This document shows, piece after piece, positions 1 to 64,000 of a DNA stretch of 64,000 nt. This stretch comes from an uncultured Methylobacillus sp. (GTDB taxonomy: Bacteria; Pseudomonadota; Gammaproteobacteria; Burkholderiales; Methylophilaceae). A program made the translations under genes and the position numbers. Below the pieces are notes generated by a model. That model worked only from the letters and a program-made list of their open reading frames with translations, ran no database searches and had not been told where the DNA came from. Positions within the stretch are counted from its first letter, which is position 1; the number at the start of each line of letters is the position of its first letter. The stretch is from positions 62,001 through 126,000 of the forward strand of contig CAIJXJ010000262.1 in NCBI GenBank assembly GCA_903824575.1, read 5' to 3'.

Positions 1-2
1 CG

Positions 3-1097
3 GCCGGCGGGCGAGAGAATGCGTTTACCGCCAACGACCATACGGTTTATTTTCAGCAACTGGAAAAATCCAGACTCGAGCTCGCATTGCGGCTTGAGGC
101 CGATCGTATGGCCAATCTTCTGCTCACAGACAAAGACTATGCTAAGGAAATCCGCGTGGTGATGGAAGAGCGTCGCTGGCGTACCGAGGACAAACCGCAG
201 GCGCTGGTGTATGAGCAATTTCAGGCCGCAGCCTATCAGGCCCACCCCTATGGCCGCCCCGTCATTGGTTGGATGAACGATCTGGAACAAATGACCGTGG
301 CGGATGCCCGTGACTGGTACCGGCGCTGGTATGAGCCCAATAACGCAACTCTGGTGGTGGTCGGTGACGTATCGCCCAAGGTGGTATTGCAGCTGGCTAC
401 CAAGTATTTTGGTCCGCTCAAATCGCATCCATTGCCGGTACGCAAGGCGCAAATTGAACCCTTGCAGCACGGCGAGCGTCGCGTGACGGTGCAGGCCCAG
501 GCCAAGTTGCCGTACGTCCTGTTGGGCTATCACGTACCGGTATTGTATGACCCCGAACGTGAGTGGGAGCCCTACGCGCTAGAGATCTTGAGCGGAGTGC
601 TGGACGGCAATGCTTCTGCGCGTCTGAACCAGAACCTGGTGCGGCGTGACCGCATCGCTATTGACGTCAGTACCGGTTATGAAATGGTGCAGCGTGGTGG
701 CACCACCATGTTCCAGCTGGATGGCACGCCAAGCGAGGGCGTGCCGGTAGCGGACCTCGAAAATGCGATCCTGGGTGAAATTGAACAGCTTAAGGAAAAT
801 GGGGTAACGGCAGACGAATTGCTGCGCGTCAAGGCGCAGGTCATCGCGGCCGATGTTTATCAGCGTGACTCCATGTTCTATCAGGCCATGAAGATCGGCA
901 ACCTGGAAACTGCCGGTCTGTCCTGGCGCTTGTTAAAAGATTATCCGGCAAGGTTGCAGGCGGTGACGGCCGAACAGGTGCAGGCGGTAGCGCGTAAGTA
1001 TCTGACGACAGACAACCTGACGGTGGCGACGCTCGATCCGCAACCGATCGATGAACATGCGCCCCGTCACAAGGAAATTCCCCATGGCCACAACTAA
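3..1097 (+). CDS. M16 family zinc peptidase, 5' end outside window
   Basis: The open frame runs in from the left edge, so the start codon and the HxxEH zinc motif of the N-terminal M16 domain lie outside the window. The visible part begins just after that motif with ENAFTANDHTVYF and LELALRLEADRM, which are typical of the pitrilysin/insulinase family (PqqL/YmxG-like). The central M16_C domain follows (PYGRPVIGW, WYEPNNATLVVVGDVSP). These proteins normally degrade peptides in the periplasm. The gene ends inside the next gene, which encodes a second M16 protein, so the two probably form the usual active/inactive heterodimer. The last residues are His-rich (RHKEIPHGHN). Family assignment is secure; the substrate is unknown. 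Confidence 0.93.
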   Translation, partial: AGGRENAFTANDHTVYFQQLEKSRLELALRLEADRMANLLLTDKDYAKEIRVVMEERRWRTEDKPQALVYEQFQAAAYQAHPYGRPVIGWMNDLEQMTVADARDWYRRWYEPNNATLVVVGDVSPKVVLQLATKYFGPLKSHPLPVRKAQIEPLQHGERRVTVQAQAKLPYVLLGYHVPVLYDPEREWEPYALEILSGVLDGNASARLNQNLVRRDRIAIDVSTGYEMVQRGGTTMFQLDGTPSEGVPVADLENAILGEIEQLKENGVTADELLRVKAQVIAADVYQRDSMFYQAMKIGNLETAGLSWRLLKDYPARLQAVTAEQVQAVARKYLTTDNLTVATLDPQPIDEHAPRHKEIPHGHN

Positions 1098-2400
1098 AAG
1101 ATGTGTTGCTTTTCTTTTCGGCATCGTCATGGCATCGACAGCATCGGCCGGGCTGCCGATCCAGCATTGGGTCACGACGACTGGCATCGAAGTCTATTTC
1201 GTCGAGAATCACGAATTACCCATTTTGGACCTGGCGGTTAATTTCCCTGCCGGCAGCAGTCGTGACAGCCGTGACAAGGCCGGCTTGGCCGGACTCACGC
1301 ATGCGCTGCTGTCACAGGGGGCAGGAGGACTGTCTGACGAAGAAATCTCGAGGCGCATGGCGGATCTGGGCGCGGTGCTAGGTGGTGAAATGGATCAGGA
1401 TAGGGCTGCCCTGACCTTGCGTACTCTGTCCAGCCCCAGAGAAAGCAGTGCTGCGCTGGAGCTGTTTGCCAAAATATTGCAGCAGCCGGAGTTTTCGCCC
1501 GAGGTGCTGGAGCGGGAACGTGCGCGCATGATTTCGGGATTGCAGGAGGCGGACACGCAACCTGCGAGTATCGCCAACAAGGCATTTTACGCCAGCCTGT
1601 ATGGAGATCACCCTTACGGCATCGCCAATGCCAGTACGCCGCAATCGGTATCTGCCATCGGCCGCGAAGACCTGTTGCAGTTTTATCAGACGCATTACCG
1701 TAGCGATGGCGCCGTGATTGCTTTGATGGGCGATGTGAGTCGTGATATGGCGGTCAGAATAGCCGCAACCTTGGCAGCCGGGTTGCCTGGCGGCACCAGG
1801 ATCAGCGCATCTCTGCCCGCTGTGACTTACCCTGCGGCGGCACAGACGGTACGCATTCCCCATCCGGCCTCGCAATCACATATTTTGCTGGGTTACCCCG
1901 GGGTCCGTCGTGGTGACAAGGACTACTTCCCGCTCTATGTTGGCAATTATATTCTTGGAGGCGGCGGTTTCGTTTCACGGTTGACCGAAGAGGTGCGTGA
2001 GAAGCGCGGCCTGGCGTACAGCGTCTATAGTTATTTCATGCCACTGTCGGCGCTTGGTCCGTTCCAGATTGGCCTGCAAACCAAGCGTGAACAGGCCGAT
2101 GAAACGCTTACTGTGGTACAGAACACTCTGGCCAAATTCATCAAGGAGGGCCCCACGGCCGGTGAGATGAAGGCGGCCCGGGACAACGTCATTGGTGGAT
2201 TTCCGCTCCGGATCGACAGTAATGCAAAGATTCTGAGCTATCTGTCGGTCATCGGTTTCTACCATCTGCCATTAACTTATCTGGACGATTTCAACCGGGA
2301 AATTGCCAAGGTGACGGCGACGCAGGTAAGGGACGCTTTTGCCCGTCGGATCGACCCCGACAAGATGGTCGTTGTGATCGTAGGCAGTGACAGCAAATAG
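1084..2400 (+). CDS. M16 family peptidase-like protein, likely non-catalytic partner, exported
   Basis: This is a 438-residue M16 protein. I chose the ATG at 1084 because AAGGA lies 8 nt upstream and the protein then opens with a signal peptide (MATTKRCVAFLFGIVMASTASA). An upstream in-frame ATG at 1051 lacks a ribosome site. The start overlaps the previous gene by 14 nt, indicating coupling. The position of the HxxEH zinc motif reads HALLSQ, so the metal ligands are missing. This is known for the regulatory subunit of paired bacterial M16 proteases. A Gly-rich loop (NYILGGGGFVSRL) and the RGLAYSVYS segment are conserved. Inferred role: substrate-binding partner of the upstream peptidase in the periplasm. 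Confidence 0.92.
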   Translation: MATTKRCVAFLFGIVMASTASAGLPIQHWVTTTGIEVYFVENHELPILDLAVNFPAGSSRDSRDKAGLAGLTHALLSQGAGGLSDEEISRRMADLGAVLGGEMDQDRAALTLRTLSSPRESSAALELFAKILQQPEFSPEVLERERARMISGLQEADTQPASIANKAFYASLYGDHPYGIANASTPQSVSAIGREDLLQFYQTHYRSDGAVIALMGDVSRDMAVRIAATLAAGLPGGTRISASLPAVTYPAAAQTVRIPHPASQSHILLGYPGVRRGDKDYFPLYVGNYILGGGGFVSRLTEEVREKRGLAYSVYSYFMPLSALGPFQIGLQTKREQADETLTVVQNTLAKFIKEGPTAGEMKAARDNVIGGFPLRIDSNAKILSYLSVIGFYHLPLTYLDDFNREIAKVTATQVRDAFARRIDPDKMVVVIVGSDSK

Positions 2401-2935
2401 GGTCAGAATAGGCGCGGGGCAATGGCGCAGTCGTTTGCTCAATTTTCCTGATGCTCTGGGCTTAAGGCCAACGCCGGATCGCGTGCGGCAAACCCTGTTC
2501 AACTGGCTGGGGCAGGAACTCTACGGCAAGACTTGCCTCGATTTGTTTGCTGGCAGCGGAGCGCTAGGTTTCGAGGCACTGTCCCGTAGCGCTGATAGCG
2601 TCGTGATGGTGGAGCAGAATCCGGTTGCACATCGCGCGTTGCTGGAAAATGCCGTGCGTCTTAATGCCACACGGGGTCAGATCATGTGCATCGATGCTTT
2701 GCGTTTCTTAAGTCTGAACGTGCAGCGTTTCGACGTGATTTTTCTTGATCCTCCCTTTGGTCAAGGCTGGCTGGAAAAGTTGTTGCCACTGCTTGAACCC
2801 CATCTGGCCGTGGAGGGTGTGGTTTACGCTGAGGCGGAGCATGCGTTAGCTTATTTGCCTGGTTGGCAGGTATTTCGACATGGCAAAGCCGGTAGCGTGC
2901 ACTATCACCTGCTAAAATGCAGCCATGAAGTCTAA
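2387..2935 (+). CDS. rsmD: 16S rRNA (guanine(966)-N2)-methyltransferase
   Basis: This 182-residue Rossmann-fold SAM-dependent methyltransferase modifies G966 of 16S rRNA in the small subunit. It shows [12 protein letters not shown] and [16 protein letters not shown] near the N-terminus, the SAM-binding [16 protein letters not shown] at about residues 46-61, and the catalytic LDPPFG motif of N6/N2 amino-methyltransferases. The start is a GTG at 2387, overlapping the previous gene by 14 nt. The end overlaps coaD by 11 nt. The rsmD-coaD pairing is a standard bacterial arrangement and supports both calls. Confidence 0.95.
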
Positions 2936-3401
2936 AGCGATTTATCCTGGAACTTTTGACCCTCTGACACTTGGGCACGAGGACATTGTGCGCCGTGCGG
3001 CAACCGTGTTTGCCGAGGTGGTGGTAGCGGTCGCCGAGAATACCTCCAAGCGCTCCCGTTTCAGTCTGCCCGAGCGTGTGACCATGGCGTCAGAAGTGCT
3101 GGCTGAATACCCCAATGTACAGGTGATCGGATTCTCTGGCTTGCTGATGCAGTTTGCGCGTGAGCAGGGTGCTGGCGTCGTGGTGCGTGGCTTGCGTGCC
3201 GTTTCCGATTTCGAATATGAATTCCAGTTGGCAGGCATGAACCGCAAATTGTTTCCAGAGGTGGAAACCATGTTCCTGACGCCCTCCGAGCAGTACATGT
3301 TTATCTCCGCCAGCCTGGTGCGCGAAATCGCGTCTCTGGGCGGCGATGTCAGCTCGTTCGTGGCCCCCTTGGTGGAAGCCCGATTGAGGCGCAAGCCCTA
3401 G
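2925..3401 (+). CDS. coaD: Phosphopantetheine adenylyltransferase
   Basis: This 158-residue enzyme makes dephospho-CoA from ATP and 4'-phosphopantetheine, the penultimate step of coenzyme A synthesis in the cytosol. The nucleotidyltransferase signature [13 protein letters not shown] (T/HxGH) lies at residues 9-21. The [14 protein letters not shown] and [18 protein letters not shown] motifs of the hexameric bacterial enzyme follow. Length is normal for the family. It starts inside the end of rsmD. Confidence 0.97.
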
Positions 3402-3408
3402 CCCCTAG

Positions 3409-3678
<270 letters not shown>

Positions 3679-3815
3679 TTGTCCTTTTGGCACCAGATGC
3701 AAGGGGAGCCTGGAACCGGATTTTAACTTTGTTCATGCGCGCTGAAATTTAATGATGACCTGCAGTTCCGGAAGAGCTTCGCTAAATGAACAGCCTTCGA
3801 GCGTGATGCTGAATG

Positions 3816-4241
3816 TCAGGCTGACGGTGTTTCGACAATCTCGAAGTCGTGGCTGACTGTCGCAGCCTTCCCCAACATGAGGGAGGCTGAGCAATATTTT
3901 TCCGCTGACAGCTTGATCGCGCGCTCGACCTGAGCGTGTGCGAGGCCTTGACCCGTGACGATGAAATGAACGTGGATCTTGGTGAAGACTTTGGGCACAG
4001 TCTCTGCGCGTTCGGCTGTGACCTCGGCTACGCAATCGGTGATCGGCTGGCGTGATTTCTTCAAAATGGTGACGACATCGAAAGCGGTACAGCCGCCGAG
4101 GCCGATCAGCAGTAATTCCATCGGACGCATCCCCAGGTTGCGCCCGCCGGAATCAGCGGCTCCGTCCATCACCAGCGCGTGACCGGTTTCGGATTCCCCT
4201 ACAAAGCAAACATTCTCCACCCATTTCACGCGTGCCTGCAT
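3816..4241 (-). CDS. OsmC family protein
   Basis: This 141-residue OsmC/YhfA-like protein has the two conserved cysteines of the OsmC/Ohr fold, one in GLGGCTAFDVV and one in AEKYCSASLMLGK. These proteins reduce organic or fatty-acid hydroperoxides, but the YhfA branch has no settled substrate. I start it at the ATG at 4241 (MQARVKWVENVCF), preceded by GGGGAAG. The frame is open to 4319, but that extension would invade the region divergent from ubiD and does not resemble the family. It is transcribed away from ubiD from a gap of about 86 bases. Confidence 0.9.
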   Translation of the reverse strand: MQARVKWVENVCFVGESETGHALVMDGAADSGGRNLGMRPMELLLIGLGGCTAFDVVTILKKSRQPITDCVAEVTAERAETVPKVFTKIHVHFIVTGQGLAHAQVERAIKLSAEKYCSASLMLGKAATVSHDFEIVETPSA

Positions 4242-4327
4242 GGTGCTTCCCCGACAAATGGCAAAGTGCAATTCTAGCCCAAAACCGTCGTGTACCTGTG
4301 TAAACTGTGCCGTGAACATTTACGGGA

Positions 4328-5800
4328 ATGAGTGACATGCAATACCACGATTTGCGTGATTTTATGGCCCAGTTGGAAGCCCTTGGCGAACTGAAGCGGG
4401 TGGCGGTCGCTGTCAGTCCTCGCCTGGAGATGACTGAGATCTGCGACCGCGTGTTGAAGGCTGGTGGTCCCGCCATTCTATTTGAACAAGCCGCAGGGTA
4501 CTCGATGCCGGTGCTTGGCAACCTGTTCGGCACGCCGCGCCGGGTGGCGCTGGGCATGGGCGAGGAGAACGTCGCTGCCTTGCGTGATGTGGGGCATCTG
4601 CTGGCTTTCCTCAAGGAGCCGGAACCGCCTACCGGTTTGCGTGATGCCTGGGAAAAGTGGCCGAAATTTAAAAAGGTCCTGGACATGGCGCCCAAAATTC
4701 TCAGCCATGCCCCGTGTCAGGATATCGTGCTGACGGGGGATGAAATTGATCTGACCAAGTTGCCGATCCAGACCTGCTGGCCGGGTGACGTGGCGCCTCT
4801 CATCACCTGGGGCCTGACCGTGACGCGGGGGCCATTAAAATCCCGCCAGAATCTCGGCATCTACCGCCAGCAGGTAATCGCCAGGAATAAGGTCATCATG
4901 CGCTGGTTGCCGCACCGAGGCGGGGCACTGGATTTTCGCGACTGGTGTACGGCCCATCCGGGTGAGCCATTTCCGGTTTCGGTAGTGCTGGGGGCGGATC
5001 CCGCGACCATTCTGGGGGCGGTGACGCCAGTGCCGGACAGCCTGTCCGAATACCAGTTCGCGGGCCTGTTGCGCGGAGCCAAGACCGAGTTGGTGAAATG
5101 CGTGAGCAATGATCTTCAGGTGCCGGCGCGGGCCGAAATTGTGCTGGAAGGCCATATCATGCCTGGCGAGACGGCAGAGGAGGGCCCGTTTGGGGACCAT
5201 ACCGGCTATTACAACGAGGTGGGACATTTCCCGGTGTTCACCATCACGCATATCACCATGCGACGCGATCCGATTTATCACAGCACCTATACCGGCAAGC
5301 CGCCGGACGAGCCTGCCATCTTGGGCGTGGCGCTGAATGAGGTATTCGTGCCGCTGCTGCAGAAGCAGTTCCCGGAAATTAGTGACTTCTACCTGCCGCC
5401 GGAGGGTTGCAGTTACCGTCTGGCGGTGGTGAGCATGAAGAAACAATACCCCGGCCATTCACGGCGGGTAATGATGGGGGTGTGGAGTTTTCTTCGTCAG
5501 TTCATGTACACAAAATTCATCATCGTCACCGATGACGATGTCAATATCCGTGACTGGCATGAGGTGATCTGGGCATTGACGACGCGGGTAGATGCCGCAC
5601 GCGACACGGTGATCGTGGAGAACACGCCGATAGACTATCTTGACTTTGCGAGTCCCGTTTCAGGTCTCGGCAGCAAGATGGGGATAGATGCCACGCACAA
5701 ATGGAGGGGCGAAACCACGCGCGAATGGGGTCGCCCCATCGTCATGGATGATGAGGTCAAGGCGCGCATGGATGTGTTGTGGCCAGAACTCGGGCTTTAG
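4328..5800 (+). CDS. ubiD: 4-hydroxy-3-polyprenylbenzoate decarboxylase
   Basis: This 490-residue prenylated-FMN-dependent decarboxylase acts in ubiquinone synthesis. The N-terminus ([22 protein letters not shown]) matches UbiD closely. The prFMN/active-site region includes [10 protein letters not shown] and the [12 protein letters not shown] block. Length matches the proteobacterial enzyme (about 490-497). Two starts, 4328 and 4337, are possible and differ by three residues. UbiX, which supplies prFMN, is not in this window. Confidence 0.96.
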
Positions 5801-5815
5801 CCCGGGTTCCTGACC

Positions 5816-5956
5816 TCAGGAGCCGTTGGCTGCGCGTTCTTCGTCGCCTTTTTTCTTCCAGTACAGCGCCCAGCCGACGATCGTTACGATGCCGCCGAGG
5901 ATGGCGAGGATGATCAGGTAACCGGCAAAGGAATTTTGAAACAGGGCTTTCAGCAT
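5816..5956 (-). CDS. Small single-pass membrane protein, 46 residues
   Basis: This short gene encodes MLKALFQNSFAGY followed by one hydrophobic helix (about residues 13-33) and a charged tail (WKKKGDEERAANGS). GGAG lies 7 nt before the ATG, which supports translation. The layout resembles the small DUF3149-type membrane proteins common in betaproteobacteria, but I cannot assign the family firmly. It ends 15 bases from the convergent ubiD stop. Confidence 0.62.
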   Translation of the reverse strand: MLKALFQNSFAGYLIILAILGGIVTIVGWALYWKKKGDEERAANGS

Positions 5957-6013
5957 TTTATGTCTCCGTTTGAATTCAGGATGATTCTATCTCAAGTTTT
6001 TCTGTGGGTAAAT

Positions 6014-6478
6014 TTAATGCACGCCCAGCAGTTCGACATCAAACAATAGCGTGGCATTCGGTGGAATGGCTCCGCCCGCTCCCTGCGGGCCATAACCGAA
6101 GTGCGAGGGAATGATCAGGGTGCGCTTGCCACCCACCTTCATGCCGACCACGCCTTCATCCCAGCCGCGAATGACTTGGCCGCCACCGAGAAAGAAGTCA
6201 AAGGGCTGACCGCGATCCTTGGAACTGTCGAACTTTTTGCCGTGTCCTTCCGGTTGGCTCGGGTCATACAGCCAGCCGGTGTAGTGAACCGACACATTAT
6301 TCAGCGGCAGGGCTTCAACGCCGCTCCCCTGAACGGAATCGATCTTGATCAGTTCATTGACGGTCTTGGGTAAGGTCATGGCAGGTCTTTCAGGTGATTT
6401 GTTGGTGTCGGCTGCCATCGCAGCCACGGTGGATAATGCAAGCATCAGGGCGCCGGCAATGAGAGTTTTCTGTTTCAT
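6014..6478 (-). CDS. Exported FKBP-type peptidyl-prolyl cis-trans isomerase
   Basis: The 154-residue precursor has a signal peptide ([22 protein letters not shown]) and one FKBP domain. Visible FKBP landmarks are [46 protein letters not shown] and [13 protein letters not shown]. The aromatic pocket residues are present. It should catalyse proline isomerisation in the periplasm. I chose the start at 6478 because it gives the signal peptide and has GGAGA upstream. A longer frame to 6544 would overlap dacB. It lies 44 bases downstream of dacB and may share its transcript. Confidence 0.93.
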
Positions 6479-6522
6479 GCTTGAAGTGTCTCCATGAGAT
6501 TTGCAAACCCGGCAATCATACC

Positions 6523-7935
6523 TCAGTCGTGCTGGGCTAGCCATTCCAGCAAGGCATCCTGTGCTGCCCTGGAATTAGCCGCGCGTGGGTGATTGACCAT
6601 GAATACCACGACCATCCGCCGATTCCTGGCATCCAGCAGGTAACCCGCCATGCTGCGCACCTCGTCCATGGAGCCGGTCTTGAAATGGCCGCGACCGGCG
6701 ACCTTGCTCGATTTCAGGCGTTGAGCCATGGTGCCGTCGGTGGCGATGATTGGCAAGGACGACATCAGTTCCGGCATCGATGGACTGCGCCATGCCGTCA
6801 GCAGCAGGGCTGCCAGATGACGGGAACTGATGCGGGCGTCACGCGACAGGCCGGCACCGTTATCGATGACCAGTTCCGGGAAATCCAGTTGTTTGTCCGC
6901 CAGCCAGTGGCGGATGGCGTGGCCGCCGTTGTCGATATTGCCGGGCTGGCCGGATTTTTCTGCGGCGATGGTGAGCAGCAGTTGCCGCGCCATGACATTG
7001 TTGCTGTACTTGTTGATGAGGCGGATGACGTCAGCTAGTGGCGGGGAGTTTGCGCTGACCAGCAGATGCGCATTATCCGGCGCGCGAGCGAGTTCCAGAC
7101 GACCATTGAAGGTGCCGCCTTGTTCGCGCCACAATTGTTTGAATAGCTCAAACACATATATCGTATCGTCGAACAGGGAGAGGTCCAGCGCTTTTTCGCC
7201 ACACGCAAGCGCATAGTCGCCGCCGAAGGAGACGCTGACCTTGTCGCCATCATTCGTAACCGAGTAGTCGAGTCTGTCTTTCCAGTTATTGCAGGGTGCC
7301 TGGCTCAGCTTCAGCCGATTGTTGAGGGTCAATTGTGGCAATGCCGGATCGGCGTCGATAGCCACTTTGCCGTTGGCAATGTTTCCATGAAAGACAAATC
7401 GCGTTGCCTTGAAATTGACTAGCAGCGCATCAGGCCCGGCGTTATAGGCACGGTATGGCTCGCCATCGAATGCAGCCGGGTCATGGGATTGGGCTTCGAA
7501 ATAGCTGCGATCGAGCAGCAGATTGCCCTCAATGTCGCGGATGCCGGACTTGCGCAAGGCCCGCACCAAATCCCAGAAATTCTCCAGCGTCATGGCCGGG
7601 TCGCCTTGGCCCTTGAGGATCAGGTCTCCATGCAGCGTGTCGCCCACTGTTGCGCCGGTGGTAAGCATGTCGGTGTGCCAGGTGTAGGCGGGGCCCAGTA
7701 GTTCCAGCCCGGCATAAGTGGTCAGCAGTTTCATGAGTGATGCCGGGTTCCGCGCCTCGTCCGCCCGATGCGCGATCAAGGGGGTGTCGCGATCGAACCG
7801 TTGCACGAAGATGGAGACTGCGTCCTGCGGGATGCCGGCCTCTTGCAGTGCCTGCTGCACCGGTGCCGGCAGTTCGGCCGTCGCTGACAGGCTGGTTATC
7901 AGCAGCATCAGGGCAAGCAGGCAGGCGCGACTCAT
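6523..7935 (-). CDS. dacB: D-alanyl-D-alanine carboxypeptidase/endopeptidase (PBP4)
   Basis: This 470-residue class C penicillin-binding protein trims peptidoglycan cross-links in the periplasm. A signal peptide ([20 protein letters not shown]) is followed by the SxxK nucleophile motif in [11 protein letters not shown] (about residue 66), the SxN motif in [10 protein letters not shown], and the KTG motif in [13 protein letters not shown]. The large insert domain between SxxK and SxN, typical of PBP4, is present. Its start overlaps the bioA stop by 4 nt (ATGA), so it is translationally coupled to bioA. Confidence 0.96.
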
Positions 7936-9245
7936 ACGACGGCCAGTGCATCCAGGATAGACATGACACCATCAGCCAATAGTTGCATTTCATCCGGGCT
8001 GAGGATGTAGGGCGGCATGAAATAGACGGTGTTGCCGATTGGCCGCAATAGCAGGCCGCGTTGTAATGCCGCCTGGTAAAAGTTCCGGGCGAATGCAGGG
8101 TTGTCGCTTTTTACTTCAAACGCCCAGATCATGCCTTGATGCCTGAAATTCTTTACCAGAGGGTGTCCGGCGAGCGGCTCTAGAATAAGATTGAAGCGCA
8201 TCGCCAAGGACTGGTTGGCATGGATGACATCGTCATTGGCAAAGATGTCCAAGGTCGCCAGCGCTGCACGGCAGGCCAGCGCATTGCCGGTATAGCTGTG
8301 GGAATGCAGGAAGCCACGATGCACATCGTTGTCGTAGAACGCCGCATAAATGGCATCAGTGGTGAGTACGGCGGAGAGTGGCAGGTAGCCGCCGGTGATG
8401 CCCTTGGACAGGCAGATGAAATCCGGGCGGATGCCGGCCTGCTCAACGGCAAACAGGGTGCCGGTGCGGCCGAAGCCGACGGCGATCTCATCCGCGATCA
8501 GATGCACCTGATAGCGCTCGCAAATGGCGCGGGCCTGGGTGAGGTAACTGGCATGGTACATGCCCATGCCGGCGGCGCATTGCACCAGTGGTTCGATGAT
8601 CAAAGCGGCTGTCTCGGCGTGATGCTGTGCCAGCCAGTTATCCAGTGCCTGCGCACAATGCGTGGCATGACTTTGCGCCGATTGTCCGGGTGCAGCCAGT
8701 CGCCAGTCCGGGCTCGGCACCTGATGGCTGTGCATGAGGAGTGGCGCGTAGGTGTCACGGAACAGGGCGACATCGGTGACTGACAATGCGCCGAGGGTCT
8801 CGCCGTGGTAGCTGTTAGCCAGGCTGATGAAACGGGTCTTCGCCGGTTGCCCGGTGTTGCGCCAGAAATGAAAACTCATCTTCAGCGCGATCTCAGTGGC
8901 AGAGGCACCATCCGAGGCATAGAAGGCGTGACCGAGGCCGGTCAAGGCGGCCAGACGCTCGGATAACTCGATCACCGGTTGATGGGTGAAGCCTGCCAGC
9001 ATCACATGTTCCAGGGTGTCGAGTTGCGCATGCAGCGCGGTATTGATACGCGGGTTGCCATGGCCGAACAAGTTCACCCACCAGGAACTGACCGCATCGA
9101 GGTAGCGCTTGCCATCGAAATCAATCAGCCAGGCACCACTGCCGCGCGCAATTGGAACCAGCGGCAAGGTCTCCATGCTCTTCATCTGCGTGCACGGATG
9201 CCACACTGCGGCGCGACTGCGATTGAGGAGTTGTTCGTTGTTCAT
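7932..9245 (-). CDS. bioA: Adenosylmethionine-8-amino-7-oxononanoate aminotransferase
   Basis: This 437-residue PLP enzyme uses SAM as amino donor to make 7,8-diaminopelargonic acid in biotin synthesis. It shows RAAVWHPCTQM, DAVSSWWVNLFGHGNP (substrate site), the SDGASATEIALKM cofactor region, LIADEIAVGFGRTG, and the PLP lysine in LSKGITGGYLPLSAV. I start at the ATG at 9245 (MNNEQLLNRSRAAVWH). The frame continues to 9317, but that part overlaps a dispersed repeat and has no family similarity. No other bio gene is adjacent, so bioA is detached from the pathway cluster here. Confidence 0.96.
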   Translation of the reverse strand: MNNEQLLNRSRAAVWHPCTQMKSMETLPLVPIARGSGAWLIDFDGKRYLDAVSSWWVNLFGHGNPRINTALHAQLDTLEHVMLAGFTHQPVIELSERLAALTGLGHAFYASDGASATEIALKMSFHFWRNTGQPAKTRFISLANSYHGETLGALSVTDVALFRDTYAPLLMHSHQVPSPDWRLAAPGQSAQSHATHCAQALDNWLAQHHAETAALIIEPLVQCAAGMGMYHASYLTQARAICERYQVHLIADEIAVGFGRTGTLFAVEQAGIRPDFICLSKGITGGYLPLSAVLTTDAIYAAFYDNDVHRGFLHSHSYTGNALACRAALATLDIFANDDVIHANQSLAMRFNLILEPLAGHPLVKNFRHQGMIWAFEVKSDNPAFARNFYQAALQRGLLLRPIGNTVYFMPPYILSPDEMQLLADGVMSILDALAVV

Positions 9246-9286
9246 GTGGTCATTGTAAGCGACAGTGAGTCGTGCATAATAAGCTT

Positions 9287-9385
9287 GTCCTGAGCTCAAA
9301 CGAAGGACGTAGCGCATTACGCCGCATGACGGGTCTAAGATTTATCTGGGATTTATCTGGCGCAATACCCGCTGGTGATTGCGCC
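9287..9385. repeat. Two adjacent inverted-repeat elements of dispersed-repeat type
   Basis: The bioA-yaeQ gap holds two palindromic units. The first pairs GTCCT at 9287-9291 with AGGAC at 9304-9308 and resembles a degenerate form of the dispersed GTCCTGAGC...GAAGGAC palindrome common in bacterial intergenic DNA. The second pairs GGCGCAAT (9359-9366) with ATTGCGCC (9378-9385) around an 11-nt loop, ending exactly at the yaeQ stop. The second could also act as the yaeQ transcript end. No transposase is present. Confidence 0.6.
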
Positions 9386-9943
9386 CTACGAAAAACCTGT
9401 GCTGGCCGTCTTCAATACTACTCGATCCACCGTGACACTTGCCTCGCCATCGCTCAACCATACCTGGCCATCCTGGATGGTGCATTGCAGGTTCATGCTT
9501 CGCTGCGCGAGGGCTGCCAAGGCCTGGGTGGTCTCCGTCGGTAGATTGATGATGGTGAGATTCTTCTGTCGCTTGAATTGTGTCTCATGTTGCGTGAACC
9601 ACATGTCGGCGACGCGTCCACCGTAGCAATAGACCGCCACCTGATTGGCGCGGCCGCAGGCTTTACGGATCAGTTTCTCATCCGGAATGCCGACATCGAT
9701 CCACAATTCGATGGCCCCGGTCAGGTCTTTTTGCCACAGGTCCGCCTCGTCATCGTCCGTCATGCCCTGACCAAATTCCATAGTTTCATGGGCGTGCAGG
9801 GCAAACGCCAGCAGACGCACCATCATACGTTCGTCTGTTTCTGATGGATGCCGTGCCAAGGTCAGCGCGTGGTCCTGATAATAATGGCGCTCCATGTCTG
9901 CGATCTGCAGATTAGCCTTGAAGATGGTTGCCTTGAGTGCCAT
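9386..9943 (-). CDS. yaeQ: YaeQ family protein
   Basis: This 185-residue protein matches YaeQ along its length: MALKATIFKANLQIADMERH, YYQDHALTLARHPSETDERM, the E/D-rich WQKDLTGAIELWIDVGIPDE, and KACGRANQVAVYCYGG. The family adopts a PD-(D/E)xK nuclease-like fold, and visible acidic and lysine residues are compatible with this. A biochemical activity is not established. It is preceded by the PAP2/DUF4337 pair on the same strand with a 28-base gap, so it could be the last gene of that unit. Confidence 0.93.
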   Translation of the reverse strand: MALKATIFKANLQIADMERHYYQDHALTLARHPSETDERMMVRLLAFALHAHETMEFGQGMTDDDEADLWQKDLTGAIELWIDVGIPDEKLIRKACGRANQVAVYCYGGRVADMWFTQHETQFKRQKNLTIINLPTETTQALAALAQRSMNLQCTIQDGQVWLSDGEASVTVDRVVLKTASTGFS

Positions 9944-9971
9944 GAATTCCTTTAAATCTTACAAAAATAGC

Positions 9972-10556
9972 TCAGCGCTGCATGCCTTGCACCAGGTTTC
10001 TGATCAGCCACACCAGCAGCAGGCAACTGAGCGCTCCGGCCACCACATCGGCCGGGAAATGTGCGCCCAGACTGATGCGCGACAAACCTGCCCACAGCAC
10101 GAAGCCGACCGCCAGAGTGCGCCAGTAACGACCCATTACAGGCCACAGGCTGGCCGCGATCAGCATGGCGAAAGAGGTGTGCCCGCTTGGCAGGCTGTGT
10201 TGCAAGTTGTGCTCTGGACTGCCCACTACAATCATGCTGCCAGGGGGTAACGCCAACTCGGGGCGCGGAAAGGCATACCAGTCTTTAAGCATGCCGACCA
10301 GCATGCCGTCGAGCAGGAATCCCAGTGCGAACACCGTGATGACGCCTAACCAAAGCTGCAACGATTTCCTGTCCCTGTCGCGCGTGGACAGAATCGCGAT
10401 CAGCACCAGGCCTGCAAGATAAAAGTTGAAGTTGCTGTGTTCCGCCAGTTGCGTTCCTAACAGCATGCAACGGTCCAGCCAGTCGACATGAAACCCGTTG
10501 ATCAGGTGGAACAGCCAGACATTGAGTCCGCCCCAATCATAGAAAATCGACTTCAT
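9972..10556 (-). CDS. PAP2-type lipid phosphatase, inner membrane
   Basis: This 194-residue protein has about five or six hydrophobic helices and the three phosphatase motifs of the PAP2 superfamily: KDWYAFPRP (KX6RP), PSGH in QHSLPSGHTSFA, and SRISLGAHFPAD (SRX5HxxxD). Such enzymes dephosphorylate undecaprenyl pyrophosphate, phosphatidylglycerol phosphate or lipid A at the membrane. The substrate cannot be read from sequence. The start at 10556 overlaps the DUF4337 stop by 4 nt (ATGA). Confidence 0.92.
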   Translation of the reverse strand: MKSIFYDWGGLNVWLFHLINGFHVDWLDRCMLLGTQLAEHSNFNFYLAGLVLIAILSTRDRDRKSLQLWLGVITVFALGFLLDGMLVGMLKDWYAFPRPELALPPGSMIVVGSPEHNLQHSLPSGHTSFAMLIAASLWPVMGRYWRTLAVGFVLWAGLSRISLGAHFPADVVAGALSCLLLVWLIRNLVQGMQR

Positions 10557-11125
10557 GCCAGCCAGGCCATTGCTGTCAGCGCCAATCCACCCACGGCAGT
10601 TCCCATTGCCAGCACGAACAGCCACCGGCGGCGTGTCAGTACCGTGATGGAAGCGAGCGAGATGGAGATCTGGATCAGCGTCATGGCCTGTGCCAGGCGA
10701 TGATGCGGATGCATGGCATGCTCGCTGGCCTCATCGGCTGCTATTGATTCCTGATCCAGTTTTTCAGCTTGCAGCTTGATTTCTTTCTTTTCCTTGTCGT
10801 ATTTCTCGACCTGGCTGCGATAGAAATCGGTCTTGTCCTTCGGCGCCAGAACGATTGCCAGTTCCATCAGGTGCTGCTTCGAGCTCTTTGCCTGGTAGTA
10901 GCCCCACTGGTCGGATGCATGCGCCTTCTTCAGCACGGCTTCGTTCTTGAACAGCATGGCTTCGTTCTGGGTGGCTCCGCCCTGATAGCTGACCAGGGCG
11001 CCCACTGTGGCGAGAATCGCGGTAAAGATGGCGATTTGCTGACCCAAGCCTGGACCCTCGTGCTCGGCCGCATGTTCGACGGCGTGGTCGTGGGGACCAT
11101 GCACATGAAAACCGTGTTCTGACAT
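10553..11125 (-). CDS. DUF4337 family membrane protein
   Basis: This 190-residue protein has a His-rich N-terminus (MSEHGFHVHGPHDHAVEHAAEHE), a membrane helix (IAIFTAILATVGALVSY), a charged coiled-coil section (YDKEKKEIKLQAEKLDQE), and two C-terminal helices (ISISLASITVL; LFVLAMGTAVGGLALTAMAW). This layout matches DUF4337. The ATG at 11125 has GGAG 10 nt upstream; the open frame to 11167 has no such support. The function is unknown. The histidine cluster might bind metal, which is inference. Confidence 0.88.
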   Translation of the reverse strand: MSEHGFHVHGPHDHAVEHAAEHEGPGLGQQIAIFTAILATVGALVSYQGGATQNEAMLFKNEAVLKKAHASDQWGYYQAKSSKQHLMELAIVLAPKDKTDFYRSQVEKYDKEKKEIKLQAEKLDQESIAADEASEHAMHPHHRLAQAMTLIQISISLASITVLTRRRWLFVLAMGTAVGGLALTAMAWLA

Positions 11126-11326
11126 GATTGAGAGTCTCCATTTGAAAATAGGCCGTAAAGATACCATAACGGGCGAACGAGCGCCTGACGGACAGGCTTC
11201 GAAATAAATCCAGTGTTGAAACTAAGGGCAAGTGAAGTGCCGATCTCAGCCAATGCATTTTATCGGTTTACATGCGTTAATATGGTGCAACTTGAACCAA
11301 GTTTAGAATGATGAAAGAAATTAAAA

Positions 11327-13903
11327 TTGTCTGAGAACAATAAGATAGACCTTAATTCAGTCGATTCTGCAAAGCATACCCCGATGATGCGTCAGTATCT
11401 CGGCATCAAGGCGCAATATCCCGACATGCTGCTGTTCTACCGCATGGGGGATTTCTATGAACTGTTTCATGACGATGCCGAAAAGGCGTCAAGGCTGCTC
11501 GGCATCACGCTGACCAGACGCGGCGCCTCTGATGGAGAGCCGATCCGCATGGCGGGCGTGCCTTACCATGCTGCGGAGCAATATCTGGCGAGGTTGGTCA
11601 AGCTGGGTGAGGCGGTGGCAATCTGTGAGCAGGTGGGTGACCCGGCTAAATCCAAGGGGCCGGTGGAGCGGCAGGTGGCGCGTATCCTGACCCCTGGCAC
11701 GCTGACTGACAACGCCTTGCTCGATGGCAGCCGTGACAGCGTGCTGCTGGCCTTATGCCCCGGTGATGAAATGCTGGGGTTGGCGCGCATCAACCTGGCC
11801 TCGGGTCGATTTGTTCTGACCGAAATCTCGCCCCAACTGCTGGCGCAGGAGTTGGAGCGCATCCATCCGGCAGAGCTGTTGTTACCGGATAATTTTGTCC
11901 ATGCGGCACTGGATGGCGTCAAGTGCCCGATGAGGCGGGTAGCACCTTGGCAGTTCGATCTTGATTCAGCAACAACTGCGCTGACCCGCCAATTCAACAC
12001 CTTGGATCTTGCCGGTTTCGGTTGCGCCGATCTGAGCGTTGCAATCAGGGCAGCCGGTGCACTGCTCGATTATCTCAAGCACACCCAGCGCACGGCCTTG
12101 CCGCATATTCAGGGTCTGCTGGTCGAAGAGTCTGCTGCCTTTATCGGGCTTGATGCCAACACGCGCCGCAATCTGGAAATTGATCAGACCCTGCGTGGCG
12201 AGGCTGACCCCACGCTGTACTCGTTGCTCAATACCACGCAGACCGCGATGGGTTCTCGGCTGTTGCGGCTCTGGCTGCATCACCCGTTGCGAGATCGGAC
12301 TCGAGTCGCGGCGCGCCATGCGGTGATCACGGACATGTTGGAACTGAACCTATTTTCGGAACTTCGTCAGACCTTGCGCGGCATTGGTGACATTGAGCGC
12401 ATTGTCGCGCGCATAGCCCTTAAATCAGCGCGTCCACGCGACCTCTCCGGCCTGCGAGATAGCCTCTGTCAGTTGCCCGCGCTAATCGAGGGTATGCAGC
12501 ATTCGTCTGACTTGGGCTTGCAGGCGCTAGGTTCCACCCTGGTCGCGCCAGCCGAAGTGCTGACATTGCTGGGACAGGCTATTCTGCTGGAGCCTGCCCT
12601 GGTGTTGCGTGAGGGCGGCGTGATTGCCACCGGATATGACGCTGAACTGGATGAGTTGCGTGGTATCCAGACAAATTGTGGTGAGTTCCTGCTGGACTTC
12701 GAGCGGCGCGAGAAGGAACGCACTGGCATCAACAATCTCAAGGTCGAATATAACAGTGTGCATGGCTTCTATATCGAGCTTTCACGCGCCCAGGCCGAGA
12801 ATGCGCCGGCTGAATATCGCCGCCGCCAGACCCTGAAGAATGCCGAGCGCTACATCACGCCGGAACTCAAGACCTTCGAGGATCAGGTGCTATCTGCCAA
12901 TGACCGCGCTCTCGCGCGCGAGAAGGCTCTGTATGACGAGGTGCTGGAGCTTTTGCTGCCTTCTATCGCCGCCCTGCAACGTTGCGCGGCAGCGGTAGCC
13001 GAGCTCGATGTCTTGTGCACGTTTGCCGAGCGGGCGGTCAGCCTCAACTATGTCGCGCCGCATTTCACCGACGACGCTACGCTTGAAATCATTAACGGTC
13101 GCCATCCGGTGGTAGAGCGCATCAATCAGCCCTTCATTGCCAACGACACGCGCCTGTCGCCCTATCGCCAACTGCTCCTGATTACAGGCCCCAACATGGG
13201 CGGAAAATCCACTTACATGCGGCAGACTGCGCTGATCGTGCTGCTGGCGCATTGCGGCTCCTTCGTGCCGGCAACTTCTGCGAAAATTGGTCTAATTGAT
13301 CGTATATTTACGCGAATCGGTGCCTCTGATGACCTGGCCGGAGGTCGCTCGACCTTCATGGTCGAGATGACAGAAACCGCCAATATCCTGCACCACGCCA
13401 CTGACCAGAGTTTGGTGTTGCTGGACGAGATTGGCCGCGGCACCTCGACCTTTGACGGTCTGGCGCTGGCCTGGGCCTGTGCGCGTCATTTGCTGGAGAG
13501 GAATCGTGCCTATACCCTGTTCGCCACCCATTATTTCGAGTTGACGCGACTGGTGGAGGATTACAAGCAAGCGATCAATGTGCATCTGGATGCGGTCGAG
13601 CACAATGATGGCATTGTATTTTTGCACAGTGTTGAGGAAGGGCCTGCCAGCCAGAGTTATGGCCTGCAGGTGGCGCAACTGGCAGGGATCCCCAGGAGCG
13701 TTGTGGCCGCTGCCCGTCGTCGCCTGGCGCAACTGGAGCAGCAAAGCATCATTGCCGGTCCGCAAGCCGATCTGTTCTCATCGCCAGAAGCCAGCGCGCC
13801 GTCACCGCACCCGGCGCTGGAGGCGCTGCTGGATGTCGATCCCGATGAGCTATCGCCCAAGCAGGCGCTGGAGGCCTTGTACAAATTGAAAAGCATGCTG
13901 TGA
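11327..13903 (+). CDS. mutS: DNA mismatch repair protein MutS
   Basis: This 858-residue protein recognises mismatches. The mismatch-contact Phe-X-Glu motif lies in [13 protein letters not shown] (about residues 36-48). The ATPase domain carries Walker [10 protein letters not shown] and Walker [12 protein letters not shown], plus the FATHYFELT segment. The C-terminus ([21 protein letters not shown]) matches the tetramerisation tail. The start is TTG at 11327, about 19 residues before the conserved TPMMRQYL; no in-frame ATG is available upstream. A tiny frame ATG...TGA (11311-11334) overlaps this start. Confidence 0.97.
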
Positions 13904-13916
13904 GGCAATGCAGCAA

Positions 13917-13937
13917 AAAGCCGGCAATGCCGGCTTT
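13917..13937. terminator. Hairpin between convergent mutS and slyD
   Basis: A 10-bp perfect stem (AAAGCCGGCA paired with TGCCGGCTTT, 1-nt nominal loop) lies 14 nt after the mutS stop and 30 nt from the slyD stop. The A-run on one side and T-run on the other let it serve both converging transcripts as a Rho-independent terminator. Confidence 0.78.
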
Positions 13938-13967
13938 CGCGCTCTTAACTAACAACTAGCGTCTAAT

Positions 13968-14447
13968 TTAGTGGTGGTGTCCACCCGCTCCGTGTACATG
14001 GCCGTGGTTGATTTCTTCCTTGGTGGCCGGGCGGATGCCGGTGACGGTGCACTTGAAGTTGATACGCTCGCCGGCCCAGGGATGGTTGCCGTCGACCACA
14101 ACCTTGCCATCGGCGATATCGGTTACGGTGTAGAGAACGACATCGCCGGTGGGATCTTCACCTTCGAATTGCATGCCAACTTCCAGTTCTTCTGCCGGGA
14201 AGGCGCTGATGGGTTCGATCTGCACCAGTTCCTCGTCGTAGTCGCCGAAGGCGTCCAGCGGTTCCAACACCAAGTCGACGCTGTCGCCGATCTTCTTGCC
14301 ATGCAACTCTTCTTCTACGCGCGGGAAGATATTGTCGTAGCCGCCGTGCAGATAGGTCACCGGATCGGCGGTGGTTTCGAGGATCTCGCCGTCGCTGTCT
14401 TTCAGTTCGTAGGTGAGGGAAACAACGGAGTTCATTGCGATGTGCAT
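13968..14447 (-). CDS. slyD: SlyD-type FKBP peptidyl-prolyl isomerase
   Basis: This 159-residue cytosolic isomerase/chaperone has the split FKBP domain (VVSLTYELKDSDGEILETT, and GNHPWAGERINFKCTV) around the IF chaperone insert (residues about 70-125). The short C-terminal tail is His-rich (NHGHVHGAGGHHH), consistent with nickel or zinc binding as in SlyD. The likely start is the second of two consecutive ATGs (14447), 6 nt after AAGGA. The first ATG at 14450 overlaps the stop of the peroxiredoxin gene as ATGA. Length is shorter than E. coli SlyD because the metal tail is compact. Confidence 0.94.
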   Translation of the reverse strand: MHIAMNSVVSLTYELKDSDGEILETTADPVTYLHGGYDNIFPRVEEELHGKKIGDSVDLVLEPLDAFGDYDEELVQIEPISAFPAEELEVGMQFEGEDPTGDVVLYTVTDIADGKVVVDGNHPWAGERINFKCTVTGIRPATKEEINHGHVHGAGGHHH

Positions 14448-14908
14448 CATAGTTCCTTGATCAAGTTTAAAATTTCTGTGGCATGCCCTTTCGGGCTTAC
14501 GCCATAGTGCAGATGCCGCAGGATGCCTTCGCGGTCGATGACAAAAGTCGAGCGCACGATGCCCATCTTCTTCACGCCATCCTTCTCTTTCTCCTGCCAG
14601 ACGCCATATTTTTCACAGACACGGCCGTCCATGTCAGACAGCAGGGTAATGCTGAGACCGTGCTTGTCGCGGAAGTCCGCGTGGCTCATGCAATCGTCAC
14701 GGCTGATGCCGACGATGGTGGCGTTGCATTTGGCGAATTCTTCGTCGAGGTCGCTGAATTCAATGGCCTGTATGGTGCAGCCTGGGGTGTCGTCTTTGGG
14801 GTAGAAATACAGTGCAACCGCCTGACCACGGAGTCTGGAGAGTTTAAACAACTCCATGTCAGTATCGGGCAGGGTGAAATCGGGCGCGTGCGATCCGGGT
14901 TGCAGCAT
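14447..14908 (-). CDS. bcp: Thioredoxin-dependent peroxiredoxin, PrxQ/BCP type
   Basis: This 153-residue peroxidase reduces hydrogen peroxide and alkyl hydroperoxides. The peroxidatic cysteine lies in YPKDDTPGCT (about residue 44). The resolving Cys of E. coli BCP, five residues later, is absent (TIQAIEF). A cysteine in SRDDCMSHADF (about residue 83) sits where other PrxQ enzymes place an alternative resolving Cys. I use the ATG at 14908 (MLQPGSHAPDFTLP); the frame extends to 14935 without support. It is coupled to slyD through a 4-nt overlap, a protein-quality/oxidative-stress pair. Confidence 0.94.
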   Translation of the reverse strand: MLQPGSHAPDFTLPDTDMELFKLSRLRGQAVALYFYPKDDTPGCTIQAIEFSDLDEEFAKCNATIVGISRDDCMSHADFRDKHGLSITLLSDMDGRVCEKYGVWQEKEKDGVKKMGIVRSTFVIDREGILRHLHYGVSPKGHATEILNLIKEL

Positions 14909-14985
14909 GCGAACTTCTTTCCAGTGAGGCCTCATTTCATTTTAAACCATTTCCAGCAGTCCCACTCAAGCGTTATGATACACGC

Positions 14986-16104
14986 ATGAAACTTCCTTTC
15001 CTTGGCGGGCTCACCGCACAACAATTCATACGGGAATATTGGCAGAAGAAACCGCTGTTGATTCGTAATGCTTTTCCCGGTTTTGGCGGTATGCTGACGC
15101 CTGACGAACTCGCGGGTCTGGCGTGCGAGGCCGATGCACAATCGCGTTTGGTATTGCATACACGTGGCAAATGGAAACTGGAGACTGGGCCGTTTGAGGA
15201 GCAGCGTTTTGCTACGCTGCCAGACAAGGGTTGGAGCCTGTTGGTGCAGGGGGTAAATCATCATTTGCCGGAGGCCAATGCGCTGCTACAGCAGTTTGAT
15301 TTCATTCCGCGCACCCGGCTCGATGATCTGATGGTGTCCTTGGCACCGGATGGTGGCGGGGTGGGGCCTCACTTCGATTCCTATGACGTATTTCTGTTGC
15401 AAGGCAGGGGCCGGCGCTTGTGGCGCACCAGTGAGCAGCAGGATTTGGCGCTGGTACCGGACGCGCCGCTGCGTATTCTGAAGAACTTTGTCATCGATGA
15501 GGAATGGGTGCTGGAACCGGGGGATATGCTTTATCTGCCGCCGCGCCTGGCGCATTGGGGTATTGCCATGGGTGAGTGCATGACTTGGTCGGTCGGCTTT
15601 CGCGCGCCTTCGGTGCAGGAACTGGCCACCCAGTTTCTGGTTTACCTGCAGGATCATATTCAGCTCGAGGGTCTGTACACCGATCCGGATCTGCAAGCGC
15701 AACGGCATCCGGCGCTCATCGGCGGACAAATGGTGCGCAGGGTACGGGAGATGCTTGCCGGCGTGCGCTGGAACAGTGATGATATTGCGTGCTTTCTTGG
15801 TACCTACCTGACCGAGCCTAAGGCGCATATCGTGTTCGACCCTCCCCGTCGCCTCAAGCTCGAAAAATTTCGTGTGCGTATGCGGCGCGATGGCATCTTG
15901 CTCGATCTGCGTAGTCAGATGCTGTTTTATGGCGATTTCATCTTCATCAATGGCGACCATGTGCAACAGGCAGGCGATACCCTGCAATGCTTGACTGCTC
16001 TGGCCGATCATCGTGCAATTCCAGCGGGACTTGGTTTGCCGGAGCCGGCGGTTATTTTGCTGCACCAGTGGTATGGGGCCGGATATCTGCAGTTTCCTGA
16101 GTGA
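14986..16104 (+). CDS. roxA: Ribosomal oxygenase, cupin-4/JmjC family (RoxA/YcfD-like)
   Basis: This 372-residue Fe(II)/2-oxoglutarate oxygenase resembles YcfD/RoxA, which hydroxylates an arginine of ribosomal protein L16. Evidence includes the N-terminal FIREYWQKKPLLIRNAFPG, the iron-binding HFDSYD (HxD) at about residue 126, and the distal histidine in PPRLAHWGIAMGECMTWSVGF. The C-terminal winged-helix part follows. Length fits the family (about 373). It is divergent from bcp-slyD across 77 bases. Confidence 0.92.
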   Translation: MKLPFLGGLTAQQFIREYWQKKPLLIRNAFPGFGGMLTPDELAGLACEADAQSRLVLHTRGKWKLETGPFEEQRFATLPDKGWSLLVQGVNHHLPEANALLQQFDFIPRTRLDDLMVSLAPDGGGVGPHFDSYDVFLLQGRGRRLWRTSEQQDLALVPDAPLRILKNFVIDEEWVLEPGDMLYLPPRLAHWGIAMGECMTWSVGFRAPSVQELATQFLVYLQDHIQLEGLYTDPDLQAQRHPALIGGQMVRRVREMLAGVRWNSDDIACFLGTYLTEPKAHIVFDPPRRLKLEKFRVRMRRDGILLDLRSQMLFYGDFIFINGDHVQQAGDTLQCLTALADHRAIPAGLGLPEPAVILLHQWYGAGYLQFPE

Positions 16105-16340
16105 AGTAGTAAGGGGTCGTTAGTTGAGTTAAATTCTTGCGCTAAAATGCGCGTTCCGGTGGCAGCTCTTGCATGCGCATGCTTTTTTGCACTAAATTCG
16201 TAAAAATTTTATCAAAAAATGGAAAATCACTGGTTTTTTACGAAAATATTCTATAAAATTCCGCGGACTCGGTTTTCTATCTTTGAAGCATGGGAGATGG
16301 GTCCGTATATCGATTTTTTAATTGTTTCTAAGGGAAAAAA

Positions 16341-16574
16341 ATGACACGTTCCGTTCTGATCGCTGCTTTGTTGGCTCTGGCTTTGACCGCTTGTGGTAAG
16401 AAGGAAGAAGCTGCTGCACCTGCTGCTGATGCCGCTCCTGCTGCTGCTGCACCTGCTGCTGAAGCTGCACCTGCTGCTGCTCCTGCCGCACCTGCTGCTG
16501 ACGCAGCTGCTCCTGCTGCCGCACCTGCTGCTGATGCTGCTGCTCCTGCCGCTGCACCTGCTGAAAAGAAGTAA
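16341..16574 (+). CDS. Alanine/proline-rich small lipoprotein
   Basis: This 77-residue protein has a type II signal peptide with lipobox LTAC (Cys at residue 18), then GKKEEAAAP and a repetitive tail of AAP/AAD/AAE units ending PAEKK. The mature protein would be a lipid-anchored extended Ala/Pro stalk. The DNA tail is a low-complexity GCTGCTCCT/GCTGCACCT repeat. An AAGGGAAAA ribosome site precedes the ATG. The 236-base upstream region is AT-rich with a TATAAA-like box near 16251. It is a single-gene unit closed by a very strong terminator. Similar Ala-rich lipoproteins exist in related bacteria, but the function is unknown. Confidence 0.8.
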   Translation: MTRSVLIAALLALALTACGKKEEAAAPAADAAPAAAAPAAEAAPAAAPAAPAADAAAPAAAPAADAAAPAAAPAEKK

Positions 16575-16590
16575 TTACTTCTTTATCTTA

Positions 16591-16630
16591 AGCAATAAAA
16601 AAGCCGACGCAAGTCGGCTTTTTTATTGCT
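16591..16630. terminator. Perfect 18-bp stem bidirectional terminator with GCAA loop
   Basis: The 40 bases form an 18-bp perfect stem (16591-16608 with 16613-16630) closed by a GCAA tetraloop of the stable GNRA type. The stem core is GCCGAC and both flanks are A/T runs, so it can terminate the lipoprotein transcript and, on the other strand, the MBL-bamC-dapA transcript. Confidence 0.93.
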
Positions 16631-16641
16631 TGTTGCATCGG

Positions 16642-17418
16642 TCAGGATAGCTGGCGCCAGTCGAAGCCGGATTCCTGGCTAGCTATCCCTATCCAGTCCG
16701 ATGTGCATCCCAATGCTCCTGATAAGGCCGTCGCCGCCAGTGCCGCTGTGTTGTTGTTCTCGCTCAGGTGCAGGGCAAGGATGTGCTGTAGCTTGTCATG
16801 CTTGAGTCTTGCCAGCAGACTGGCTGCACTGGTGTTATCCAGATGACCATAGCGGCCACTGATGCGAAGCTTGAGTGATCTGGCGTAGACGCCATTCATC
16901 AGCATTTCCAGGTCGTGGTTGCACTCCAGCGCTAATGCGTGGCAGTCGTGCAACATGCTTTCGATATGAGGCGTACTCGTTCCAGTATCGGTCAGCACGC
17001 CAAGTTTGTGATTGCCATCAGTGAATGTGAATTGCACCGGTTCGCCGGCATCGTGGGGTACTGGAAATGGGTGGATTTCGAGTTCACCAATGTCGAAGCG
17101 GGTGTGGCTGTCAATGATCTCGATTTGGGCGTGATCCAGGCGTCCCGGAACATGGCGGCCTGCGCTGCGAAGTGTGCCGTGTGTCATCCACAGTCTGACG
17201 CCGAATTTGGCGGCGAACTTGAATGCACCGCCGACATGATCATCGTGCTCATGCGTCACCAGGATGCCCATGAGATGTTCGGGGTCGAGTCCAAGCCGGG
17301 CAAGCCGAGCGACGGTGTCGCGGATTCCAAAGCCGCAATCGAGCAATACCCGCGTGCCGCCTGCCTCAACCACCAGCGCATTGCCGCCACTACCACTGCC
17401 GAGTGAGGCCATGCGCAT
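16642..17418 (-). CDS. Metallo-beta-lactamase-fold hydrolase, YycJ-like
   Basis: This 258-residue cytosolic MBL-fold protein has the zinc motif THEHDDH at about residues 55-61, an early GSGSGGNALVVE, LLDCGFG, further ligands in FPVPHDAGEPV and GVLTDTGTSTPH, and a late SGRYGHLDN. The pattern fits the WalJ/YycJ branch, thought to have nuclease-like activity. Substrate is unproven. It follows bamC by 16 bases on the same strand, the common betaproteobacterial dapA-bamC-MBL order. Confidence 0.9.
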   Translation of the reverse strand: MRMASLGSGSGGNALVVEAGGTRVLLDCGFGIRDTVARLARLGLDPEHLMGILVTHEHDDHVGGAFKFAAKFGVRLWMTHGTLRSAGRHVPGRLDHAQIEIIDSHTRFDIGELEIHPFPVPHDAGEPVQFTFTDGNHKLGVLTDTGTSTPHIESMLHDCHALALECNHDLEMLMNGVYARSLKLRISGRYGHLDNTSAASLLARLKHDKLQHILALHLSENNNTAALAATALSGALGCTSDWIGIASQESGFDWRQLS

Positions 17419-17434
17419 GATGCTTTTAAACTGC

Positions 17435-18703
17435 TTACTTAAGTTGTTCGTACAGCATGTTCAGAATGTGGTTGGCAGTGGGGGAGTGATCCACTTGGCC
17501 GTTCTTGTCAGTAACGGTGACCAGGCTATTGTTTTCGCCATATTCGACTTTGATGCCATATTTGTTGTCAGCATCAGGCTTGCTCTTGTCTGCTTCCCAG
17601 AACTTGAGTTTGTCCACCAGGCCCTTGTCCTCTTTCTTGGGGGCGGCTTCTGCCTTCTTGTCTTGGTCGTCATCACCCCAGAACTTGAGTTTGTCAAGCA
17701 GTCCCTTCTTTTGCCCAGGCGAGTCATCGACCGTTACTTGGGCATATTTGACGTAGAACATGCCGCGCGATCTGTCCTTGTCCTCAACCAGGAAGCCGAT
17801 ACGATCGAGTGCCAGGCCTACGCGACGCCACGCGCGATCAAATTGATCGTTAACTGTCAGCGTGGCATTGCCTGACTTGTCCTTGCCCAGGATGGCGTGC
17901 TTGTCCTGCGAGGGTGATGCTACGATTGATCGTGACTGTTGTTCGGAGATGCCTAACTTTATCGTCAGTCGTCTCAGTAGTTCAGCATCGAGATCTTCCG
18001 CTGCTGCTTTGGCCTCATCAGTTTTGCCTTTATTGTCCAGTTCCTCTTTTTTGTAGCCGGTATCGATCACACCGTAGGCGGTGTGAACACGAACCTTGCC
18101 ATCATCTGGCGTCGAACTGAGGGAACGATGGCTCATGTAAATTTCGGTGGTGCTGTCTTCGGTTCCGCGGTCAATGCGGGTGCGGAATTTCAGTCGATTG
18201 TTTAGCGCGCTCACTTTGTCCAGCCAGCCCTGGAATTTGCCCAGATAGTTGCCATTGTCGTCCTTGGTGAGCTCGGTTGGGTCAAGCCATTCGGTTTCCA
18301 TGACGCCGGTCTGTATATCCTCGATGCGGACGGCGAAGCCGAGGTCGGTCCAGAATTCGCGCACGATTGGCCAGACTTTTTCTGGCGCTGCCTGTACCAC
18401 CAGCCAGCGTTGGGAACCGGCACGTTCCAGTTTCACGTTGTCGGGCGAGGCCAGCAGTTTTTCTTCTTCGGGCTGAGCGGTCTGGCCCTGACTGTAAGCC
18501 GAGTAAGTGGCGCCGCCTGGTAATGAGTAGGTGTCGGACGTGGAGGCGGACGTCAGGTCGGGAGGAACTTCCAGCGGTCTGCCACGACCGGCGCCCTTGT
18601 AATCGGGCGTGTTGTCCATGAAGGGGATGGAGTCGCAGGCCGTGAGGCATAGCGTTGCCAGCAAGGTAAATGCCAGTCGGCGTGATGTGGTGTGTGCGTT
18701 CAT
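17435..18703 (-). CDS. bamC: Outer membrane assembly lipoprotein BamC
   Basis: This 422-residue lipoprotein of the BAM complex has a lipobox at LTACDSIPF, then the unstructured N-terminal segment that contacts BamD (TPDYKGAGRGRPLEVPPDLT). Two helix-grip domains follow (about 85-210 and 265-345). I start at the ATG at 18703, after AGGAA; the upstream frame overlaps dapA. Oddity: the region at about 345-390 holds a duplicated module, LLDKLKFWGDDD and LVDKLKFWEADK, separated by a Lys/Glu/Ala linker. This inflates the protein over the usual length. Confidence 0.93.
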   Translation of the reverse strand: MNAHTTSRRLAFTLLATLCLTACDSIPFMDNTPDYKGAGRGRPLEVPPDLTSASTSDTYSLPGGATYSAYSQGQTAQPEEEKLLASPDNVKLERAGSQRWLVVQAAPEKVWPIVREFWTDLGFAVRIEDIQTGVMETEWLDPTELTKDDNGNYLGKFQGWLDKVSALNNRLKFRTRIDRGTEDSTTEIYMSHRSLSSTPDDGKVRVHTAYGVIDTGYKKEELDNKGKTDEAKAAAEDLDAELLRRLTIKLGISEQQSRSIVASPSQDKHAILGKDKSGNATLTVNDQFDRAWRRVGLALDRIGFLVEDKDRSRGMFYVKYAQVTVDDSPGQKKGLLDKLKFWGDDDQDKKAEAAPKKEDKGLVDKLKFWEADKSKPDADNKYGIKVEYGENNSLVTVTDKNGQVDHSPTANHILNMLYEQLK

Positions 18704-18711
18704 GCGGGTTC

Positions 18712-19599
18712 CTAGATAATTTCTGCGATGATTTCTGCACGGCGCATGGCGTCGCGCAAGGTATCGTGATGTTGACTTGCCAGAGTTGTCAGTGGCAGGC
18801 GAATGCCGGGCAGAATCATGCCCATTTCGGCGACGACCCACTTGATCGGGATGGGGTTTGCTTCGACGAACAGTTTTTGATGAAGCGCGAACAGCTTGCG
18901 GTTGATTTCCCGCGCTAAGGTGATGTCATTCGCAAATGCAGCGATACACATTTCGTGCATCAGTCTGGGTGCGGCATTGGCGGTGACCGAAATGACGCCG
19001 TGCGCGCCGAGCAGCATGAGTGCCAGTGCGGAGGCGTCGTCACCGCTGTAGATGGCGAAGTCCGCCGGTGCGCGGTGTAGCAGGTCGGTGCCGCGTTCGA
19101 TGCCGCCAGTCGCATCCTTGATGCCGATGATGTTGGGAATGGCGGCGAGACGAAGTGTGGTGTCGTTGGTCAGATCACAGCCGGTGCGTCCCGGCACGTT
19201 GTAGAGGATCTGCGGGATGTCCACCGCTTCGGCTATCGTTTTGAAGTGCTGGTAAAGCCCCTCCTGAGTTGGTTTGTTGTAGTAGGGTGTTACAAGCAGG
19301 CAGGCATCCGCTCCGGATTCCTTGGCTTGCTGGGTCAGTTCGATGGCTTCACGCGTGCAGTTGGCGCCAGTGCCGGCGATCACCGGTACGCGCCCGGCAG
19401 CTTGCGCGACCGTGGTGCGGATCAGCAGGCAATGCTCGTCGAAATCCACGGTGGGGGATTCGCCGGTGGTGCCGACGATGACGATGCCGTCTGTGCCCTG
19501 CTCAATGTGAAAATCGATCAGCGTACGCAAGCGGGGAATATCGAGCGCACCCTCTGGCAGCATGGGCGTGACGATGGCGACTAGACTGCCTTTCAACAT
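18712..19599 (-). CDS. dapA: 4-hydroxy-tetrahydrodipicolinate synthase
   Basis: This 295-residue TIM-barrel aldolase condenses pyruvate with aspartate semialdehyde, the first committed step of lysine/diaminopimelate synthesis. It shows GTTGESPTV, YYNKPTQEGLYQHF, the YNVPGRTG motif with the catalytic tyrosine, and the Schiff-base lysine in GIKDATGG. The ATG at 19599 (MLKGSLVAIVTPM) has AGGA 7 nt upstream; earlier ATGs at 19605 and 19620 are weaker. bamC begins 8 bases after its stop. Confidence 0.97.
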   Translation of the reverse strand: MLKGSLVAIVTPMLPEGALDIPRLRTLIDFHIEQGTDGIVIVGTTGESPTVDFDEHCLLIRTTVAQAAGRVPVIAGTGANCTREAIELTQQAKESGADACLLVTPYYNKPTQEGLYQHFKTIAEAVDIPQILYNVPGRTGCDLTNDTTLRLAAIPNIIGIKDATGGIERGTDLLHRAPADFAIYSGDDASALALMLLGAHGVISVTANAAPRLMHEMCIAAFANDITLAREINRKLFALHQKLFVEANPIPIKWVVAEMGMILPGIRLPLTTLASQHHDTLRDAMRRAEIIAEII

Positions 19600-19873
19600 G
19601 GACATCCTGTGTTGGGTCATTAAACCTGATTATTCTAACCGAAACTGGCCATCGGCGTATTTCCATCAGGAAACAATTTCCATCACCAGGCCATAGATGC
19701 AATCGTTATTGGAATAGAACTAACTATTCTTTGGTGAGGCTCAATAGCCGGGTTTATAGTGCCAATTGTTTTACTTTTTTGCCATGATCCGCTTTCCCCG
19801 GTTCGTTGCAAGGTTGATGAAATGTGTGGCGCAGACGATAATTCACCCTTTAAACTAGACAGTCTGGTTGCCC

Positions 19874-20452
19874 ATGCTAGAAAGTTACATTCTGATATTG
19901 CTCGGCACCGTGTTCGTCAACAACATCGTGCTGGTCAAGATCCTGGGGCTTTGTCCCTTCATGGGGGTTTCCAAGAAGCTGGAAGCCTCTATTGGCATGG
20001 GCGCGGCGACCACTTTCGTGCTGACCATAGGTTCCGGCAGTAGTTACCTGATCAATCAATATCTGCTGGGACCCGATCTGTTCTATCTGCGCACCCTGTC
20101 CTTCATCGTGGTCATTGCCGGCATCGTGCAGTTCACCGAAATCGTGGTTGAGAAGACCAGTCCTGTGCTGTACCAGTTGCTTGGCATCTATCTGCCGCTG
20201 ATCACGACCAATTGTGCGGTGCTGGGCATCCCCTTGCTCAATGTGCAGGGTAACCACAATTTCATGCAATCCCTGCTATTCGGGTTCGGCGGTTCCGTGG
20301 GCTTCTCGCTGGTGCTGGTGCTGTTTGCCTCGATGCGAGAACGCATGGAAGCGGCCGATGTGCCCGGGCCGTTTAAGGGCTCGGCTATCGCCATGGTTAC
20401 GGCTGGGTTGATGAGCCTGGCTTTCATGGGATTCGCGGGGCTGATTCGCTGA
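19874..20452 (+). CDS. rnfA: Rnf complex subunit A
   Basis: This 192-residue integral membrane subunit has six hydrophobic helices. It contains [20 protein letters not shown] and [16 protein letters not shown], both signature segments. Conserved cysteines within the membrane bind the intramembrane [2Fe-2S] cluster shared with RnfE. I start at the ATG at 19874 ([11 protein letters not shown]), not the TTG two codons earlier, by analogy with RsxA. It heads the rnfABCDGE operon, which moves electrons between NADH and ferredoxin coupled to ion flow. The 274-base gap from dapA should hold its promoter; I saw no clear FNR or other operator there. Confidence 0.96.
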
Positions 20453-20453
20453 C

Positions 20454-21008
20454 ATGATGACGGCTTTGTTGGTCATGATTGGCCTGGCTTTGCTGCTGGG
20501 CATCGTGCTGGGTTATTCCGCACTCAAATTCAAGGTCGAGGGCGACCCCCTGGTCGACAAGATCGATGCCATTCTGCCGCAGACGCAATGCGGCCAGTGT
20601 GGCTTTCCCGGGTGCAAGCCATACGCCACAGCCATTGCCCATGGCGAGGCCGACATCAACCAGTGTCCGCCAGGCGGCGAGCCTGGCATGCGAGCTCTGG
20701 CTGATTTGCTGGGGGTGGAGCCCAAGCCTTTGAACGCCGAATGTGGCACACCGAAGCCAAAGTCGGTGGCGGTGATAGTTGAAAATCTGTGCATCGGTTG
20801 TACTCTCTGCATCCAGGCCTGTCCGGTAGATGCCATTCTGGGGGCGGCCAAACAGATGCATACCGTCATCGCCTCGGAATGCACCGGTTGCGAGTTGTGC
20901 TTGCCGCCGTGCCCGGTGGACTGCATCAGTATGGTCCCGATACCGGAAAAAGTGGATAACTGGAAATGGCGTTATCCCGTCATTGAGATTAAGTCTCTAG
21001 CCGTATGA
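20454..21008 (+). CDS. rnfB: Rnf complex subunit B, polyferredoxin
   Basis: This 184-residue subunit has one N-terminal membrane helix ([20 protein letters not shown]), a CGQCGFPGC cluster motif of the 4Fe-4S-type domain, and a double ferredoxin domain ([14 protein letters not shown] and [14 protein letters not shown]). It carries electrons to or from soluble ferredoxin on the cytoplasmic side. It starts 1 base after rnfA and its end overlaps rnfC by 4 nt, so translation is coupled. Confidence 0.96.
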
Positions 21009-22609
21009 TGAGCTTATTCAAATTTCATGGCGGCGTACATCCCCCTGAGCATAAGCTTAAGTCGACGGCGGCGCCGATCCGCAGTGTGACCATGCCACTT
21101 CGCCTGGTGTTGCCGTTGCGCCAGCATGTAGGCAATGTGGCGAAGCTCATGGTGGCGGTGGGGGACCACGTGCTGAAGGGCCAGTTGCTGGCGGCACCAG
21201 ATGGCATGATTTCGGCGGCGGTGCATGCGCCGACTTCCGGCACCATTGCCGCCATTGAAGAACGGTTGATCCCGCATGCTTCCGGTTTACCGGATCTGTG
21301 CATCACGCTCAATGCTGACGGTGAGGACCGATGGGGAGACCATCAACCGCTCGATTATCAGGCGCAGGAAAAGTCTGCCGTGCTGGATGCACTGCGTCTG
21401 GCAGGAGTGGTTGGCCTCGGCGGCGCCACCTTTCCGTCACACGTCAAGTTGCGTGCGGACGACGCGCATCCGGTGCTTACCCTGATTATTAATGGTGCAG
21501 AATGCGAGCCCTATATCACTTGCGATGATCTCTTGATGCGCGAACGTGCACTGGAAATCGTGCGCGGCATCGAAATCATGCAGTACCTGCTGGGAGCCAA
21601 GCACGCAATCATCGGCATCGAGGACAATAAGCCAGAAGCGGCTGCCGCCATGCGTCTGGCCTGTAGCCAGAATTCGATATCGATCACCGTGGCAACGGTA
21701 CCGACGCTGTATCCGGGTGGAGGCGCCAAGCAATTAATTAAAGTGTTGACCGGACTGGAAGTGCCAAGCGGTAAGTTGCCAACGACTATCGGCGTGCAAT
21801 GCTTCAATGTGGCAACGGCCTATACCGTGCATCGCTTCATCGATCACGGCGAACCGGTGATCTCACGGGTGGTGACCGTGACGGGTCGAGTGGCCCAGCC
21901 CGGCAACTATGAAGTGCCGCTTGGTATGGAGATATTCGACTTGGTGCAGGCTGCTGGCGGTACCGCGGATGATTCAAATGGCCTCGTCATGGGCGGGCCG
22001 ATGATGGGATTCAATCTGCCCTCCGGTCACGTGCCGGTGGTCAAGGGTACCAACTGCATCATCGCCTCAGCCCCTGCGTTGTTTGCGCCGCAACCGCCTG
22101 CCATGCCTTGCATCCGCTGCGCACGTTGCGCCGAGGTCTGTCCGGTCAATCTGCAGCCGCAGGAGTTGTACTGGTTTGCCCGCGCAGACAATTTCGAGAA
22201 GGCGCGCAGTTATGACTTGTTTGATTGCATCGAGTGCGGTTGCTGTAGCTATGTCTGTCCCAGTCGCATCCCGCTGGTGCAGTATTACCGCTATGCCAAA
22301 AGTGAAATTTTGGCGTCAGATAAGGCGCGTCAAGCGGCGAATGTGGCGCGCGAGCGCAATGAATTGCGCCTCGCTCGCATTGCCCGCGAGAAGGAAGAAC
22401 GCGCGGCCAAACATGCCGAGCGGGCGGTTGGTGCCAGGGCAGAAGCAGGAGGTGATGCCAAGCAGGCCGCTATTGCCGCTGCGATGGCTCGCGCCGAGGC
22501 ACAGAAGGCAGAAATCGTGCCGCAGAACGTGACGGATCTGTCGCCCTTAGTCGCGACCGAGATCAAAGCCATTGATGCCCGTCGCGGCAAGGTTGATGAC
22601 CGTGATTGA
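21005..22609 (+). CDS. rnfC: Rnf complex subunit C, NADH/FMN subunit
   Basis: This 534-residue subunit has an N-terminal barrel-sandwich part ([13 protein letters not shown]), the NADH/FMN domain ([29 protein letters not shown]), and two [4Fe-4S] motifs, [12 protein letters not shown] at about 367 and [12 protein letters not shown] at about 406. The tail after about residue 430 is Ala/Glu/Lys/Arg-rich and probably helical, as in many proteobacterial RnfC proteins. A 128-base gap with an inverted repeat separates it from rnfD, the only break in the operon. Confidence 0.96.
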
Positions 22610-22616
22610 AAAACAT

Positions 22617-22722
22617 ATAACCACGGGGAAAACCTTTGCGTTTTATGCTTCTGGACACAAATCATATGAGTCTATATGGAATGATTCTAGTCTTAAGTTT
22701 ACCCTGTTCTCCCCGTGGTTAT
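22617..22722. repeat. Long-range inverted repeat in the rnfC-rnfD gap
   Basis: A 13-base arm ATAACCACGGGGA (22617-22629) is the exact reverse complement of 22710-22722; pairing continues past one mismatch inward. The 80-nt interior is AT-rich, unlike the neighbouring genes. It sits inside the only large gap of the rnf operon. It could be a small mobile-type insertion, or an RNA structure that changes expression between rnfABC and rnfDGE. Confidence 0.65.
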
Positions 22723-22737
22723 TATTGAGATCTTAAG

Positions 22738-23754
22738 ATGAACCAAGCGCCCTACATTTCCGCCAGTCCCAGCGTCACCAGTATCATGCTGCGCGTGTTG
22801 TTGGCTTTGGTGCCGGGTATTGCGGCCTATGTCTGGGTCTATGGTTCAGGCGTACTGGTGAGCCTCGCGTTGGCGAGTATTACGGCGTTGGGGTCAGAGG
22901 CCATCTTGCTGCATTTCCGTCAGCGCCCGTTGATGCCTTTCCTGATGGATGGCAGCGCGCTGCTGACAGCCTGGTTGCTGGCTTTGGCATTGCCGCCGCT
23001 GGCGCCATGGTGGCTGGTGGTGGTCGGTACCTTGTTTGCGATTGTCATCGCCAAGCAGTTGTATGGCGGTCTCGGCTACAACCCTTTCAATCCGGCCATG
23101 GTGGGCTATGCCGTGCTCTTGATCTCATTCCCGGCGATCATGACGCAGTGGCCTGTGCCGCTGGCCTTGGCGCATGCGCAATTGGGATTTTTAGATCAGC
23201 TGCATTTCATTTTTACGCAGGCGCTACCGGGCGGCGTGACGCTTGACGCCATCAGTTCCGCGACACCTCTCGATTACCTGAAGACCCAGCTCAAGCTGCA
23301 GCACAGTGTTGGCGATATCCTGCATGCTCCCGTGTTCGGTGCCCTGGGTGGCCGTGGTTTTGAGGTGGTGGCGGGTGCCTACTTGCTGGGTGGACTTTAT
23401 CTGTTGCAACAGCGCATCATCAGCTGGCATATCCCGACGGCTTTCCTGCTGACTCTGGCCGTGCTGGCTGCTGGATCCCATCTGGCGGATCCCGCTCAGC
23501 ATGCGGGAGCTGCCTTCCATCTGTTCAGCGGCGCCTCCATGCTGTGCGCATTCTTTATCGCCACCGACCCTGTCAGCGGGCCGACCACGCCGCGCGGAAA
23601 GCTGCTGTTTGCCACCGGTGTCGCGTTGTTGACCTGGCTGATTCGCAGCTATGGCGGTTACCCGGATGGCGTGGCATTCGCCGTGTTGTTGATGAATATC
23701 TGCGTGCCCCTGATCGACGCGGCCACCCAGCCACGGGTATTCGGCCATGAGTGA
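22738..23754 (+). CDS. rnfD: Rnf complex subunit D
   Basis: This 338-residue polytopic membrane protein has about nine or ten helices. It shows SPSVTSIMLRVLLALVPG, the GGLGYNPFNPAMVGYAVLLISFP block typed in shorter parts as GLGYNPFNPAM, and the covalent-FMN site in ISSATPLDYLK, where the Thr carries flavin by known RnfD chemistry. ATDPVSGPTTPRGK near the C-terminus is also conserved. The end overlaps rnfG by 8 nt. Confidence 0.96.
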   Translation: MNQAPYISASPSVTSIMLRVLLALVPGIAAYVWVYGSGVLVSLALASITALGSEAILLHFRQRPLMPFLMDGSALLTAWLLALALPPLAPWWLVVVGTLFAIVIAKQLYGGLGYNPFNPAMVGYAVLLISFPAIMTQWPVPLALAHAQLGFLDQLHFIFTQALPGGVTLDAISSATPLDYLKTQLKLQHSVGDILHAPVFGALGGRGFEVVAGAYLLGGLYLLQQRIISWHIPTAFLLTLAVLAAGSHLADPAQHAGAAFHLFSGASMLCAFFIATDPVSGPTTPRGKLLFATGVALLTWLIRSYGGYPDGVAFAVLLMNICVPLIDAATQPRVFGHE

Positions 23755-24400
23755 ATCCATGATCAAGCATGCATTTTCTACTGCTGGCATCATGATCGGT
23801 TTCACCGTCATTGGAACCGTGCTACTGGCGGCGACTTATTTTTCCACGCGCTTACCCATTGCCGACAGCGAACGCGCTTCCAAGTTGCGTTTAATTGAAC
23901 AGGTGTTGCCACCGGCCTTGCATGACAATGATTTGTTGAAGGACGGCATTGCCATGGCAGCTGGCGGAGAGTTAGGCAATCGGGATGAGACCACTGCCTA
24001 CCGCGCTCGACTTAATGGCCAGCCGGCTGCCGTGGTGCTGGAAGCTACAGCCCCGGATGGTTATAGTGGTGACATCAGGCTGTTGATCGCGGTGCGGGCC
24101 GATGGCGAATTGTCCGGGGTGCGTGTGCTGGCCCACAAGGAGACGCCGGGCTTAGGCGATTATATTGATATCGCGCATGGTAATTGGATTAGACGGAGCT
24201 TTGATGGCCAGTCGCTGGCCAAAACAAAGGACGCGTTGTGGCACGTGAAGAAGGACGGCGGCAGTTTCGATTTTATGGCCGGCGCTACCATTACGCCGCG
24301 CGCCGTCATTAAGGCTGTTCACAAGACGCTCACCTATTTCGCGGCGCACCGCGAGCAATTGTTCGAGGCGCAATCGGCGAAGGAGAAGGACCATGAATAG
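23747..24400 (+). CDS. rnfG: Rnf complex subunit G
   Basis: This 217-residue subunit has one N-terminal helix (AGIMIGFTVIGTVLLAATYF) and a periplasmic FMN-binding domain. The flavinylation motif reads FMAGATITPRAV; the Thr of GAT-I-T should hold FMN through a phosphoester bond placed by ApbE, which is not in this window. ETPGLGDYI is the other conserved segment. Its end overlaps rnfE by 8 nt. Confidence 0.95.
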   Translation: MSESMIKHAFSTAGIMIGFTVIGTVLLAATYFSTRLPIADSERASKLRLIEQVLPPALHDNDLLKDGIAMAAGGELGNRDETTAYRARLNGQPAAVVLEATAPDGYSGDIRLLIAVRADGELSGVRVLAHKETPGLGDYIDIAHGNWIRRSFDGQSLAKTKDALWHVKKDGGSFDFMAGATITPRAVIKAVHKTLTYFAAHREQLFEAQSAKEKDHE

Positions 24401-25067
24401 CAGGGAAATCATCAATAACGGCTTGTGGAAGCAGAACCCGGGCATGGTGCAATTGTTGGGCATGTGCCCGACCTTGGCGGTGACCAGCAGCGTGGTCAAT
24501 GGCTTGAGTCTGGGCCTCGCGACCGCTTTCGTGATGGCGGCCAGTAATGCTTCGGTGTCGCCGATCCGGCGCTGGGTGCCGGGCGAAATCCGCATTCCGG
24601 TATTCATTCTGATCATCGCCGCCCTGGTCACGGTGATCGACCTCGGCATGCATGCCTATCTGCAGGCCCTGCACGCGGTGCTGGGCATCTTCATCCCGCT
24701 GATCGTAACCAACTGCATTGTGCTGGCGCGGGTGGAGGCCTTTGCCGCCCGTAACGACACCGGGCCTTCCGCTTTGGATGGCCTGATGATGGGGCTGGGC
24801 TTGACTCTGGTGCTCACGGTATTGGGCGGCATGCGCGAGTTGGTGGGTCACGGTACCTTATTGTCTGGTATCGATCTCGCTCTAGGCACCGCTGCCAAGC
24901 AATTCGTGCTGACGATTGTACCGAACTATCATGGTTTTCTGCTCGCCATCCTGCCCCCCGGCGCGTTCATCGGCCTATCCTTGCTGATCGCCGGACGTAA
25001 CTGGATGGAGAGTCGCAAGAGCGTCGAACAGGCTTCTCCAGCGGTTGCCCTCGCTGCAGGGCACTGA
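24393..25067 (+). CDS. rnfE: Rnf complex subunit E
   Basis: This 224-residue membrane subunit is homologous to RnfA but inverted in topology, with six helices. It has NNGLWKQNPGMVQLLGMCP, IPVFILIIAALVTVIDL and FIPLIVTNCIVLARVEAFA. The membrane cysteines (GMCP, TNC) pair with those of RnfA for the intramembrane iron-sulfur cluster. It is the last rnf gene; nth starts 12 bases after its stop. Confidence 0.96.
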   Translation: MNSREIINNGLWKQNPGMVQLLGMCPTLAVTSSVVNGLSLGLATAFVMAASNASVSPIRRWVPGEIRIPVFILIIAALVTVIDLGMHAYLQALHAVLGIFIPLIVTNCIVLARVEAFAARNDTGPSALDGLMMGLGLTLVLTVLGGMRELVGHGTLLSGIDLALGTAAKQFVLTIVPNYHGFLLAILPPGAFIGLSLLIAGRNWMESRKSVEQASPAVALAAGH

Positions 25068-25079
25068 GCACCTGTTCAG

Positions 25080-25718
25080 ATGAATGCCGACCAGCGTCGC
25101 GAGATCTTTCGGCGCTTGGCGCTGTCTATTCCTGATCCCAGAACTGAACTCAATCACGCCAGCACTTTTGAGCTGCTGGTTGCGGTGATTCTCTCGGCGC
25201 AGGCCACCGACAAGGGGGTCAATCTCGCCACCAATCGTCTGTTTGCGGACGCCAGTTCACCACAGGCTGTGCTGGCGCTGGGGGTGACGGGGCTCGAAGC
25301 TTATATTAACAGCATTGGTCTCTATCACGGCAAGGCGAAACACATCATCGAAACCTGCCGTCTCTTGATCGATCGTCATGGCGGTCAGGTGCCTGATTCG
25401 CGCGCAGCGCTGGAAGCGTTGCCGGGTGTGGGCAGGAAGACCGCCAATGTGATCCTCAATACCGCTTTCGGTCACCCGGTCATTGCGGTGGACACCCATA
25501 TTTTCCGGCTGGGGAATCGCATTGGTATCGCGCCCGGGAAAACGCCTCTGGCGGTCGAACAGAAACTCACGAAGTCCACGCCGCCGGAATATTTGCCGGA
25601 CGCCCATCATTTGCTGATTCTACATGGACGCTATGTGTGCACTGCGCGCGCACCAAAATGTGGGACATGCGTGATCCGGGATCTGTGTGAATACAAGTCC
25701 AAGGGGCCGGCTACATGA
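25080..25718 (+). CDS. nth: Endonuclease III
   Basis: This 212-residue bifunctional DNA glycosylase/AP lyase removes oxidised pyrimidines. The helix-hairpin-helix LPGVGRKTANVIL contains the catalytic lysine, and VDTHIFRLGNR contains the catalytic aspartate. The C-terminal [4Fe-4S] loop CTARAPKCGTCVIRDLC has the family C-X6-C-X2-C-X5-C spacing. It directly follows rnfE, as in E. coli. Confidence 0.97.
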   Translation: MNADQRREIFRRLALSIPDPRTELNHASTFELLVAVILSAQATDKGVNLATNRLFADASSPQAVLALGVTGLEAYINSIGLYHGKAKHIIETCRLLIDRHGGQVPDSRAALEALPGVGRKTANVILNTAFGHPVIAVDTHIFRLGNRIGIAPGKTPLAVEQKLTKSTPPEYLPDAHHLLILHGRYVCTARAPKCGTCVIRDLCEYKSKGPAT

Positions 25719-26803
25719 AGGTGGCAACAGGCCTTGCCACTGGCCGCGAGGCCAGCTCTTCACTTGCGCGTGATGCGGTGTTGCAGGCTATGCGCGCCGC
25801 CGACCTGACTATAGCCAACAGCGTGTTGCTGTTTCTGACTTCCGAATTCGCCCGCGATCCCGGTCCCGCCCTGCGCGCGGCAGCGGCCGCAGCCAGTTGC
25901 CTGGAGGTGATGGGTTGTTCTGTTTCGGGCCTGTTTACCGAACAGAACTGGGTAGTAGATGGCCCGGCTGCGGCCGCCATGGTATTCGGCGGCGCGGTCA
26001 GCCTGATGCCGATGTTTAAAGTGGAGGCAGGGCACCCACTGCTGGCCCTGGCTGCGCCCAGCGGCATTAATATCAGCTGGCTGGCCAAGTCTGGCCTGCG
26101 TTTTGGCGGAGTTTCCGGGGATGCTACAGGTCAGGGTCCATTTTCCGTGTGGCAGCATGGCAAGGGGGTGCCGGTCGGCCATTGCGAGGCTGCATTCTAC
26201 GGGGTAGAGGGGGTGATTGGCGTATCGCATGGTGTGCGGATGTTGTCTGAGCCGGGCTTGGTCACCGCTGCACAGGGTTATGACCTGATGTTTCTTGAGG
26301 GAAAGCCGGCACTGGATAGTTTGCAGCGTGCCTACGAGGGTAGGCGGGGTGCTAACGGCGATGCCCTGCCCATGCATCGCCTGATGATGGGAATGGCCGA
26401 CAGCCTCGAGTCTGCGCTGCACGGGGATTACCGTCTGACGGCCTTGGTCTGTGCCAACGAAAGTGAACGTTCGGTTACTTTGACGGCTCGCCTCCAGCCG
26501 GGGCAGTTTGTGTTCTGGTTGTTGCGCGAACCCGATGCGGCGCAGCGCGATCTCGAAGTGACCGTGACACGCCTGCAACAGCAGTTGTCGGCGCCCTCGG
26601 ATTTTGGCCTGCTGTTTTCCTGCCTGGGGCGAGGTCCTTATTTTTACGATGGTGTGGATCGCGATCTCGACCTGTTGCAGCAACGACTGCCCGGCATGCC
26701 CTTGATTGGCTTTTATGGTAACGGCGAAATTGCACCGGTGAACGGCGTAAACGAATTGCTGCAATATTCCGCCGTGTTAGGATTGTTCCATGGCACTGTT
26801 TAA
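25715..26803 (+). CDS. FIST domain protein
   Basis: This 362-residue protein matches the FIST N plus FIST C architecture, an intracellular ligand-sensing module. N-terminal part: LLFLTSEFARD, CLEVMGCSVSGLFTEQ. C-terminal part: LLFSCLGRGPYFYDG and GMPLIGFYGNGEIAPVNG, the FIST C end motif. It overlaps nth by 4 nt and the next gene by 14 nt, so it is cotranslated with the rnf-nth operon. No kinase or cyclase output is fused. The ligand is unknown; family members were proposed to bind small molecules such as amino acids. Confidence 0.9.
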   Translation: MKVATGLATGREASSSLARDAVLQAMRAADLTIANSVLLFLTSEFARDPGPALRAAAAAASCLEVMGCSVSGLFTEQNWVVDGPAAAAMVFGGAVSLMPMFKVEAGHPLLALAAPSGINISWLAKSGLRFGGVSGDATGQGPFSVWQHGKGVPVGHCEAAFYGVEGVIGVSHGVRMLSEPGLVTAAQGYDLMFLEGKPALDSLQRAYEGRRGANGDALPMHRLMMGMADSLESALHGDYRLTALVCANESERSVTLTARLQPGQFVFWLLREPDAAQRDLEVTVTRLQQQLSAPSDFGLLFSCLGRGPYFYDGVDRDLDLLQQRLPGMPLIGFYGNGEIAPVNGVNELLQYSAVLGLFHGTV

Positions 26804-27227
26804 TCCCAGTCGCGATCAGGTGCGCCAGTTCTTTTTTGAGGTCTGGCGCAAATATCGCGCCGTTGAACCTTTGACCCCGCTTGAGCGCATGGCGGTGCAG
26901 GTGGTGTTGATGCACGCCGAATACCAGCCGGTGCTCGATGCCCCGGAGAAATATCTGGAGCGGGAATATTTTCCGGAAAATGGCGAGACTAACCCTTTTC
27001 TGCATATGAGCTTGCATCTGTCCATCCTGGAGCAGCTTTCCATTGATCAGCCGCCCGGCATCGCTGTCGCCTATCAGGCGTTGCGGCAAAGACATGGCGA
27101 CGAGCACCCGGCGCAGCATGACTTGATGGACTGCTTGGCCGAGACGCTCTGGCAGGCGCAGCGTGCCGGGGCGCCGCCGGATGGAGCGGCCTATCTGGCG
27201 CGCATGCAAACTATGGTAGTGCGCTGA
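26790..27227 (+). CDS. DUF1841 family protein
   Basis: This 145-residue protein begins MALFNPSRDQVRQFFFEVW and contains PLERMAVQVVLMHAEYQP, NPFLHMSLHLSILEQLSIDQP and HDLMDCLAETLWQAQ, the recognisable core of DUF1841. It has several conserved histidines (HAEY, HMSLHL, HD) but no assigned activity. It is the last gene of the rnf-nth-FIST unit and converges on the zinc-ribbon gene 8 bases away. Confidence 0.88.
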   Translation: MALFNPSRDQVRQFFFEVWRKYRAVEPLTPLERMAVQVVLMHAEYQPVLDAPEKYLEREYFPENGETNPFLHMSLHLSILEQLSIDQPPGIAVAYQALRQRHGDEHPAQHDLMDCLAETLWQAQRAGAPPDGAAYLARMQTMVVR

Positions 27228-27235
27228 GCCGTCAC

Positions 27236-27427
27236 TCAGGTCACGATGGCTTTTTGCAAGGACTCGGCTTGCCTGTCCTTGCAGCGTTTGCAGATCCAGC
27301 GCTGATGCAGTTTATCCTCTGAGATGACCTGCATGCCCCCAGTTGCGGGGCAGGAATCCCGACACTGGGTGCAGAATTTGTCGCCTGGCTGCCTTGAGGG
27401 CACCCATTGATCCGAGCTTTTAGTCAT
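27236..27427 (-). CDS. Small zinc-ribbon-like protein, 63 residues
   Basis: The peptide has a CTQCRDSC cluster near residue 19 and CKRCK near residue 47, spaced like a zinc ribbon with two CxxC knuckles. No enzymatic domain is visible. AGGCAAG lies before the ATG at 27427. It lies 61 bases downstream of iscX on the same strand and might belong to the same transcript. I do not recognise a named family. Confidence 0.6.
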   Translation of the reverse strand: MTKSSDQWVPSRQPGDKFCTQCRDSCPATGGMQVISEDKLHQRWICKRCKDRQAESLQKAIVT

Positions 27428-27488
27428 GACTTGCCTGAAGCTGCATTAAAACTCCATCATACCCCCCCAGTTGCCGGCTTTGTTTTGT

Positions 27489-27683
27489 TTAACTGGCTTC
27501 GTCTATCCATGCCTGCTGAATAGCTTCCAGTACTTTTTCGCCGCCACGCTGGTGGTCGTCGTCAAAGTCATCCAGTTCGACGACATAGTTATGCAGGTCG
27601 ACGAATCGAATGGTGTTGGGATCAACCTCCGGGTGCCGATCGAACAATTCTTCCGCAATTCTTTGTACATCAGTCCATTTCAT
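27489..27683 (-). CDS. iscX: IscX/YfhJ iron-sulfur assembly accessory protein
   Basis: This 64-residue acidic protein matches IscX: MKWTDVQRIAEELFDRHPEVDP, VDLHNYVVELDDFDDD, EKVLEAIQQAWIDEAS. IscX binds IscS and iron and modulates cluster assembly. Unusually it is not in an isc operon; it overlaps the stop of the flavin reductase gene by 4 nt and so is coupled to it. Confidence 0.94.
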   Translation of the reverse strand: MKWTDVQRIAEELFDRHPEVDPNTIRFVDLHNYVVELDDFDDDHQRGGEKVLEAIQQAWIDEAS

Positions 27684-28759
27684 CGTTTGGCTCTTTCATA
27701 TTGGATCGGCCACGTTACGTCCACGCCCAGTTCGCGTGCGGCATGAAGAGGCCAGTAGGGGTTGCGCAGCAGTTCACGCGCAAGAAAAATGACGTCGGCC
27801 TGCTCGTCTTGCAATATTTGTTCAGCCTGCTGCGGCACGGTGATGAGGCCGACAGCGCCAGTGGCGATTCCCGCTTCTTTACGGATGTTGGCGGCAAATG
27901 GCACCTGGTAAGCTGGTGCTATTGGCACTTTCGCATCCAGGATCAGTCCGCCGCTGGAGCAGTCGATGAGGTCGCAGCCGACCTCTTTCAGGCATGAGGC
28001 GAAATGGATCGATTGCGCCAGATCCCAGCCGGCTATTCCGTTTAACTGCGGCACCCAGTCGGTGGCTGAAATACGCACCAACACCGGCCATTGCTGCGGC
28101 CAGATCTCCCGAATCGTTTTTGCCACCCTGAGAGGCAGGCGGCACCGGTTTTCCAGGCTGCCGCCATATTCGTCGTCACGTTGGTTGGACAGCGGTGACA
28201 GGAACTCATGCAGCAGATAGCCGTGTGCGCAGTGCACTTCAATCACTTCAAATCCTGCCGCCAGCGCACGGCGCGCGGCATCGGCAAACAGTTCCACCAT
28301 GGCGTCGATTTCATCTTCGCTGAGTGCGTGTGGCATGCCATGGGCAGGTGTTACAGGAATTCCAGACGGCGCCACTGTCGCCCATCCGCCAACTCCAATC
28401 GGTAAGTAGGCGCTGCCGTTCCATGGCGTGTCCGTTGAAGCTTTGCGACCGGCATGCCCGATTTGAATGGCTGGTACTGCACCTTGACTCTTGATGAAGT
28501 CGACGATGGGGCGAAACGCCTCGGCGTGCGCTTCCGACCATAATCCGGTGCACCAGGGCGTGATGCGCCCTTCCGGACAAACGGCGGTGGCCTCGACCAT
28601 CACCAGTGCCGCCCCGCCAACGGCGCGCGTTCCATAGTGGATCAGATGCCATTGGTTCGGTATGCCACCAGCCGCCGAATACTGGCACATGGGAGAAACG
28701 AAGATGCGGTTCCTGAATTCCAAATCGCGCAGTTTTAACGGGGAGAACAGTTTCGCCAT
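27680..28759 (-). CDS. namA: Old-yellow-enzyme family NADPH:flavin oxidoreductase (YqjM/NamA-like)
   Basis: This 359-residue FMN TIM-barrel reductase has the N-terminal NRIFVSPMCQYSA, whose Cys is the redox-tuning residue of the YqjM branch. It also has AIQIGHAGRKAS, EVHCAHGYLLHEFLSP (His pair for substrate binding) and NQRDDEYGGSLENR. Such enzymes reduce activated alkenes, including oxidised lipid products. It begins a minus-strand unit namA-iscX-zinc ribbon. Confidence 0.92.
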   Translation of the reverse strand: MAKLFSPLKLRDLEFRNRIFVSPMCQYSAAGGIPNQWHLIHYGTRAVGGAALVMVEATAVCPEGRITPWCTGLWSEAHAEAFRPIVDFIKSQGAVPAIQIGHAGRKASTDTPWNGSAYLPIGVGGWATVAPSGIPVTPAHGMPHALSEDEIDAMVELFADAARRALAAGFEVIEVHCAHGYLLHEFLSPLSNQRDDEYGGSLENRCRLPLRVAKTIREIWPQQWPVLVRISATDWVPQLNGIAGWDLAQSIHFASCLKEVGCDLIDCSSGGLILDAKVPIAPAYQVPFAANIRKEAGIATGAVGLITVPQQAEQILQDEQADVIFLARELLRNPYWPLHAARELGVDVTWPIQYERAKR

Positions 28760-28836
28760 GATTATTTTACCTGCCTGTAAGCTATTCTTAGGATATCTGC
28801 AGGACGAATGCCTTGCAGTTCTTCTTAGCGCTGGTT

Positions 28837-28907
28837 AGCGCTGGCGGTCTCGTCTGCACGCTTCATCAGGCCACTCGTGTGACTTTGCAGGCGAGACCGC
28901 CTGCGCT
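28837..28907. repeat. 22-bp inverted repeat beside the fumarase stop
   Basis: Arm 28837-28858 pairs with 28886-28907 at 20 of 22 positions around a 27-nt loop; the core is GGCGGTCTCG/CGAGACCGCC. The 3' arm overlaps the fumarase stop codon. It resembles dispersed repeats built on this core and could also end the fumarase transcript. No T-run follows on the minus strand, so it is not a textbook terminator. Confidence 0.7.
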
Positions 28908-30411
28908 ACCTGAAAGTTTGAATGATTTTTTTCCATTCGGCGGGGCCGCTTTTGTGGATGGAATGGCCCCGGCTGTCGACGGCTACTGTCACCGGCATGT
29001 CTTCAACGATGAATTCGTAGATGGCTTCCATCCCAAGATCGGGGAAGGCGACTACGCGTGCCGCCTTGATCGCGTGAGAAACAAGGTAGGCGGCCCCGCC
29101 GATGGCGATCAGGTACACTGATTGGTGGCGACGGATGGCAGCCACGGTGGCGTCACCGCGTTCAGCCTTGCCTATCATGCCAAGCAGGCCGGTGTTTTCC
29201 AGCATGAAATTGGTGTAGCGGTCCATGCGGGTGGCTGTGGTAGGCCCGGCCGGGCCCATAACCTCATCTTTCACCGGGTCGACCGGGCCGACGTAGTAGA
29301 TGAATCGGTTGGAAAAATCCACCGGTAATGGTTCGCCGTGAAGCGCCATATCCTGCAGTCGCCGGTGGGCGGCATCGCGACCGGTTAGCAGGCGCCCCGA
29401 CAGCAGCAGTTTTTCACCCGGCTGCCAAGTGCTGATATCGGAGCGGGAGAGATTGTCGAGGTTGACGCGGCGCATCGGTGTTCCAGAGTCTCGCGCCACC
29501 TTGGGCCAGTCTTCCAGCTTCGGCACCGGCAATTGTGCCGGGCCGCCACCGTCAAGGCTGAAGTGAACATGCCGCGTGGCCGCACAATTGGGAATCAGCG
29601 CCACCGGCAGGGAGGTGGCATGAGTGGGGTAATCCAGTAGTTTTACATCCAGTACTGTGGTGAGCCCCCCCAAGCCCTGGGCGCCGATGCCGAGCGCGTT
29701 GACCCGGTCGAAAATCTCCAGCCTTAACGCCTCGGTACGGGTTGAGGGGCCGCGTGCCTGCAAGCTCTGGATGTCGATCGGCGCCATCAGGGATTCCTTG
29801 GCTAGCATCATGGCTTTTTCTGCCGTGCCACCGATGCCGATGCCGAGCACGCCAGGCGGACACCAGCCGGCACCCATGCCAGGCACGGTGTCGATGATCC
29901 ATTGCACCAGGTCATCCGCCGGCTCCAGCATGGCGAGGCGTGCCTTGTTTTCCGAGCCGCCGCCCTTGGCCGCGATGCGTACGTCCACTTTGTCGCCCGG
30001 CACCATTTCCACATGCAGGATGGCCGGCGTATTGTCGCGGGTGTTGGTTCTGGCGCCTGCTGGGTCACTGACGATGGAGGCGCGAAGTGGGTTGTCGATG
30101 TCTTTGTATGCCTGACGTACCCCTTGGTCCAACATGTCCTGCAGGCTAATATCGCTATCCCAGCGCGCCTGCATGCCAATTTGCACGAAGGCGGTGACGA
30201 TGCCGGTGTCCTGGCACAACGGCCGCTGCCCTTCGGCGCACAGGTAAGAATTAATCAGGATTTGCGCCAGCGCATCACGCGCGGCCGGCGATTGCTCGCG
30301 TTCATAGGCCTGGTTCAGCGCCTGCAAGAAGTCGGGGGCATGGTAATAGGAGATATATTGCAGCGCATCGGCGATGCTTGTGACGAAATCCTGTTCGCGG
30401 ATCAGGCGCAT
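28906..30411 (-). CDS. fumA: Class I (iron-sulfur) fumarate hydratase
   Basis: This 501-residue enzyme interconverts fumarate and malate in the TCA cycle using an oxygen-sensitive [4Fe-4S] cluster. Candidate cluster cysteines sit in RPLCQDTG, GAGWCPPGVLG and IPNCAATRHVHF. The N-terminal alpha domain and C-terminal beta domain (TATRMDRYTN, AWP-free MGPAGPTTATRMD block) are fused in one chain as in FumA/FumB. Length is slightly under the E. coli proteins. It is transcribed alone. Confidence 0.94.
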   Translation of the reverse strand: MRLIREQDFVTSIADALQYISYYHAPDFLQALNQAYEREQSPAARDALAQILINSYLCAEGQRPLCQDTGIVTAFVQIGMQARWDSDISLQDMLDQGVRQAYKDIDNPLRASIVSDPAGARTNTRDNTPAILHVEMVPGDKVDVRIAAKGGGSENKARLAMLEPADDLVQWIIDTVPGMGAGWCPPGVLGIGIGGTAEKAMMLAKESLMAPIDIQSLQARGPSTRTEALRLEIFDRVNALGIGAQGLGGLTTVLDVKLLDYPTHATSLPVALIPNCAATRHVHFSLDGGGPAQLPVPKLEDWPKVARDSGTPMRRVNLDNLSRSDISTWQPGEKLLLSGRLLTGRDAAHRRLQDMALHGEPLPVDFSNRFIYYVGPVDPVKDEVMGPAGPTTATRMDRYTNFMLENTGLLGMIGKAERGDATVAAIRRHQSVYLIAIGGAAYLVSHAIKAARVVAFPDLGMEAIYEFIVEDMPVTVAVDSRGHSIHKSGPAEWKKIIQTFR

Positions 30412-30611
30412 GGTGGAATTTTAGACTGGAGTATCAAGGCTGCAATTATAGCGCCGTGAAACTTAAAAATGACCTTAAGTAACGACGAGTGAAGTCGTCA
30501 GTTGTTCTAAATCCACTGCAGCGTTCAATTTTAGTACTTCTTGAATCCGTGTCCTTCAAGGCCGCACTTACCACACCTACATGTTTGCCATTATTAACAG
30601 GATGTTTAATT

Positions 30612-31451
30612 CTATGCTACACGTATCTTTTTGAAATTCGCAGAGGTTATTACTCCGAGTAGGATTCCGAATAACAATGATTCATCATCGCAATAATCTT
30701 GATTAAGTTTGTTTAAAGTTGGCAAAACGGACGGCAAATCTCTATCTAGCCAGATTAATCTTCTGAAAGCATTATGAGTTATGTCTGTTGCCGCCCTATT
30801 ATCTCCATGCAGCAAGGATAAGTCGGCATCTACGGACAGAGATGTCGCAAAAGGAAATATAACGTAAGCATTAATTTTATTTTCATCAACTAACCTTCTT
30901 AGGTATAGGTCATATGGTAAGTCCAGCGAATTTTCAGACTCAAATAAATCTAATATTTTTTTTCCAGATTTTGGATTTACTAAATAGGCCGTTGCTCCGG
31001 CATATACTATATTTTTTTCTTTATTAAGATGGATTAGAGAGATCTGTTTTTTTGAAGCTAACTCTTGCCTTACATTCATTAGATTTATCATTGTTAATAA
31101 ATTAGGTACGCACAAATCTGTAAAGATAATATCCCAATCTACGTTTGAGGAATCAGAAACGAACTTATCAATAACTTCGCAAGTTTGATCCCCAAAAATA
31201 GCATCATCCTCCAATACAAGGATAGGATATTTATCATTTAAATGTTTGGTAATTAAGGAGGTATGACTTAAGAAACAAGCCTTTTCAGCAGGTCTTATTT
31301 TTCCTACAATATTGTTTTCTTTTACATTATCGGTATTAATTGCCGAAAATCTGGATAAATTCCATCCGGCTTTTTTGTGGGCATTAAAGTTGTGCTCCAA
31401 ATTATTTCTTCGTGCTAGAGCCGAGTCTAAATTAATATAGATGCATTCCAT
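30612..31451 (-). CDS. Glycosyltransferase family 25 (LPS/surface glycan type), probably acquired
   Basis: This 279-residue protein opens with MECIYINLDSALARRNNLEHNF, matches the GT25/LPS glycosyltransferase pattern (CFLSHTSLITKHL; ILVLEDDAIFGD, containing the acidic EDDA motif), and ends without a membrane anchor. Family members add galactose or glucose to lipooligosaccharide core. The gene and its flanks (about 30.5-31.5 kb) are strikingly AT-rich with AAA/ATT/TTT codons, unlike all neighbours. It stands alone between fumA and glyA, with AAGAAG as ribosome site. Recent transfer is the simplest explanation. Confidence 0.85.
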   Translation of the reverse strand: MECIYINLDSALARRNNLEHNFNAHKKAGWNLSRFSAINTDNVKENNIVGKIRPAEKACFLSHTSLITKHLNDKYPILVLEDDAIFGDQTCEVIDKFVSDSSNVDWDIIFTDLCVPNLLTMINLMNVRQELASKKQISLIHLNKEKNIVYAGATAYLVNPKSGKKILDLFESENSLDLPYDLYLRRLVDENKINAYVIFPFATSLSVDADLSLLHGDNRAATDITHNAFRRLIWLDRDLPSVLPTLNKLNQDYCDDESLLFGILLGVITSANFKKIRVA

Positions 31452-31529
31452 CGCTTCTTTAGCCTCATATTTGATTGACTACATTGATGTTTTTATTATT
31501 GTATTCGCATTTTTCCAGGTCGTCACGGC

Positions 31530-31596
31530 CCTTTAGCTTCCAATCTGCCGTCACGCTGTCGCCAAAATGTTGTCATTGCTAATTGGAAGTTAAAGG
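31530..31596. repeat. 15-bp inverted repeat upstream of glyA
   Basis: Arm CCTTTAGCTTCCAAT (31530-31544) matches the reverse complement of 31582-31596 at 14 of 15 bases, with a 37-nt loop. It lies between the AT-rich GT25 gene and glyA, about 90 bases before the glyA start. It might mark the edge of the acquired segment or form a leader structure for glyA; no poly-T follows. Confidence 0.6.
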
Positions 31597-31683
31597 TAAG
31601 CTAGCTTTGCCAGGTAACGATTCGATGGCGGGCGTCAACCATGATAAAATTAACGAAAATTTTCACCCTCTGGAATCTTGACC

Positions 31684-32934
31684 ATGTTTAGCGCCTCACT
31701 CAATCTTGCCAAATTCGACCCGGAACTGTTTGCCGCCATGGAGGCCGAGCGTCAGCGTCAGGAGGATCATATCGAGTTGATCGCATCGGAAAATTATACC
31801 AGTCCGGCGGTGATGGAGGCGCAGGGTTCGGTGCTGACCAACAAGTACGCAGAAGGTTATCCGGGCAAGCGTTATTACGGTGGTTGCGAGTTTGTCGATA
31901 TTGCCGAGCAACTGGCCATCGATCGCGCCAAGGCCTTGTTTGGCGCTGAATATGCCAACGTGCAGCCGCATTCCGGTTCGCAGGCTAATGCAGCAGTTTA
32001 TCTTTCCGTACTCAAACCTGGCGATACCATCCTCGGCATGAGCCTCGCTCATGGCGGGCATTTGACTCATGGTGCCTCGGTTAATTTCTCCGGCAAGGTG
32101 TTCAATGCCATTACCTATGGTCTGGATCCGGAAACCGAAGCCATTGATTATGATGAGGTTCAGCGTCTGGCGGACGAGCACAAGCCGAAAATGATCGTCG
32201 CCGGCGCCTCGGCTTATGCTCTGGTGATCGACTGGAAACGCTTTCGTAAGATCGCCGATAGTGTTGGGGCCTATCTTTTCGTGGATATGGCGCATTATGC
32301 CGGTTTGGTTGCGGCTGGCCTCTATCCCAGCCCGGTTGGCATTGCCGATTTCGTCACCACTACCACTCACAAAACTCTGCGCGGTCCGCGCGGTGGGCTG
32401 ATCCTGTCCAGTGCGGTACACGAGAAGGCGCTCAATTCAGCGATCTTCCCTAACATTCAGGGCGGGCCTCTGATGCACGTCATCGCCGCAAAAGCAGTGG
32501 CGTTCAAGGAAGCCGCTTCCAAGGATTTCAAGCGGTATCAGGAACAGGTCATGGCAAATGCGCGCGTCATGGCGACGGTATTGGCGGAGCGCGGCTTGCG
32601 TATTGTGTCTGGCCGGACTGAGAGTCATGTGTTTCTGGTCGATCTGCAGCCTAAGAGTCTGACCGGTAAGGATGCCGAAGCGCTGCTCGGTCGCGCCCAT
32701 ATCACGACCAACAAGAATGCCATTCCGAATGATCCGCAGAAGCCGTTCGTCACCAGCGGCATTCGCATCGGCACACCTGCCATGACCACCCGCGGCTTCA
32801 AGGAAGCCGAAGCTGAAAAGCTCGCCCACCTGATCGCTGATGTGCTGGACGCGCCTAACGACGAGGCGGTGATTGCACGTGTACTTGCCGAGGTTAAAGT
32901 GTTGACTGCCAAGTTTCCGGTCTATGGTGCCTGA
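31684..32934 (+). CDS. glyA: Serine hydroxymethyltransferase
   Basis: This 416-residue PLP enzyme interconverts serine and glycine and feeds one-carbon units to tetrahydrofolate. It has [48 protein letters not shown] and the PLP lysine in [16 protein letters not shown] start at the ATG at 31684; a TTG two codons earlier is also possible. A GATAAAAT box lies about 40 bases upstream. glyA-nrdR-ribD order is normal for the group. Confidence 0.97.
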
Positions 32935-32973
32935 TGCCGGTCTGCCTAGTCTCTAGTCCCTAGTCCCCAACAA

Positions 32974-33447
32974 ATGAAATGCCCATTTTGTGGTGCCATG
33001 GATACCCAGGTTATCGATTCACGAGTCAATGACGAGGGTGACAGCATCAGGCGGCGGCGGCGTTGTGCCTCCTGTGACAAGCGTTTTACCACCTATGAAA
33101 CGGCCGATCTTCAGCTACCGCAGGTGGTGAAGCAGAACGGCACGCGCGAGGAGTTCCTGCGCGACAAACTCAGGCTTTCCTTCACCCGCGCCTTGCACAA
33201 ACGTCCGGTGCCGACCGAGTTTGTCGATCGCGCCATCGATCATATCGTGCAGGATGCGCTGAGTCGTGGCGAGCGGGAAATCAGTGCCCGTGAACTGGGT
33301 GAGCGGGTGATGCAGGAGCTCAAAAAACTCGACAAGGTGGCTTATATCCGCTTTGCCTCGGTCTACCGCAGCTTTCAGGATGTGGACGATTTCCGCGAGG
33401 CGATCCGCGACTTGAATCAGCCGGCGCGGCACAGTCCGCCGGAGTGA
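32974..33447 (+). CDS. nrdR: Transcriptional repressor NrdR
   Basis: This 157-residue zinc-ribbon/ATP-cone repressor controls ribonucleotide reductase genes. The zinc ribbon uses CPFC and CASC (residues 3-6 and 31-34), followed by [21 protein letters not shown] and the ATP-cone ([30 protein letters not shown]). The 5' flank has a direct repeat of CTAGTC/CTAGTCC (about 32945-32966). The stop overlaps ribD by 4 nt. Confidence 0.97.
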
Positions 33448-34541
33448 ACCCTGTGTTCACCGCGCGTGATCATGGTTTCATGGCGCAGGCGCTCCAGTTG
33501 GCGGAGCGTGGCATCAATAACACCATGCCAAACCCGCGCGTCGGCTGTGTCATCGTCAAGGATGACGAGACCATCGGTCAGGGCTGGACCCAGCCGGCAG
33601 GGCAGGATCATGCTGAAATCCAGGCCCTCAAGTCCTGTCAGAGGGACTCGCTCGGTGCCACGGCTTATGTCACGCTGGAGCCATGCAGTCATTTCGGCCG
33701 TACGCCGCCCTGTGCTGACGCCTTGATCAAGGCGGGGGTAGCGCGCGTGGTGGCTGCCATGATGGATCCCAATCCCGAGGTGGCTGGTCGCGGTCTGCTG
33801 AGATTGCAGCAGCATGGCATAGCGACGTCTTCCGGCCTGATGGAACTTGATGCCTGCAAACTTAATCCTGGTTTCATCTCCCGCATGACTCGTGGTCGTC
33901 CCTGGACGACACTCAAAATTGCCGCCAGTCTGGATGGATGCACGGCACTCGCCAATGGCGTCAGCCAGTGGATCACGAGTGCCGCCGCGCGCAGTGACGT
34001 ACAGCGCCAGCGTGCAAGATCCTGCGCCATCCTGACGGGTGTCGGCACGGTGCTGATGGATGACCCGCAAATGACGGTGCGCGAGTCGGACACCGGTCGC
34101 CAGCCGCTACGCATCGTGGTGGACAGCCAGTTGCGTACGCCACCTGCGGCCAGAATTCTGCACGGTGGAAATACCCTGATCGCCTGCCTGGCGGGGCAGA
34201 CAGTTAAATCAGCGGTGCTGCGACAGGCTGGCGCGACGCTGCTGGAATTGCCGGAGCAAGATGGCAAGGTCTGCTTGAGCAGTCTGCTGCAGGTGCTGGC
34301 TGCGCGTGAGATCAACGAAGTGCTGGTGGAGGCAGGCGCCACGCTCAACGGTGCGTTGTTGCGGCAAGGATTGGCTGACGAGCTGCTGCTGTATTATGCG
34401 CCAACACTGTTGGGTGAAAGTGCACGCGGCATGTTCGCCTTGCCGTCCCTGATCGGGATGGAACAGCGTATGAATCTCGATATTCAGAGCCTTGACCGCG
34501 TGGGACAGGACATTCGCATTCGTGCGCGGCCTGATCGATAG
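33444..34541 (+). CDS. ribD: Bifunctional riboflavin deaminase/reductase
   Basis: This 365-residue enzyme performs deamination and reduction of the pyrimidine intermediate of riboflavin synthesis. The deaminase domain (residues about 8-145) has HAEIQAL and [11 protein letters not shown] zinc ligands; the reductase domain has [32 protein letters not shown] and [14 protein letters not shown]. The start is GTG at 33444, overlapping nrdR. No ribE, ribB or ribH follows, so the riboflavin genes are split. Confidence 0.96.
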
Positions 34542-35325
34542 TCATTGTCATCTGGATGCGGCCGAGTTTGATCTCGACCGCGAGGAGGTGCTGGCATCGG
34601 CGGCACGTGCGGGTGTGACTGGCATCGTCATCCCCGCCGTGGAACGGACCAGCTTTGATGCAGTGCTTGAATTGTCGCGGCGTCATGCGAGTTGTTTTCC
34701 GGCGCTGGGAATTCATCCCATGACTGTGCAGGCGGCAGTTACGAGTGATCTTGCCGTGCTGAAGCAGGCCCTGATAGAACACAGGATTGTCGCAGTGGGA
34801 GAAATTGGCCTGGATTATTTTGTTGAAGGCTTCGATGTCGAAAGACAACACTTTTTCCTGGTCGAACAACTAAAACTGGCACGTGAGTTTGACTTGCCGG
34901 CATTGCTGCATGTTCGTCGGGCACAGGATGAGGTTCTCAAGCAGTTGCGCCGATTCAAGGTCAGGGGTGGCATCGCCCATGCTTTCAATGGCAGTCGGCA
35001 GCAGGCGGACGCTTTCATTGATCTCGGTTTCAAGCTTGGTTTCGGTGGCGCTATGACTTGGCCCAAATCTTTGCGCATTCGGGAATTGGCGACAACGCTG
35101 CCGCTGGAATCTATTGTGCTTGAAACCGATGCCCCGGATATTCCGCCATTCTGGCTGGGGCGGGCGGGTCGCAATAGTCCGGATCAAATGCCAAAAATCG
35201 CGCAAGTGCTAGCTGAATTGAGAGGGCAGACCCTGGCTGAAATAGTTGACGCCAGCACCCAAAATGTGCTCGCAGCGCTGCCGAAAATGGCCGAGTTGTG
35301 CACATATACTCAAGTATCACTTTAA
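34522..35325 (+). CDS. TatD family metal-dependent deoxyribonuclease
   Basis: This 267-residue TIM-barrel hydrolase has [14 protein letters not shown] (metal-binding HxH), AVGEIGLDYF (Glu ligand), LPALLHVRRAQDE, GGIAHAFNGSRQQ and LETDAPDIPPFW (Asp ligand). TatD proteins are 3'-5' exonucleases in DNA repair. I favour GTG at 34522 because homologues begin close to LIDSHCHLD; a TTG at 34492 would add ten residues. It overlaps the end of ribD by 20 nt. Confidence 0.92.
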   Translation: MRGLIDSHCHLDAAEFDLDREEVLASAARAGVTGIVIPAVERTSFDAVLELSRRHASCFPALGIHPMTVQAAVTSDLAVLKQALIEHRIVAVGEIGLDYFVEGFDVERQHFFLVEQLKLAREFDLPALLHVRRAQDEVLKQLRRFKVRGGIAHAFNGSRQQADAFIDLGFKLGFGGAMTWPKSLRIRELATTLPLESIVLETDAPDIPPFWLGRAGRNSPDQMPKIAQVLAELRGQTLAEIVDASTQNVLAALPKMAELCTYTQVSL

Positions 35326-35352
35326 CTGGCATGAAAAAACCTTAAGCAATCA

Positions 35353-35494
35353 AAGGCGTTTTTTAACCTATTGATTTATAATTAAATATAAATTAGTTCA
35401 ATTTTTAGGCGATTGTAAAAAAGCCTTATGCCAGCTTGAGTTACAGTTTCAAGTCACAGCTATTCACAGAGTTATCCACAGATATTGTGGATTG
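35353..35494. promoter_or_regulatory. AT-rich tract followed by three DnaA-box-like sites
   Basis: A perfect DnaA box TTATCCACA lies at 35472-35480. It is flanked by CTATTCACA (35460-35468, one mismatch to TTWTNCACA) and by TGTGGATTG (35486-35494; reverse CAATCCACA, two mismatches). The stretch before it (about 35353-35427) is very AT-rich with an AAGGC...TTTTTT/AAAAAAGCCTT inverted pairing. It occupies the 291-base gap between tatD and the uracil-DNA glycosylase gene. It could be a DnaA-controlled promoter or titration site. Nearby genes do not suggest the chromosomal origin. Confidence 0.5.
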
Positions 35495-35616
35495 CATTTC
35501 AAGCCCGTTATTGGCACTGATGCAGCAGATTTTGCAAGTTTTTTATCGTTTTTATCCGCATGCTGTTATCCATATTGAACGGCGGTGAAAAGCCGTTTGG
35601 TTTAATATGGCATGCC

Positions 35617-36264
35617 ATGAAAAGTGAAACTTTGCCATTTGATCCTGATTGCTGTCGCTGTCCACGCCTAGCCACGTTTCTGGACCAAATCAAAATTCAA
35701 CACCCCGATTACCATGCGCGTCCGGTACCGCCCTTCGGTGACCTCCAGCCGGAATTGCTGATTGTTGGGCTCGCGCCGGGGATGCATGGGGCCAATCGCA
35801 GTGGCCGGCCGTTCACGGGCGATCATGCCGGTGTTTTGCTATACGCCACTTTGCACCAGTTCGGTTATGCCAGTTGTGCGTCGTCAAACGCCTGCGATGA
35901 CGGACTAGTGCTCACCGGGGCCCGCATTACCAATGCCGTCAAATGCCTGCCCCCGGAGAACAAACCGCTGGGAGCTGAGGTCATTGCCTGCAACGGCTTC
36001 CTAGTGTCAGAGCTTGCCGGATTGCCATCCGCAGCTGCCATCCTTGCTCTGGGCAGTGTTGCCCATTCGGCCGTGCTGAAAGCCCTGAAGCTGAAGGGTT
36101 CGGCCTATCGTTTTGGCCATGATGTGCGCCATGTGCTGCCGGATGGCCGCAATCTGTATGACAGCTATCACTGCAGTCGTTACAATACGCAGACTCGACG
36201 CCTCACGGAAGCCATGTTCCATGCGGTTTTCACCCACATACAAGAGGACAGGAAAGGACTCTGA
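35617..36264 (+). CDS. Family 5 (UDGb-type) uracil-DNA glycosylase
   Basis: This 215-residue repair enzyme has the UDG superfamily motif GLAPGMHGANRSGRPFTGD (about residues 53-71) where GLAPG replaces the classic GQDPY, as in family 5. An N-terminal Cys set (CCRCPRL) and later cysteines (TNAVKCLPPENK) fit the [4Fe-4S] cluster of families 4 and 5. The C-terminal motif YDSYHCSRYNTQTRRL carries the conserved His. The start at 35617 (MKSETLPFDPDC) is by homology; an ATG at 35560 would add 19 residues. Confidence 0.9.
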   Translation: MKSETLPFDPDCCRCPRLATFLDQIKIQHPDYHARPVPPFGDLQPELLIVGLAPGMHGANRSGRPFTGDHAGVLLYATLHQFGYASCASSNACDDGLVLTGARITNAVKCLPPENKPLGAEVIACNGFLVSELAGLPSAAAILALGSVAHSAVLKALKLKGSAYRFGHDVRHVLPDGRNLYDSYHCSRYNTQTRRLTEAMFHAVFTHIQEDRKGL

Positions 36265-36266
36265 AC

Positions 36267-36452
36267 ATGCCTTATGTCAATGTAAAGCTAGCTGGCAGCA
36301 TCAGTCGTGAACAAAAGCAGAAAATTGCCCAGGAGATTACCGCCACACTGGAGCGCCATGCCCACAAGCCGCCCCAATACACCTATATCACGTTTGAAGA
36401 GGTGGCGTTGGAGGATTGGGCGATAGCAGGGCAGTTGTTGGACGGGAAGTAA
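36267..36452 (+). CDS. 4-oxalocrotonate tautomerase family protein
   Basis: This 61-residue protein begins MPYVNVKLAGSISREQK. Pro2 becomes the N-terminal catalytic base after Met removal, and the rest (KIAQEITATLERHAHKPPQYTYITFEEV) matches the 4-OT fold. Such enzymes tautomerise keto-enol acids. No aromatic degradation genes are nearby, so the substrate is unknown. It lies 2 bases after the glycosylase stop and 1 base before the diguanylate cyclase gene. Confidence 0.9.
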   Translation: MPYVNVKLAGSISREQKQKIAQEITATLERHAHKPPQYTYITFEEVALEDWAIAGQLLDGK

Positions 36453-36453
36453 T

Positions 36454-37479
36454 ATGGTCTACGAACAAGACCGCGAAGCCAGCGCGGTACTGTTGCGGCT
36501 TGCCGTGCAGCACATGAGCCAGCATGCGGCCGCGCTGACGCCAACCTGTTACGCCGTGTGGTATGAGTACCTGGCTGGCATTAACCCTCGCCTGACGCTT
36601 GGCATGGACGAACGGTTGATGGATGGCGGTGTGCTGGCCGATGCCAGTATTGAAGAACTTTACCGTAGCTATTGTTCCGAATTCAGCCTTGAGAAGCAGC
36701 AAAGCATACGCGAGGCCTCGCAAAATGTTCTGGGTAGCATCAGGCAGCAGGCCGAGGCAGTGCGTGCCCATAGCCATGAATTTGGCGGCCAGCTGGAACA
36801 GTCGGCGAGCAATATGAACGGACAAACAGATGCCGGGGTGCTGCGCGATATCATTGCTCAATTGCATGGTGAGACTGCTGCCGTGGCATCTTCCATGCAT
36901 GATCTCTCCCATAGCCTGGAAAGGAGTCAGGAAGAGATCGACGAACTTCGTTGCCAACTCGATAATGCCCGTGCCGAAGCTTTGCTCGATCCCTTGACCG
37001 GCGTCATGAATCGACGCGGGTTCGATAAAAGGATGGAGGAGTTTTATGGAATTGCGCGTCAGAAACAGCTTCCTCTTTCGCTGGCTGTGCTGGATATTGA
37101 TCACTTCAAGCTGGTCAATGACAGCTACGGCCATCTGTTTGGGGATCGCGTGATCAGGGGCCTGGCACAAATTTTAAAAGCCAACATCAAGGGCCGTGAC
37201 ACGGTGGCGCGCTTGGGCGGCGAAGAATTCGGCTTGCTATTGCCGGAAACCGAAACTGAGGGCGCTCTGGCGCTGTGTGAAAAAATCCGCAGCACCATGG
37301 CCGGCAGCCGCATCCGTCGGGCCAGCAATAACCAGGAGATCGGCGGCATTACGGTCTCCATCGGCGTGGCGACCCTGATGCCCGGCGAGGACAGGAATGC
37401 ATTCTTTGATCGCGCCGACCAGGCGATGTATGCCGCCAAGGCGGCTGGTCGAAACCAGATTACTGTGGCGCAGATTTGA
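36454..37479 (+). CDS. Diguanylate cyclase (GGDEF)
   Basis: This 341-residue cytosolic protein has an N-terminal helical region (residues 1-160, coiled-coil near SSMHDLSHSLERSQEEIDEL) and a GGDEF domain: DPLTGVMNRRGFDKRM, LAVLDIDHFKLVNDSYGH, and the active-site ARLGGEEFGLLLPE. It should make c-di-GMP from GTP. The product-inhibition I-site, normally RxxD five residues before GGEEF, reads KGRD, so allosteric inhibition may be weakened. No transmembrane helix or named sensor domain is visible. Confidence 0.93.
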   Translation: MVYEQDREASAVLLRLAVQHMSQHAAALTPTCYAVWYEYLAGINPRLTLGMDERLMDGGVLADASIEELYRSYCSEFSLEKQQSIREASQNVLGSIRQQAEAVRAHSHEFGGQLEQSASNMNGQTDAGVLRDIIAQLHGETAAVASSMHDLSHSLERSQEEIDELRCQLDNARAEALLDPLTGVMNRRGFDKRMEEFYGIARQKQLPLSLAVLDIDHFKLVNDSYGHLFGDRVIRGLAQILKANIKGRDTVARLGGEEFGLLLPETETEGALALCEKIRSTMAGSRIRRASNNQEIGGITVSIGVATLMPGEDRNAFFDRADQAMYAAKAAGRNQITVAQI

Positions 37480-37489
37480 TCTTTCCGGC

Positions 37490-39289
37490 ATGTTCGACGC
37501 CAAGGAATTCCTCAAGACCCTGACTCACCTGCCTGGCGTTTATCGTATGATCAATGCTGGCGACGAGGTGATTTATGTCGGCAAGGCAGGTGATCTGAAA
37601 AAACGTGTCGCATCCTATTTCCAGAAGAATCTGCCAAGCCCGCGCACGCGCATGATGGTGTCGCAGATTGTGCGTATTGAGACCACAGTGACGCGCTCCG
37701 AGGGCGAGGCGCTGCTGCTGGAAAACAACTTCATCAAGCAGTTGATGCCGCGCTACAACGTGCTGTTTCGCGACGACAAGTCTTATCCCTACATCATGCT
37801 GTCAGGTGACGAGTTCTCGTGCCTCGCTTTCCATCGGGGCTCACAGCAAAAGAGCAATCGTTACTACGGTCCGTTTCCAAATTCTGTAGCAGTACGCGAG
37901 AGTATCCAGCTGTTGCAGAAGGTGTTTCGTCTGCGTACCTGTGAGAATTCCGTGTTCAGCAATCGCTCGCGGCCTTGCCTGCAATACCAGATTGAACGCT
38001 GTACGGCACCCTGTGTAGGATATATTTCAGAGCAGAATTACCGGCGTGACGTCGAGCATGCCGCCCTGTTCCTGGAAGGGCGTGAGCAGCAGGTACTGGA
38101 TGACTTGAGTGCGTGCATGACGGCGGCGGCGACGGACCAGAACTACGAACTTGCTGCCATTTATCGCGACCGTATGCAGAGTCTGCGGCAGGTGCAGGCG
38201 CGGCAGTTCGTCAGCGACTTCAGGAGCGGGGACGCCGACGTGGTGGTATGTGTAACCAGTTCGGGCCTGATGTGCGTCAATCTGGTGATGATACGTGGCG
38301 GGCGGCACGTGGGGGATCGCAGCTATTTCCCCAGGAACACCGATGACTGTGAGCCGCAAGCTGTGTTGCAGGCCTTCCTGCAGCAGCATTATATGCAGCA
38401 ACCAGTGCCGCCCTTGATCATTACCGGCGTGGAACTGGAGCCCGATGGGCTGGAAGAAATCCTGAGCGAACGTGCCGGCAAGAAGGTGCAGATTAGCAGT
38501 TATGCCGGTGGAGATAGACGGGTTTGGTTGAAAATGGCCGAGACCAATGCCGAGCTGGCCTTGGGGCAGCATCTGGCGCAAAAGGCAACGCAGGAAGGTC
38601 GATTGCAGGCGTTGCGCGAGGCACTCGAGTTACCGGAAAGTCTGGCGCGCATTGAATGTTTCGATATCAGCCATACCATGGGGGAAGCGACCGTGGCCTC
38701 TTGCGTGGTATTCGACCAGGGCACGATGCAGAGTTCACAATATCGGCGTTACAACATCGAGGGCATCACGCCGGGCGATGACTATGCCGCCATGCGCGTC
38801 GCCTTGACCCGGCGCTACACTAAAATCGCGTCAGGCGAGGGCCGTGTGCCTGACCTGATTTTCATCGATGGCGGTCGTGGTCAGCTTGGCGTGGCGGGGG
38901 AAGTTCTGCAGGAAGTCGGCTTGCCCGGTATCTTGTTGGTCGGCATCGCCAAGGGTGAGGAGCGCCGGCCAGGCCTTGAACAGATGATCTTCCCTGACCG
39001 CGAAGACGCGCTGCAACTGCCCAAGGATAATCCGGGCCTGCACTTGCTGCAGCAGATTCGTGACGAGGCGCACCGCTTCGCTATCACCGGCCATCGTGGT
39101 CGCCGAGCCAAGGCGCTCGTGACATCGAGTCTGGAAGATATCGCCGGGGTGGGAGCACGCCGACGGCAAAAACTGCTGACACGCTTTGGTGGACTGTCTG
39201 GTGTCATGAAGGCCAGTACGGACGAGCTTGCACAAGTTGAAGGCATCAGCCAAACTCTGGCACAAACCATCTACGAGGCTTTGCATTGA
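37490..39289 (+). CDS. uvrC: UvrABC system protein C
   Basis: This 599-residue nuclease makes both incisions in nucleotide excision repair. The GIY-YIG domain is at the N-terminus (LPGVYRMINAGDEVIYVGKA), the UvrB-binding UVR segment near residues 205-240, the RNase H-like C-terminal endonuclease around FIDGGRGQLG, and tandem HhH motifs at the end (LEDIAGVGARRRQKLLTRFG). The ATG at 37490 (MFDAKEFLKTLTHLPG) is the family start; the upstream frame overlaps the cyclase gene. Confidence 0.97.
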   Translation: MFDAKEFLKTLTHLPGVYRMINAGDEVIYVGKAGDLKKRVASYFQKNLPSPRTRMMVSQIVRIETTVTRSEGEALLLENNFIKQLMPRYNVLFRDDKSYPYIMLSGDEFSCLAFHRGSQQKSNRYYGPFPNSVAVRESIQLLQKVFRLRTCENSVFSNRSRPCLQYQIERCTAPCVGYISEQNYRRDVEHAALFLEGREQQVLDDLSACMTAAATDQNYELAAIYRDRMQSLRQVQARQFVSDFRSGDADVVVCVTSSGLMCVNLVMIRGGRHVGDRSYFPRNTDDCEPQAVLQAFLQQHYMQQPVPPLIITGVELEPDGLEEILSERAGKKVQISSYAGGDRRVWLKMAETNAELALGQHLAQKATQEGRLQALREALELPESLARIECFDISHTMGEATVASCVVFDQGTMQSSQYRRYNIEGITPGDDYAAMRVALTRRYTKIASGEGRVPDLIFIDGGRGQLGVAGEVLQEVGLPGILLVGIAKGEERRPGLEQMIFPDREDALQLPKDNPGLHLLQQIRDEAHRFAITGHRGRRAKALVTSSLEDIAGVGARRRQKLLTRFGGLSGVMKASTDELAQVEGISQTLAQTIYEALH

Positions 39290-39855
39290 TGCAATGGAAT
39301 GTTCCGAATGTTCTGACCCTGTTGCGGATTCTCATGATCCCGCTGTTCGTCGGTGTGTTCTACCTGCCAGAGAGCCTGATGTCATCCCCATTGCGGGATT
39401 TCTATGCTACCCTGATTTTTGTGCTGGCGGCAGTGACTGACTGGCTGGATGGCTACTTCGCACGCAGGCTCAACCAGACCTCGGCCTTCGGTGCCTTTCT
39501 AGATCCGGTGGCGGATAAACTGATGGTCGCAGCAGCCTTGATTGTGCTGGTCGAGTTCGGCCGGGTTGGCGCGGTGGTTGCGCTTATCATTATCGGCCGC
39601 GAAATTACGATTTCCGCTTTGCGAGAATGGATGGCCGGCATCGGCCAGGGCAAGGGGGTAGCTGTGGCCATGATAGGCAAGATCAAAACGGCAGCACAGA
39701 TGATCGCGATCCCGTTTCTGCTTTACTCCCATCCGGTTGCAGGAATTGACGCAAAATTGCTCGGTACCGGGCTGATTTATGTCGCGGCATTTTTGACTTT
39801 GCTGTCAATGGCTTACTACCTGAGGGCGGCCTGGCCGCAAATGTGCAAGCAATAA
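39289..39855 (+). CDS. pgsA: CDP-diacylglycerol-glycerol-3-phosphate 3-phosphatidyltransferase
   Basis: This 188-residue inner-membrane enzyme makes phosphatidylglycerol phosphate. The CDP-alcohol phosphotransferase motif is complete: DWLDGYFAR, then 8 residues, G and DPVADK (D-G-x2-A-R-x8-G-x3-D-x3-D). N-terminal MQWNVPNVLTLLRI is typical. Its ATG shares one base with the uvrC stop (TGATG). The uvrC-pgsA-tRNA-Gly order is widely conserved in proteobacteria. Confidence 0.96.
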   Translation: MQWNVPNVLTLLRILMIPLFVGVFYLPESLMSSPLRDFYATLIFVLAAVTDWLDGYFARRLNQTSAFGAFLDPVADKLMVAAALIVLVEFGRVGAVVALIIIGREITISALREWMAGIGQGKGVAVAMIGKIKTAAQMIAIPFLLYSHPVAGIDAKLLGTGLIYVAAFLTLLSMAYYLRAAWPQMCKQ

Positions 39856-39881
39856 AACTGCAACACAACGTGCGTCAGTGC

Positions 39882-39909
39882 TTGACGCAAAGTTTGAAAT
39901 CCTTATAAT
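39882..39909 (+). promoter_or_regulatory. Sigma-70 promoter of tRNA-Gly
   Basis: TTGACG (39882-39887) and a perfect TATAAT (39904-39909) are separated by 16 bases; the tRNA starts 14 bases after the -10 box. The GCGCC just after the -10 box resembles a stringent-control discriminator. Confidence 0.88.
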
Positions 39910-39923
39910 GGCGCCTTCTCCAA

Positions 39924-39999
39924 GCGGGAGTAGCTCAGTTGGTAGAGCGCAACCTTGCCAAGGTTGAGGTCGCGAGTTCGAGACTCGTCTCCCGCTCCA
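39924..39999 (+). tRNA. tRNA-Gly, anticodon GCC
   Basis: The 76-nt cloverleaf is complete: acceptor GCGGGAG/CTCCCGC, D-arm GCTC..GAGC, anticodon arm CAACC-TTGCCAA-GGTTG with anticodon GCC, T-arm GCGAG-TTCGAGA-CTCGT (one wobble), discriminator T and an encoded CCA. It lies 68 bases after pgsA with its own promoter. Confidence 0.98.
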
Positions 40000-40050
40000 G
40001 TATATTTTAAAAAGCATGAATGCTTGAATTTTGCCGGGTTTCGGTCAATA

Positions 40051-40120
40051 TTTAAAGTACAGAAAGCTTTTTTAAAGTGGTGCATAAAGTTTAAAGTACA
40101 GAAGTTAAAGTGCAGAAAGC
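40051..40120 (+). repeat. Short direct repeats after tRNA-Gly
   Basis: TTTAAAGTACAGAA occurs at 40051-40064 and 40090-40103, with a third partial copy TTAAAGTGCAGAAAGC at 40105-40120. They fill the 187-base gap between the tRNA and the algC stop. They might derive from small insertions at a tRNA 3' end, but no integrase or att-like copy of the tRNA end is present. Confidence 0.6.
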
Positions 40121-40186
40121 CGGGACTGAGAGGTCGCTGGCTTTTTTTACGTCCGGAATTCTACTGGCTGATTGCTTATTTTCTGG

Positions 40187-41563
40187 CTAAAACGGCAGTT
40201 TTGCGTCAGGATGGTCGGCCAGAATGACCAGCCTGAATTGCTTCTGGATACGCTCAAGTGCGCTGCTATTGTCGGCCTCGAAGCGGAGAACGAGTGCGGG
40301 AGTGGTGTTGGACGAGCGCATCAGGCCGAAGCCGTCGGCATACTCCACGCGCAGGCCGTCGATGGTGATGATGTCTTGCGCGCCTTCGAATTTTGCCGTC
40401 TGTTGCAGCAGGCGCTCCATCAGCAGATGCGGTTCGCCTTCCTGCATGGCCAGGTGCAACTCCGGCGTAGAGATGCTATCTGGCAGAGCATTCAGGATGG
40501 CGGATGGATCCGCAGTCCGGCTCAGGATTTCCAGCAGGCGGCAGGCGGCGTAGAGGCCATCATCGAAGCCATACCAGCGTTCCTTGAAAAAAATATGTCC
40601 GGTCATCTCGCCCGCCAGTGCGGCACCTGTTTCTTTCATCTTGGCCTTGATCAGCGAGTGGCCACTTTTCCATAGCAATGGCACGCCGCCATGTGCGCTA
40701 ATCCATGGATGCAGGTGGCGGGTGGATTTGATGTCGTAGATGACGGTGGCGCCGAGTTGGCGTGACAACACGTCGGCTGCAAACAACAGCAACTGACGGT
40801 CAGGAAAGATAATGTTGCCCTCCCGGGTAACGACGCCCAGGCGATCAGCGTCGCCGTCGAAAGCGAGGCCCAGTTCGGCGTCACCATTCTTGACGGTGTG
40901 AATCAGGTCGGCCAGATTTTCTGGCACCGAAGGGTCCGGGTGATGGTTGGGGAAGTGGCCGTCCACCTCGCAGAACAGTTCTTCCACCTGGCATCCCAGC
41001 GCGCGCAACAGTTTCCCCGCGTAGGCACCGGCCACACCGTTGCCGCTGTCCACGGCGATTTTCATTGACCGTTCAAGTTTGATGTCGGACGTGATGCGGT
41101 CGCTATAGGCGACCGCGATGTCCTGTCGTGCGTAGCTGCCATTGCCGCTAGTGAAATCGTGCTGTTCGATGCGGCTATGCAGACGCTGTATGGCGTCTCC
41201 CGACAGCGTTTCCCCGCCCAACACCACCTTGAGGCCGTTGTAGTCCGGCGGATTGTGACTGCCGGTCACCATTACGCCGCAGCCGGTTTCGAGATGGCAG
41301 GCGGCAAAGTAAACCATGGGCGTGGTGACCATGCCGAGGTCGATGACATGGATGCCGGATTTCTGCAAGCCGCGAGCCAAGGCCGCGGCCAGGCAAGGGC
41401 CGGACAGTCGGCCGTCGTAGCCGATGACAACTCGTGCCTGACGGCGTGCCGATGCCTCGCTACCGATGGACTGGCCTATGGCCTCGACGATTTCCGACGT
41501 CAGGGTGTGGCCGACGATGCCACGGATGTCGTAGGCCTTGAAGATTTCCTTGGGTATCAGCAC
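40187..41563 (-). CDS. algC: Phosphomannomutase/phosphoglucomutase
   Basis: This 458-residue alpha-D-phosphohexomutase has FKAYDIRGIVG, the phosphoserine loop TGSHNPPDYNG (about residue 98), the Mg2+ loop AFDGDADRLGVV, and sugar-binding GEMTGHIFF and late RSSNTTPALVLRFE. It supplies mannose-1-P or glucose-1-P for LPS, exopolysaccharide and possibly glycoprotein sugars. The start is GTG at 41563. Substrate choice between PMM and PGM cannot be read directly, but AlgC-type enzymes use both. Confidence 0.94.
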   Translation of the reverse strand: MLIPKEIFKAYDIRGIVGHTLTSEIVEAIGQSIGSEASARRQARVVIGYDGRLSGPCLAAALARGLQKSGIHVIDLGMVTTPMVYFAACHLETGCGVMVTGSHNPPDYNGLKVVLGGETLSGDAIQRLHSRIEQHDFTSGNGSYARQDIAVAYSDRITSDIKLERSMKIAVDSGNGVAGAYAGKLLRALGCQVEELFCEVDGHFPNHHPDPSVPENLADLIHTVKNGDAELGLAFDGDADRLGVVTREGNIIFPDRQLLLFAADVLSRQLGATVIYDIKSTRHLHPWISAHGGVPLLWKSGHSLIKAKMKETGAALAGEMTGHIFFKERWYGFDDGLYAACRLLEILSRTADPSAILNALPDSISTPELHLAMQEGEPHLLMERLLQQTAKFEGAQDIITIDGLRVEYADGFGLMRSSNTTPALVLRFEADNSSALERIQKQFRLVILADHPDAKLPF

Positions 41564-41631
41564 GATGACGCCTGTCGTGATTTGTTACTTGAGTCGGCCT
41601 GAGATTCTTAACAGCCGCGCGCGAGCTGCAC

Positions 41632-42876
41632 TCAATGCCCTTCGCCCGATAGCATGCATACCCATGCCATGGCGTCGCCCTGGCACTTGAGGATGGTTTG
41701 CATCGGGATGTGAAGTCTCGCCGCCAGGCTCTCTATCTGGTCGAAGTCGCCGGATTCAAGATTTTCGCACAGGGATAACAGGTAGCCGATGCGGCCCTCG
41801 CGCTTGAGCAGGGCATCTCGTAAAACGTCTGCCGGATTAAGCAGCTGGATGATTTCTTCCATGCCCATGCCGAGCAGGGCGTCTGCCAGTGAAAGCATGC
41901 CGGCCATATGTGCCTGTTCCTGAAATGATCCCAGTTCGTGGCTGGCATGTTGCGCCAGCAATTCCATCAGTTTGCCACGCTTGGCTGCGAGTTGCAGCAG
42001 CGCAGAGGGAAAACCACCCTTGTCGTCGAGCGAGTACAGTAGCAGTTGTATCCAGCGGATGAGCTGGTTGCGTCCCAGCAGGTTAAGCGCCTGACGGATC
42101 GAACCGATCTTGCTGCTAGTGCCGAAGGCTGCCGTATTCACCAGTCTCAGCAGGTGGTAGACCAGCCCCGGATTTTCCCTGAATATCTCTTCTATCACGC
42201 TGCCATGTGCATCGGCCATCAATTGCGCCAGCAGATTGACGACGGTAAGCTTGGCCGGATCAGGACGTTTGCCCTCGATAAAGGTCGGGCGGGCGAAGTA
42301 GTAGCCCTGGAACATGTGAAATCCTAACTGGTGGCAGAATGCCGCGTCCTCGGCAGTTTCCACTTTTTCGGCCAGCAGTTTGACATTCCAGGGCTTGAGT
42401 TGCAGCACCAGAGCGGCAAGCTCGGATGCAGGCACTTCCTGCAGGTCTATCTTGACGAAGTCGGCAACGCTCAGCAGGGGTGAATGCCCGCTTGGCACGC
42501 AGGTGAAATGATCCAGTGCGATGGCGTAGCCGCGTGACTTCAGTTCACGGCAGCGGCTGATCACGGCCTCCGTCGGCGCCAGGGTCGCCGGTAATTGCAG
42601 TGTCACGTTCATGCGGGGGAGGAATTCGAGCATTTCGCTCATCAGCAATTCTTCAACGATATTGAAGAACAGGTTGTACCTGCAATGCGCGGCATCCCCG
42701 TTGGCGTGGATGAAGGCGCTGATGATGACGCCGGCGGACATGGTGGTTGGATCGTCGGTCTGCGCCCGCATGTCGAGGCGATCCCGGTACAACAACTCCA
42801 TGCCGATAATGGTATGAACGCGATCCAGAACGGGCTGGAAGGCAAAGGCAAAATCTCTGGTGTCGGATGGTTTCAT
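41632..42876 (-). CDS. EAL and HDOD domain signalling protein (YuxH-like)
   Basis: This roughly 414-residue protein has an N-terminal EAL-like domain (FAFQPVLDRVHTIIGMELLYRD) and a C-terminal HDOD domain (NPGLVYHLLRLVNTAAFG, IRQALNLLGRNQLIRWIQLLL in parts). The EAL motif reads ELL, but many other catalytic residues of phosphodiesterases are missing, as usual in this architecture, so it probably binds rather than cleaves c-di-GMP. The start at 42876 (MKPSDTRDFAFAF) is preferred by homology; the frame opens at 42945. It sits divergent from hemN, two genes away from the flagellin-linked cassette. Confidence 0.9.
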   Translation of the reverse strand: MKPSDTRDFAFAFQPVLDRVHTIIGMELLYRDRLDMRAQTDDPTTMSAGVIISAFIHANGDAAHCRYNLFFNIVEELLMSEMLEFLPRMNVTLQLPATLAPTEAVISRCRELKSRGYAIALDHFTCVPSGHSPLLSVADFVKIDLQEVPASELAALVLQLKPWNVKLLAEKVETAEDAAFCHQLGFHMFQGYYFARPTFIEGKRPDPAKLTVVNLLAQLMADAHGSVIEEIFRENPGLVYHLLRLVNTAAFGTSSKIGSIRQALNLLGRNQLIRWIQLLLYSLDDKGGFPSALLQLAAKRGKLMELLAQHASHELGSFQEQAHMAGMLSLADALLGMGMEEIIQLLNPADVLRDALLKREGRIGYLLSLCENLESGDFDQIESLAARLHIPMQTILKCQGDAMAWVCMLSGEGH

Positions 42877-43112
42877 CTGCGCGGACTTTATTAAATTAAA
42901 GGCGCAACGGCGAATGTTCGGGGAGTTTGGTGGCTCCGCTGTCATTTGGCTGTCTGCCAGGAAGATCGGAAACTTTGCGTCACTGCCTTTCGGTCAGTTT
43001 TGCCCTTGTCAACATGACGCATATTCCGACTAATCGAGTTTTATGTCAATGAAATGAGCGGCATGAGTTGCGGGGTGCAAGAATATTGAGTTCGGGGGTT
43101 ATAATACGTGCC

Positions 43113-44483
43113 ATGAAATTATCTGCTGATTTGCTCCACAAATACGTCAAGGCCGGTCCGCGTTACACCTCGTACCCCACTGCGCCCTATTTCAACGAGA
43201 GTTTTGGACCTGCGCAATGGGAACAAGAGTTGCGTGCCAGCCAGGACCAAGGGCGCGACATCTCGCTGTATGCGCATATCCCGTTCTGTGACACGCTGTG
43301 CTATTACTGCGGTTGCAACATGATTGCGACTAAAGATTACAGTAAGGCGACGTCCTATCTGGAGGTGCTGTTTCAGGACATTGAACGGATCGCTGCCTTG
43401 ACCAATCCGGCGCGACAAGTACGTCAACTGCACTGGGGCGGCGGAACGCCTACTTACCTCAAGCCAGATGATATTCGTCGTTTGGCTGCGCACATGACGG
43501 GCAAATTCAACATGGCGGTGGACGCGGAAATCGGCTGTGAGATGGACCCGCGCGAATTGACGCGCGACCATGTGCGCGCCCTGCGTGCATCTGGCTTCAA
43601 TCGCCTGAGTCTGGGAGTGCAGGATCTCGATCATCAGGTGCAGGTGGCTGTCAACCGCGTGCAACCGGAAGTCTTGATCCGCGAAGTTTATGGCTGGATC
43701 CGCGACGAGGGTTTTGCCAGCGTCAACTTCGACATCATGGTCGGCCTGCCGCACCAGACTCTGTCCAGCTTCGAGCGCACGCTGGATACGGTGATCGCGA
43801 TGGCACCGGACCGTTTCGCCGTGTTTAATTACGCCCATGTGCCCTGGATGAAGAAGCACCAGAAACTGATTGTGGAAGAGACTCTGCCGCAGCTCGATGT
43901 GCGTCTCGAGTTGCAGAAACTGACGCTGGAGAAACTCACCGCAGCGGGTTACGTCTATATCGGCATGGACCATTTCGCCCGCCCCGATGACGAACTGGTC
44001 AAGGCGCAGCAATTAAAGACCTTGTATCGCAATTTTCAGGGTTATACCACACACAAGAATTGCGACATCCTGGCCTTTGGCGCCTCCGCCATCAGTCAGA
44101 CCGATGATGTTTACGCGCAGAACAGCAAGGTGCTGTCAGATTACCGCAGCATGGTCGAAGCGGGACAGTTGCCGGTCGAACGGGGCTTGCGCATCAGCCA
44201 TGAAGACAAGTTGCGGCGCGAGGCCATCACCAGCATCATGTGCGATCTGGAACTGGACAAGGCGGCGTTTGGTGGGCAATGGGGTATCGATTTTGACCAG
44301 TATTTCGGCCAAGCATTGGAAGACCTCAAGGCCATGCAGGATGATGGTCTGGTCTTGCTGGAAGCCGACAAGGTGCGCGTGACCGAGGCGGGGCGTGTTT
44401 TCCTGCGCAACATCGCCATGGCATTCGACAGCTATCTGGCACAACCGGCAAGCGACAAGCCGCGCTATTCCAAGACAGTCTGA
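43113..44483 (+). CDS. hemN: Oxygen-independent coproporphyrinogen III oxidase
   Basis: This 456-residue radical SAM enzyme decarboxylates coproporphyrinogen III for anaerobic haem synthesis. The cluster motif is PFCDTLCYYCGC; KAGPRYTSYPTAPYF, QLHWGGGTPTYL, NRLSLGVQDLD and YIGMDHFARPDDEL are all HemN signatures. The ATG at 43113 follows a TATAAT box by only 7 bases, with no visible ribosome site. Its last 19 bases overlap the end of the convergent ATP-grasp gene. Confidence 0.96.
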   Translation: MKLSADLLHKYVKAGPRYTSYPTAPYFNESFGPAQWEQELRASQDQGRDISLYAHIPFCDTLCYYCGCNMIATKDYSKATSYLEVLFQDIERIAALTNPARQVRQLHWGGGTPTYLKPDDIRRLAAHMTGKFNMAVDAEIGCEMDPRELTRDHVRALRASGFNRLSLGVQDLDHQVQVAVNRVQPEVLIREVYGWIRDEGFASVNFDIMVGLPHQTLSSFERTLDTVIAMAPDRFAVFNYAHVPWMKKHQKLIVEETLPQLDVRLELQKLTLEKLTAAGYVYIGMDHFARPDDELVKAQQLKTLYRNFQGYTTHKNCDILAFGASAISQTDDVYAQNSKVLSDYRSMVEAGQLPVERGLRISHEDKLRREAITSIMCDLELDKAAFGGQWGIDFDQYFGQALEDLKAMQDDGLVLLEADKVRVTEAGRVFLRNIAMAFDSYLAQPASDKPRYSKTV

Positions 44484-45697
44484 TTGCCTTCGGTCAGGCG
44501 CAGCAGGAAGTCGCGAAAGGCATATTTCACCTTCTGCATGTGCTGCCGTTTGTAAGGGAACAGGTCCTCCGGGTCCATCGCATGTACCACCATGGCGTGG
44601 TCAATTTCGAATACCAGCAGTTGTCCGTCACGGGTCTCCGCGCAATCGATGCAAAGATAATCGAGCAGGGTGCGCTGGTAAATGGCCTCTAGTGCTGATC
44701 GGTGGCGATCGACAAAGCCGTCGAAATTCGCCATGAATGTGGCTTCTTCTGCCCTTTTTGCGGCATCTTCGTACATGTCCGCATTGACGTAGTGCACCAT
44801 CCAGTTTGATGACACCGCCATATGGCAAGCATAGGCCCGGCCGTTGATCAGGACCACCCTGACCTTGCGGAACAGGCCGTCATCATTGCGGTAATCGATG
44901 AATCGCGACAGGAAAAATTCGGTGTCCTTCACGCGGGCCAGGTAAGCAGCGAGGTCTCCAGCACGTTCGATCTTGTCCAAATCGTGCCCGGCCTGGGATG
45001 CCAGTGGGCGCAGGATGATGGGAAATTCGCAAGCCTTAAACTGGCTGGGTAGCGTTGCATTGCCGGCCGCGATATGCAGCAGGGTCTCGCGGGAAGCGCG
45101 CAGAGTGGGTGGGATGAGCAGACCCGGAACGTCGGCCAGCAGGACGCTTGCCTGGTTGCGGTCGGTGCCGGGAATGTATTGTGGCGCATTGATGACCGGT
45201 TTTGGCCAATGGCGCAGCTGAGACTCCAGAAACGTCAGTAGCGCCTGATTCTGGTCGGAGATGCCTATGGTCACGATCAGGGCGTCGTGTTCAGGTACGC
45301 TCCCGGATAAGGGCATGTCTGGCGTGACGTAATGGAAGATCAGGTCGATATCGCAGTCTTCCAGTAGACAGTCGAGCGGCGTATTGCCGGCAAGGTCTCC
45401 TTCTACCATCAGCATTAGCAGCTGGAGCTTTGCTGGTTGGCGGGCGGCTGTCAGCTGGTAGGTGCGTGTCATCGCCAGTGCCTGAGCCTGGATGGCCAGG
45501 CCGGCATCGCGTTGTCCGAGGCAGAGCAGCGCAATCGACAGGTTCATCCACAGCTTGGCATTTTCAGTATCCTGCTCAAGCTTGGCCAGGATCTCGCGCG
45601 TGAGGGGCAGGAAATTGATGCTGGCAATGCTCATGCGTAGAAAAGGAGCAAGCCCAAGGAATCGGATTTCAGGCTGTATATTGAGGGGAGTGCTCAT
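44465..45697 (-). CDS. TPR plus ATP-grasp-like protein in glycosyltransferase cassette
   Basis: This 410-residue protein has an N-terminal helical region with one or two TPR-like units (AKLWMNLSIALLCLGQRDAGLAIQAQAL in parts) and a C-terminal part that looks like an ATP-grasp ligase: FPIILRPLASQAGHDLDKIE (nucleotide loop), FFLSRFIDYRNDDGLFRKVRVVLING in parts, and FEIDHAMVVHAMDP (metal-binding acidic end). RimK-like ATP-grasp enzymes join a carboxylate to an amine or thiol. The ATG overlaps the upstream GT41 stop (TGATG), so it is coupled to the glycosyltransferases. Possible roles include making an amidated sugar or modifying a protein. Function is inferred only. Confidence 0.72.
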   Translation of the reverse strand: MSTPLNIQPEIRFLGLAPFLRMSIASINFLPLTREILAKLEQDTENAKLWMNLSIALLCLGQRDAGLAIQAQALAMTRTYQLTAARQPAKLQLLMLMVEGDLAGNTPLDCLLEDCDIDLIFHYVTPDMPLSGSVPEHDALIVTIGISDQNQALLTFLESQLRHWPKPVINAPQYIPGTDRNQASVLLADVPGLLIPPTLRASRETLLHIAAGNATLPSQFKACEFPIILRPLASQAGHDLDKIERAGDLAAYLARVKDTEFFLSRFIDYRNDDGLFRKVRVVLINGRAYACHMAVSSNWMVHYVNADMYEDAAKRAEEATFMANFDGFVDRHRSALEAIYQRTLLDYLCIDCAETRDGQLLVFEIDHAMVVHAMDPEDLFPYKRQHMQKVKYAFRDFLLRLTEGNQTVLE

Positions 45698-47514
45698 CAA
45701 TTCCTCGGGAGTTTCTCAGTTTGCACCGGTTGGGGATTACCGTCACGCAGGCGCATTTCGGTAAAGATCTGTTCGAGGCCACGGGCGAAGGCCGCAACAT
45801 CCATCAGCGGGCTGTGCTCCATGCTGCTGCGCAAATTGTTGCGAATTTTTTTCAGCCGAGCACGATCGCCGGCAAGAGCTGTCGCCATGCGGACGTACTC
45901 GTCAGGGCAGGACGCCGTCAATTCCTGTAAATCCAGCACGCGCAATAAATTGCTTCCAAGGCGTGAATGCAGGGCTTGTCCTTGCATGGTGATATAAGGT
46001 GTTCCCATGTACAGGCAGTCAATGCCGGTGGTCCCGCCATTGAATGGAAACGGGTCGAGAGCGATATCGAGTTCGCGATAGGTGGCGAGATAGGTGTCGT
46101 AATCCATTCTGCCGTGTATGGTCAGTCGATTGAAATCGACCCCCATGCTGGCAAAACGATTCTTGATGTCCGCAACCAGACTCTGATCATTGCCACCGGT
46201 TGCTACCAGCACCAGGCGCGCGTTTGGCAGTTCGCGCAAAATGTGTGCCCAAGTACTCATGGCTGATGGGCTGACCTTGGTGAAATTATTGAGGCAACCG
46301 AAGGTGATGAAGCCATTGACATCGCAAGGGGGACAACTCGGCACCGGCAGCGGGATTCTGAATGGATCAAGGACGTAATAACAGGCCGGTAGCGCCATCG
46401 GGATTTCCGTACACCAGTGACCTGCCAGCAGAACCGGGTCTGGCGGAACCAGAATGTAATCCATGGCACTGAGCCCTGAGGTGCCAGGAAAACCCAGCCA
46501 AGTGACCTGAATGGGTGCGGCCCTGCGGGCAAAAACTGTCAATCGGTTGCCGCCGGTATGGCCAGATAAATCGACCAATATATCGATGCGGTCGCGACCA
46601 ACAAGTTCTGCAACCTGATCGTCCCCCAAGCCGGAAATTTCCCGCCAGCATGAACAAGCGTTTTTCGCCCGCAATGTCAATTCATCCATCACATAAGAGT
46701 TGGAATAAATAATTGATTCAAAGCTGTCGTGATCCAGGTGCTCGAGTACCGGAATAACGAAAAATCCGACTGGATGCAACCTTATGTCGCCGCTTACCCA
46801 GCCAATGCGAATCTTGTCTGGAGTTGGACGGGCAGCAACATTGAGGCCGATATTTTGAGTGCCGGTTTCCTGGCGCACACGCTGATCGAATTGGCGGGCC
46901 GCAGTGACAATCTCATCTGATGTCACGGCATCGGAATGCAGCATCGCCCACAGCAAATTGCTGAAATCTTGCACGTTATTGGGGGCGGCATCGATGGCGC
47001 GCTGAAACCAGTTAATGGCCTCGTTTGGCATCCCGGCGTCTTTGCACATGGTGCCAAGAGCGCTCAAGGTTGGTGTGTCATCAGGCCTCCTGGCCAAGAC
47101 CTGATCGGCCGCATGAATAGCACGATCAACCAAGCCAAGTCTTGAATAGGCGACCACCAGATTGCTCCATGCCGACAGATTGTCGGGATTGAGGGCGACC
47201 GCTTTTTCCAGGTTTTCCTGTGCGATGTCGAACTGTTCTCTCATGCAGAAAACCAGGCCGAGTCCGACCAATACCTGATCTTCCGGCAGGCCGAGACGAA
47301 AGGCATCGCCATAAGCGTCAACCGCCTCGGCCCACCGACCAGCTCTGGCCAGTGTCAGTCCAAGATTGACGCGGGCGCTTGGATCTTGAGTATCAAGTCG
47401 AATGATCTGTTGCCACAGTTCAATTGCTTCCAGCCAGCGCCCACGCTTGGCCACGGCCTCCACCTCGATAAAAAGAGCGGTCTTGGTCGCGGTTGGCGTC
47501 GGGAGTTTGGTCAT
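45697..47514 (-). CDS. TPR-linked GT41 glycosyltransferase (SPINDLY/OGT-like), apparently active
   Basis: This 605-residue protein has about five TPR units (residues about 10-190: GRWLEAIELWQQIIRLD, GRWAEAVDAYGDAFRLG, AQENLEKAVALNPDN and others) and a GT41 catalytic region. Key motifs are intact: RIGWVSGDIRLHPVGFF with the conserved His near residue 245, VDLSGHTGGNRL, VTWLGFPGTSGLSAMDYIL, TFGCLNNFTKVSP with the catalytic Lys, and DPFPFNGGTTGIDCLYMGTP. GT41 enzymes transfer GlcNAc, fucose or related sugars to Ser/Thr. Location next to fliC suggests flagellin as target. Starts as TAATG after the GT2-like gene. Confidence 0.9.
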   Translation of the reverse strand: MTKLPTPTATKTALFIEVEAVAKRGRWLEAIELWQQIIRLDTQDPSARVNLGLTLARAGRWAEAVDAYGDAFRLGLPEDQVLVGLGLVFCMREQFDIAQENLEKAVALNPDNLSAWSNLVVAYSRLGLVDRAIHAADQVLARRPDDTPTLSALGTMCKDAGMPNEAINWFQRAIDAAPNNVQDFSNLLWAMLHSDAVTSDEIVTAARQFDQRVRQETGTQNIGLNVAARPTPDKIRIGWVSGDIRLHPVGFFVIPVLEHLDHDSFESIIYSNSYVMDELTLRAKNACSCWREISGLGDDQVAELVGRDRIDILVDLSGHTGGNRLTVFARRAAPIQVTWLGFPGTSGLSAMDYILVPPDPVLLAGHWCTEIPMALPACYYVLDPFRIPLPVPSCPPCDVNGFITFGCLNNFTKVSPSAMSTWAHILRELPNARLVLVATGGNDQSLVADIKNRFASMGVDFNRLTIHGRMDYDTYLATYRELDIALDPFPFNGGTTGIDCLYMGTPYITMQGQALHSRLGSNLLRVLDLQELTASCPDEYVRMATALAGDRARLKKIRNNLRSSMEHSPLMDVAAFARGLEQIFTEMRLRDGNPQPVQTEKLPRN

Positions 47515-48320
47515 TAAAGGTCTCGCAGGAGAGCGACGGTGGCGCGGCGCAGGTGATCTTGCTGCCAGACTTGCCGCAGGGCCGTAGTGTCGTCGAACAT
47601 GGCAACACGGGATTTCATGGTGCGTAGCGGCGCCAGGGGAGTATTCGCATCCAGTCCAAGACTGGAGGCATGTTTTGTGACAAAGCGTTGCCGATAGCGC
47701 TGCCAGTCCTGCCCCATCACGCCTGGCGACATATGAATGATCGCCACATCGGTCATGACGCCGATACGCAGTCCAAGCAGATGTGCAGAAAAGCTGAAAT
47801 CAAGATCGTAGAGGTGAAATCCATCGAATGTCTCGGTATCGAAAGCCAGGGCGTCAACGCTTTCACGACTGGCAACGAAACAGAGTCCGTCCAGGGCCTG
47901 TATGTCTTCCTCAACTTCTGAATCAGTCACTCCATAGACATTCAGGGCGATTTGGCGTCTGTTGGAAATTGCGTGTGCCACAACGCCACGCATGTGCTTT
48001 GGGCCGGCGGCCCACCAGTAACCATCGCTCAGTTGAGTGGTGCCGGCAAATCCGAGCAATTGAAAGCCGCTGGCTATGCGCAGCTCAACTTTGGCTGCAA
48101 ATGCCTGATCCAGTATCAGGATGTCGTCATGTGAAAAAACAAGGATGTTACCCCTGGCACGCTTGATCCCGCGGTTGTACCCTTCCGATAAGGAAGTGGC
48201 ATCATGAATGCCGATGATTTCAAACACAGTCCCTGCCAGCAGGTGCTCGTAACACTGGCTGACCTGAGCAAATTTGCAGGCATCAATGCTGCAAATGATG
48301 ATGGACCAGGCAGGCTTCAT
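47514..48320 (-). CDS. GT2-like glycosyltransferase (Glyco_tranf_2_5 type)
   Basis: This 268-residue protein begins MKPAWSIIICSIDACKF and has ATSLSEGYNRGIKRARG then NILVFSHDDILIL, matching the small family with the SLxxxYNxGI and FxHDD motifs, where HDD replaces DxD. LDGLCFVASRESVDAL and FHLYDLDFSFSAHLLG are conserved too. It probably uses a nucleotide sugar. It starts inside the stop of the upstream GT41-like gene (ATGA) and ends on the start of the next (TAATG), so all are coupled. The target is not known; a second sugar on flagellin is plausible. Confidence 0.86.
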   Translation of the reverse strand: MKPAWSIIICSIDACKFAQVSQCYEHLLAGTVFEIIGIHDATSLSEGYNRGIKRARGNILVFSHDDILILDQAFAAKVELRIASGFQLLGFAGTTQLSDGYWWAAGPKHMRGVVAHAISNRRQIALNVYGVTDSEVEEDIQALDGLCFVASRESVDALAFDTETFDGFHLYDLDFSFSAHLLGLRIGVMTDVAIIHMSPGVMGQDWQRYRQRFVTKHASSLGLDANTPLAPLRTMKSRVAMFDDTTALRQVWQQDHLRRATVALLRDL

Positions 48321-50119
48321 GGGAATTGCTCCAGCGTGCCACCTTGTTGTCGCCAAAGGTCTTTGAGTACCAGACCAAAGGCAGAGGCATAGCCGTTGGT
48401 GTCGCTGAGAGGAGATTCTTTCAGGCTGTCCCGCACTGATTTTTTGTCGCGTCCGGTTTTGGCTATTTGTGTGGCGAGGTCTATGTAATCTTGCGTCGAC
48501 TGCGCGAGATAATGATCTAGCTCCAGTTGTTGTAACATACGGCCAGGAGCGTGCCCCCAAGGGGTGGTATTGCCACAGGCAATGCTGGGAATGTCTAATG
48601 AAATGCCAAGCAGAGTAGACGATGTGCTATCACCGGTCAGTGGGCAGAGGCCAAGATCTATCATTGGCCAGAATTCAGAACTGCACATCCCGCCCTTGAT
48701 TGCTACCCATAGTATACGATCATGATTTATGTTGTAGCCCAACATCTTGTCAATCACGTGCCGTTTGGCTGACTCTCCAAGTGCTGCTGAATTAAGCAAC
48801 AAATGCGTAGCCGGATTAGCGATCAGGATTTTAGACCAAGCGATCCAGGTTTTTTGTGAGATTTTATTGATTGGAATCAGGCAGCCAAAAATGAAGGGTC
48901 GTTGCCTCGACTTGGCCGGAAATTTGATGCAATTAATCTGCTGAAATTCATAGGCGGCATGGGTCAAAGGCATGCGCAAGTATTGCTCGGTTTGGAATGG
49001 GGACGGTTCGGTTGGCTCGGAGTCGGTCTGAGGCCCGGTGATGATGAAATCCATGTTGCACAAGCCCGTGGCCACCGGTGGGTTAGTCCAGTTGAGTTGG
49101 AGCGGTGCCGATCGCCTGACAAAAGGTTCCAGTGCCGGCAGGCAGGAATAAGCTTCAACATTGACCAAGATGTCGGTGCTCATTTCACGGATCAAATGAT
49201 CGGTTGCGTCAGAGTCCAGGTGCGCGGTGGCCTTCCAGTGGTCGGCAATCAGGTATAGCCGCTGCGCGTTCTCTCCCTGGAACGTGTCCTTGGCAAAGAT
49301 GATGGTTTCAAAGCGCGCGCTGTCGAGTTTTCGGATCAGCGGTTCAACCCGACAGCGAATATCATCAGCTGCCAGATTGCCAATCACGAAGCCAACACGC
49401 AATCGTTGTCGCCTCTCTGCAGGCAGAGTCTGCACCGAAGCTCTGCCGTGCGTGTCGGCAAACTGGCTAATCTGAGCATGGTATTCACTGACAGTTGCAT
49501 CATCGCACCAGGCCAGTAATTCGATGCCACGAGCGTGGGTATCCGGATATTGCGTGGCACGAAAGTACAGTGAGCTTTCCAGTTCCAGATCCCCTAATTG
49601 CCTGGCCAAATCCAGAATGATTGGCAGAATCTCGGCTGTTGCAGCTGAATTTTTATTCATCGCCGAGATCAGGAGTTGTAGTGCTTCGGCATGGCGCCCT
49701 TGACGCCACAATGCATCGGCCAGTTGTACAAAGGCAGTGATCAGGGTGGGTTTTGCATCAATCACAGCGGTCAGGTAATGTTCGGTGTAGGCCCAATGTC
49801 CTGCATTCATGCAGTGCTGACCGATACAAGTTTTCATCTTGGTGTCATCGGCCGAAAATTCAATGGCATGATCGAAAAATACCTTGGCATCCTGATGCAA
49901 TCCGGAAGATAGAGCGATAAGCCCCAGATGAAGCAGTGCCTCGGGATGGTTGGGCTCGGCATCGAGGACATGCAACCAGGCGTTGTACGACTCCCGCCAT
50001 TGCCCATTTTGGAAGCAGGTGAGGGCAAAATCCATGCTGCTGTGGGCCGGTTGGGTCGAAATAGCAGGCAAGTCTGTGCTTGGATCAGATTCGGTTGCCT
50101 GGTTCTCAGGTTTTTTCAT
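48317..50119 (-). CDS. Divergent TPR-GT41-like protein with altered active-site motifs
   Basis: This 600-residue protein keeps the TPR plus GT41 layout: TPR units over residues about 28-190, then RLRVGFVIGNLAADD, LQLNWTNPPVATGLCNMDFII, FIFGCLIPINKISQKTW and a final LGLCPLTGDSTSSTLLG. Compared with its neighbour, the HPV motif is replaced (DDIRCRVEPLI), GHT becomes VEAYS, and the NGGTT sugar-nucleotide loop becomes GDSTSST. The central Lys is kept. It is either inactive and regulatory, or has changed donor or acceptor. It is the first gene of the cassette, divergent from fliC, with AAGAG before its ATG. Confidence 0.84.
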   Translation of the reverse strand: MKKPENQATESDPSTDLPAISTQPAHSSMDFALTCFQNGQWRESYNAWLHVLDAEPNHPEALLHLGLIALSSGLHQDAKVFFDHAIEFSADDTKMKTCIGQHCMNAGHWAYTEHYLTAVIDAKPTLITAFVQLADALWRQGRHAEALQLLISAMNKNSAATAEILPIILDLARQLGDLELESSLYFRATQYPDTHARGIELLAWCDDATVSEYHAQISQFADTHGRASVQTLPAERRQRLRVGFVIGNLAADDIRCRVEPLIRKLDSARFETIIFAKDTFQGENAQRLYLIADHWKATAHLDSDATDHLIREMSTDILVNVEAYSCLPALEPFVRRSAPLQLNWTNPPVATGLCNMDFIITGPQTDSEPTEPSPFQTEQYLRMPLTHAAYEFQQINCIKFPAKSRQRPFIFGCLIPINKISQKTWIAWSKILIANPATHLLLNSAALGESAKRHVIDKMLGYNINHDRILWVAIKGGMCSSEFWPMIDLGLCPLTGDSTSSTLLGISLDIPSIACGNTTPWGHAPGRMLQQLELDHYLAQSTQDYIDLATQIAKTGRDKKSVRDSLKESPLSDTNGYASAFGLVLKDLWRQQGGTLEQFP

Positions 50120-50202
50120 TTATAACTCTTGAATCAGTGGCCATGCTTAAGCCTGGAAGTTTCATTCTAACCTTCAAGACACGAGGCTTGCCAGGCAATT
50201 TA

Positions 50203-50221
50203 AAACTTGAAGCTTAAGTTT
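50203..50221. promoter_or_regulatory. Near-palindrome between the glycosyltransferase cassette and fliC
   Basis: AAACTT-GAAGCTT-AAGTTT is a 6-bp inverted repeat around an AAGCTT core, with one extra G breaking perfect symmetry. It lies 84 bases before the minus-strand GT41-like start and 72 bases upstream of the fliC -35 box. It could be an operator for the divergent pair; nothing else supports this. Confidence 0.35.
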
Positions 50222-50292
50222 ACAAGGTGAAGCATCAAAGCTTGCAATGCCTAGCGCTTGAGGGGCCGGCAGTTAAATGCTTGCAAAAAATC

Positions 50293-50319
50293 TAAAGTTT
50301 TTCTGCGCGCTCCCGATAA
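50293..50319 (+). promoter_or_regulatory. Sigma-28 (FliA) promoter of fliC
   Basis: TAAAGTTT (50293-50300), 11 bases, CCCGATAA (50312-50319). This agrees with the FliA consensus TAAAGTTT-N11-GCCGATAA at all but one position. Transcription should start near 50327, leaving a leader of about 74 nt with two small hairpins. Confidence 0.94.
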
Positions 50320-50327
50320 AGGTCTAA

Positions 50328-50393
50328 CGGCGGAGAACTCGCCGGTTAAAACGGCAAGAGCCGTCATGAATTTTGAGCTAACTTTGTCAGGAG
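50328..50393 (+). promoter_or_regulatory. fliC leader with two hairpins and GGA sites
   Basis: Hairpin 1 pairs CGGCG (50328-50332) with CGCCG (50340-50344), exposing GAGAACT next to a GGA. Hairpin 2 pairs ACGGC (50351-50355) with GCCGT (50360-50364). The ribosome site AGGAG (50389-50393) contains a second GGA. GGA in a loop plus GGA in the ribosome site is the usual form of CsrA-repressed leaders, so post-transcriptional control of flagellin is plausible. Confidence 0.45.
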
Positions 50394-50400
50394 AATTAAA

Positions 50401-51210
50401 ATGGCCTTAACGATCAACACCAATATCGCATCTCTGAATGCCCAGCGCAATCTGATGGTTAGCCAGCAGTCGTTGCAGTCTTCAATTAATCGCCTTTCTT
50501 CTGGCCTTCGCGTCAATAGCGCGGCTGATGATCCTGCCGGTCTCGCCATCGCAACACGCATGGCCCAACAAGTATCCGGCATGACGCAGGCTATTCGCAA
50601 CACTAACGATGGTGTTTCGATGATGCAAACGGCAGATGCTGGCCTCGCCTCCATGGCTGATATCCTGGGCCGGATGCGTGACCTTGCGGTGCAGGCCCTG
50701 AACGGAACCAATGGCAGCGCCGACCTGAAAAATCTGGACACGGAATATCAGGCCCTCAATTCGGAATTGACCCGGATTCCAACGGCGACGGTGTTTAACG
50801 GCGTGACTGTTATTGGTGCATCTGCTGGCACGACGACGCTGCAAGTTGGCGCAAATGCTGCCGATACGATTTCTATTATCACCAATACTGCAACAACCTA
50901 TGCTCCAGCGGGTGCTATCACGGACGCGGCATCCGCGTCAACCGCGATGACCACAATCGACACGAATACTGCCTTGGTCAATACCGACCGTGCAACCTAT
51001 GGCGCTACGACCAATCGCCTTAATTATTCGATCACGGCGTTGTCAGCCGACGTGACTGCAACTCAAACCGCCAGGGGACGTATCGTTGACGCCGACTTTG
51101 CCACAGAAACGGCGAACATGACGCGTGCCAATGTGCTGCAACAGGCAGGAACCGCTGTGCTGGCACAGGCTAACGCCATCCCAAATCAAGTGTTGACCCT
51201 GTTGCGATAG
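50401..51210 (+). CDS. fliC: Flagellin
   Basis: This 269-residue protein forms the filament. The N-terminal D0/D1 region is canonical (INTNIASLNAQRNL, SSINRLSSGLRVNSAADDPA, ATRMAQQVSGMTQAIRN), and the C-terminal D0/D1 is present (ARGRIVDADFATETANMTRA, QQAGTAVLAQANAIPNQVL). The central section is only about 80 residues, Thr/Ala/Ser-rich, so domains D2/D3 are essentially absent. The Thr/Ser-rich stretch (NTATTYAP, STAMTTIDTNT) offers many possible O-glycosylation sites. It is the only flagellin gene in the window and is divergent from the glycosyltransferase cassette. Confidence 0.97.
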   Translation: MALTINTNIASLNAQRNLMVSQQSLQSSINRLSSGLRVNSAADDPAGLAIATRMAQQVSGMTQAIRNTNDGVSMMQTADAGLASMADILGRMRDLAVQALNGTNGSADLKNLDTEYQALNSELTRIPTATVFNGVTVIGASAGTTTLQVGANAADTISIITNTATTYAPAGAITDAASASTAMTTIDTNTALVNTDRATYGATTNRLNYSITALSADVTATQTARGRIVDADFATETANMTRANVLQQAGTAVLAQANAIPNQVLTLLR

Positions 51211-51229
51211 AATAGAAATTAAAATTGCT

Positions 51230-51268
51230 TGAATTAAGCCAGGTTAATGAGATTGATCTGGCAATTCA
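51230..51268 (+). terminator. Hairpin after fliC
   Basis: TGAATT-AA-GCCAG (51230-51242) pairs with CTGGCAATTCA (51258-51268), with a two-base bulge and a 15-nt loop. There is no T-run, so it probably stabilises the fliC 3' end or only partly terminates, letting some transcription reach flaG. Confidence 0.5.
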
Positions 51269-51283
51269 TGTAGGAGGTGAATC

Positions 51284-51688
51284 ATGAGTGTACAGTCAGT
51301 AGCAGCCTCACCTGCTGTCACGCCTTCGGTAGTTGGCAGTGGCGCAGGTAGTGGAGCGGTCTCTGGGGGCATGGGCGTATCGGCGGCAGCGCCAAGTACC
51401 ATTGCAACAGCTCAGGCCGCAAATTCAGAGTCGGTCCAGCAGGCGGCGGCTAGTCCTAGCGCTGCCTCGGTTAAACAGGCAGTGGAAGAGTTGAACCACT
51501 TCGTGGCGGGTGTCGCGCCGGATTTGCAGTTTTCGATGGATCAGTCGTCGCACACGCCGGTTGTCAGGTTGGTTGATAACCAAACCGACCAGGTGATTAT
51601 GCAGTTCCCATCACAAGATGCGCTGTCTATTGCGCATGCCATTGACAGATTCATGAAACAGGGCGCGCTGTTGAAAGAAAAGGCATAA
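51284..51688 (+). CDS. flaG: FlaG family protein
   Basis: This 134-residue protein has a disordered Ala/Ser/Gly-rich N-terminal half and a C-terminal FlaG domain (VEELNHFVAGVAPDLQFSMD, VVRLVDNQTDQVIMQFPSQDAL in parts). FlaG influences filament length in other bacteria. The strong ribosome site AGGAGGTG (51273-51280) is the best in this cluster. It sits between fliC and fliD as usual. Confidence 0.92.
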   Translation: MSVQSVAASPAVTPSVVGSGAGSGAVSGGMGVSAAAPSTIATAQAANSESVQQAAASPSAASVKQAVEELNHFVAGVAPDLQFSMDQSSHTPVVRLVDNQTDQVIMQFPSQDALSIAHAIDRFMKQGALLKEKA

Positions 51689-51720
51689 TATAAAGCTAAT
51701 CGGCATCTGAAGGATTTATT

Positions 51721-53094
51721 ATGACCGCCTCATCTCCTCTTTCATCAACCGCCTCCATCGCTTCGGGGGCGGGTGTTCTGTCGTCGCCGGGCATCGGGTC
51801 CGGCTTGAATGTGAGCAGCATCGTCTCGCAATTGATGGCGGTCGAGCAGATGCCAGTGACAGCATTGCAGAAGCAGGTGACGAAAGATCAATCAAAGATT
51901 ACGGCATTTGGCCAGATTAACAGTTCCTTGACGGCTTTCCAGTCGGCGGTTGCAACGCTGGCCAGTTCTAGCGGTTTCCAGAGTTATACAGCGACTCCAT
52001 CGAATACCGCGGTGCTCAGCGCCACCGCCGCCAGCGGAGCGCTGACAGGTTCGCATAATATTACCGTGACATCACTTGCGGCCTCACAAATTCAGGCTGC
52101 AGCGACCGGTTATACCAGTACATCGACCGTATTGGGCCTGTCGGGCACGCTTAACTTTTCCTCTGGATCATCGACGGCTGCCGTGACAGTGGCGGCTAGC
52201 GATACCCTGGCCGATATCCAGGCCAAGATCAACGCGGCAAGCGGCAATACGTTTGCCAGTGCCTCTATCGTCAACGACGGTTCTACGAATCCTTACAAAC
52301 TGGTCATCAGTGCCAGCAATAGCGGCACAGCGGGCGCAGTGAGCGTGACGGATAGCTTGAGTACACCATTTGCTTTTGCTCAGAGCCAAGCGGCTGCCGA
52401 TGCGAAACTCAGCGTCGATGGCATCAATATAACTAGTGCCTCCAACACTGTGACCAGCGCTATTTCAGGTGTGACGCTGTCTTTGTCTGCCACTGGCAGC
52501 ACGTCGCTTGGAGTCAGTCTGAATACGTCAGCCGTGACTACCAATGTCCAAGCGCTGGTGACGACTTATAATACTTTGTTTCAGCAAATCAACACGTTGC
52601 GGGCAACTGGCGGAACGCTGCAGAGCGATGGCACGCTGTTGAGTCTGCAAAATGGCCTGAAAAATGTCTTTAACGCCGCAGCCTCTGTCAGCGGCAGTAG
52701 TCTTAAATACCTGACTCAGGTGGGAGTGACGTTTCAGAAGGATGGTACTCTGACGCTCGATTCAGCGGCTTTGAATACGGCATTGACTAATAATTACAAT
52801 AACGTCGTGTCATTGTTTAGTGATTCCACGCAGGGATTCGGTACGCGCCTCAAAACTTTTGCGACTAATTTTCTGAATCCCTTGAATGGTTCGTTAGCGT
52901 CTACGACGACCAGCCTGAACAAACAAATTGACAACCTCAATAGCTCCATCGCCCATAAAAATGCGAACCTGGTGCTTGTGCAAGCCACCTATCAGGCGCA
53001 ATTCACTGCGCTCGATACCCTCATGTCCAGTATGACCAATACCAGCAGTTTTCTGACGCAACAGTTTGCCGCGTTGACCAAGAGCACGGCTTAA
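51721..53094 (+). CDS. fliD: Flagellar filament cap protein
   Basis: This 457-residue cap protein (HAP2) promotes flagellin polymerisation at the tip. The N-terminus has SSPGIGSGLNVSSIVSQLMAVEQ and coiled-coil ALQKQVTKDQSKI; the middle has NITVTSLAASQIQA and PYKLVISASNSGTAG; the C-terminus has the coiled coil TTTSLNKQIDNLNSSIAHK and YQAQFTALDTLMSSMTNTSSFL in parts. AAGGA precedes the ATG. Confidence 0.96.
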   Translation: MTASSPLSSTASIASGAGVLSSPGIGSGLNVSSIVSQLMAVEQMPVTALQKQVTKDQSKITAFGQINSSLTAFQSAVATLASSSGFQSYTATPSNTAVLSATAASGALTGSHNITVTSLAASQIQAAATGYTSTSTVLGLSGTLNFSSGSSTAAVTVAASDTLADIQAKINAASGNTFASASIVNDGSTNPYKLVISASNSGTAGAVSVTDSLSTPFAFAQSQAAADAKLSVDGINITSASNTVTSAISGVTLSLSATGSTSLGVSLNTSAVTTNVQALVTTYNTLFQQINTLRATGGTLQSDGTLLSLQNGLKNVFNAAASVSGSSLKYLTQVGVTFQKDGTLTLDSAALNTALTNNYNNVVSLFSDSTQGFGTRLKTFATNFLNPLNGSLASTTTSLNKQIDNLNSSIAHKNANLVLVQATYQAQFTALDTLMSSMTNTSSFLTQQFAALTKSTA

Positions 53095-53107
53095 CTTGTG
53101 ATGATGA

Positions 53108-53147
53108 GTTATGCCATTTTGAGCTAGGGAGAATTAAAATTAATTCC
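53108..53147 (+). promoter_or_regulatory. Copy of the fliC translation leader in front of fliS
   Basis: The bases before fliS share TTTTGAGCTA followed by GGAGAATTAAA with the fliC leader (50371-50400), less an 8-nt gap between them. In fliC the next codon is the ATG start. Here the same position is ATT (53139-53141), in frame with the fliS ATG three codons later. The duplication could transmit shared regulation, and initiation at ATT is possible. Confidence 0.7.
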
Positions 53148-53597
53148 ATGACACGTAATGCCCTGGGTCTTTACTCGCAGAATGGCGTCGAGGCAGGCGT
53201 CGAGTCTTCGACGCCACAGCAATTGATTGCAATGCTGTATGAAGGCGCGTTGCTTGCTATTTCAAGCGCAAAAATCGCGATCAGCCAGGGCAATGTTGCA
53301 GCACGTGGAAAAGCCATTTCGCATGCCATTTCCATTATTTCCGGCGGTCTCAGGCTCAGCATCAATATGCGGGAAGGCGGCGACATAGCAAAGGATCTCA
53401 ACGGCCTTTATGAGTACATGACTTTTCGCTTGATTGATGCTAACGTCAGGGCAGATCTGACCGTTCTGGAAGAGGTTGAGCATCTGCTCAAGGAACTCAA
53501 GAGCGCTTGGGACTCTATCGGAAAGCTGACGCTGGTGAAGGATCCGGTCGTGGAAGATCCTACCTCGCGCACTGCAATAAGTTATGGCAAAGCCTGA
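53148..53597 (+). CDS. fliS: Flagellar export chaperone FliS
   Basis: This 149-residue helical chaperone binds flagellin before export. It shows YSQNGVEAGVESSTPQQLIAMLYEGAL in parts, RGKAISHAISIISGGLRLSIN and NGLYEYMTFRLIDANVRADL, all FliS features. The ribosome site GGGAG lies 16 nt before the ATG at 53148, unusually far, while an in-frame ATT sits at the normal distance (53139). The stop overlaps fliT by 14 nt. Confidence 0.95.
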   Translation: MTRNALGLYSQNGVEAGVESSTPQQLIAMLYEGALLAISSAKIAISQGNVAARGKAISHAISIISGGLRLSINMREGGDIAKDLNGLYEYMTFRLIDANVRADLTVLEEVEHLLKELKSAWDSIGKLTLVKDPVVEDPTSRTAISYGKA

Positions 53598-53910
53598 CAC
53601 TCAACTATCGGCCTATCGATGCTTGCTGGAAAATGCACGTGCCATGTTGAGTGTCGCACGCGAACAGCGCTGGGATGAACTGCCTGCGCTGAAAAACGAA
53701 CGGGAAATTTGCCTTTCCCACATCGTGGATCCCGAGCTTTTATCGACGTCGGGCTCTGATGTCGAGTCCAAGCTCGAGATGATTCAATCCATTCTTGAAT
53801 GTGATGAATTGACCAAGGCGCTGGTAGCCACCAGACAGGGAGATTTGGTGGAGTTGATAGGTTCTCTCGGGAATGAAAGGAAACTTTCAGATGCCTATCA
53901 GACCGGTTGA
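53584..53910 (+). CDS. fliT: FliT-like flagellar chaperone
   Basis: This 108-residue protein is mainly helical (YRCLLENARAMLSVAREQRWDELPALKNERE in parts; LEMIQSILECDELTKALVATRQ). Position directly after fliS, length and the RWDELPALKNERE segment support FliT, the FliD chaperone. Sequence conservation of FliT is low, so context carries part of the call. Confidence 0.82.
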   Translation: MAKPDTQLSAYRCLLENARAMLSVAREQRWDELPALKNEREICLSHIVDPELLSTSGSDVESKLEMIQSILECDELTKALVATRQGDLVELIGSLGNERKLSDAYQTG

Positions 53911-54127
53911 GGCTCCCGCCAAAATCACTGTTCAATGGCAGTACCAGGCATCGGCCGATCAGGTTGAACCTATTCATGATTACAACATTCCCATCTTGCC
54001 GTTCAAACACCCGCCCACACGGCAGGACTTTCCTCAGATCCGCCGACGCGAAAAATTCCCAGATCAAAAAAAGGAAAAGCCACACTGGCCACCGGCAGAT
54101 CATGGACATGTCGATGATTATGCCTGA
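53891..54127 (+). CDS. Small proline-rich protein of the flagellar cluster
   Basis: This 78-residue protein starts at the ATG at 53891 (MPIRPVEAPAKITVQWQY), preceded by AAAGGAAA, and overlaps fliT by 20 nt. It has few hydrophobic stretches, several Pro and charged residues (PFKHPPTRQDFPQIRRREKF, DQKKEKPHWPPADHGH) and no signal peptide. The coupling to fliT and the good ribosome site argue that it is real. I do not recognise the family. It may be an export-system or chaperone accessory. Confidence 0.6.
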   Translation: MPIRPVEAPAKITVQWQYQASADQVEPIHDYNIPILPFKHPPTRQDFPQIRRREKFPDQKKEKPHWPPADHGHVDDYA

Positions 54128-54258
54128 TGTCTGAGTCTGGTTTCGATCCGCACACGGAGTTAGCACATAGCAATTTGTATCTTTAGTGAAATCTGCCACC
54201 TGACGTCAATGCTTGGATAGAATGCATATTTTGTGATCATCAAGTTTGGGGGCAACGA

Positions 54259-54636
54259 GTGGAAAGTATCGTCATTACCTGGCGTGAATTGCTGATGGTG
54301 GCCGTGTTGATACTGGCTGTGTATATTGCAGAAATGTTGCTTTTGGTGCGCAAGGGTGCTAACCCAACGCATAAGCCAAGCTGGCTGGATAGCTTGCACG
54401 AAAAGCAGGCCGGGCATGACTTGAATCACGAAATTGAACAGATTAAATTGCGCCTGACCCTGCTGGAGGCTGGGCGTGACAAGCCGGCGGACGTTGATAG
54501 TAATGAGGCTGGTGCTTACCAGCGCGCGATCGAGCTTGCGCGCCAAGGTTATGACGTCGCCAATATTTGTGAAAGTAGCGGCTTGTCTCGCGGTGAAGTC
54601 GAGATGATTGTTTCCATGCATGGGAAACTGGCATGA
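54259..54636 (+). CDS. DUF2802 family single-pass membrane protein
   Basis: This 125-residue protein starts at GTG 54259. It has one N-terminal membrane helix (ELLMVAVLILAVYIAEMLLLV), a coiled-coil linker (LNHEIEQIKLRLTLLEA), and a C-terminal helix-turn-helix-like DUF2802 domain (YQRAIELARQGYDVANICE, SGLSRGEVEMIVSMH). Such genes often lie beside flagellar or fliK-like genes. Function is unknown. It overlaps the next gene by 4 nt. Confidence 0.82.
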   Translation: MESIVITWRELLMVAVLILAVYIAEMLLLVRKGANPTHKPSWLDSLHEKQAGHDLNHEIEQIKLRLTLLEAGRDKPADVDSNEAGAYQRAIELARQGYDVANICESSGLSRGEVEMIVSMHGKLA

Positions 54637-55928
54637 TCTATAGTGATATCCAGAATCAGCTCCAGTTGCTGATAAAAACTTCTGCGCCACCACTGCTTGA
54701 GGTGGCTGATCATGTCATGTCCTCGCCACAATGGACACCTGGGCAGCAAATTCCAGCTCACGTACTGTCAAGTCTGCCTAACGGTCGGTTCCAAGTGCAA
54801 GTCGGTGACCAGATGCTGGATCTCAATCTGCCCCATAATACTCAGCCTGGTGAAACCGTGCAGTTGACCTATGTATCCAACTCCCCACGGCTGACCTTCG
54901 CTTTGCTGCGAGATGTCGCCAGTTCAGCATCGCCCAATGAAGCGGTCGCGCTCAGCAGCACCGCAAAGTTCATTGGCAATTTGATGCAAGGTCAGATGGC
55001 CAGGCCGGCACCGGGTGGAGCGGCGGGGGAAATTACGATGCCCCTGGTGCTGGCTGCAGCGCCTGCTGAGACCGTGGCCTTTGCACAGGCCTTGCGTGCC
55101 TCGGTATCGCAAAGTGGCTTGTTTTATGAGGCCCATCAAGTTGAATGGCTCAATGGCGAGCGCAGCCAAGCCTCGCTCAGAATGGAGCCTCAGGGTCAGC
55201 TTGCGCCATTGCTGCAGCCCGCACCATCTGCACCAGAATTACCGCAACCGCAACCGCTAACACAACTCGAACTAGTCTCAATTGAGCAAGTCCTGTTTCA
55301 GCCGGTGTCGCCGCAACAGCAGCCAGAACCTGCACAAATGCAAGCGTCTGGATCGGCTCAACAGTTGCCGGAAGCGATGCCATTGCATTCGACTGAACCG
55401 TTTCAACAGCCGTCATTGTTGCCGCAACTATCATCTCAGCATCCGTTGGATTCAGCTGCACAATCCCACACGGACATCTTCACTGCGGCTACCTTGCTTC
55501 CCTCCTCGTTGCACGCTATGGGCATCCCGGGCAGGCTATCCACGGTGGAGGGTGGCGTTCATCCGCAGGCTGTGCCGCTGGTGCAGCAACAGTTGCAGAC
55601 GCTGGATAGTCGCCAGGTAACTTGGCAAGGTCAAGTGTGGCCGGGTCAGGTCATGCACTGGACCATCAATGAGGACCAGTCCCGTCATGGCCAAAGCGGG
55701 CAGGGCGAAGACACGGCAGCGAGTTGGCATACCCGGTTGAGCCTGCAGTTACCAAATCTGGGTGGGGTGAGTGCGAAGTTGGCCTTTGTGAATGGTGCCG
55801 TGCAACTTGATATTTCGGCAAAAAACTCGATCAGCGTGGCCATGATGCGCCAGCGACAGACCGATTTGGCCGAGAGGTTCGCTGGTTCCGGCTTGCAACT
55901 CTCAGGTGTGACCATCACGCGTGGCTAA
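54633..55928 (+). CDS. FliK-like flagellar hook-length control protein
   Basis: This 431-residue protein has an N-terminal region, a long Gln/Pro-rich linker (about residues 185-290, for example QPLTQLELVS and SPQQQPEPAQMQ), and a C-terminal FliK-type domain (LSLQLPNLGGVSAKLAFVNG, AMMRQRQTDLAERFAGSGL, LSGVTITRG). It fits a second FliK-type ruler/secretion-switch protein. Overlaps the FlhB-like gene by 8 nt. Confidence 0.8.
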   Translation: MIYSDIQNQLQLLIKTSAPPLLEVADHVMSSPQWTPGQQIPAHVLSSLPNGRFQVQVGDQMLDLNLPHNTQPGETVQLTYVSNSPRLTFALLRDVASSASPNEAVALSSTAKFIGNLMQGQMARPAPGGAAGEITMPLVLAAAPAETVAFAQALRASVSQSGLFYEAHQVEWLNGERSQASLRMEPQGQLAPLLQPAPSAPELPQPQPLTQLELVSIEQVLFQPVSPQQQPEPAQMQASGSAQQLPEAMPLHSTEPFQQPSLLPQLSSQHPLDSAAQSHTDIFTAATLLPSSLHAMGIPGRLSTVEGGVHPQAVPLVQQQLQTLDSRQVTWQGQVWPGQVMHWTINEDQSRHGQSGQGEDTAASWHTRLSLQLPNLGGVSAKLAFVNGAVQLDISAKNSISVAMMRQRQTDLAERFAGSGLQLSGVTITRG

Positions 55929-56214
55929 AGACGCGCGACAAATCGCTGTGGCCATCGCCTACCAGAGTGGGCAGGCTGCACCCAAAGTGGTGGCGAAGGG
56001 GCGGGGCCTTGTTGCGCAGGCCATCATCGACCGCGCCAGGGATGCCGGTGTGTATGTGCACGAGTCGCCTGAAATGGTGTCCTTGCTGATGCAGGTCGAT
56101 TTCGATCAGCATATTCCGCCGCAACTATACTTGGCTGTGGCCGAGTTGCTGGCCTGGGTGTACCAGCTTGAGCATGAACCGGACCAGCCGTCGGGTCAAA
56201 AGGAATTGCAGTAA
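55921..56214 (+). CDS. FlhB-like C-terminal domain protein (FhlB type)
   Basis: This 97-residue protein corresponds to the cytoplasmic C-terminal domain of FlhB/YscU only: QIAVAIAYQSGQAAPKVVAKGRGLVA, VYVHESPEMVSLLMQVD and QHIPPQLYLAVAELLAWVYQLE in parts. The self-cleaving NPTH that precedes this region in full FlhB is absent (KDARQIAVAI). Such short forms can substitute for the cleaved FlhB fragment. It starts with GTG at 55921, right after the FliK-like gene, a recurring pair. Confidence 0.9.
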   Translation: MAKDARQIAVAIAYQSGQAAPKVVAKGRGLVAQAIIDRARDAGVYVHESPEMVSLLMQVDFDQHIPPQLYLAVAELLAWVYQLEHEPDQPSGQKELQ

Positions 56215-56343
56215 CTTCTTTGCATTTGATGCTTTCATTTTGAGCACGCGGTCCCAAGAAGTTAGTTGCGCTCGGATTTGGTGGAAGAACCAGAATGTGA
56301 GTGCGCGTGATAAAATTCGCGCCTTTCATCTAAGTTCCTCGCC

Positions 56344-57738
56344 ATGACCATTCGTACACGTTTTGCCCCCAGTCCAACCGGATTTTTGCATATTGGCGGT
56401 GCACGGACCGCACTGTTTTCTTGGGCCTACGCCAGGGGACACGGCGGTAAGTTCATCTTGCGCGTCGAGGATACCGATGTCGCGCGTTCCACACCGGAGG
56501 CGGTACAGGCGATCATGGATGGTATGAACTGGCTGGGCCTCAATTACGATGAGGGCCCGTTCTACCAGATGCAGCGCATGGAACGCTACAAGGCGGTGAT
56601 CCAGGAGATGTTGGCGGCAGGGACGGCCTATCTTTGCTACACCTCGCCTGATGAATTGACCGCCATGCGTGAGGCGCAGATGACGGCCGGGATCAAGCCG
56701 CGCTATGACGGCACCTGGCGTCCGGAGTTGGGTAAGAATCTCGCCACATCGCCGATCGGCGTGCTGCCAGTGGTCAGGTTCAGGAATCCGCAATCTGGTG
56801 TCGTGACCTGGGAGGATCAGGTCAAGGGCCGCATCAGCATTGCCAATGATGAGTTGGATGACTTCATCATCGCGCGTGCGGATGGTACTCCGACTTACAA
56901 TTTCTGCGTGGTGGTGGACGATTGGGACATGGGCATCACGCATGTCATTCGTGGTGATGACCATGTTAACAATACGCCACGTCAGATTAATTTGTTGCAT
57001 GCACTGGGTGTCGCCGTGCCGCAATACGCGCATCTTTCCATGATCCTGGGCGATGATGGCCAGAAGTTGTCTAAACGCCATGGTGCGGTGAGTGTGATGC
57101 AGTATGACGAGGATGGCTATCTGCCAGAGGCGGTGCTCAATTATCTGGCCCGACTCGGCTGGTCACATGGTGATGAGGAAGTGTTCGACATGGTGCAGTT
57201 CTGCCAGTGGTTCGACCTCGATCACATCACGGCTTCGGCCGCACAGTTCAACACCGAAAAGCTGAACTGGCTCAACGCGCATTACATCAAACAGGCCGAT
57301 CTTGGGCGCCTGGCGACTGAAGTGACAAAGCGCTTGGCCTTGCGTGGAATTGCCACGGATGGCGGTGCGGAAATGGCTGGCGTGGTTGCCCTCTATCGGG
57401 AACGTGTGTCAACCCTGAACGAGTTGAGTGATGCCGTAGAATATTTCTACCAGCGCATCCATCCCGCGACTGAGGTGCTGGAGAAACACCTGACTGCAGA
57501 AATTCGCCCCATACTGCTGGCACTGACGGGACAGTTGGCTGATTGTGCCTGGACGGCCCTGTCCATTCATCACCTGATCGAGCAGGCCGTGGTATCGAAT
57601 GGTCTGAAGTTCCCCAAGGTCGCCATGCCACTCCGTGTGTTGCTGACAGGAGGCGCGCAGTCGCCCAGCATCGATGCGGTGATGGAACTTCTGGGGCGCG
57701 AAGAAGTGTTGCTTCGGCTGAACGAGTACCTGGCTTAG
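56344..57738 (+). CDS. gltX: Glutamate-tRNA ligase
   Basis: This 464-residue class I synthetase charges tRNA-Glu. It has the HIGH-type motif FAPSPTGFLHIGGARTALF, RVEDTDVARST, the KMSKS-type motif GQKLSKRHGAVSV, and the anticodon-binding helical C-terminus. The C-terminus (GGAQSPSIDAVMELLGREEVLLRL in parts) is canonical. A GATAAAAT box lies about 30 bases upstream. It stands alone. Confidence 0.97.
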   Translation: MTIRTRFAPSPTGFLHIGGARTALFSWAYARGHGGKFILRVEDTDVARSTPEAVQAIMDGMNWLGLNYDEGPFYQMQRMERYKAVIQEMLAAGTAYLCYTSPDELTAMREAQMTAGIKPRYDGTWRPELGKNLATSPIGVLPVVRFRNPQSGVVTWEDQVKGRISIANDELDDFIIARADGTPTYNFCVVVDDWDMGITHVIRGDDHVNNTPRQINLLHALGVAVPQYAHLSMILGDDGQKLSKRHGAVSVMQYDEDGYLPEAVLNYLARLGWSHGDEEVFDMVQFCQWFDLDHITASAAQFNTEKLNWLNAHYIKQADLGRLATEVTKRLALRGIATDGGAEMAGVVALYRERVSTLNELSDAVEYFYQRIHPATEVLEKHLTAEIRPILLALTGQLADCAWTALSIHHLIEQAVVSNGLKFPKVAMPLRVLLTGGAQSPSIDAVMELLGREEVLLRLNEYLA

Positions 57739-57744
57739 CCGATG

Positions 57745-58494
57745 TCAAACAGCTTTAAGTGCCTCGAATACCTGACCACTGACGCCTGAACTGTCGCGCC
57801 CCATGAGGTAGAGATAAAGCGGCATGATGGCTTCCGCCCGGGGCAGATTTTCGTGCACTTCGCCCGGATGGGATCTTTTGCGTTGTGGACATTGCACCGC
57901 ACCTGGAATCACGATATTGATGCGCAGATTGGGGCAGGTTTCAAGTTCCAGTGCCCAGATCTTGACCAGCGTCTCCGCAGCGCTCTTGGATACGGCGTGC
58001 GCCCCCCAATAAGCTGATGGGTGGTGCGCGGCGGTAGTTGAGGTCATGATGACAGAGGCGTCAATCGCGCGTTTGAGTAAGGGCAGGCAGGCACGGGTCA
58101 GGGCAAACGGCGCGATCAGGTTGGTTTGTAGCATCTTGCCAAACCGCTCGCTAGTCTGGGTTTCAAGTGGACTCAAGTTATCGAAATGACTGGCGTTGTG
58201 CAGGATGCCATCGAGACGCCCCAGTTGCTGGTGGACGCCTTCTGCCAGCGCGCTGTATTCCTCTTCACTTGCCTTTTCCAGGTCTAGCGGAAAAATAAGC
58301 GCTTGCGGATAGCCTGCCGCTTCGATTTCGTCATAAACCGTTTCCAATTTCTTGAGTTTGCGTCCCAGCAGGATCACGGTGGCGCCTTGGGCGGCGAAGG
58401 CGAGGGCGGCGGCACGGCCGATGCCTTGCCCGGCACCGGTGACTAGGATGACGCGTTGTGCCAGATGCTGCTGAGGTGCCTGGTAGTCGTTCAT
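57745..58494 (-). CDS. YciK-type short-chain dehydrogenase, catalytic Tyr replaced by His
   Basis: This 249-residue SDR has the NAD(P)-binding TGAGQGIGRAAALAFA, NLIAPFALTRACLP and the YciK-specific tail PLYLYLMGRDSSGVSGQ. The catalytic YxxxK reads HAVSK in YWGAHAVSKSAAE: the codon at the Tyr position is CAC. The preceding Ser region (IMTSTTAAH) is partly kept. Either catalysis is lost or the mechanism changed. It is the last gene of the hpn operon, overlapping the previous gene by 4 nt. Confidence 0.9.
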   Translation of the reverse strand: MNDYQAPQQHLAQRVILVTGAGQGIGRAAALAFAAQGATVILLGRKLKKLETVYDEIEAAGYPQALIFPLDLEKASEEEYSALAEGVHQQLGRLDGILHNASHFDNLSPLETQTSERFGKMLQTNLIAPFALTRACLPLLKRAIDASVIMTSTTAAHHPSAYWGAHAVSKSAAETLVKIWALELETCPNLRINIVIPGAVQCPQRKRSHPGEVHENLPRAEAIMPLYLYLMGRDSSGVSGQVFEALKAV

Positions 58495-58886
58495 ATGCTG
58501 ATGGTGTGGCCGGTAGGAATCACGACCGGACTGCTGCCGGGAATGAGAAGCTCGATGAAGAAACCGAACATGGCGATGAAGATGCTGGCAAAGAATGCGG
58601 TCCAGAAACCGGAAACCTGGAAGCCTTTGACCAGGGCTGCCACCAGTTGAATGATCAGGGCGTTGATCACCAGGAGGAACAGGCCGAAGCTGACCAGCGT
58701 CAGCGGCAAGGTCAGCAAAATCATGATGGGCCGCAGGATAGCGTTGGCAAAGCCAAGCAGCAGCGCCGCCACCAGCAGGGATGAGCCGCTCGCAAACTTG
58801 AGGCCGTTAAACAGGTAGCTCGCAACCCAGAGCGACAGGCTCATGATGCCCCAGTGGACGAAGAATTCGTAGAGTTGTCCGTGCAT
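58491..58886 (-). CDS. Phage holin family 4 / YvlD-like membrane protein
   Basis: This 131-residue protein has four hydrophobic helices (GIMSLSLWVASYLFNG; LLVAALLLGFANAILRPIMI; LTLVSFGLFLLVINALIIQLVA; FWTAFFASIFIAMFGFF, each in part) and the GFANAILRPI motif of the family. Despite the name it is not phage-derived; its bacterial role is unknown. It begins immediately after the hpnE stop (TAAATG), so it is part of that operon. Confidence 0.9.
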   Translation of the reverse strand: MHGQLYEFFVHWGIMSLSLWVASYLFNGLKFASGSSLLVAALLLGFANAILRPIMILLTLPLTLVSFGLFLLVINALIIQLVAALVKGFQVSGFWTAFFASIFIAMFGFFIELLIPGSSPVVIPTGHTISI

Positions 58887-60212
58887 TTAGAGGTGATCCA
58901 GAATCAATTGTGCGCATTTTACACCGCTACGCACCGCGCCTTCTATGGTCGCCGGATAATCGCCCGCAGTGAAGTCCCCGGCCAGGTAGAAATTCGGCAG
59001 ATTTGTGCGCTGTTGGGGACGCGGCAATCCCGGGGTGCAGGCAAAGGTGGCGCGCTTTTCGGCGATGACCTTGTGCCACAGTTGCGCCGGCCACCCGGGG
59101 AAGGCGATGCGAAGTTCCTCGGCGACGGCAGTTGCCAGTGCTGCCTGCGTCAGCGTCTGGTGTGCACCTGTGGCGCTGATGACCACCGCCAGCAGGCCTG
59201 CTTGTCCATCAAGCGCACCACGATCGATCACCCATTGAGCATGGCCGCCAGTGAGGCAGATGAGGGGCGTTGGCAGTCGAACGTTGTCGGGGTATTGCAG
59301 ATAAATGGTGATGATCGGCTGGTAGGTGAAGGCCTCGCACCAGCGTGAGGCATCCGCCAGGGCTGGCAGGGCGGACATGAGTTCACCGGCTCGGAACGGG
59401 GAGACTGCCAGGACAACATGGCTGAAGTAATCGGTCAGGTTGCCATGATGAACGGCAAATCCGCCATCGTGAGTTTGAATGGAACTGACCATAGTTTCCA
59501 GGCAGATAGTGCTGCCTGCATGGCGAACGAACTGTGCCAGTGGATCCATTATCAGCGTGGACAGGTCCTGGCACGGCAGTAACAGGTCGCTGTCGCTGCG
59601 GGCGCGCGAAAAACTGTCGCGCAGCACGTTGAGAAATACCTGTGCGCTGGCCTGATTGAGAGGCGTGTTGAGTACTGCCAGGCACAGCGGTTCCCACAGC
59701 AGGCGTACCAATGATTCCGGCTGGCGATGCCGCTCGAGAAACAGGCTCAGGATTTCGTCCTGAGGCAAGCGAAATCGAGTCAGTTTCAACAGGGTCATCA
59801 AGCGCAGGGCGGCCAGGCGTTCACGCCAGGACAGTCCCTTTGCCCGCAACAGGCCGCCCACGATATGGAATGGCGCCGGCAGATGGCGGGCCGCGTGCAG
59901 CTCGAAATGCGGGTGGACTGTCAGTTGCAGCGGCAGGCGCAGCATGTTTTTGGCGACATCGACCCCAGCCAGGCGCAGCAGGCGCATCGTCTCATGGTAG
60001 GCGCCGAGCAGGATGTGTTGGCCGTTGTCGAGTCGCCGCCCGTTCCAGTTCAGTCCGCGGGCGCGGCCACCAAGTTGTGGCGCTGCTTCAAACAGAGTCA
60101 CTGGCATGCCGGTCGCGGCAAGCTGGGCAGCCGTAGCGAGTCCGGCACAGCCGCCGCCGACGATGGCGATGTGTGGTTTCAGTTGAACACCCAGGTCTTC
60201 CAGGCCAGCCAC
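58887..60212 (-). CDS. hpnE: Hydroxysqualene dehydroxylase
   Basis: This 441-residue FAD-dependent amine-oxidase-fold protein has the dinucleotide motif IAIVGGGCAGLATAAQLA, LFEAAPQLGGRARGL, NGQHILLGAYHE, and the late FAD contact FYLAGDFTAGDYPATIEGAV. HpnE reduces hydroxysqualene to squalene in the bacterial hopanoid route. It starts at GTG 60212, 34 nt inside hpnD. Confidence 0.94.
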   Translation of the reverse strand: MAGLEDLGVQLKPHIAIVGGGCAGLATAAQLAATGMPVTLFEAAPQLGGRARGLNWNGRRLDNGQHILLGAYHETMRLLRLAGVDVAKNMLRLPLQLTVHPHFELHAARHLPAPFHIVGGLLRAKGLSWRERLAALRLMTLLKLTRFRLPQDEILSLFLERHRQPESLVRLLWEPLCLAVLNTPLNQASAQVFLNVLRDSFSRARSDSDLLLPCQDLSTLIMDPLAQFVRHAGSTICLETMVSSIQTHDGGFAVHHGNLTDYFSHVVLAVSPFRAGELMSALPALADASRWCEAFTYQPIITIYLQYPDNVRLPTPLICLTGGHAQWVIDRGALDGQAGLLAVVISATGAHQTLTQAALATAVAEELRIAFPGWPAQLWHKVIAEKRATFACTPGLPRPQQRTNLPNFYLAGDFTAGDYPATIEGAVRSGVKCAQLILDHL

Positions 60213-61015
60213 AGCTTGCAGAGCGGGGTGAGCGAGATGCGGCCATTCATCACTTTTTCAGAGCCGCCTGCCTGGATCTCGTCGAGCAGGGCACGGTAGA
60301 TCGCCGCCATCATCAGTCCCGGGCGCTGCGCATGGCGGTCGACCTCCGGCAGTTGGGCCATGGCGCGCTGGTAGAAGTTTCGTGCGCGCTCGATTTGGAA
60401 TTCCAGTAGCTTCTTGACCTGCTCCGTTTCATGACTCTGCAGGATGTCAGTTACCGATACGTCAAATTGCTCCATTTCATCAAGCGGCAGATAGATACGG
60501 CCACGGCGCGCGTCCTCACCGACATCGCGGATGATGTTGGTGAGCTGAAACGCGAGGCCCAAATCATGCGCGTACTTGAGCGTGTGGCGGTCGCTGTATC
60601 CAAAGATGGCGACTGATAGCAGTCCGACCACGCTGGCGACGCGATAGCAATAAAGTTGCAACTCTTTGAAGTCGCGGTAGCGGTTCTGGTCAAGATCCAT
60701 TTCCATGCCGTCGATGATTTCGAGGAAATGTTCCTGCGCCAAATTATAGTCACGTACGCCGTCACTTAGGGCCCGGGTCACCGGGTGCTGTGGGTGTCCC
60801 TGGTAAAGATTGGAAATCTCGGTGCGCCACCAGGCCAGTTTGGTGCGGGCGAGGTTGAGATCAGAGCATTCGTCGGCAATATCGTCCACTTCGCGGCAGA
60901 ACGCGTAGAGCGCGGTGATGGCCTGGCGGCGGAGCTTTGGCAGAAACAGAAAACTGTAATAGAAGCTGGAGCCGCTGGCTGCAGCCTTCTGCTGGCAATA
61001 GTCTTGGGGTGTCAT
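60179..61015 (-). CDS. hpnD: Presqualene diphosphate synthase
   Basis: This 278-residue trans-isoprenyl synthase joins two farnesyl diphosphates into presqualene diphosphate. Both Asp-rich motifs are present: EVDDIADECSD (about residue 40) and NIIRDVGEDARRGRIYLP (about residue 155). SSFYYSFLFLPKLRRQAITA is typical. The ATG at 61015 overlaps the hpnC stop (ATGA); an upstream extension to 61057 lies within hpnC. Confidence 0.95.
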   Translation of the reverse strand: MTPQDYCQQKAAASGSSFYYSFLFLPKLRRQAITALYAFCREVDDIADECSDLNLARTKLAWWRTEISNLYQGHPQHPVTRALSDGVRDYNLAQEHFLEIIDGMEMDLDQNRYRDFKELQLYCYRVASVVGLLSVAIFGYSDRHTLKYAHDLGLAFQLTNIIRDVGEDARRGRIYLPLDEMEQFDVSVTDILQSHETEQVKKLLEFQIERARNFYQRAMAQLPEVDRHAQRPGLMMAAIYRALLDEIQAGGSEKVMNGRISLTPLCKLWLAWKTWVFN

Positions 61016-61854
61016 TTCTTGCGGATCGCCTTGAAGAGGATGCGGGCCCAATCCCAAGGGCGCAATACGGGTCGGTGTTGGAACATATCGCCATGGTGCT
61101 GGTGCAGCTTGCGCAGTATGGTCTCACCGCCGGCGATGATGGTGCGCATTTCAAGTCCGATGCGCCCTGGCAGGATCAGTCCCAGTGGTGCGCCTGATTG
61201 TAGTAGTTTACGCGCACGCTCAATCTCGAACTGCATGAAGGCCCACCAGGTGCCGCTGGCGTCACTGCGGGCGATCTGCGCTTCGGTGACGCGGAATTTC
61301 TGCATCTCATCGAGTGGAAAATAGATGCGATCCTTCTGGTAGTCGATGGCCACATCCTGCAGGAAATTGATGAGCTGCAACGCCGAGCAAATGGCGTCGG
61401 AATAGCCAATGTTGCGCGGGCTGGCCGCATCAAAGAGTTGCAGCAAAAGGCGGCCTATGGGGTTGGCGGAACGGCGGCAATAGTCCATCAGTTCGCCGAA
61501 GTTTTCATAGCGCGACTTGATCACATCCTGGCTGAAAGCATCCAGCAGATCATCAAAGGGCTGCAGCGGCAAATCGCGTTCGATTATGGTGCTGGCCAGG
61601 GTCTGAAACAATGCACTCTGTGGTGTAGTGCCGGCCTCAATCAGGCGCAGTTCCTGACGGAAGCCATCGAGCAGGGCCAGGCGTTGTTCGGGAGCAAGAT
61701 GGCCCTCGTCGGCAAAGTCGTCGGCCTGGCGGGCAAAGCTGTAGATCAACCCGATCGGCTGACGCAGGCGTAGCGGCAGCAGGATGGAGGCGACCGGGAA
61801 ATTTTCGTAATGGCTGTTGGCGAGGATTAGGCTGTCTTGGATCACGGCATTCAT
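61012..61854 (-). CDS. hpnC: Hydroxysqualene synthase
   Basis: This 280-residue paralogue of HpnD converts presqualene diphosphate to hydroxysqualene. Its motifs are ARQADDFADEG and FLQDVAIDYQKDRIYFP, with HYENFPVASILLPLRLR at the N-terminus. I start at the ATG at 61854 (MNAVIQDSLILANSHYENF); the frame is open to 61905 without ribosome site. It heads the five-gene operon and is divergent from the phosphorylase over 70 bases. Confidence 0.95.
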   Translation of the reverse strand: MNAVIQDSLILANSHYENFPVASILLPLRLRQPIGLIYSFARQADDFADEGHLAPEQRLALLDGFRQELRLIEAGTTPQSALFQTLASTIIERDLPLQPFDDLLDAFSQDVIKSRYENFGELMDYCRRSANPIGRLLLQLFDAASPRNIGYSDAICSALQLINFLQDVAIDYQKDRIYFPLDEMQKFRVTEAQIARSDASGTWWAFMQFEIERARKLLQSGAPLGLILPGRIGLEMRTIIAGGETILRKLHQHHGDMFQHRPVLRPWDWARILFKAIRKK

Positions 61855-61924
61855 GCGTGAAGTATGCCATAAATGGCGATGCATTCTTGCGTTACAATAC
61901 GACAAAATCTAATGGATAGACACA

Positions 61925-62671
61925 ATGCTAGGCATCATCGGCGGCACCGGCCTCACTCAACTGGAGAATCTCGAGATTACTCACCGTCAGGTGATTCGTA
62001 CCCCATACGGCGACCCTTCCGGCGCGCTGACATTCGGCAACATCAAGAATCATCAGGTTGTATTTTTGGCGCGGCACGGCTATGGGCATACCATACCACC
62101 ACACTTGGTGAACTATCGTGCCAATCTGTGGGCGCTACATGCGCAAGGCGTGACCGAGGTGGTCTCGGTGGCCACGGTGGGCGGCATAGATGACACATTG
62201 ATTCCAGGATCCATTGTCATTCCTGACCAGATCATCGACTACACCCATGGTCGTAAGATGACTTTTCATGATGGCACGGACAAGCCGGTCACGCATATCG
62301 ATTTTACCGGGCCCTATGCTGATGTTCTGCGTTCGCTATGCATGCAGGCGGCCAATGAGGCGGGGGAAAGTTTCACTAATGGTGGCGTTTATGCGGCGGT
62401 GCAGGGTCCCAGGCTAGAGACGGCGGCTGAAATTAATCGACTGGAGCGGGATGGCGCCACCATCGTCGGCATGACTGGCATGCCGGAGGCTGCCCTGGCA
62501 CGCGAATTGGACATGGCCTATGCCGCAGTCTGCGTAGTGGCCAATCATGCGGCAGGCCGTGGCAACAGTGCCAGTGGCATACGCTATGATGAAATCCAGG
62601 CGGTGGTGAGCACTACCATGGGCCATGTGCGCAATATTCTCGAACATCTGGTGGTGTTGCATGGCAATTAA
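61925..62671 (+). CDS. mtnP: S-methyl-5'-thioinosine (or thioadenosine) phosphorylase
   Basis: This 248-residue purine phosphorylase starts [14 protein letters not shown] and has [46 protein letters not shown] and [17 protein letters not shown]. The MTGMPEA segment fits the Pseudomonas-type methylthioinosine phosphorylase rather than the MTTxPE of classical methylthioadenosine phosphorylases. It salvages the by-product of polyamine synthesis. No MTA deaminase gene is in view. The end overlaps def by 11 nt. Confidence 0.88.
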
Positions 62672-63191
62672 GCCGGTGTTGCGCATGGGCGATCCGCTGT
62701 TGCTGCAGCAGGCGCTGCCTGTGGTGCATTTTGACACGGCTGAGTTGCATGGATTGATCCAGGATATGCAGGAAACCATGGCAGCCATGGATGGGGCCGG
62801 TATCGCGGCGCCGCAAATTGGTGTCAGTTTGCGTGTGGTAATTTTTGGCGGAGGTAAAAACCCGCGCTATCCTGATGCGGAATCCGTGCCCTATACCGTG
62901 CTGGTCAATCCCACGCTGAATCCCCTTGGCGATGTCATGGAAGACGGTTGGGAAGGTTGCCTTTCCGTGCCTGGCTTGCGCGGCGTAGTGCCCCGGCACG
63001 TGCGCTTGCATTACACCGGCCAGGATCAGTTTGGAAAGTCCATCGATCGCATGGTCAGTGGCTTTCATGCCCGCGTGGTGCAGCATGAGTGTGATCACCT
63101 CGACGGCATCCTCTACCCGATGCGGATTAGGGACCTGCGTCAGTTTGGTTTTTCCGATGTGGTACTCCCCGGGCAGGCAAGTCCGGAATGA
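62661..63191 (+). CDS. def: Peptide deformylase
   Basis: This 176-residue metalloenzyme removes the formyl group from nascent proteins. All three motifs are present: [11 protein letters not shown] (GxGxAAxQ), [11 protein letters not shown] (EGCLS) and QHECDHLDG (HExxH-type, QHECDHLDG). The ATG at 62661 ([16 protein letters not shown]) overlaps the phosphorylase end. It is not paired with fmt, so this is probably a second deformylase. Confidence 0.94.
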
Positions 63192-63225
63192 ATGAAATTC
63201 ATTGCTTTTCCCAATCCGCTGCCTG

Positions 63226-64000
63226 ATGAGCGCAGATCGATCAATTTCAGCGCAGACCGGCTTGCAACAAGCCATGGCGTTTCATCAGAATGGACAGCTG
63301 ACGGAAGCACGGGCGCTTTATGAAGAGGTGCTCAAGGCGCAGCCGATGCAGGTTGATGCGCTGCACTTGCTGGGGGTGATCTCTGCCCAGAGCGGAGACT
63401 ATCAGCGGGCGGTGGACCTGATTGGCCGGGCCATAGAACTTCAGCCTGAGGTCGCGGTTCTTTACTGTAACCGTGGCAATGCACTCCTTGAACTAAAGCA
63501 ATATGATGCGGCGCTTGCCAGTTATGAGCGGGCACTCGCCATTCAATCCGATCTGGCAGAAACCTGGGTCTATCGTGGCAATGCACTACGAGCCCTCAAA
63601 CGGCTGGAGGCGGCTGTTGCCAGTTATGACCAGGCCATCGTTATTCAACCAGATTATGCTGAGGCTTGCCTGGATCGTGGCAACGTACTCAAGGACCTCA
63701 AGCGGTTCGAGGCGGCTGTGGCCAGTTATGATCGAGCCATAGCTCTGCAGCCGGATGACATTCTGGCCTGGTGCAATCGCAGCAATGCCCTGATGGAACT
63801 GGGTCAGCCCGACGCGGCGCTGGCTGGCTATGACCGGGCAATCACCCTATATCCGGATTTCCCCCAGGCTTGGAACAATCGCGGCAATGCCTGCTTTGCA
63901 CTCGGACAGGTGGAAGCGGCGGTGGCCAGTTACAGTCAGGCAATTGCCCTGCAGCCGGACTTTGCCGAAGCCTGGTTTAATCGTGCCAGTGTGTTCAGGG
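63226..64000 (+). CDS. TPR-repeat protein, 3' end outside window
   Basis: The frame is open to the right edge (258 codons). From about residue 13 it consists of consecutive 34-residue TPR units, seven complete plus a fragment: for example NRGNALLELKQYDAALASYE, RGNALRALKRLEAAVASYDQ, DRGNVLKDLKRFEAAVASYD. The units repeat at DNA level with a 102-base period (GCGGCTGTTGCCAGTTATGA-like blocks), showing recent duplication. A run of such TPRs at the N-terminus is common in GT41/SPINDLY glycosyltransferases, like the two near fliC, but the catalytic part is not visible. No clear ribosome site precedes the ATG, so the start is tentative. Confidence 0.85.
   Translation, partial: MSADRSISAQTGLQQAMAFHQNGQLTEARALYEEVLKAQPMQVDALHLLGVISAQSGDYQRAVDLIGRAIELQPEVAVLYCNRGNALLELKQYDAALASYERALAIQSDLAETWVYRGNALRALKRLEAAVASYDQAIVIQPDYAEACLDRGNVLKDLKRFEAAVASYDRAIALQPDDILAWCNRSNALMELGQPDAALAGYDRAITLYPDFPQAWNNRGNACFALGQVEAAVASYSQAIALQPDFAEAWFNRASVFR

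Follow-up and report, generated by a model that had tools for sequence, protein, structure and literature searches.

In Caulobacter, the flagellins are glycosylated in the cytoplasm by one soluble TPR-GT-B protein, FlmG, whose TPR domain binds the flagellins directly and which uses pseudaminic acid made by NeuB (PMC7591256). This binding provides a precedent for the docking of flagellin on TPRs. The C. difficile type B locus combines glycosyltransferase genes near fliC with an ATP-grasp gene (PMC5207245, PMC5207246), and its flagellin glycan does not receive the peptidylamido cap unless the ATP-grasp gene, CDR20291_0245, is present (PMC5207246). The Shewanella oneidensis flagellin modification operon sfmABCDE likewise ends with an ATP-grasp gene (412 aa product), loss of which shifts the flagellin mass (PMC3765264). 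ATP-grasp genes in flagellin-glycan loci are therefore already known. GT41 enzymes with a SPINDLY domain, most of them carrying methyltransferase domains, are present in flagellin loci of Enterobacteriaceae islands, each strain being reported with a single transferase family (PMC4875605).

A coupled four-gene cassette divergent from fliC

Here, we analyzed a 64,000-nucleotide stretch of DNA (the window) from an uncultured Methylobacillus sp. Four minus-strand genes are arranged in it as a cassette. G1 (48317..50119, 600 aa) encodes a TPR protein with a GT41/OGT-like C-terminal fold and a degenerate active site, G2 (47514..48320, 268 aa) a PF13712 GT2-type glycosyltransferase with an SHDDI motif, G3 (45697..47514, 605 aa) a predicted protein glycosyltransferase of the TPR-GT41 type in which the H, K and TT positions are intact, and G4 (44465..45697, 410 aa) a putative ligase from a TPR-linked ATP-grasp family that is distantly RimK-like. 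The longer listed reading frame starts of G2 (48560, TTG) and G4 (45700, TTG) are mechanical calls. As originally predicted, the gene coordinates place the four genes in direct coupling via ATGA, TAATG and TGATG junctions, and the start of G1 lies 281 bp (50120..50400) from that of fliC (50401..51210, plus strand). The latter encodes a flagellin of 269 aa (PF00669 and PF00700), the presumed acceptor. Between 44300 and 50500, promoter-like sites were not above shuffles (3 versus a shuffle mean of 4.1), and nine terminator-like sites were counted versus a shuffle mean of 5.7 (sd 2.3); neither count was given weight.

The cassette resembles FlmG in its TPR-linked GT-B enzymes, but two GT41-fold proteins are accompanied by a GT2-type enzyme and an ATP-grasp protein. 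The source genome (99.33% complete) yielded no match to the NeuB family (PF03102), for which the control matched in 9/14, and this argues against nonulosonates. Maf-type transferases (PF01973) also gave no match in this genome; here the control matched only in four archaea. The ATP-grasp protein of C. difficile type B belongs to Pfam 13535, whereas G4 has no such match, and GT41 is unmentioned in the accessible portions of the reports on that locus (PMC5207245, PMC5207246). In the Shewanella operon, sfmA resembles PseI, and the corresponding portion of that report does not mention a GT41 pair (PMC3765264). Compared to the Enterobacteriaceae islands, the cassette couples GT2-type with GT41 genes and its second GT41 protein is degenerate.

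The original prediction had held that the combination of a GT41 pair with GT2-type and ATP-grasp genes matches no well-known flagellin system. Among the literature matches listed, the cassette appears in no title or abstract opening, and no paper was found there that joins Dechloromonas with flagellin and glycosyltransferase, or flagellin, glycosyltransferase, tetratricopeptide and ATP-grasp. The claim is weakened by the C. difficile type B and Shewanella sfmE precedents, which at the same time lend support to the idea of an amide-linked group.

The three core genes recur beside fliC

Related loci were collected by scanning a single genome from each species with G2 as the only seed, fliC playing no part. 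Among the resulting 21 loci, G3, G1 and G2 occur together at six, in Dechloromonas (the core is present in D. denitrificans and D. hortensis) and Azoarcus-like MAGs. At all six, fliC is divergent from G3, in contrast to 0/13 loci with distant or unrecognized GT41-like neighbors (Fisher p 4e-5, where the six do not all represent separate lineages and short stretches occur among the 13). Since the gene set and its linkage to fliC recur at six loci found without fliC, the association is more than chance. The remaining candidates were rejected as core loci, L167 because its 20.8 kb contain G1 and G2 (the latter in three copies) while lacking both G3 and fliC, and L169 because only two G2 copies are present (4.4 kb).

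Gene order varies: the window has G1-G2-G3 and the MAGs have G3-G1-G2, while in Dechloromonas G1-G2 and G3 face each other. The full set including G4 was found at no other locus examined. The four-gene order is hence not widespread, while a three-gene core recurs in other arrangements. With three of the four genes accompanying fliC at every core locus, the proposal of a dedicated flagellin-modification locus is supported, and we consider flagellin glycosylation by the core genes likely. The cassette could alternatively be directed at another surface or cytoplasmic molecule, with the adjacency to fliC being incidental. GT41 genes are indeed very common in the order, where 122/349 genomes contain a match to G3 at E<=1e-60, but the constant divergent placement of fliC at core loci recovered independently of it makes this explanation improbable.

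G2 itself scored 82.6 bits with PF13712 (cut-off 27) and shares 49% identity with its D. denitrificans counterpart, the SHDDI motif being the same in both. A relative at E<=1e-25 was found in 2/368 other genomes of the class, and the 3.7 kb examined there contained no flagellin gene. Flagellar genes were also missing from the stretches examined at 13 non-core G2-like loci, mostly from Nitrotoga (L171-L183; L175 covers only 3.6 kb), and at 17 further ones (L117-L133); at two of the latter, L129 and L131, fliC lies about 1 kb past the edge of the stretch.

Catalytic positions of the two GT41-fold proteins

G3 matched PF13844 with 159.6 bits (curated cut-off 25) in addition to TPRs. Its closest solved relative is SPINDLY (SPY; E 8.5e-86), to which it can be aligned at the active-site residues. 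SPY activity is abolished by mutation of H495 or K665 and strongly lowered by T748A (PMC9715652). The equivalents of all three residues (H, K, TT) are kept in 7/7 core G3 proteins and, judged by sequence, G3 is a complete TPR-GT41.

G1 also carries TPRs and scored 33.8 bits with PF13844 (cut-off 25). Its structure model (mean pLDDT 64.8) matched SPY with a Foldseek E of 3.9e-20 and XcOGT with a Z score of 23.8 over 391 aligned residues, but with an rmsd of 20.5. The G1 proteins of the different loci, which were paired by position and by a better match to G1 than to G3, share only 21-24% identity with the window copy. The equivalents of SPY H495 and T748 are gone from 8/8 G1 members and that of K665 from 7/8. 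G1 agrees with GT41 in profile and fold, but with degenerate catalytic positions in the eight members compared, reading the original prediction as two GT41 enzymes would be misleading, and one enzyme with one probable partner is likelier. G1 is probably non-catalytic. Pairs of an active transferase and a non-catalytic partner are known from GtfA/GtfB and EryCIII/EryCII, which belong to families other than GT41 and are not known to act on flagellin.

Could G1 and G3 both be active, with different donors, so that the changed G1 pocket reflects a changed donor and a longer glycan is built? The exceptional G1 copy that keeps the K665-equivalent lysine is that of the window, which has Ser in place of Thr and could therefore retain activity. 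This speaks for such an arrangement, as do the OGT-like fold and the fact that, where the TT site has been lost, the G1 proteins of the relatives have a new stretch in common. The loss of residues at positions important in SPY throughout the G1 proteins speaks against it, and we regard two active enzymes as rather unlikely.

All six G1 relatives scanned (L164 was outside the scan) contain fused domains, namely GT2 in L163, methyltransferase in L165, L166, L168 and L170 and both in L167. Window G1 has no fused domain.

Affiliation of the ATP-grasp protein

G4 gave no Pfam ATP-grasp match at E<=1, PF13535 included. Weak NCBIfam matches were obtained with CofF (E 5.4e-4) and RimK (E 5.5e-3), and the rimK_fam model matched 19/21 members of the G4 family at E<=1 (best 3.8e-8). 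The ATP-grasp domain scored 17.3 bits with RimK TIGR00768, below the curated cut-off of 143.4. With an E of 0.0027, the best solved relative is 3vpd, which bears the name ribosomal protein S6 modification protein; this match was obtained with the ATP-grasp domain alone, as a G4 profile including the TPRs was swamped by TPR proteins in the PDB. D351 and E364, which we take to be metal ligands, are invariant in 21/21 family members. A single-sequence structure model of G4 was too low in confidence to be used (pLDDT 33.8). These comparisons point to a distantly RimK-like ATP-grasp protein.

None of the 21 loci from the G2-seeded scan contains G4 in the stretch examined, and the D. denitrificans genome lacks it as well, indicating a local addition to the core. 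The family as such is present in 64/349 genomes examined in the order. In viral contigs, none of 11 pattern stretches was confirmed as a relative of G4.

Does G4 act together with the core genes or is it a hitch-hiker in the operon that serves an unrelated pathway, as its serC- and decarboxylase-linked relatives seem to? In the examined stretches, serC is present at 14/78 G4-family loci and a PLP decarboxylase at 45/78. Window G4 groups with the serC-linked members in the tree (98/96 support), its nearest relatives adjoin serC and not flagellin, and no core locus elsewhere has it. On the other hand, the junction read in the window couples G4 translationally to G3, a paralog in the same genome (contig C256) overlaps a TPR gene that itself matches GT9 weakly, and ATP-grasp genes have precedents in the two flagellin systems described above. 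Furthermore, flagellar genes occur at 15/78 relatives' loci, not counting the window, versus 0/29 in the control, a weak enrichment given that at control loci L129 and L131 fliC is located about 1 kb outside the stretch. Weighing these points, we see almost an even chance that G4 acts on the flagellin glycan, while the hitch-hiker explanation is a serious possibility of somewhat less than even weight.

A possible pathway for flagellin decoration

Given the recurrence of the core beside fliC and the residue patterns of G1 and G3, we favor, with some reservation, a dedicated cytoplasmic unit for flagellin O-glycosylation with G1 as partner, G2 as extender and G4 as amide-ligating enzyme. FliC would be the acceptor, and before its export G3 would start the glycan by transferring a sugar from a nucleotide donor to its Ser/Thr residues. 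G1 may act as a non-catalytic partner or scaffold whose TPRs bind flagellin and/or G3; in relatives it bears methyltransferase or GT2 domains, as if delivering glycan-modifying activities. The glycan would then be extended by G2. The locally added G4 would most likely link an amino acid or another amine or carboxylate to it as an amide, and such an amide-linked group is plausible. More speculatively, G3 and G1 might be the two subunits of a single GT41 flagellin O-glycosyltransferase. G1 would then be a flagellin-recognition scaffold recruiting exchangeable modifiers (the fusions in Rhodocyclales, the coupled ATP-grasp protein here), and the distantly RimK-like ligase would cap the glycan with an amino acid or amide. 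We hold this extended version to be doubtful.

A compact and testable flagellin glycosylation system without sign of nonulosonates would thereby be at hand, with its core in the cultured genus Dechloromonas. It raises the question whether GT41 enzymes of the OGT/SPINDLY family can use a catalytically dead paralog as acceptor-recognition subunit. The G4 family, a poorly described and widespread ATP-grasp group, becomes a candidate for surface-protein decoration.

Size and composition of neighboring flagellins

The expected co-occurrence of the cassette with short flagellins was not seen. Fifteen loci from the window's own family encode flagellins of 265-280 aa, and a G3- or G2-like gene is present at only three of them; as these loci are the best fliC matches, they were chosen for likeness to the short flagellin. 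With 12/15 lacking any G1-, G2- or G3-like gene in 16-20 kb, the correlation of the cassette with short flagellin was discarded. Nor could loci that have the cassette be told apart from those that lack it by the Ser/Thr content of the flagellin center. Within the genus of the window, two genomes (G001 and G002) contain neither a fliC match at E<=1e-15 nor G4. Longer flagellins do occur elsewhere in the family, three genomes (G009, G019 and G028) having open frames that span about 490-520 aa.

The cassette and its genome

Four genes of the window, numbered G1 to G4 in transcription order, occupy positions 44465-50119 of the minus strand and are coupled by ATGA, TAATG and TGATG junctions. Coordinates and junctions bear out the original observation of four coupled genes divergent from fliC, which lies on the opposite strand 281 bp from the cassette start. 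The fliC product has 269 aa and contains both flagellin domains (Pfam); we read the genes downstream of fliC as flaG, fliD and fliS. The genome comprises 3.66 Mb in 315 contigs and is 99.33% complete. The 3' end of G4 overlaps by 19 bp (44465-44483) that of a convergent gene at 43068-44483, which we take to be a hemN-type oxidase. A second flagellin gene of this genome, at C4:17450-18256 (L214), encodes a protein 86% identical to the window flagellin, and no match to flaG, fliD, fliS or fliK was found in the 20 kb surrounding it.

G3 and its probable partner G1, degenerate at the active site

G3 has the complete TPR-GT41 architecture (PF13844, 159.6 bits). Among solved relatives SPINDLY comes closest (E 8.5e-86), with human OGT behind (about 4e-58). 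Since SPINDLY is a protein O-fucosyltransferase (PMC9715652), GDP-fucose, UDP-GlcNAc and other sugars are all possible donors for G3, and the sequence gives no choice among them. G2 is a PF13712 transferase whose SHDDI motif is identical in the window and Dechloromonas.

G1 combines TPRs with a GT41 domain that scores only 33.8 bits. Structural comparison of its model (mean pLDDT 64.8) gave a match to XcOGT (Z 23.8, 391 residues aligned), whose rmsd of 20.5 we attribute to the two domains being placed uncertainly, and a Foldseek match to SPINDLY (E 3.9e-20). When seven G3 and eight G1 proteins were aligned, the equivalents of SPINDLY H495, K665 and T748 were H, K and T in all seven G3 proteins. 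The H495 and T748 equivalents are gone in 8/8 G1 proteins (the latter is Ser in the window copy) and that of K665 in 7/8, the window copy retaining K. Mutation of H495 or K665 abolishes SPINDLY activity and T748A significantly reduces it, the H495 effect being perhaps structural according to the authors (PMC9715652). These losses at positions important in SPINDLY indicate that G1 is being retained next to G3 even as its active site degenerates; the window G1, as the least degenerate copy, may possess residual activity. Of the two GT41 proteins originally proposed, G3 is more likely the one enzyme and G1 a probable non-catalytic partner.

The N-terminus of G1 is variable. A domain scan covering the window copy and those of L163, L165-L168 and L170 found no extra domain in the former. 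The L163 copy has a GT2 domain, those of L165, L166, L168 and L170 have a methyltransferase, and that of L167 has both. Given this variability, we read G1 as a scaffold that delivers modifying enzymes to flagellin.

The core beside flagellin in other genomes

Two aligned G2 proteins served as the query, with no flagellar sequence, in a scan of a one-genome-per-species collection, and 21 loci were obtained. Six of them carry the core G3+G1+G2: L163 (D. denitrificans), L164 (D. hortensis), L165, L168 and L170 (Azoarcus-labelled MAGs) and L166 (a betaproteobacterial MAG). Their G3 proteins share 39-44% identity with the window G3, and their G1 proteins 21-24% with the window G1, each being closer to G1 than to G3. 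At all six a flagellin gene is divergent from G3, about 180-320 bases away by predicted ORF starts at five loci, the spacing at L170 being unclear; in the window the immediate neighbor of fliC is G1. Gene order differs, with G1-G2 facing G3 in Dechloromonas and G3-G1-G2 co-directional in the MAGs. L167 combines G1 with three copies of G2 but has neither G3 nor fliC, and two G2 copies lie on the 4.4-kb contig of L169. In the remaining 13 loci, mostly Nitrotoga, no flagellin gene lies within the stretch examined, and at most of them the GT41-like neighbors are larger and more distant. Flagellin linkage in 6/6 core loci versus 0/13 gives a Fisher p of 4e-5, which represents fewer than six independent events because the core loci are mutually related. 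D. denitrificans (G168) belongs to the same order as the window genome. Among the matches listed for 348 other sampled genomes of the order, it alone has a G3 match of at least 40%, and its G2 match adjoins this one. The core recurs at these six loci, in other gene orders than in the window, but the set including G4 was found at no other locus examined.

Co-occurrence with short flagellins, originally proposed as a check, was not borne out: at 15 loci of the window's own family, selected as best fliC matches, flagellins measure 265-280 aa, and only 3/15 have a G3- or G2-like gene. Flagellin Ser/Thr content did not separate own-family loci with and without cassette genes.

At L172-L181 and L183 (Nitrotoga and related), a G2-like protein and as many as three large GT41-like proteins are encoded in a conserved cluster, with no flagellin match within the stretch examined.

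G4, a distantly RimK-like ATP-grasp protein

G4 gave no ATP-grasp Pfam match at E<=1, and its single-sequence model, at a pLDDT of 33.8, was too poor to use. Of 21 members of its family, 19 show similarity to RimK with E<=1, the best at 3.8e-8. The solved relative that scores best (E 0.0027) is 3vpd, which bears the name ribosomal protein S6 modification protein. All 21 members share two acidic residues at positions corresponding to the metal ligands of ATP-grasp proteins, and we assume that they have this role, as in RimK-type enzymes. G4 is an addition to the core: it is absent from the stretches examined at all 21 G2-scan loci and from the D. denitrificans genome.

The G4 family occurs in 64/349 genomes of the order at E<=1e-50, the window genome included. 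Neighborhoods were compared at 78 loci, mostly the strongest among the matches listed, and none has G1 or G2. At 41/78 loci the G4-family gene is accompanied by a PLP decarboxylase together with a protein that matches no Pfam family, and at 14/78 by serC; in the tree the window G4 clusters with serC-linked members (support 98/96). Flagellar genes were detected by tblastn in the stretch at 14/78 loci, or 15/78 if L047 is added, whose FlaG was detected by Pfam; L041, L043, L265, L270, L280 and L287 have fliC and further flagellar genes. None of 29 control glycosyltransferase loci has flagellar genes in the stretch, but fliC lies just past the edges of L129 and L131, so the enrichment around the G4 family is suggestive only.

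The decarboxylase set is widespread and comprises the PLP decarboxylase, a TPR-linked ATP-grasp and a protein of ~500 aa (e.g. L044 8149-12621, L046 7633-11936), sometimes beside flagellin. The ~500-aa protein has no Pfam match in the copies of L042, L043, L044 and L046 and no NCBIfam match in those of L045, L046 and L047. The window genome also encodes a G4 paralogue (43%; L048 8495-11078, contig C256) overlapping a TPR gene that matches GT9 weakly (20.8 bits versus a cut-off of 22), perhaps a second pairing of glycosyltransferase and ATP-grasp.

Proposed pathway and related systems

Flagellin would be modified in the cytoplasm ahead of export. By analogy with FlmG of Caulobacter, which like G3 unites TPR and transferase in one protein, G3 would start the glycan, G1 would aid flagellin recognition and G2 would extend the glycan. 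FlmG, a TPR-GT-B protein, modifies flagellin in the cytoplasm and binds it directly via its TPR domain (PMC7591256). No NeuB-family synthase was found in the window genome, the control matching in 9/14 genomes, which makes a system based on pseudaminic, legionaminic or sialic acid unlikely. A Maf search gave no match in the window genome, but its control matched in archaea only.

ATP-grasp genes in flagellin loci are already known. A mutant in C. difficile CDR20291_0245 lacks the terminal peptidylamido sugar (PMC5207246), the flagellin cap there containing taurine, alanine and glycine (PMC5207245), and loss of Shewanella sfmE shifts the mass of flagellin (PMC3765264). The family named for the former is Pfam 13535 and for the latter 'ARP-grasp_4' (so printed), whereas G4 has no PF13535 match and would, on this comparison, be a parallel solution to both. 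The two labels presumably denote one Pfam family.

GT41 enzymes occur in flagellin islands of Enterobacteriaceae, each strain reportedly having transferases of one family only (PMC4875605); the window cassette, in contrast, couples GT41, degenerate GT41, GT2-type and ATP-grasp proteins. The suggestion that the system may be undescribed survives for the combination of active GT41, degenerate GT41, GT2-type and distantly RimK-like ATP-grasp, which was not found among the titles and abstract openings listed in literature searches, but not for flagellin-locus GT41 and ATP-grasp genes as such.

A different gene set adjoins fliC at L221 (10349-16324, genome G020): a PEP mutase-cytidylyltransferase fusion, phosphonopyruvate decarboxylase, a gene weakly resembling aminotransferases and another resembling CDP-glycerol transferases, together with a roughly 2500-aa multi-glycosyltransferase protein. 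The same set is present in L218 (G036), families having been scanned in L221 only, and the flagellins of both may be phosphonate-decorated.
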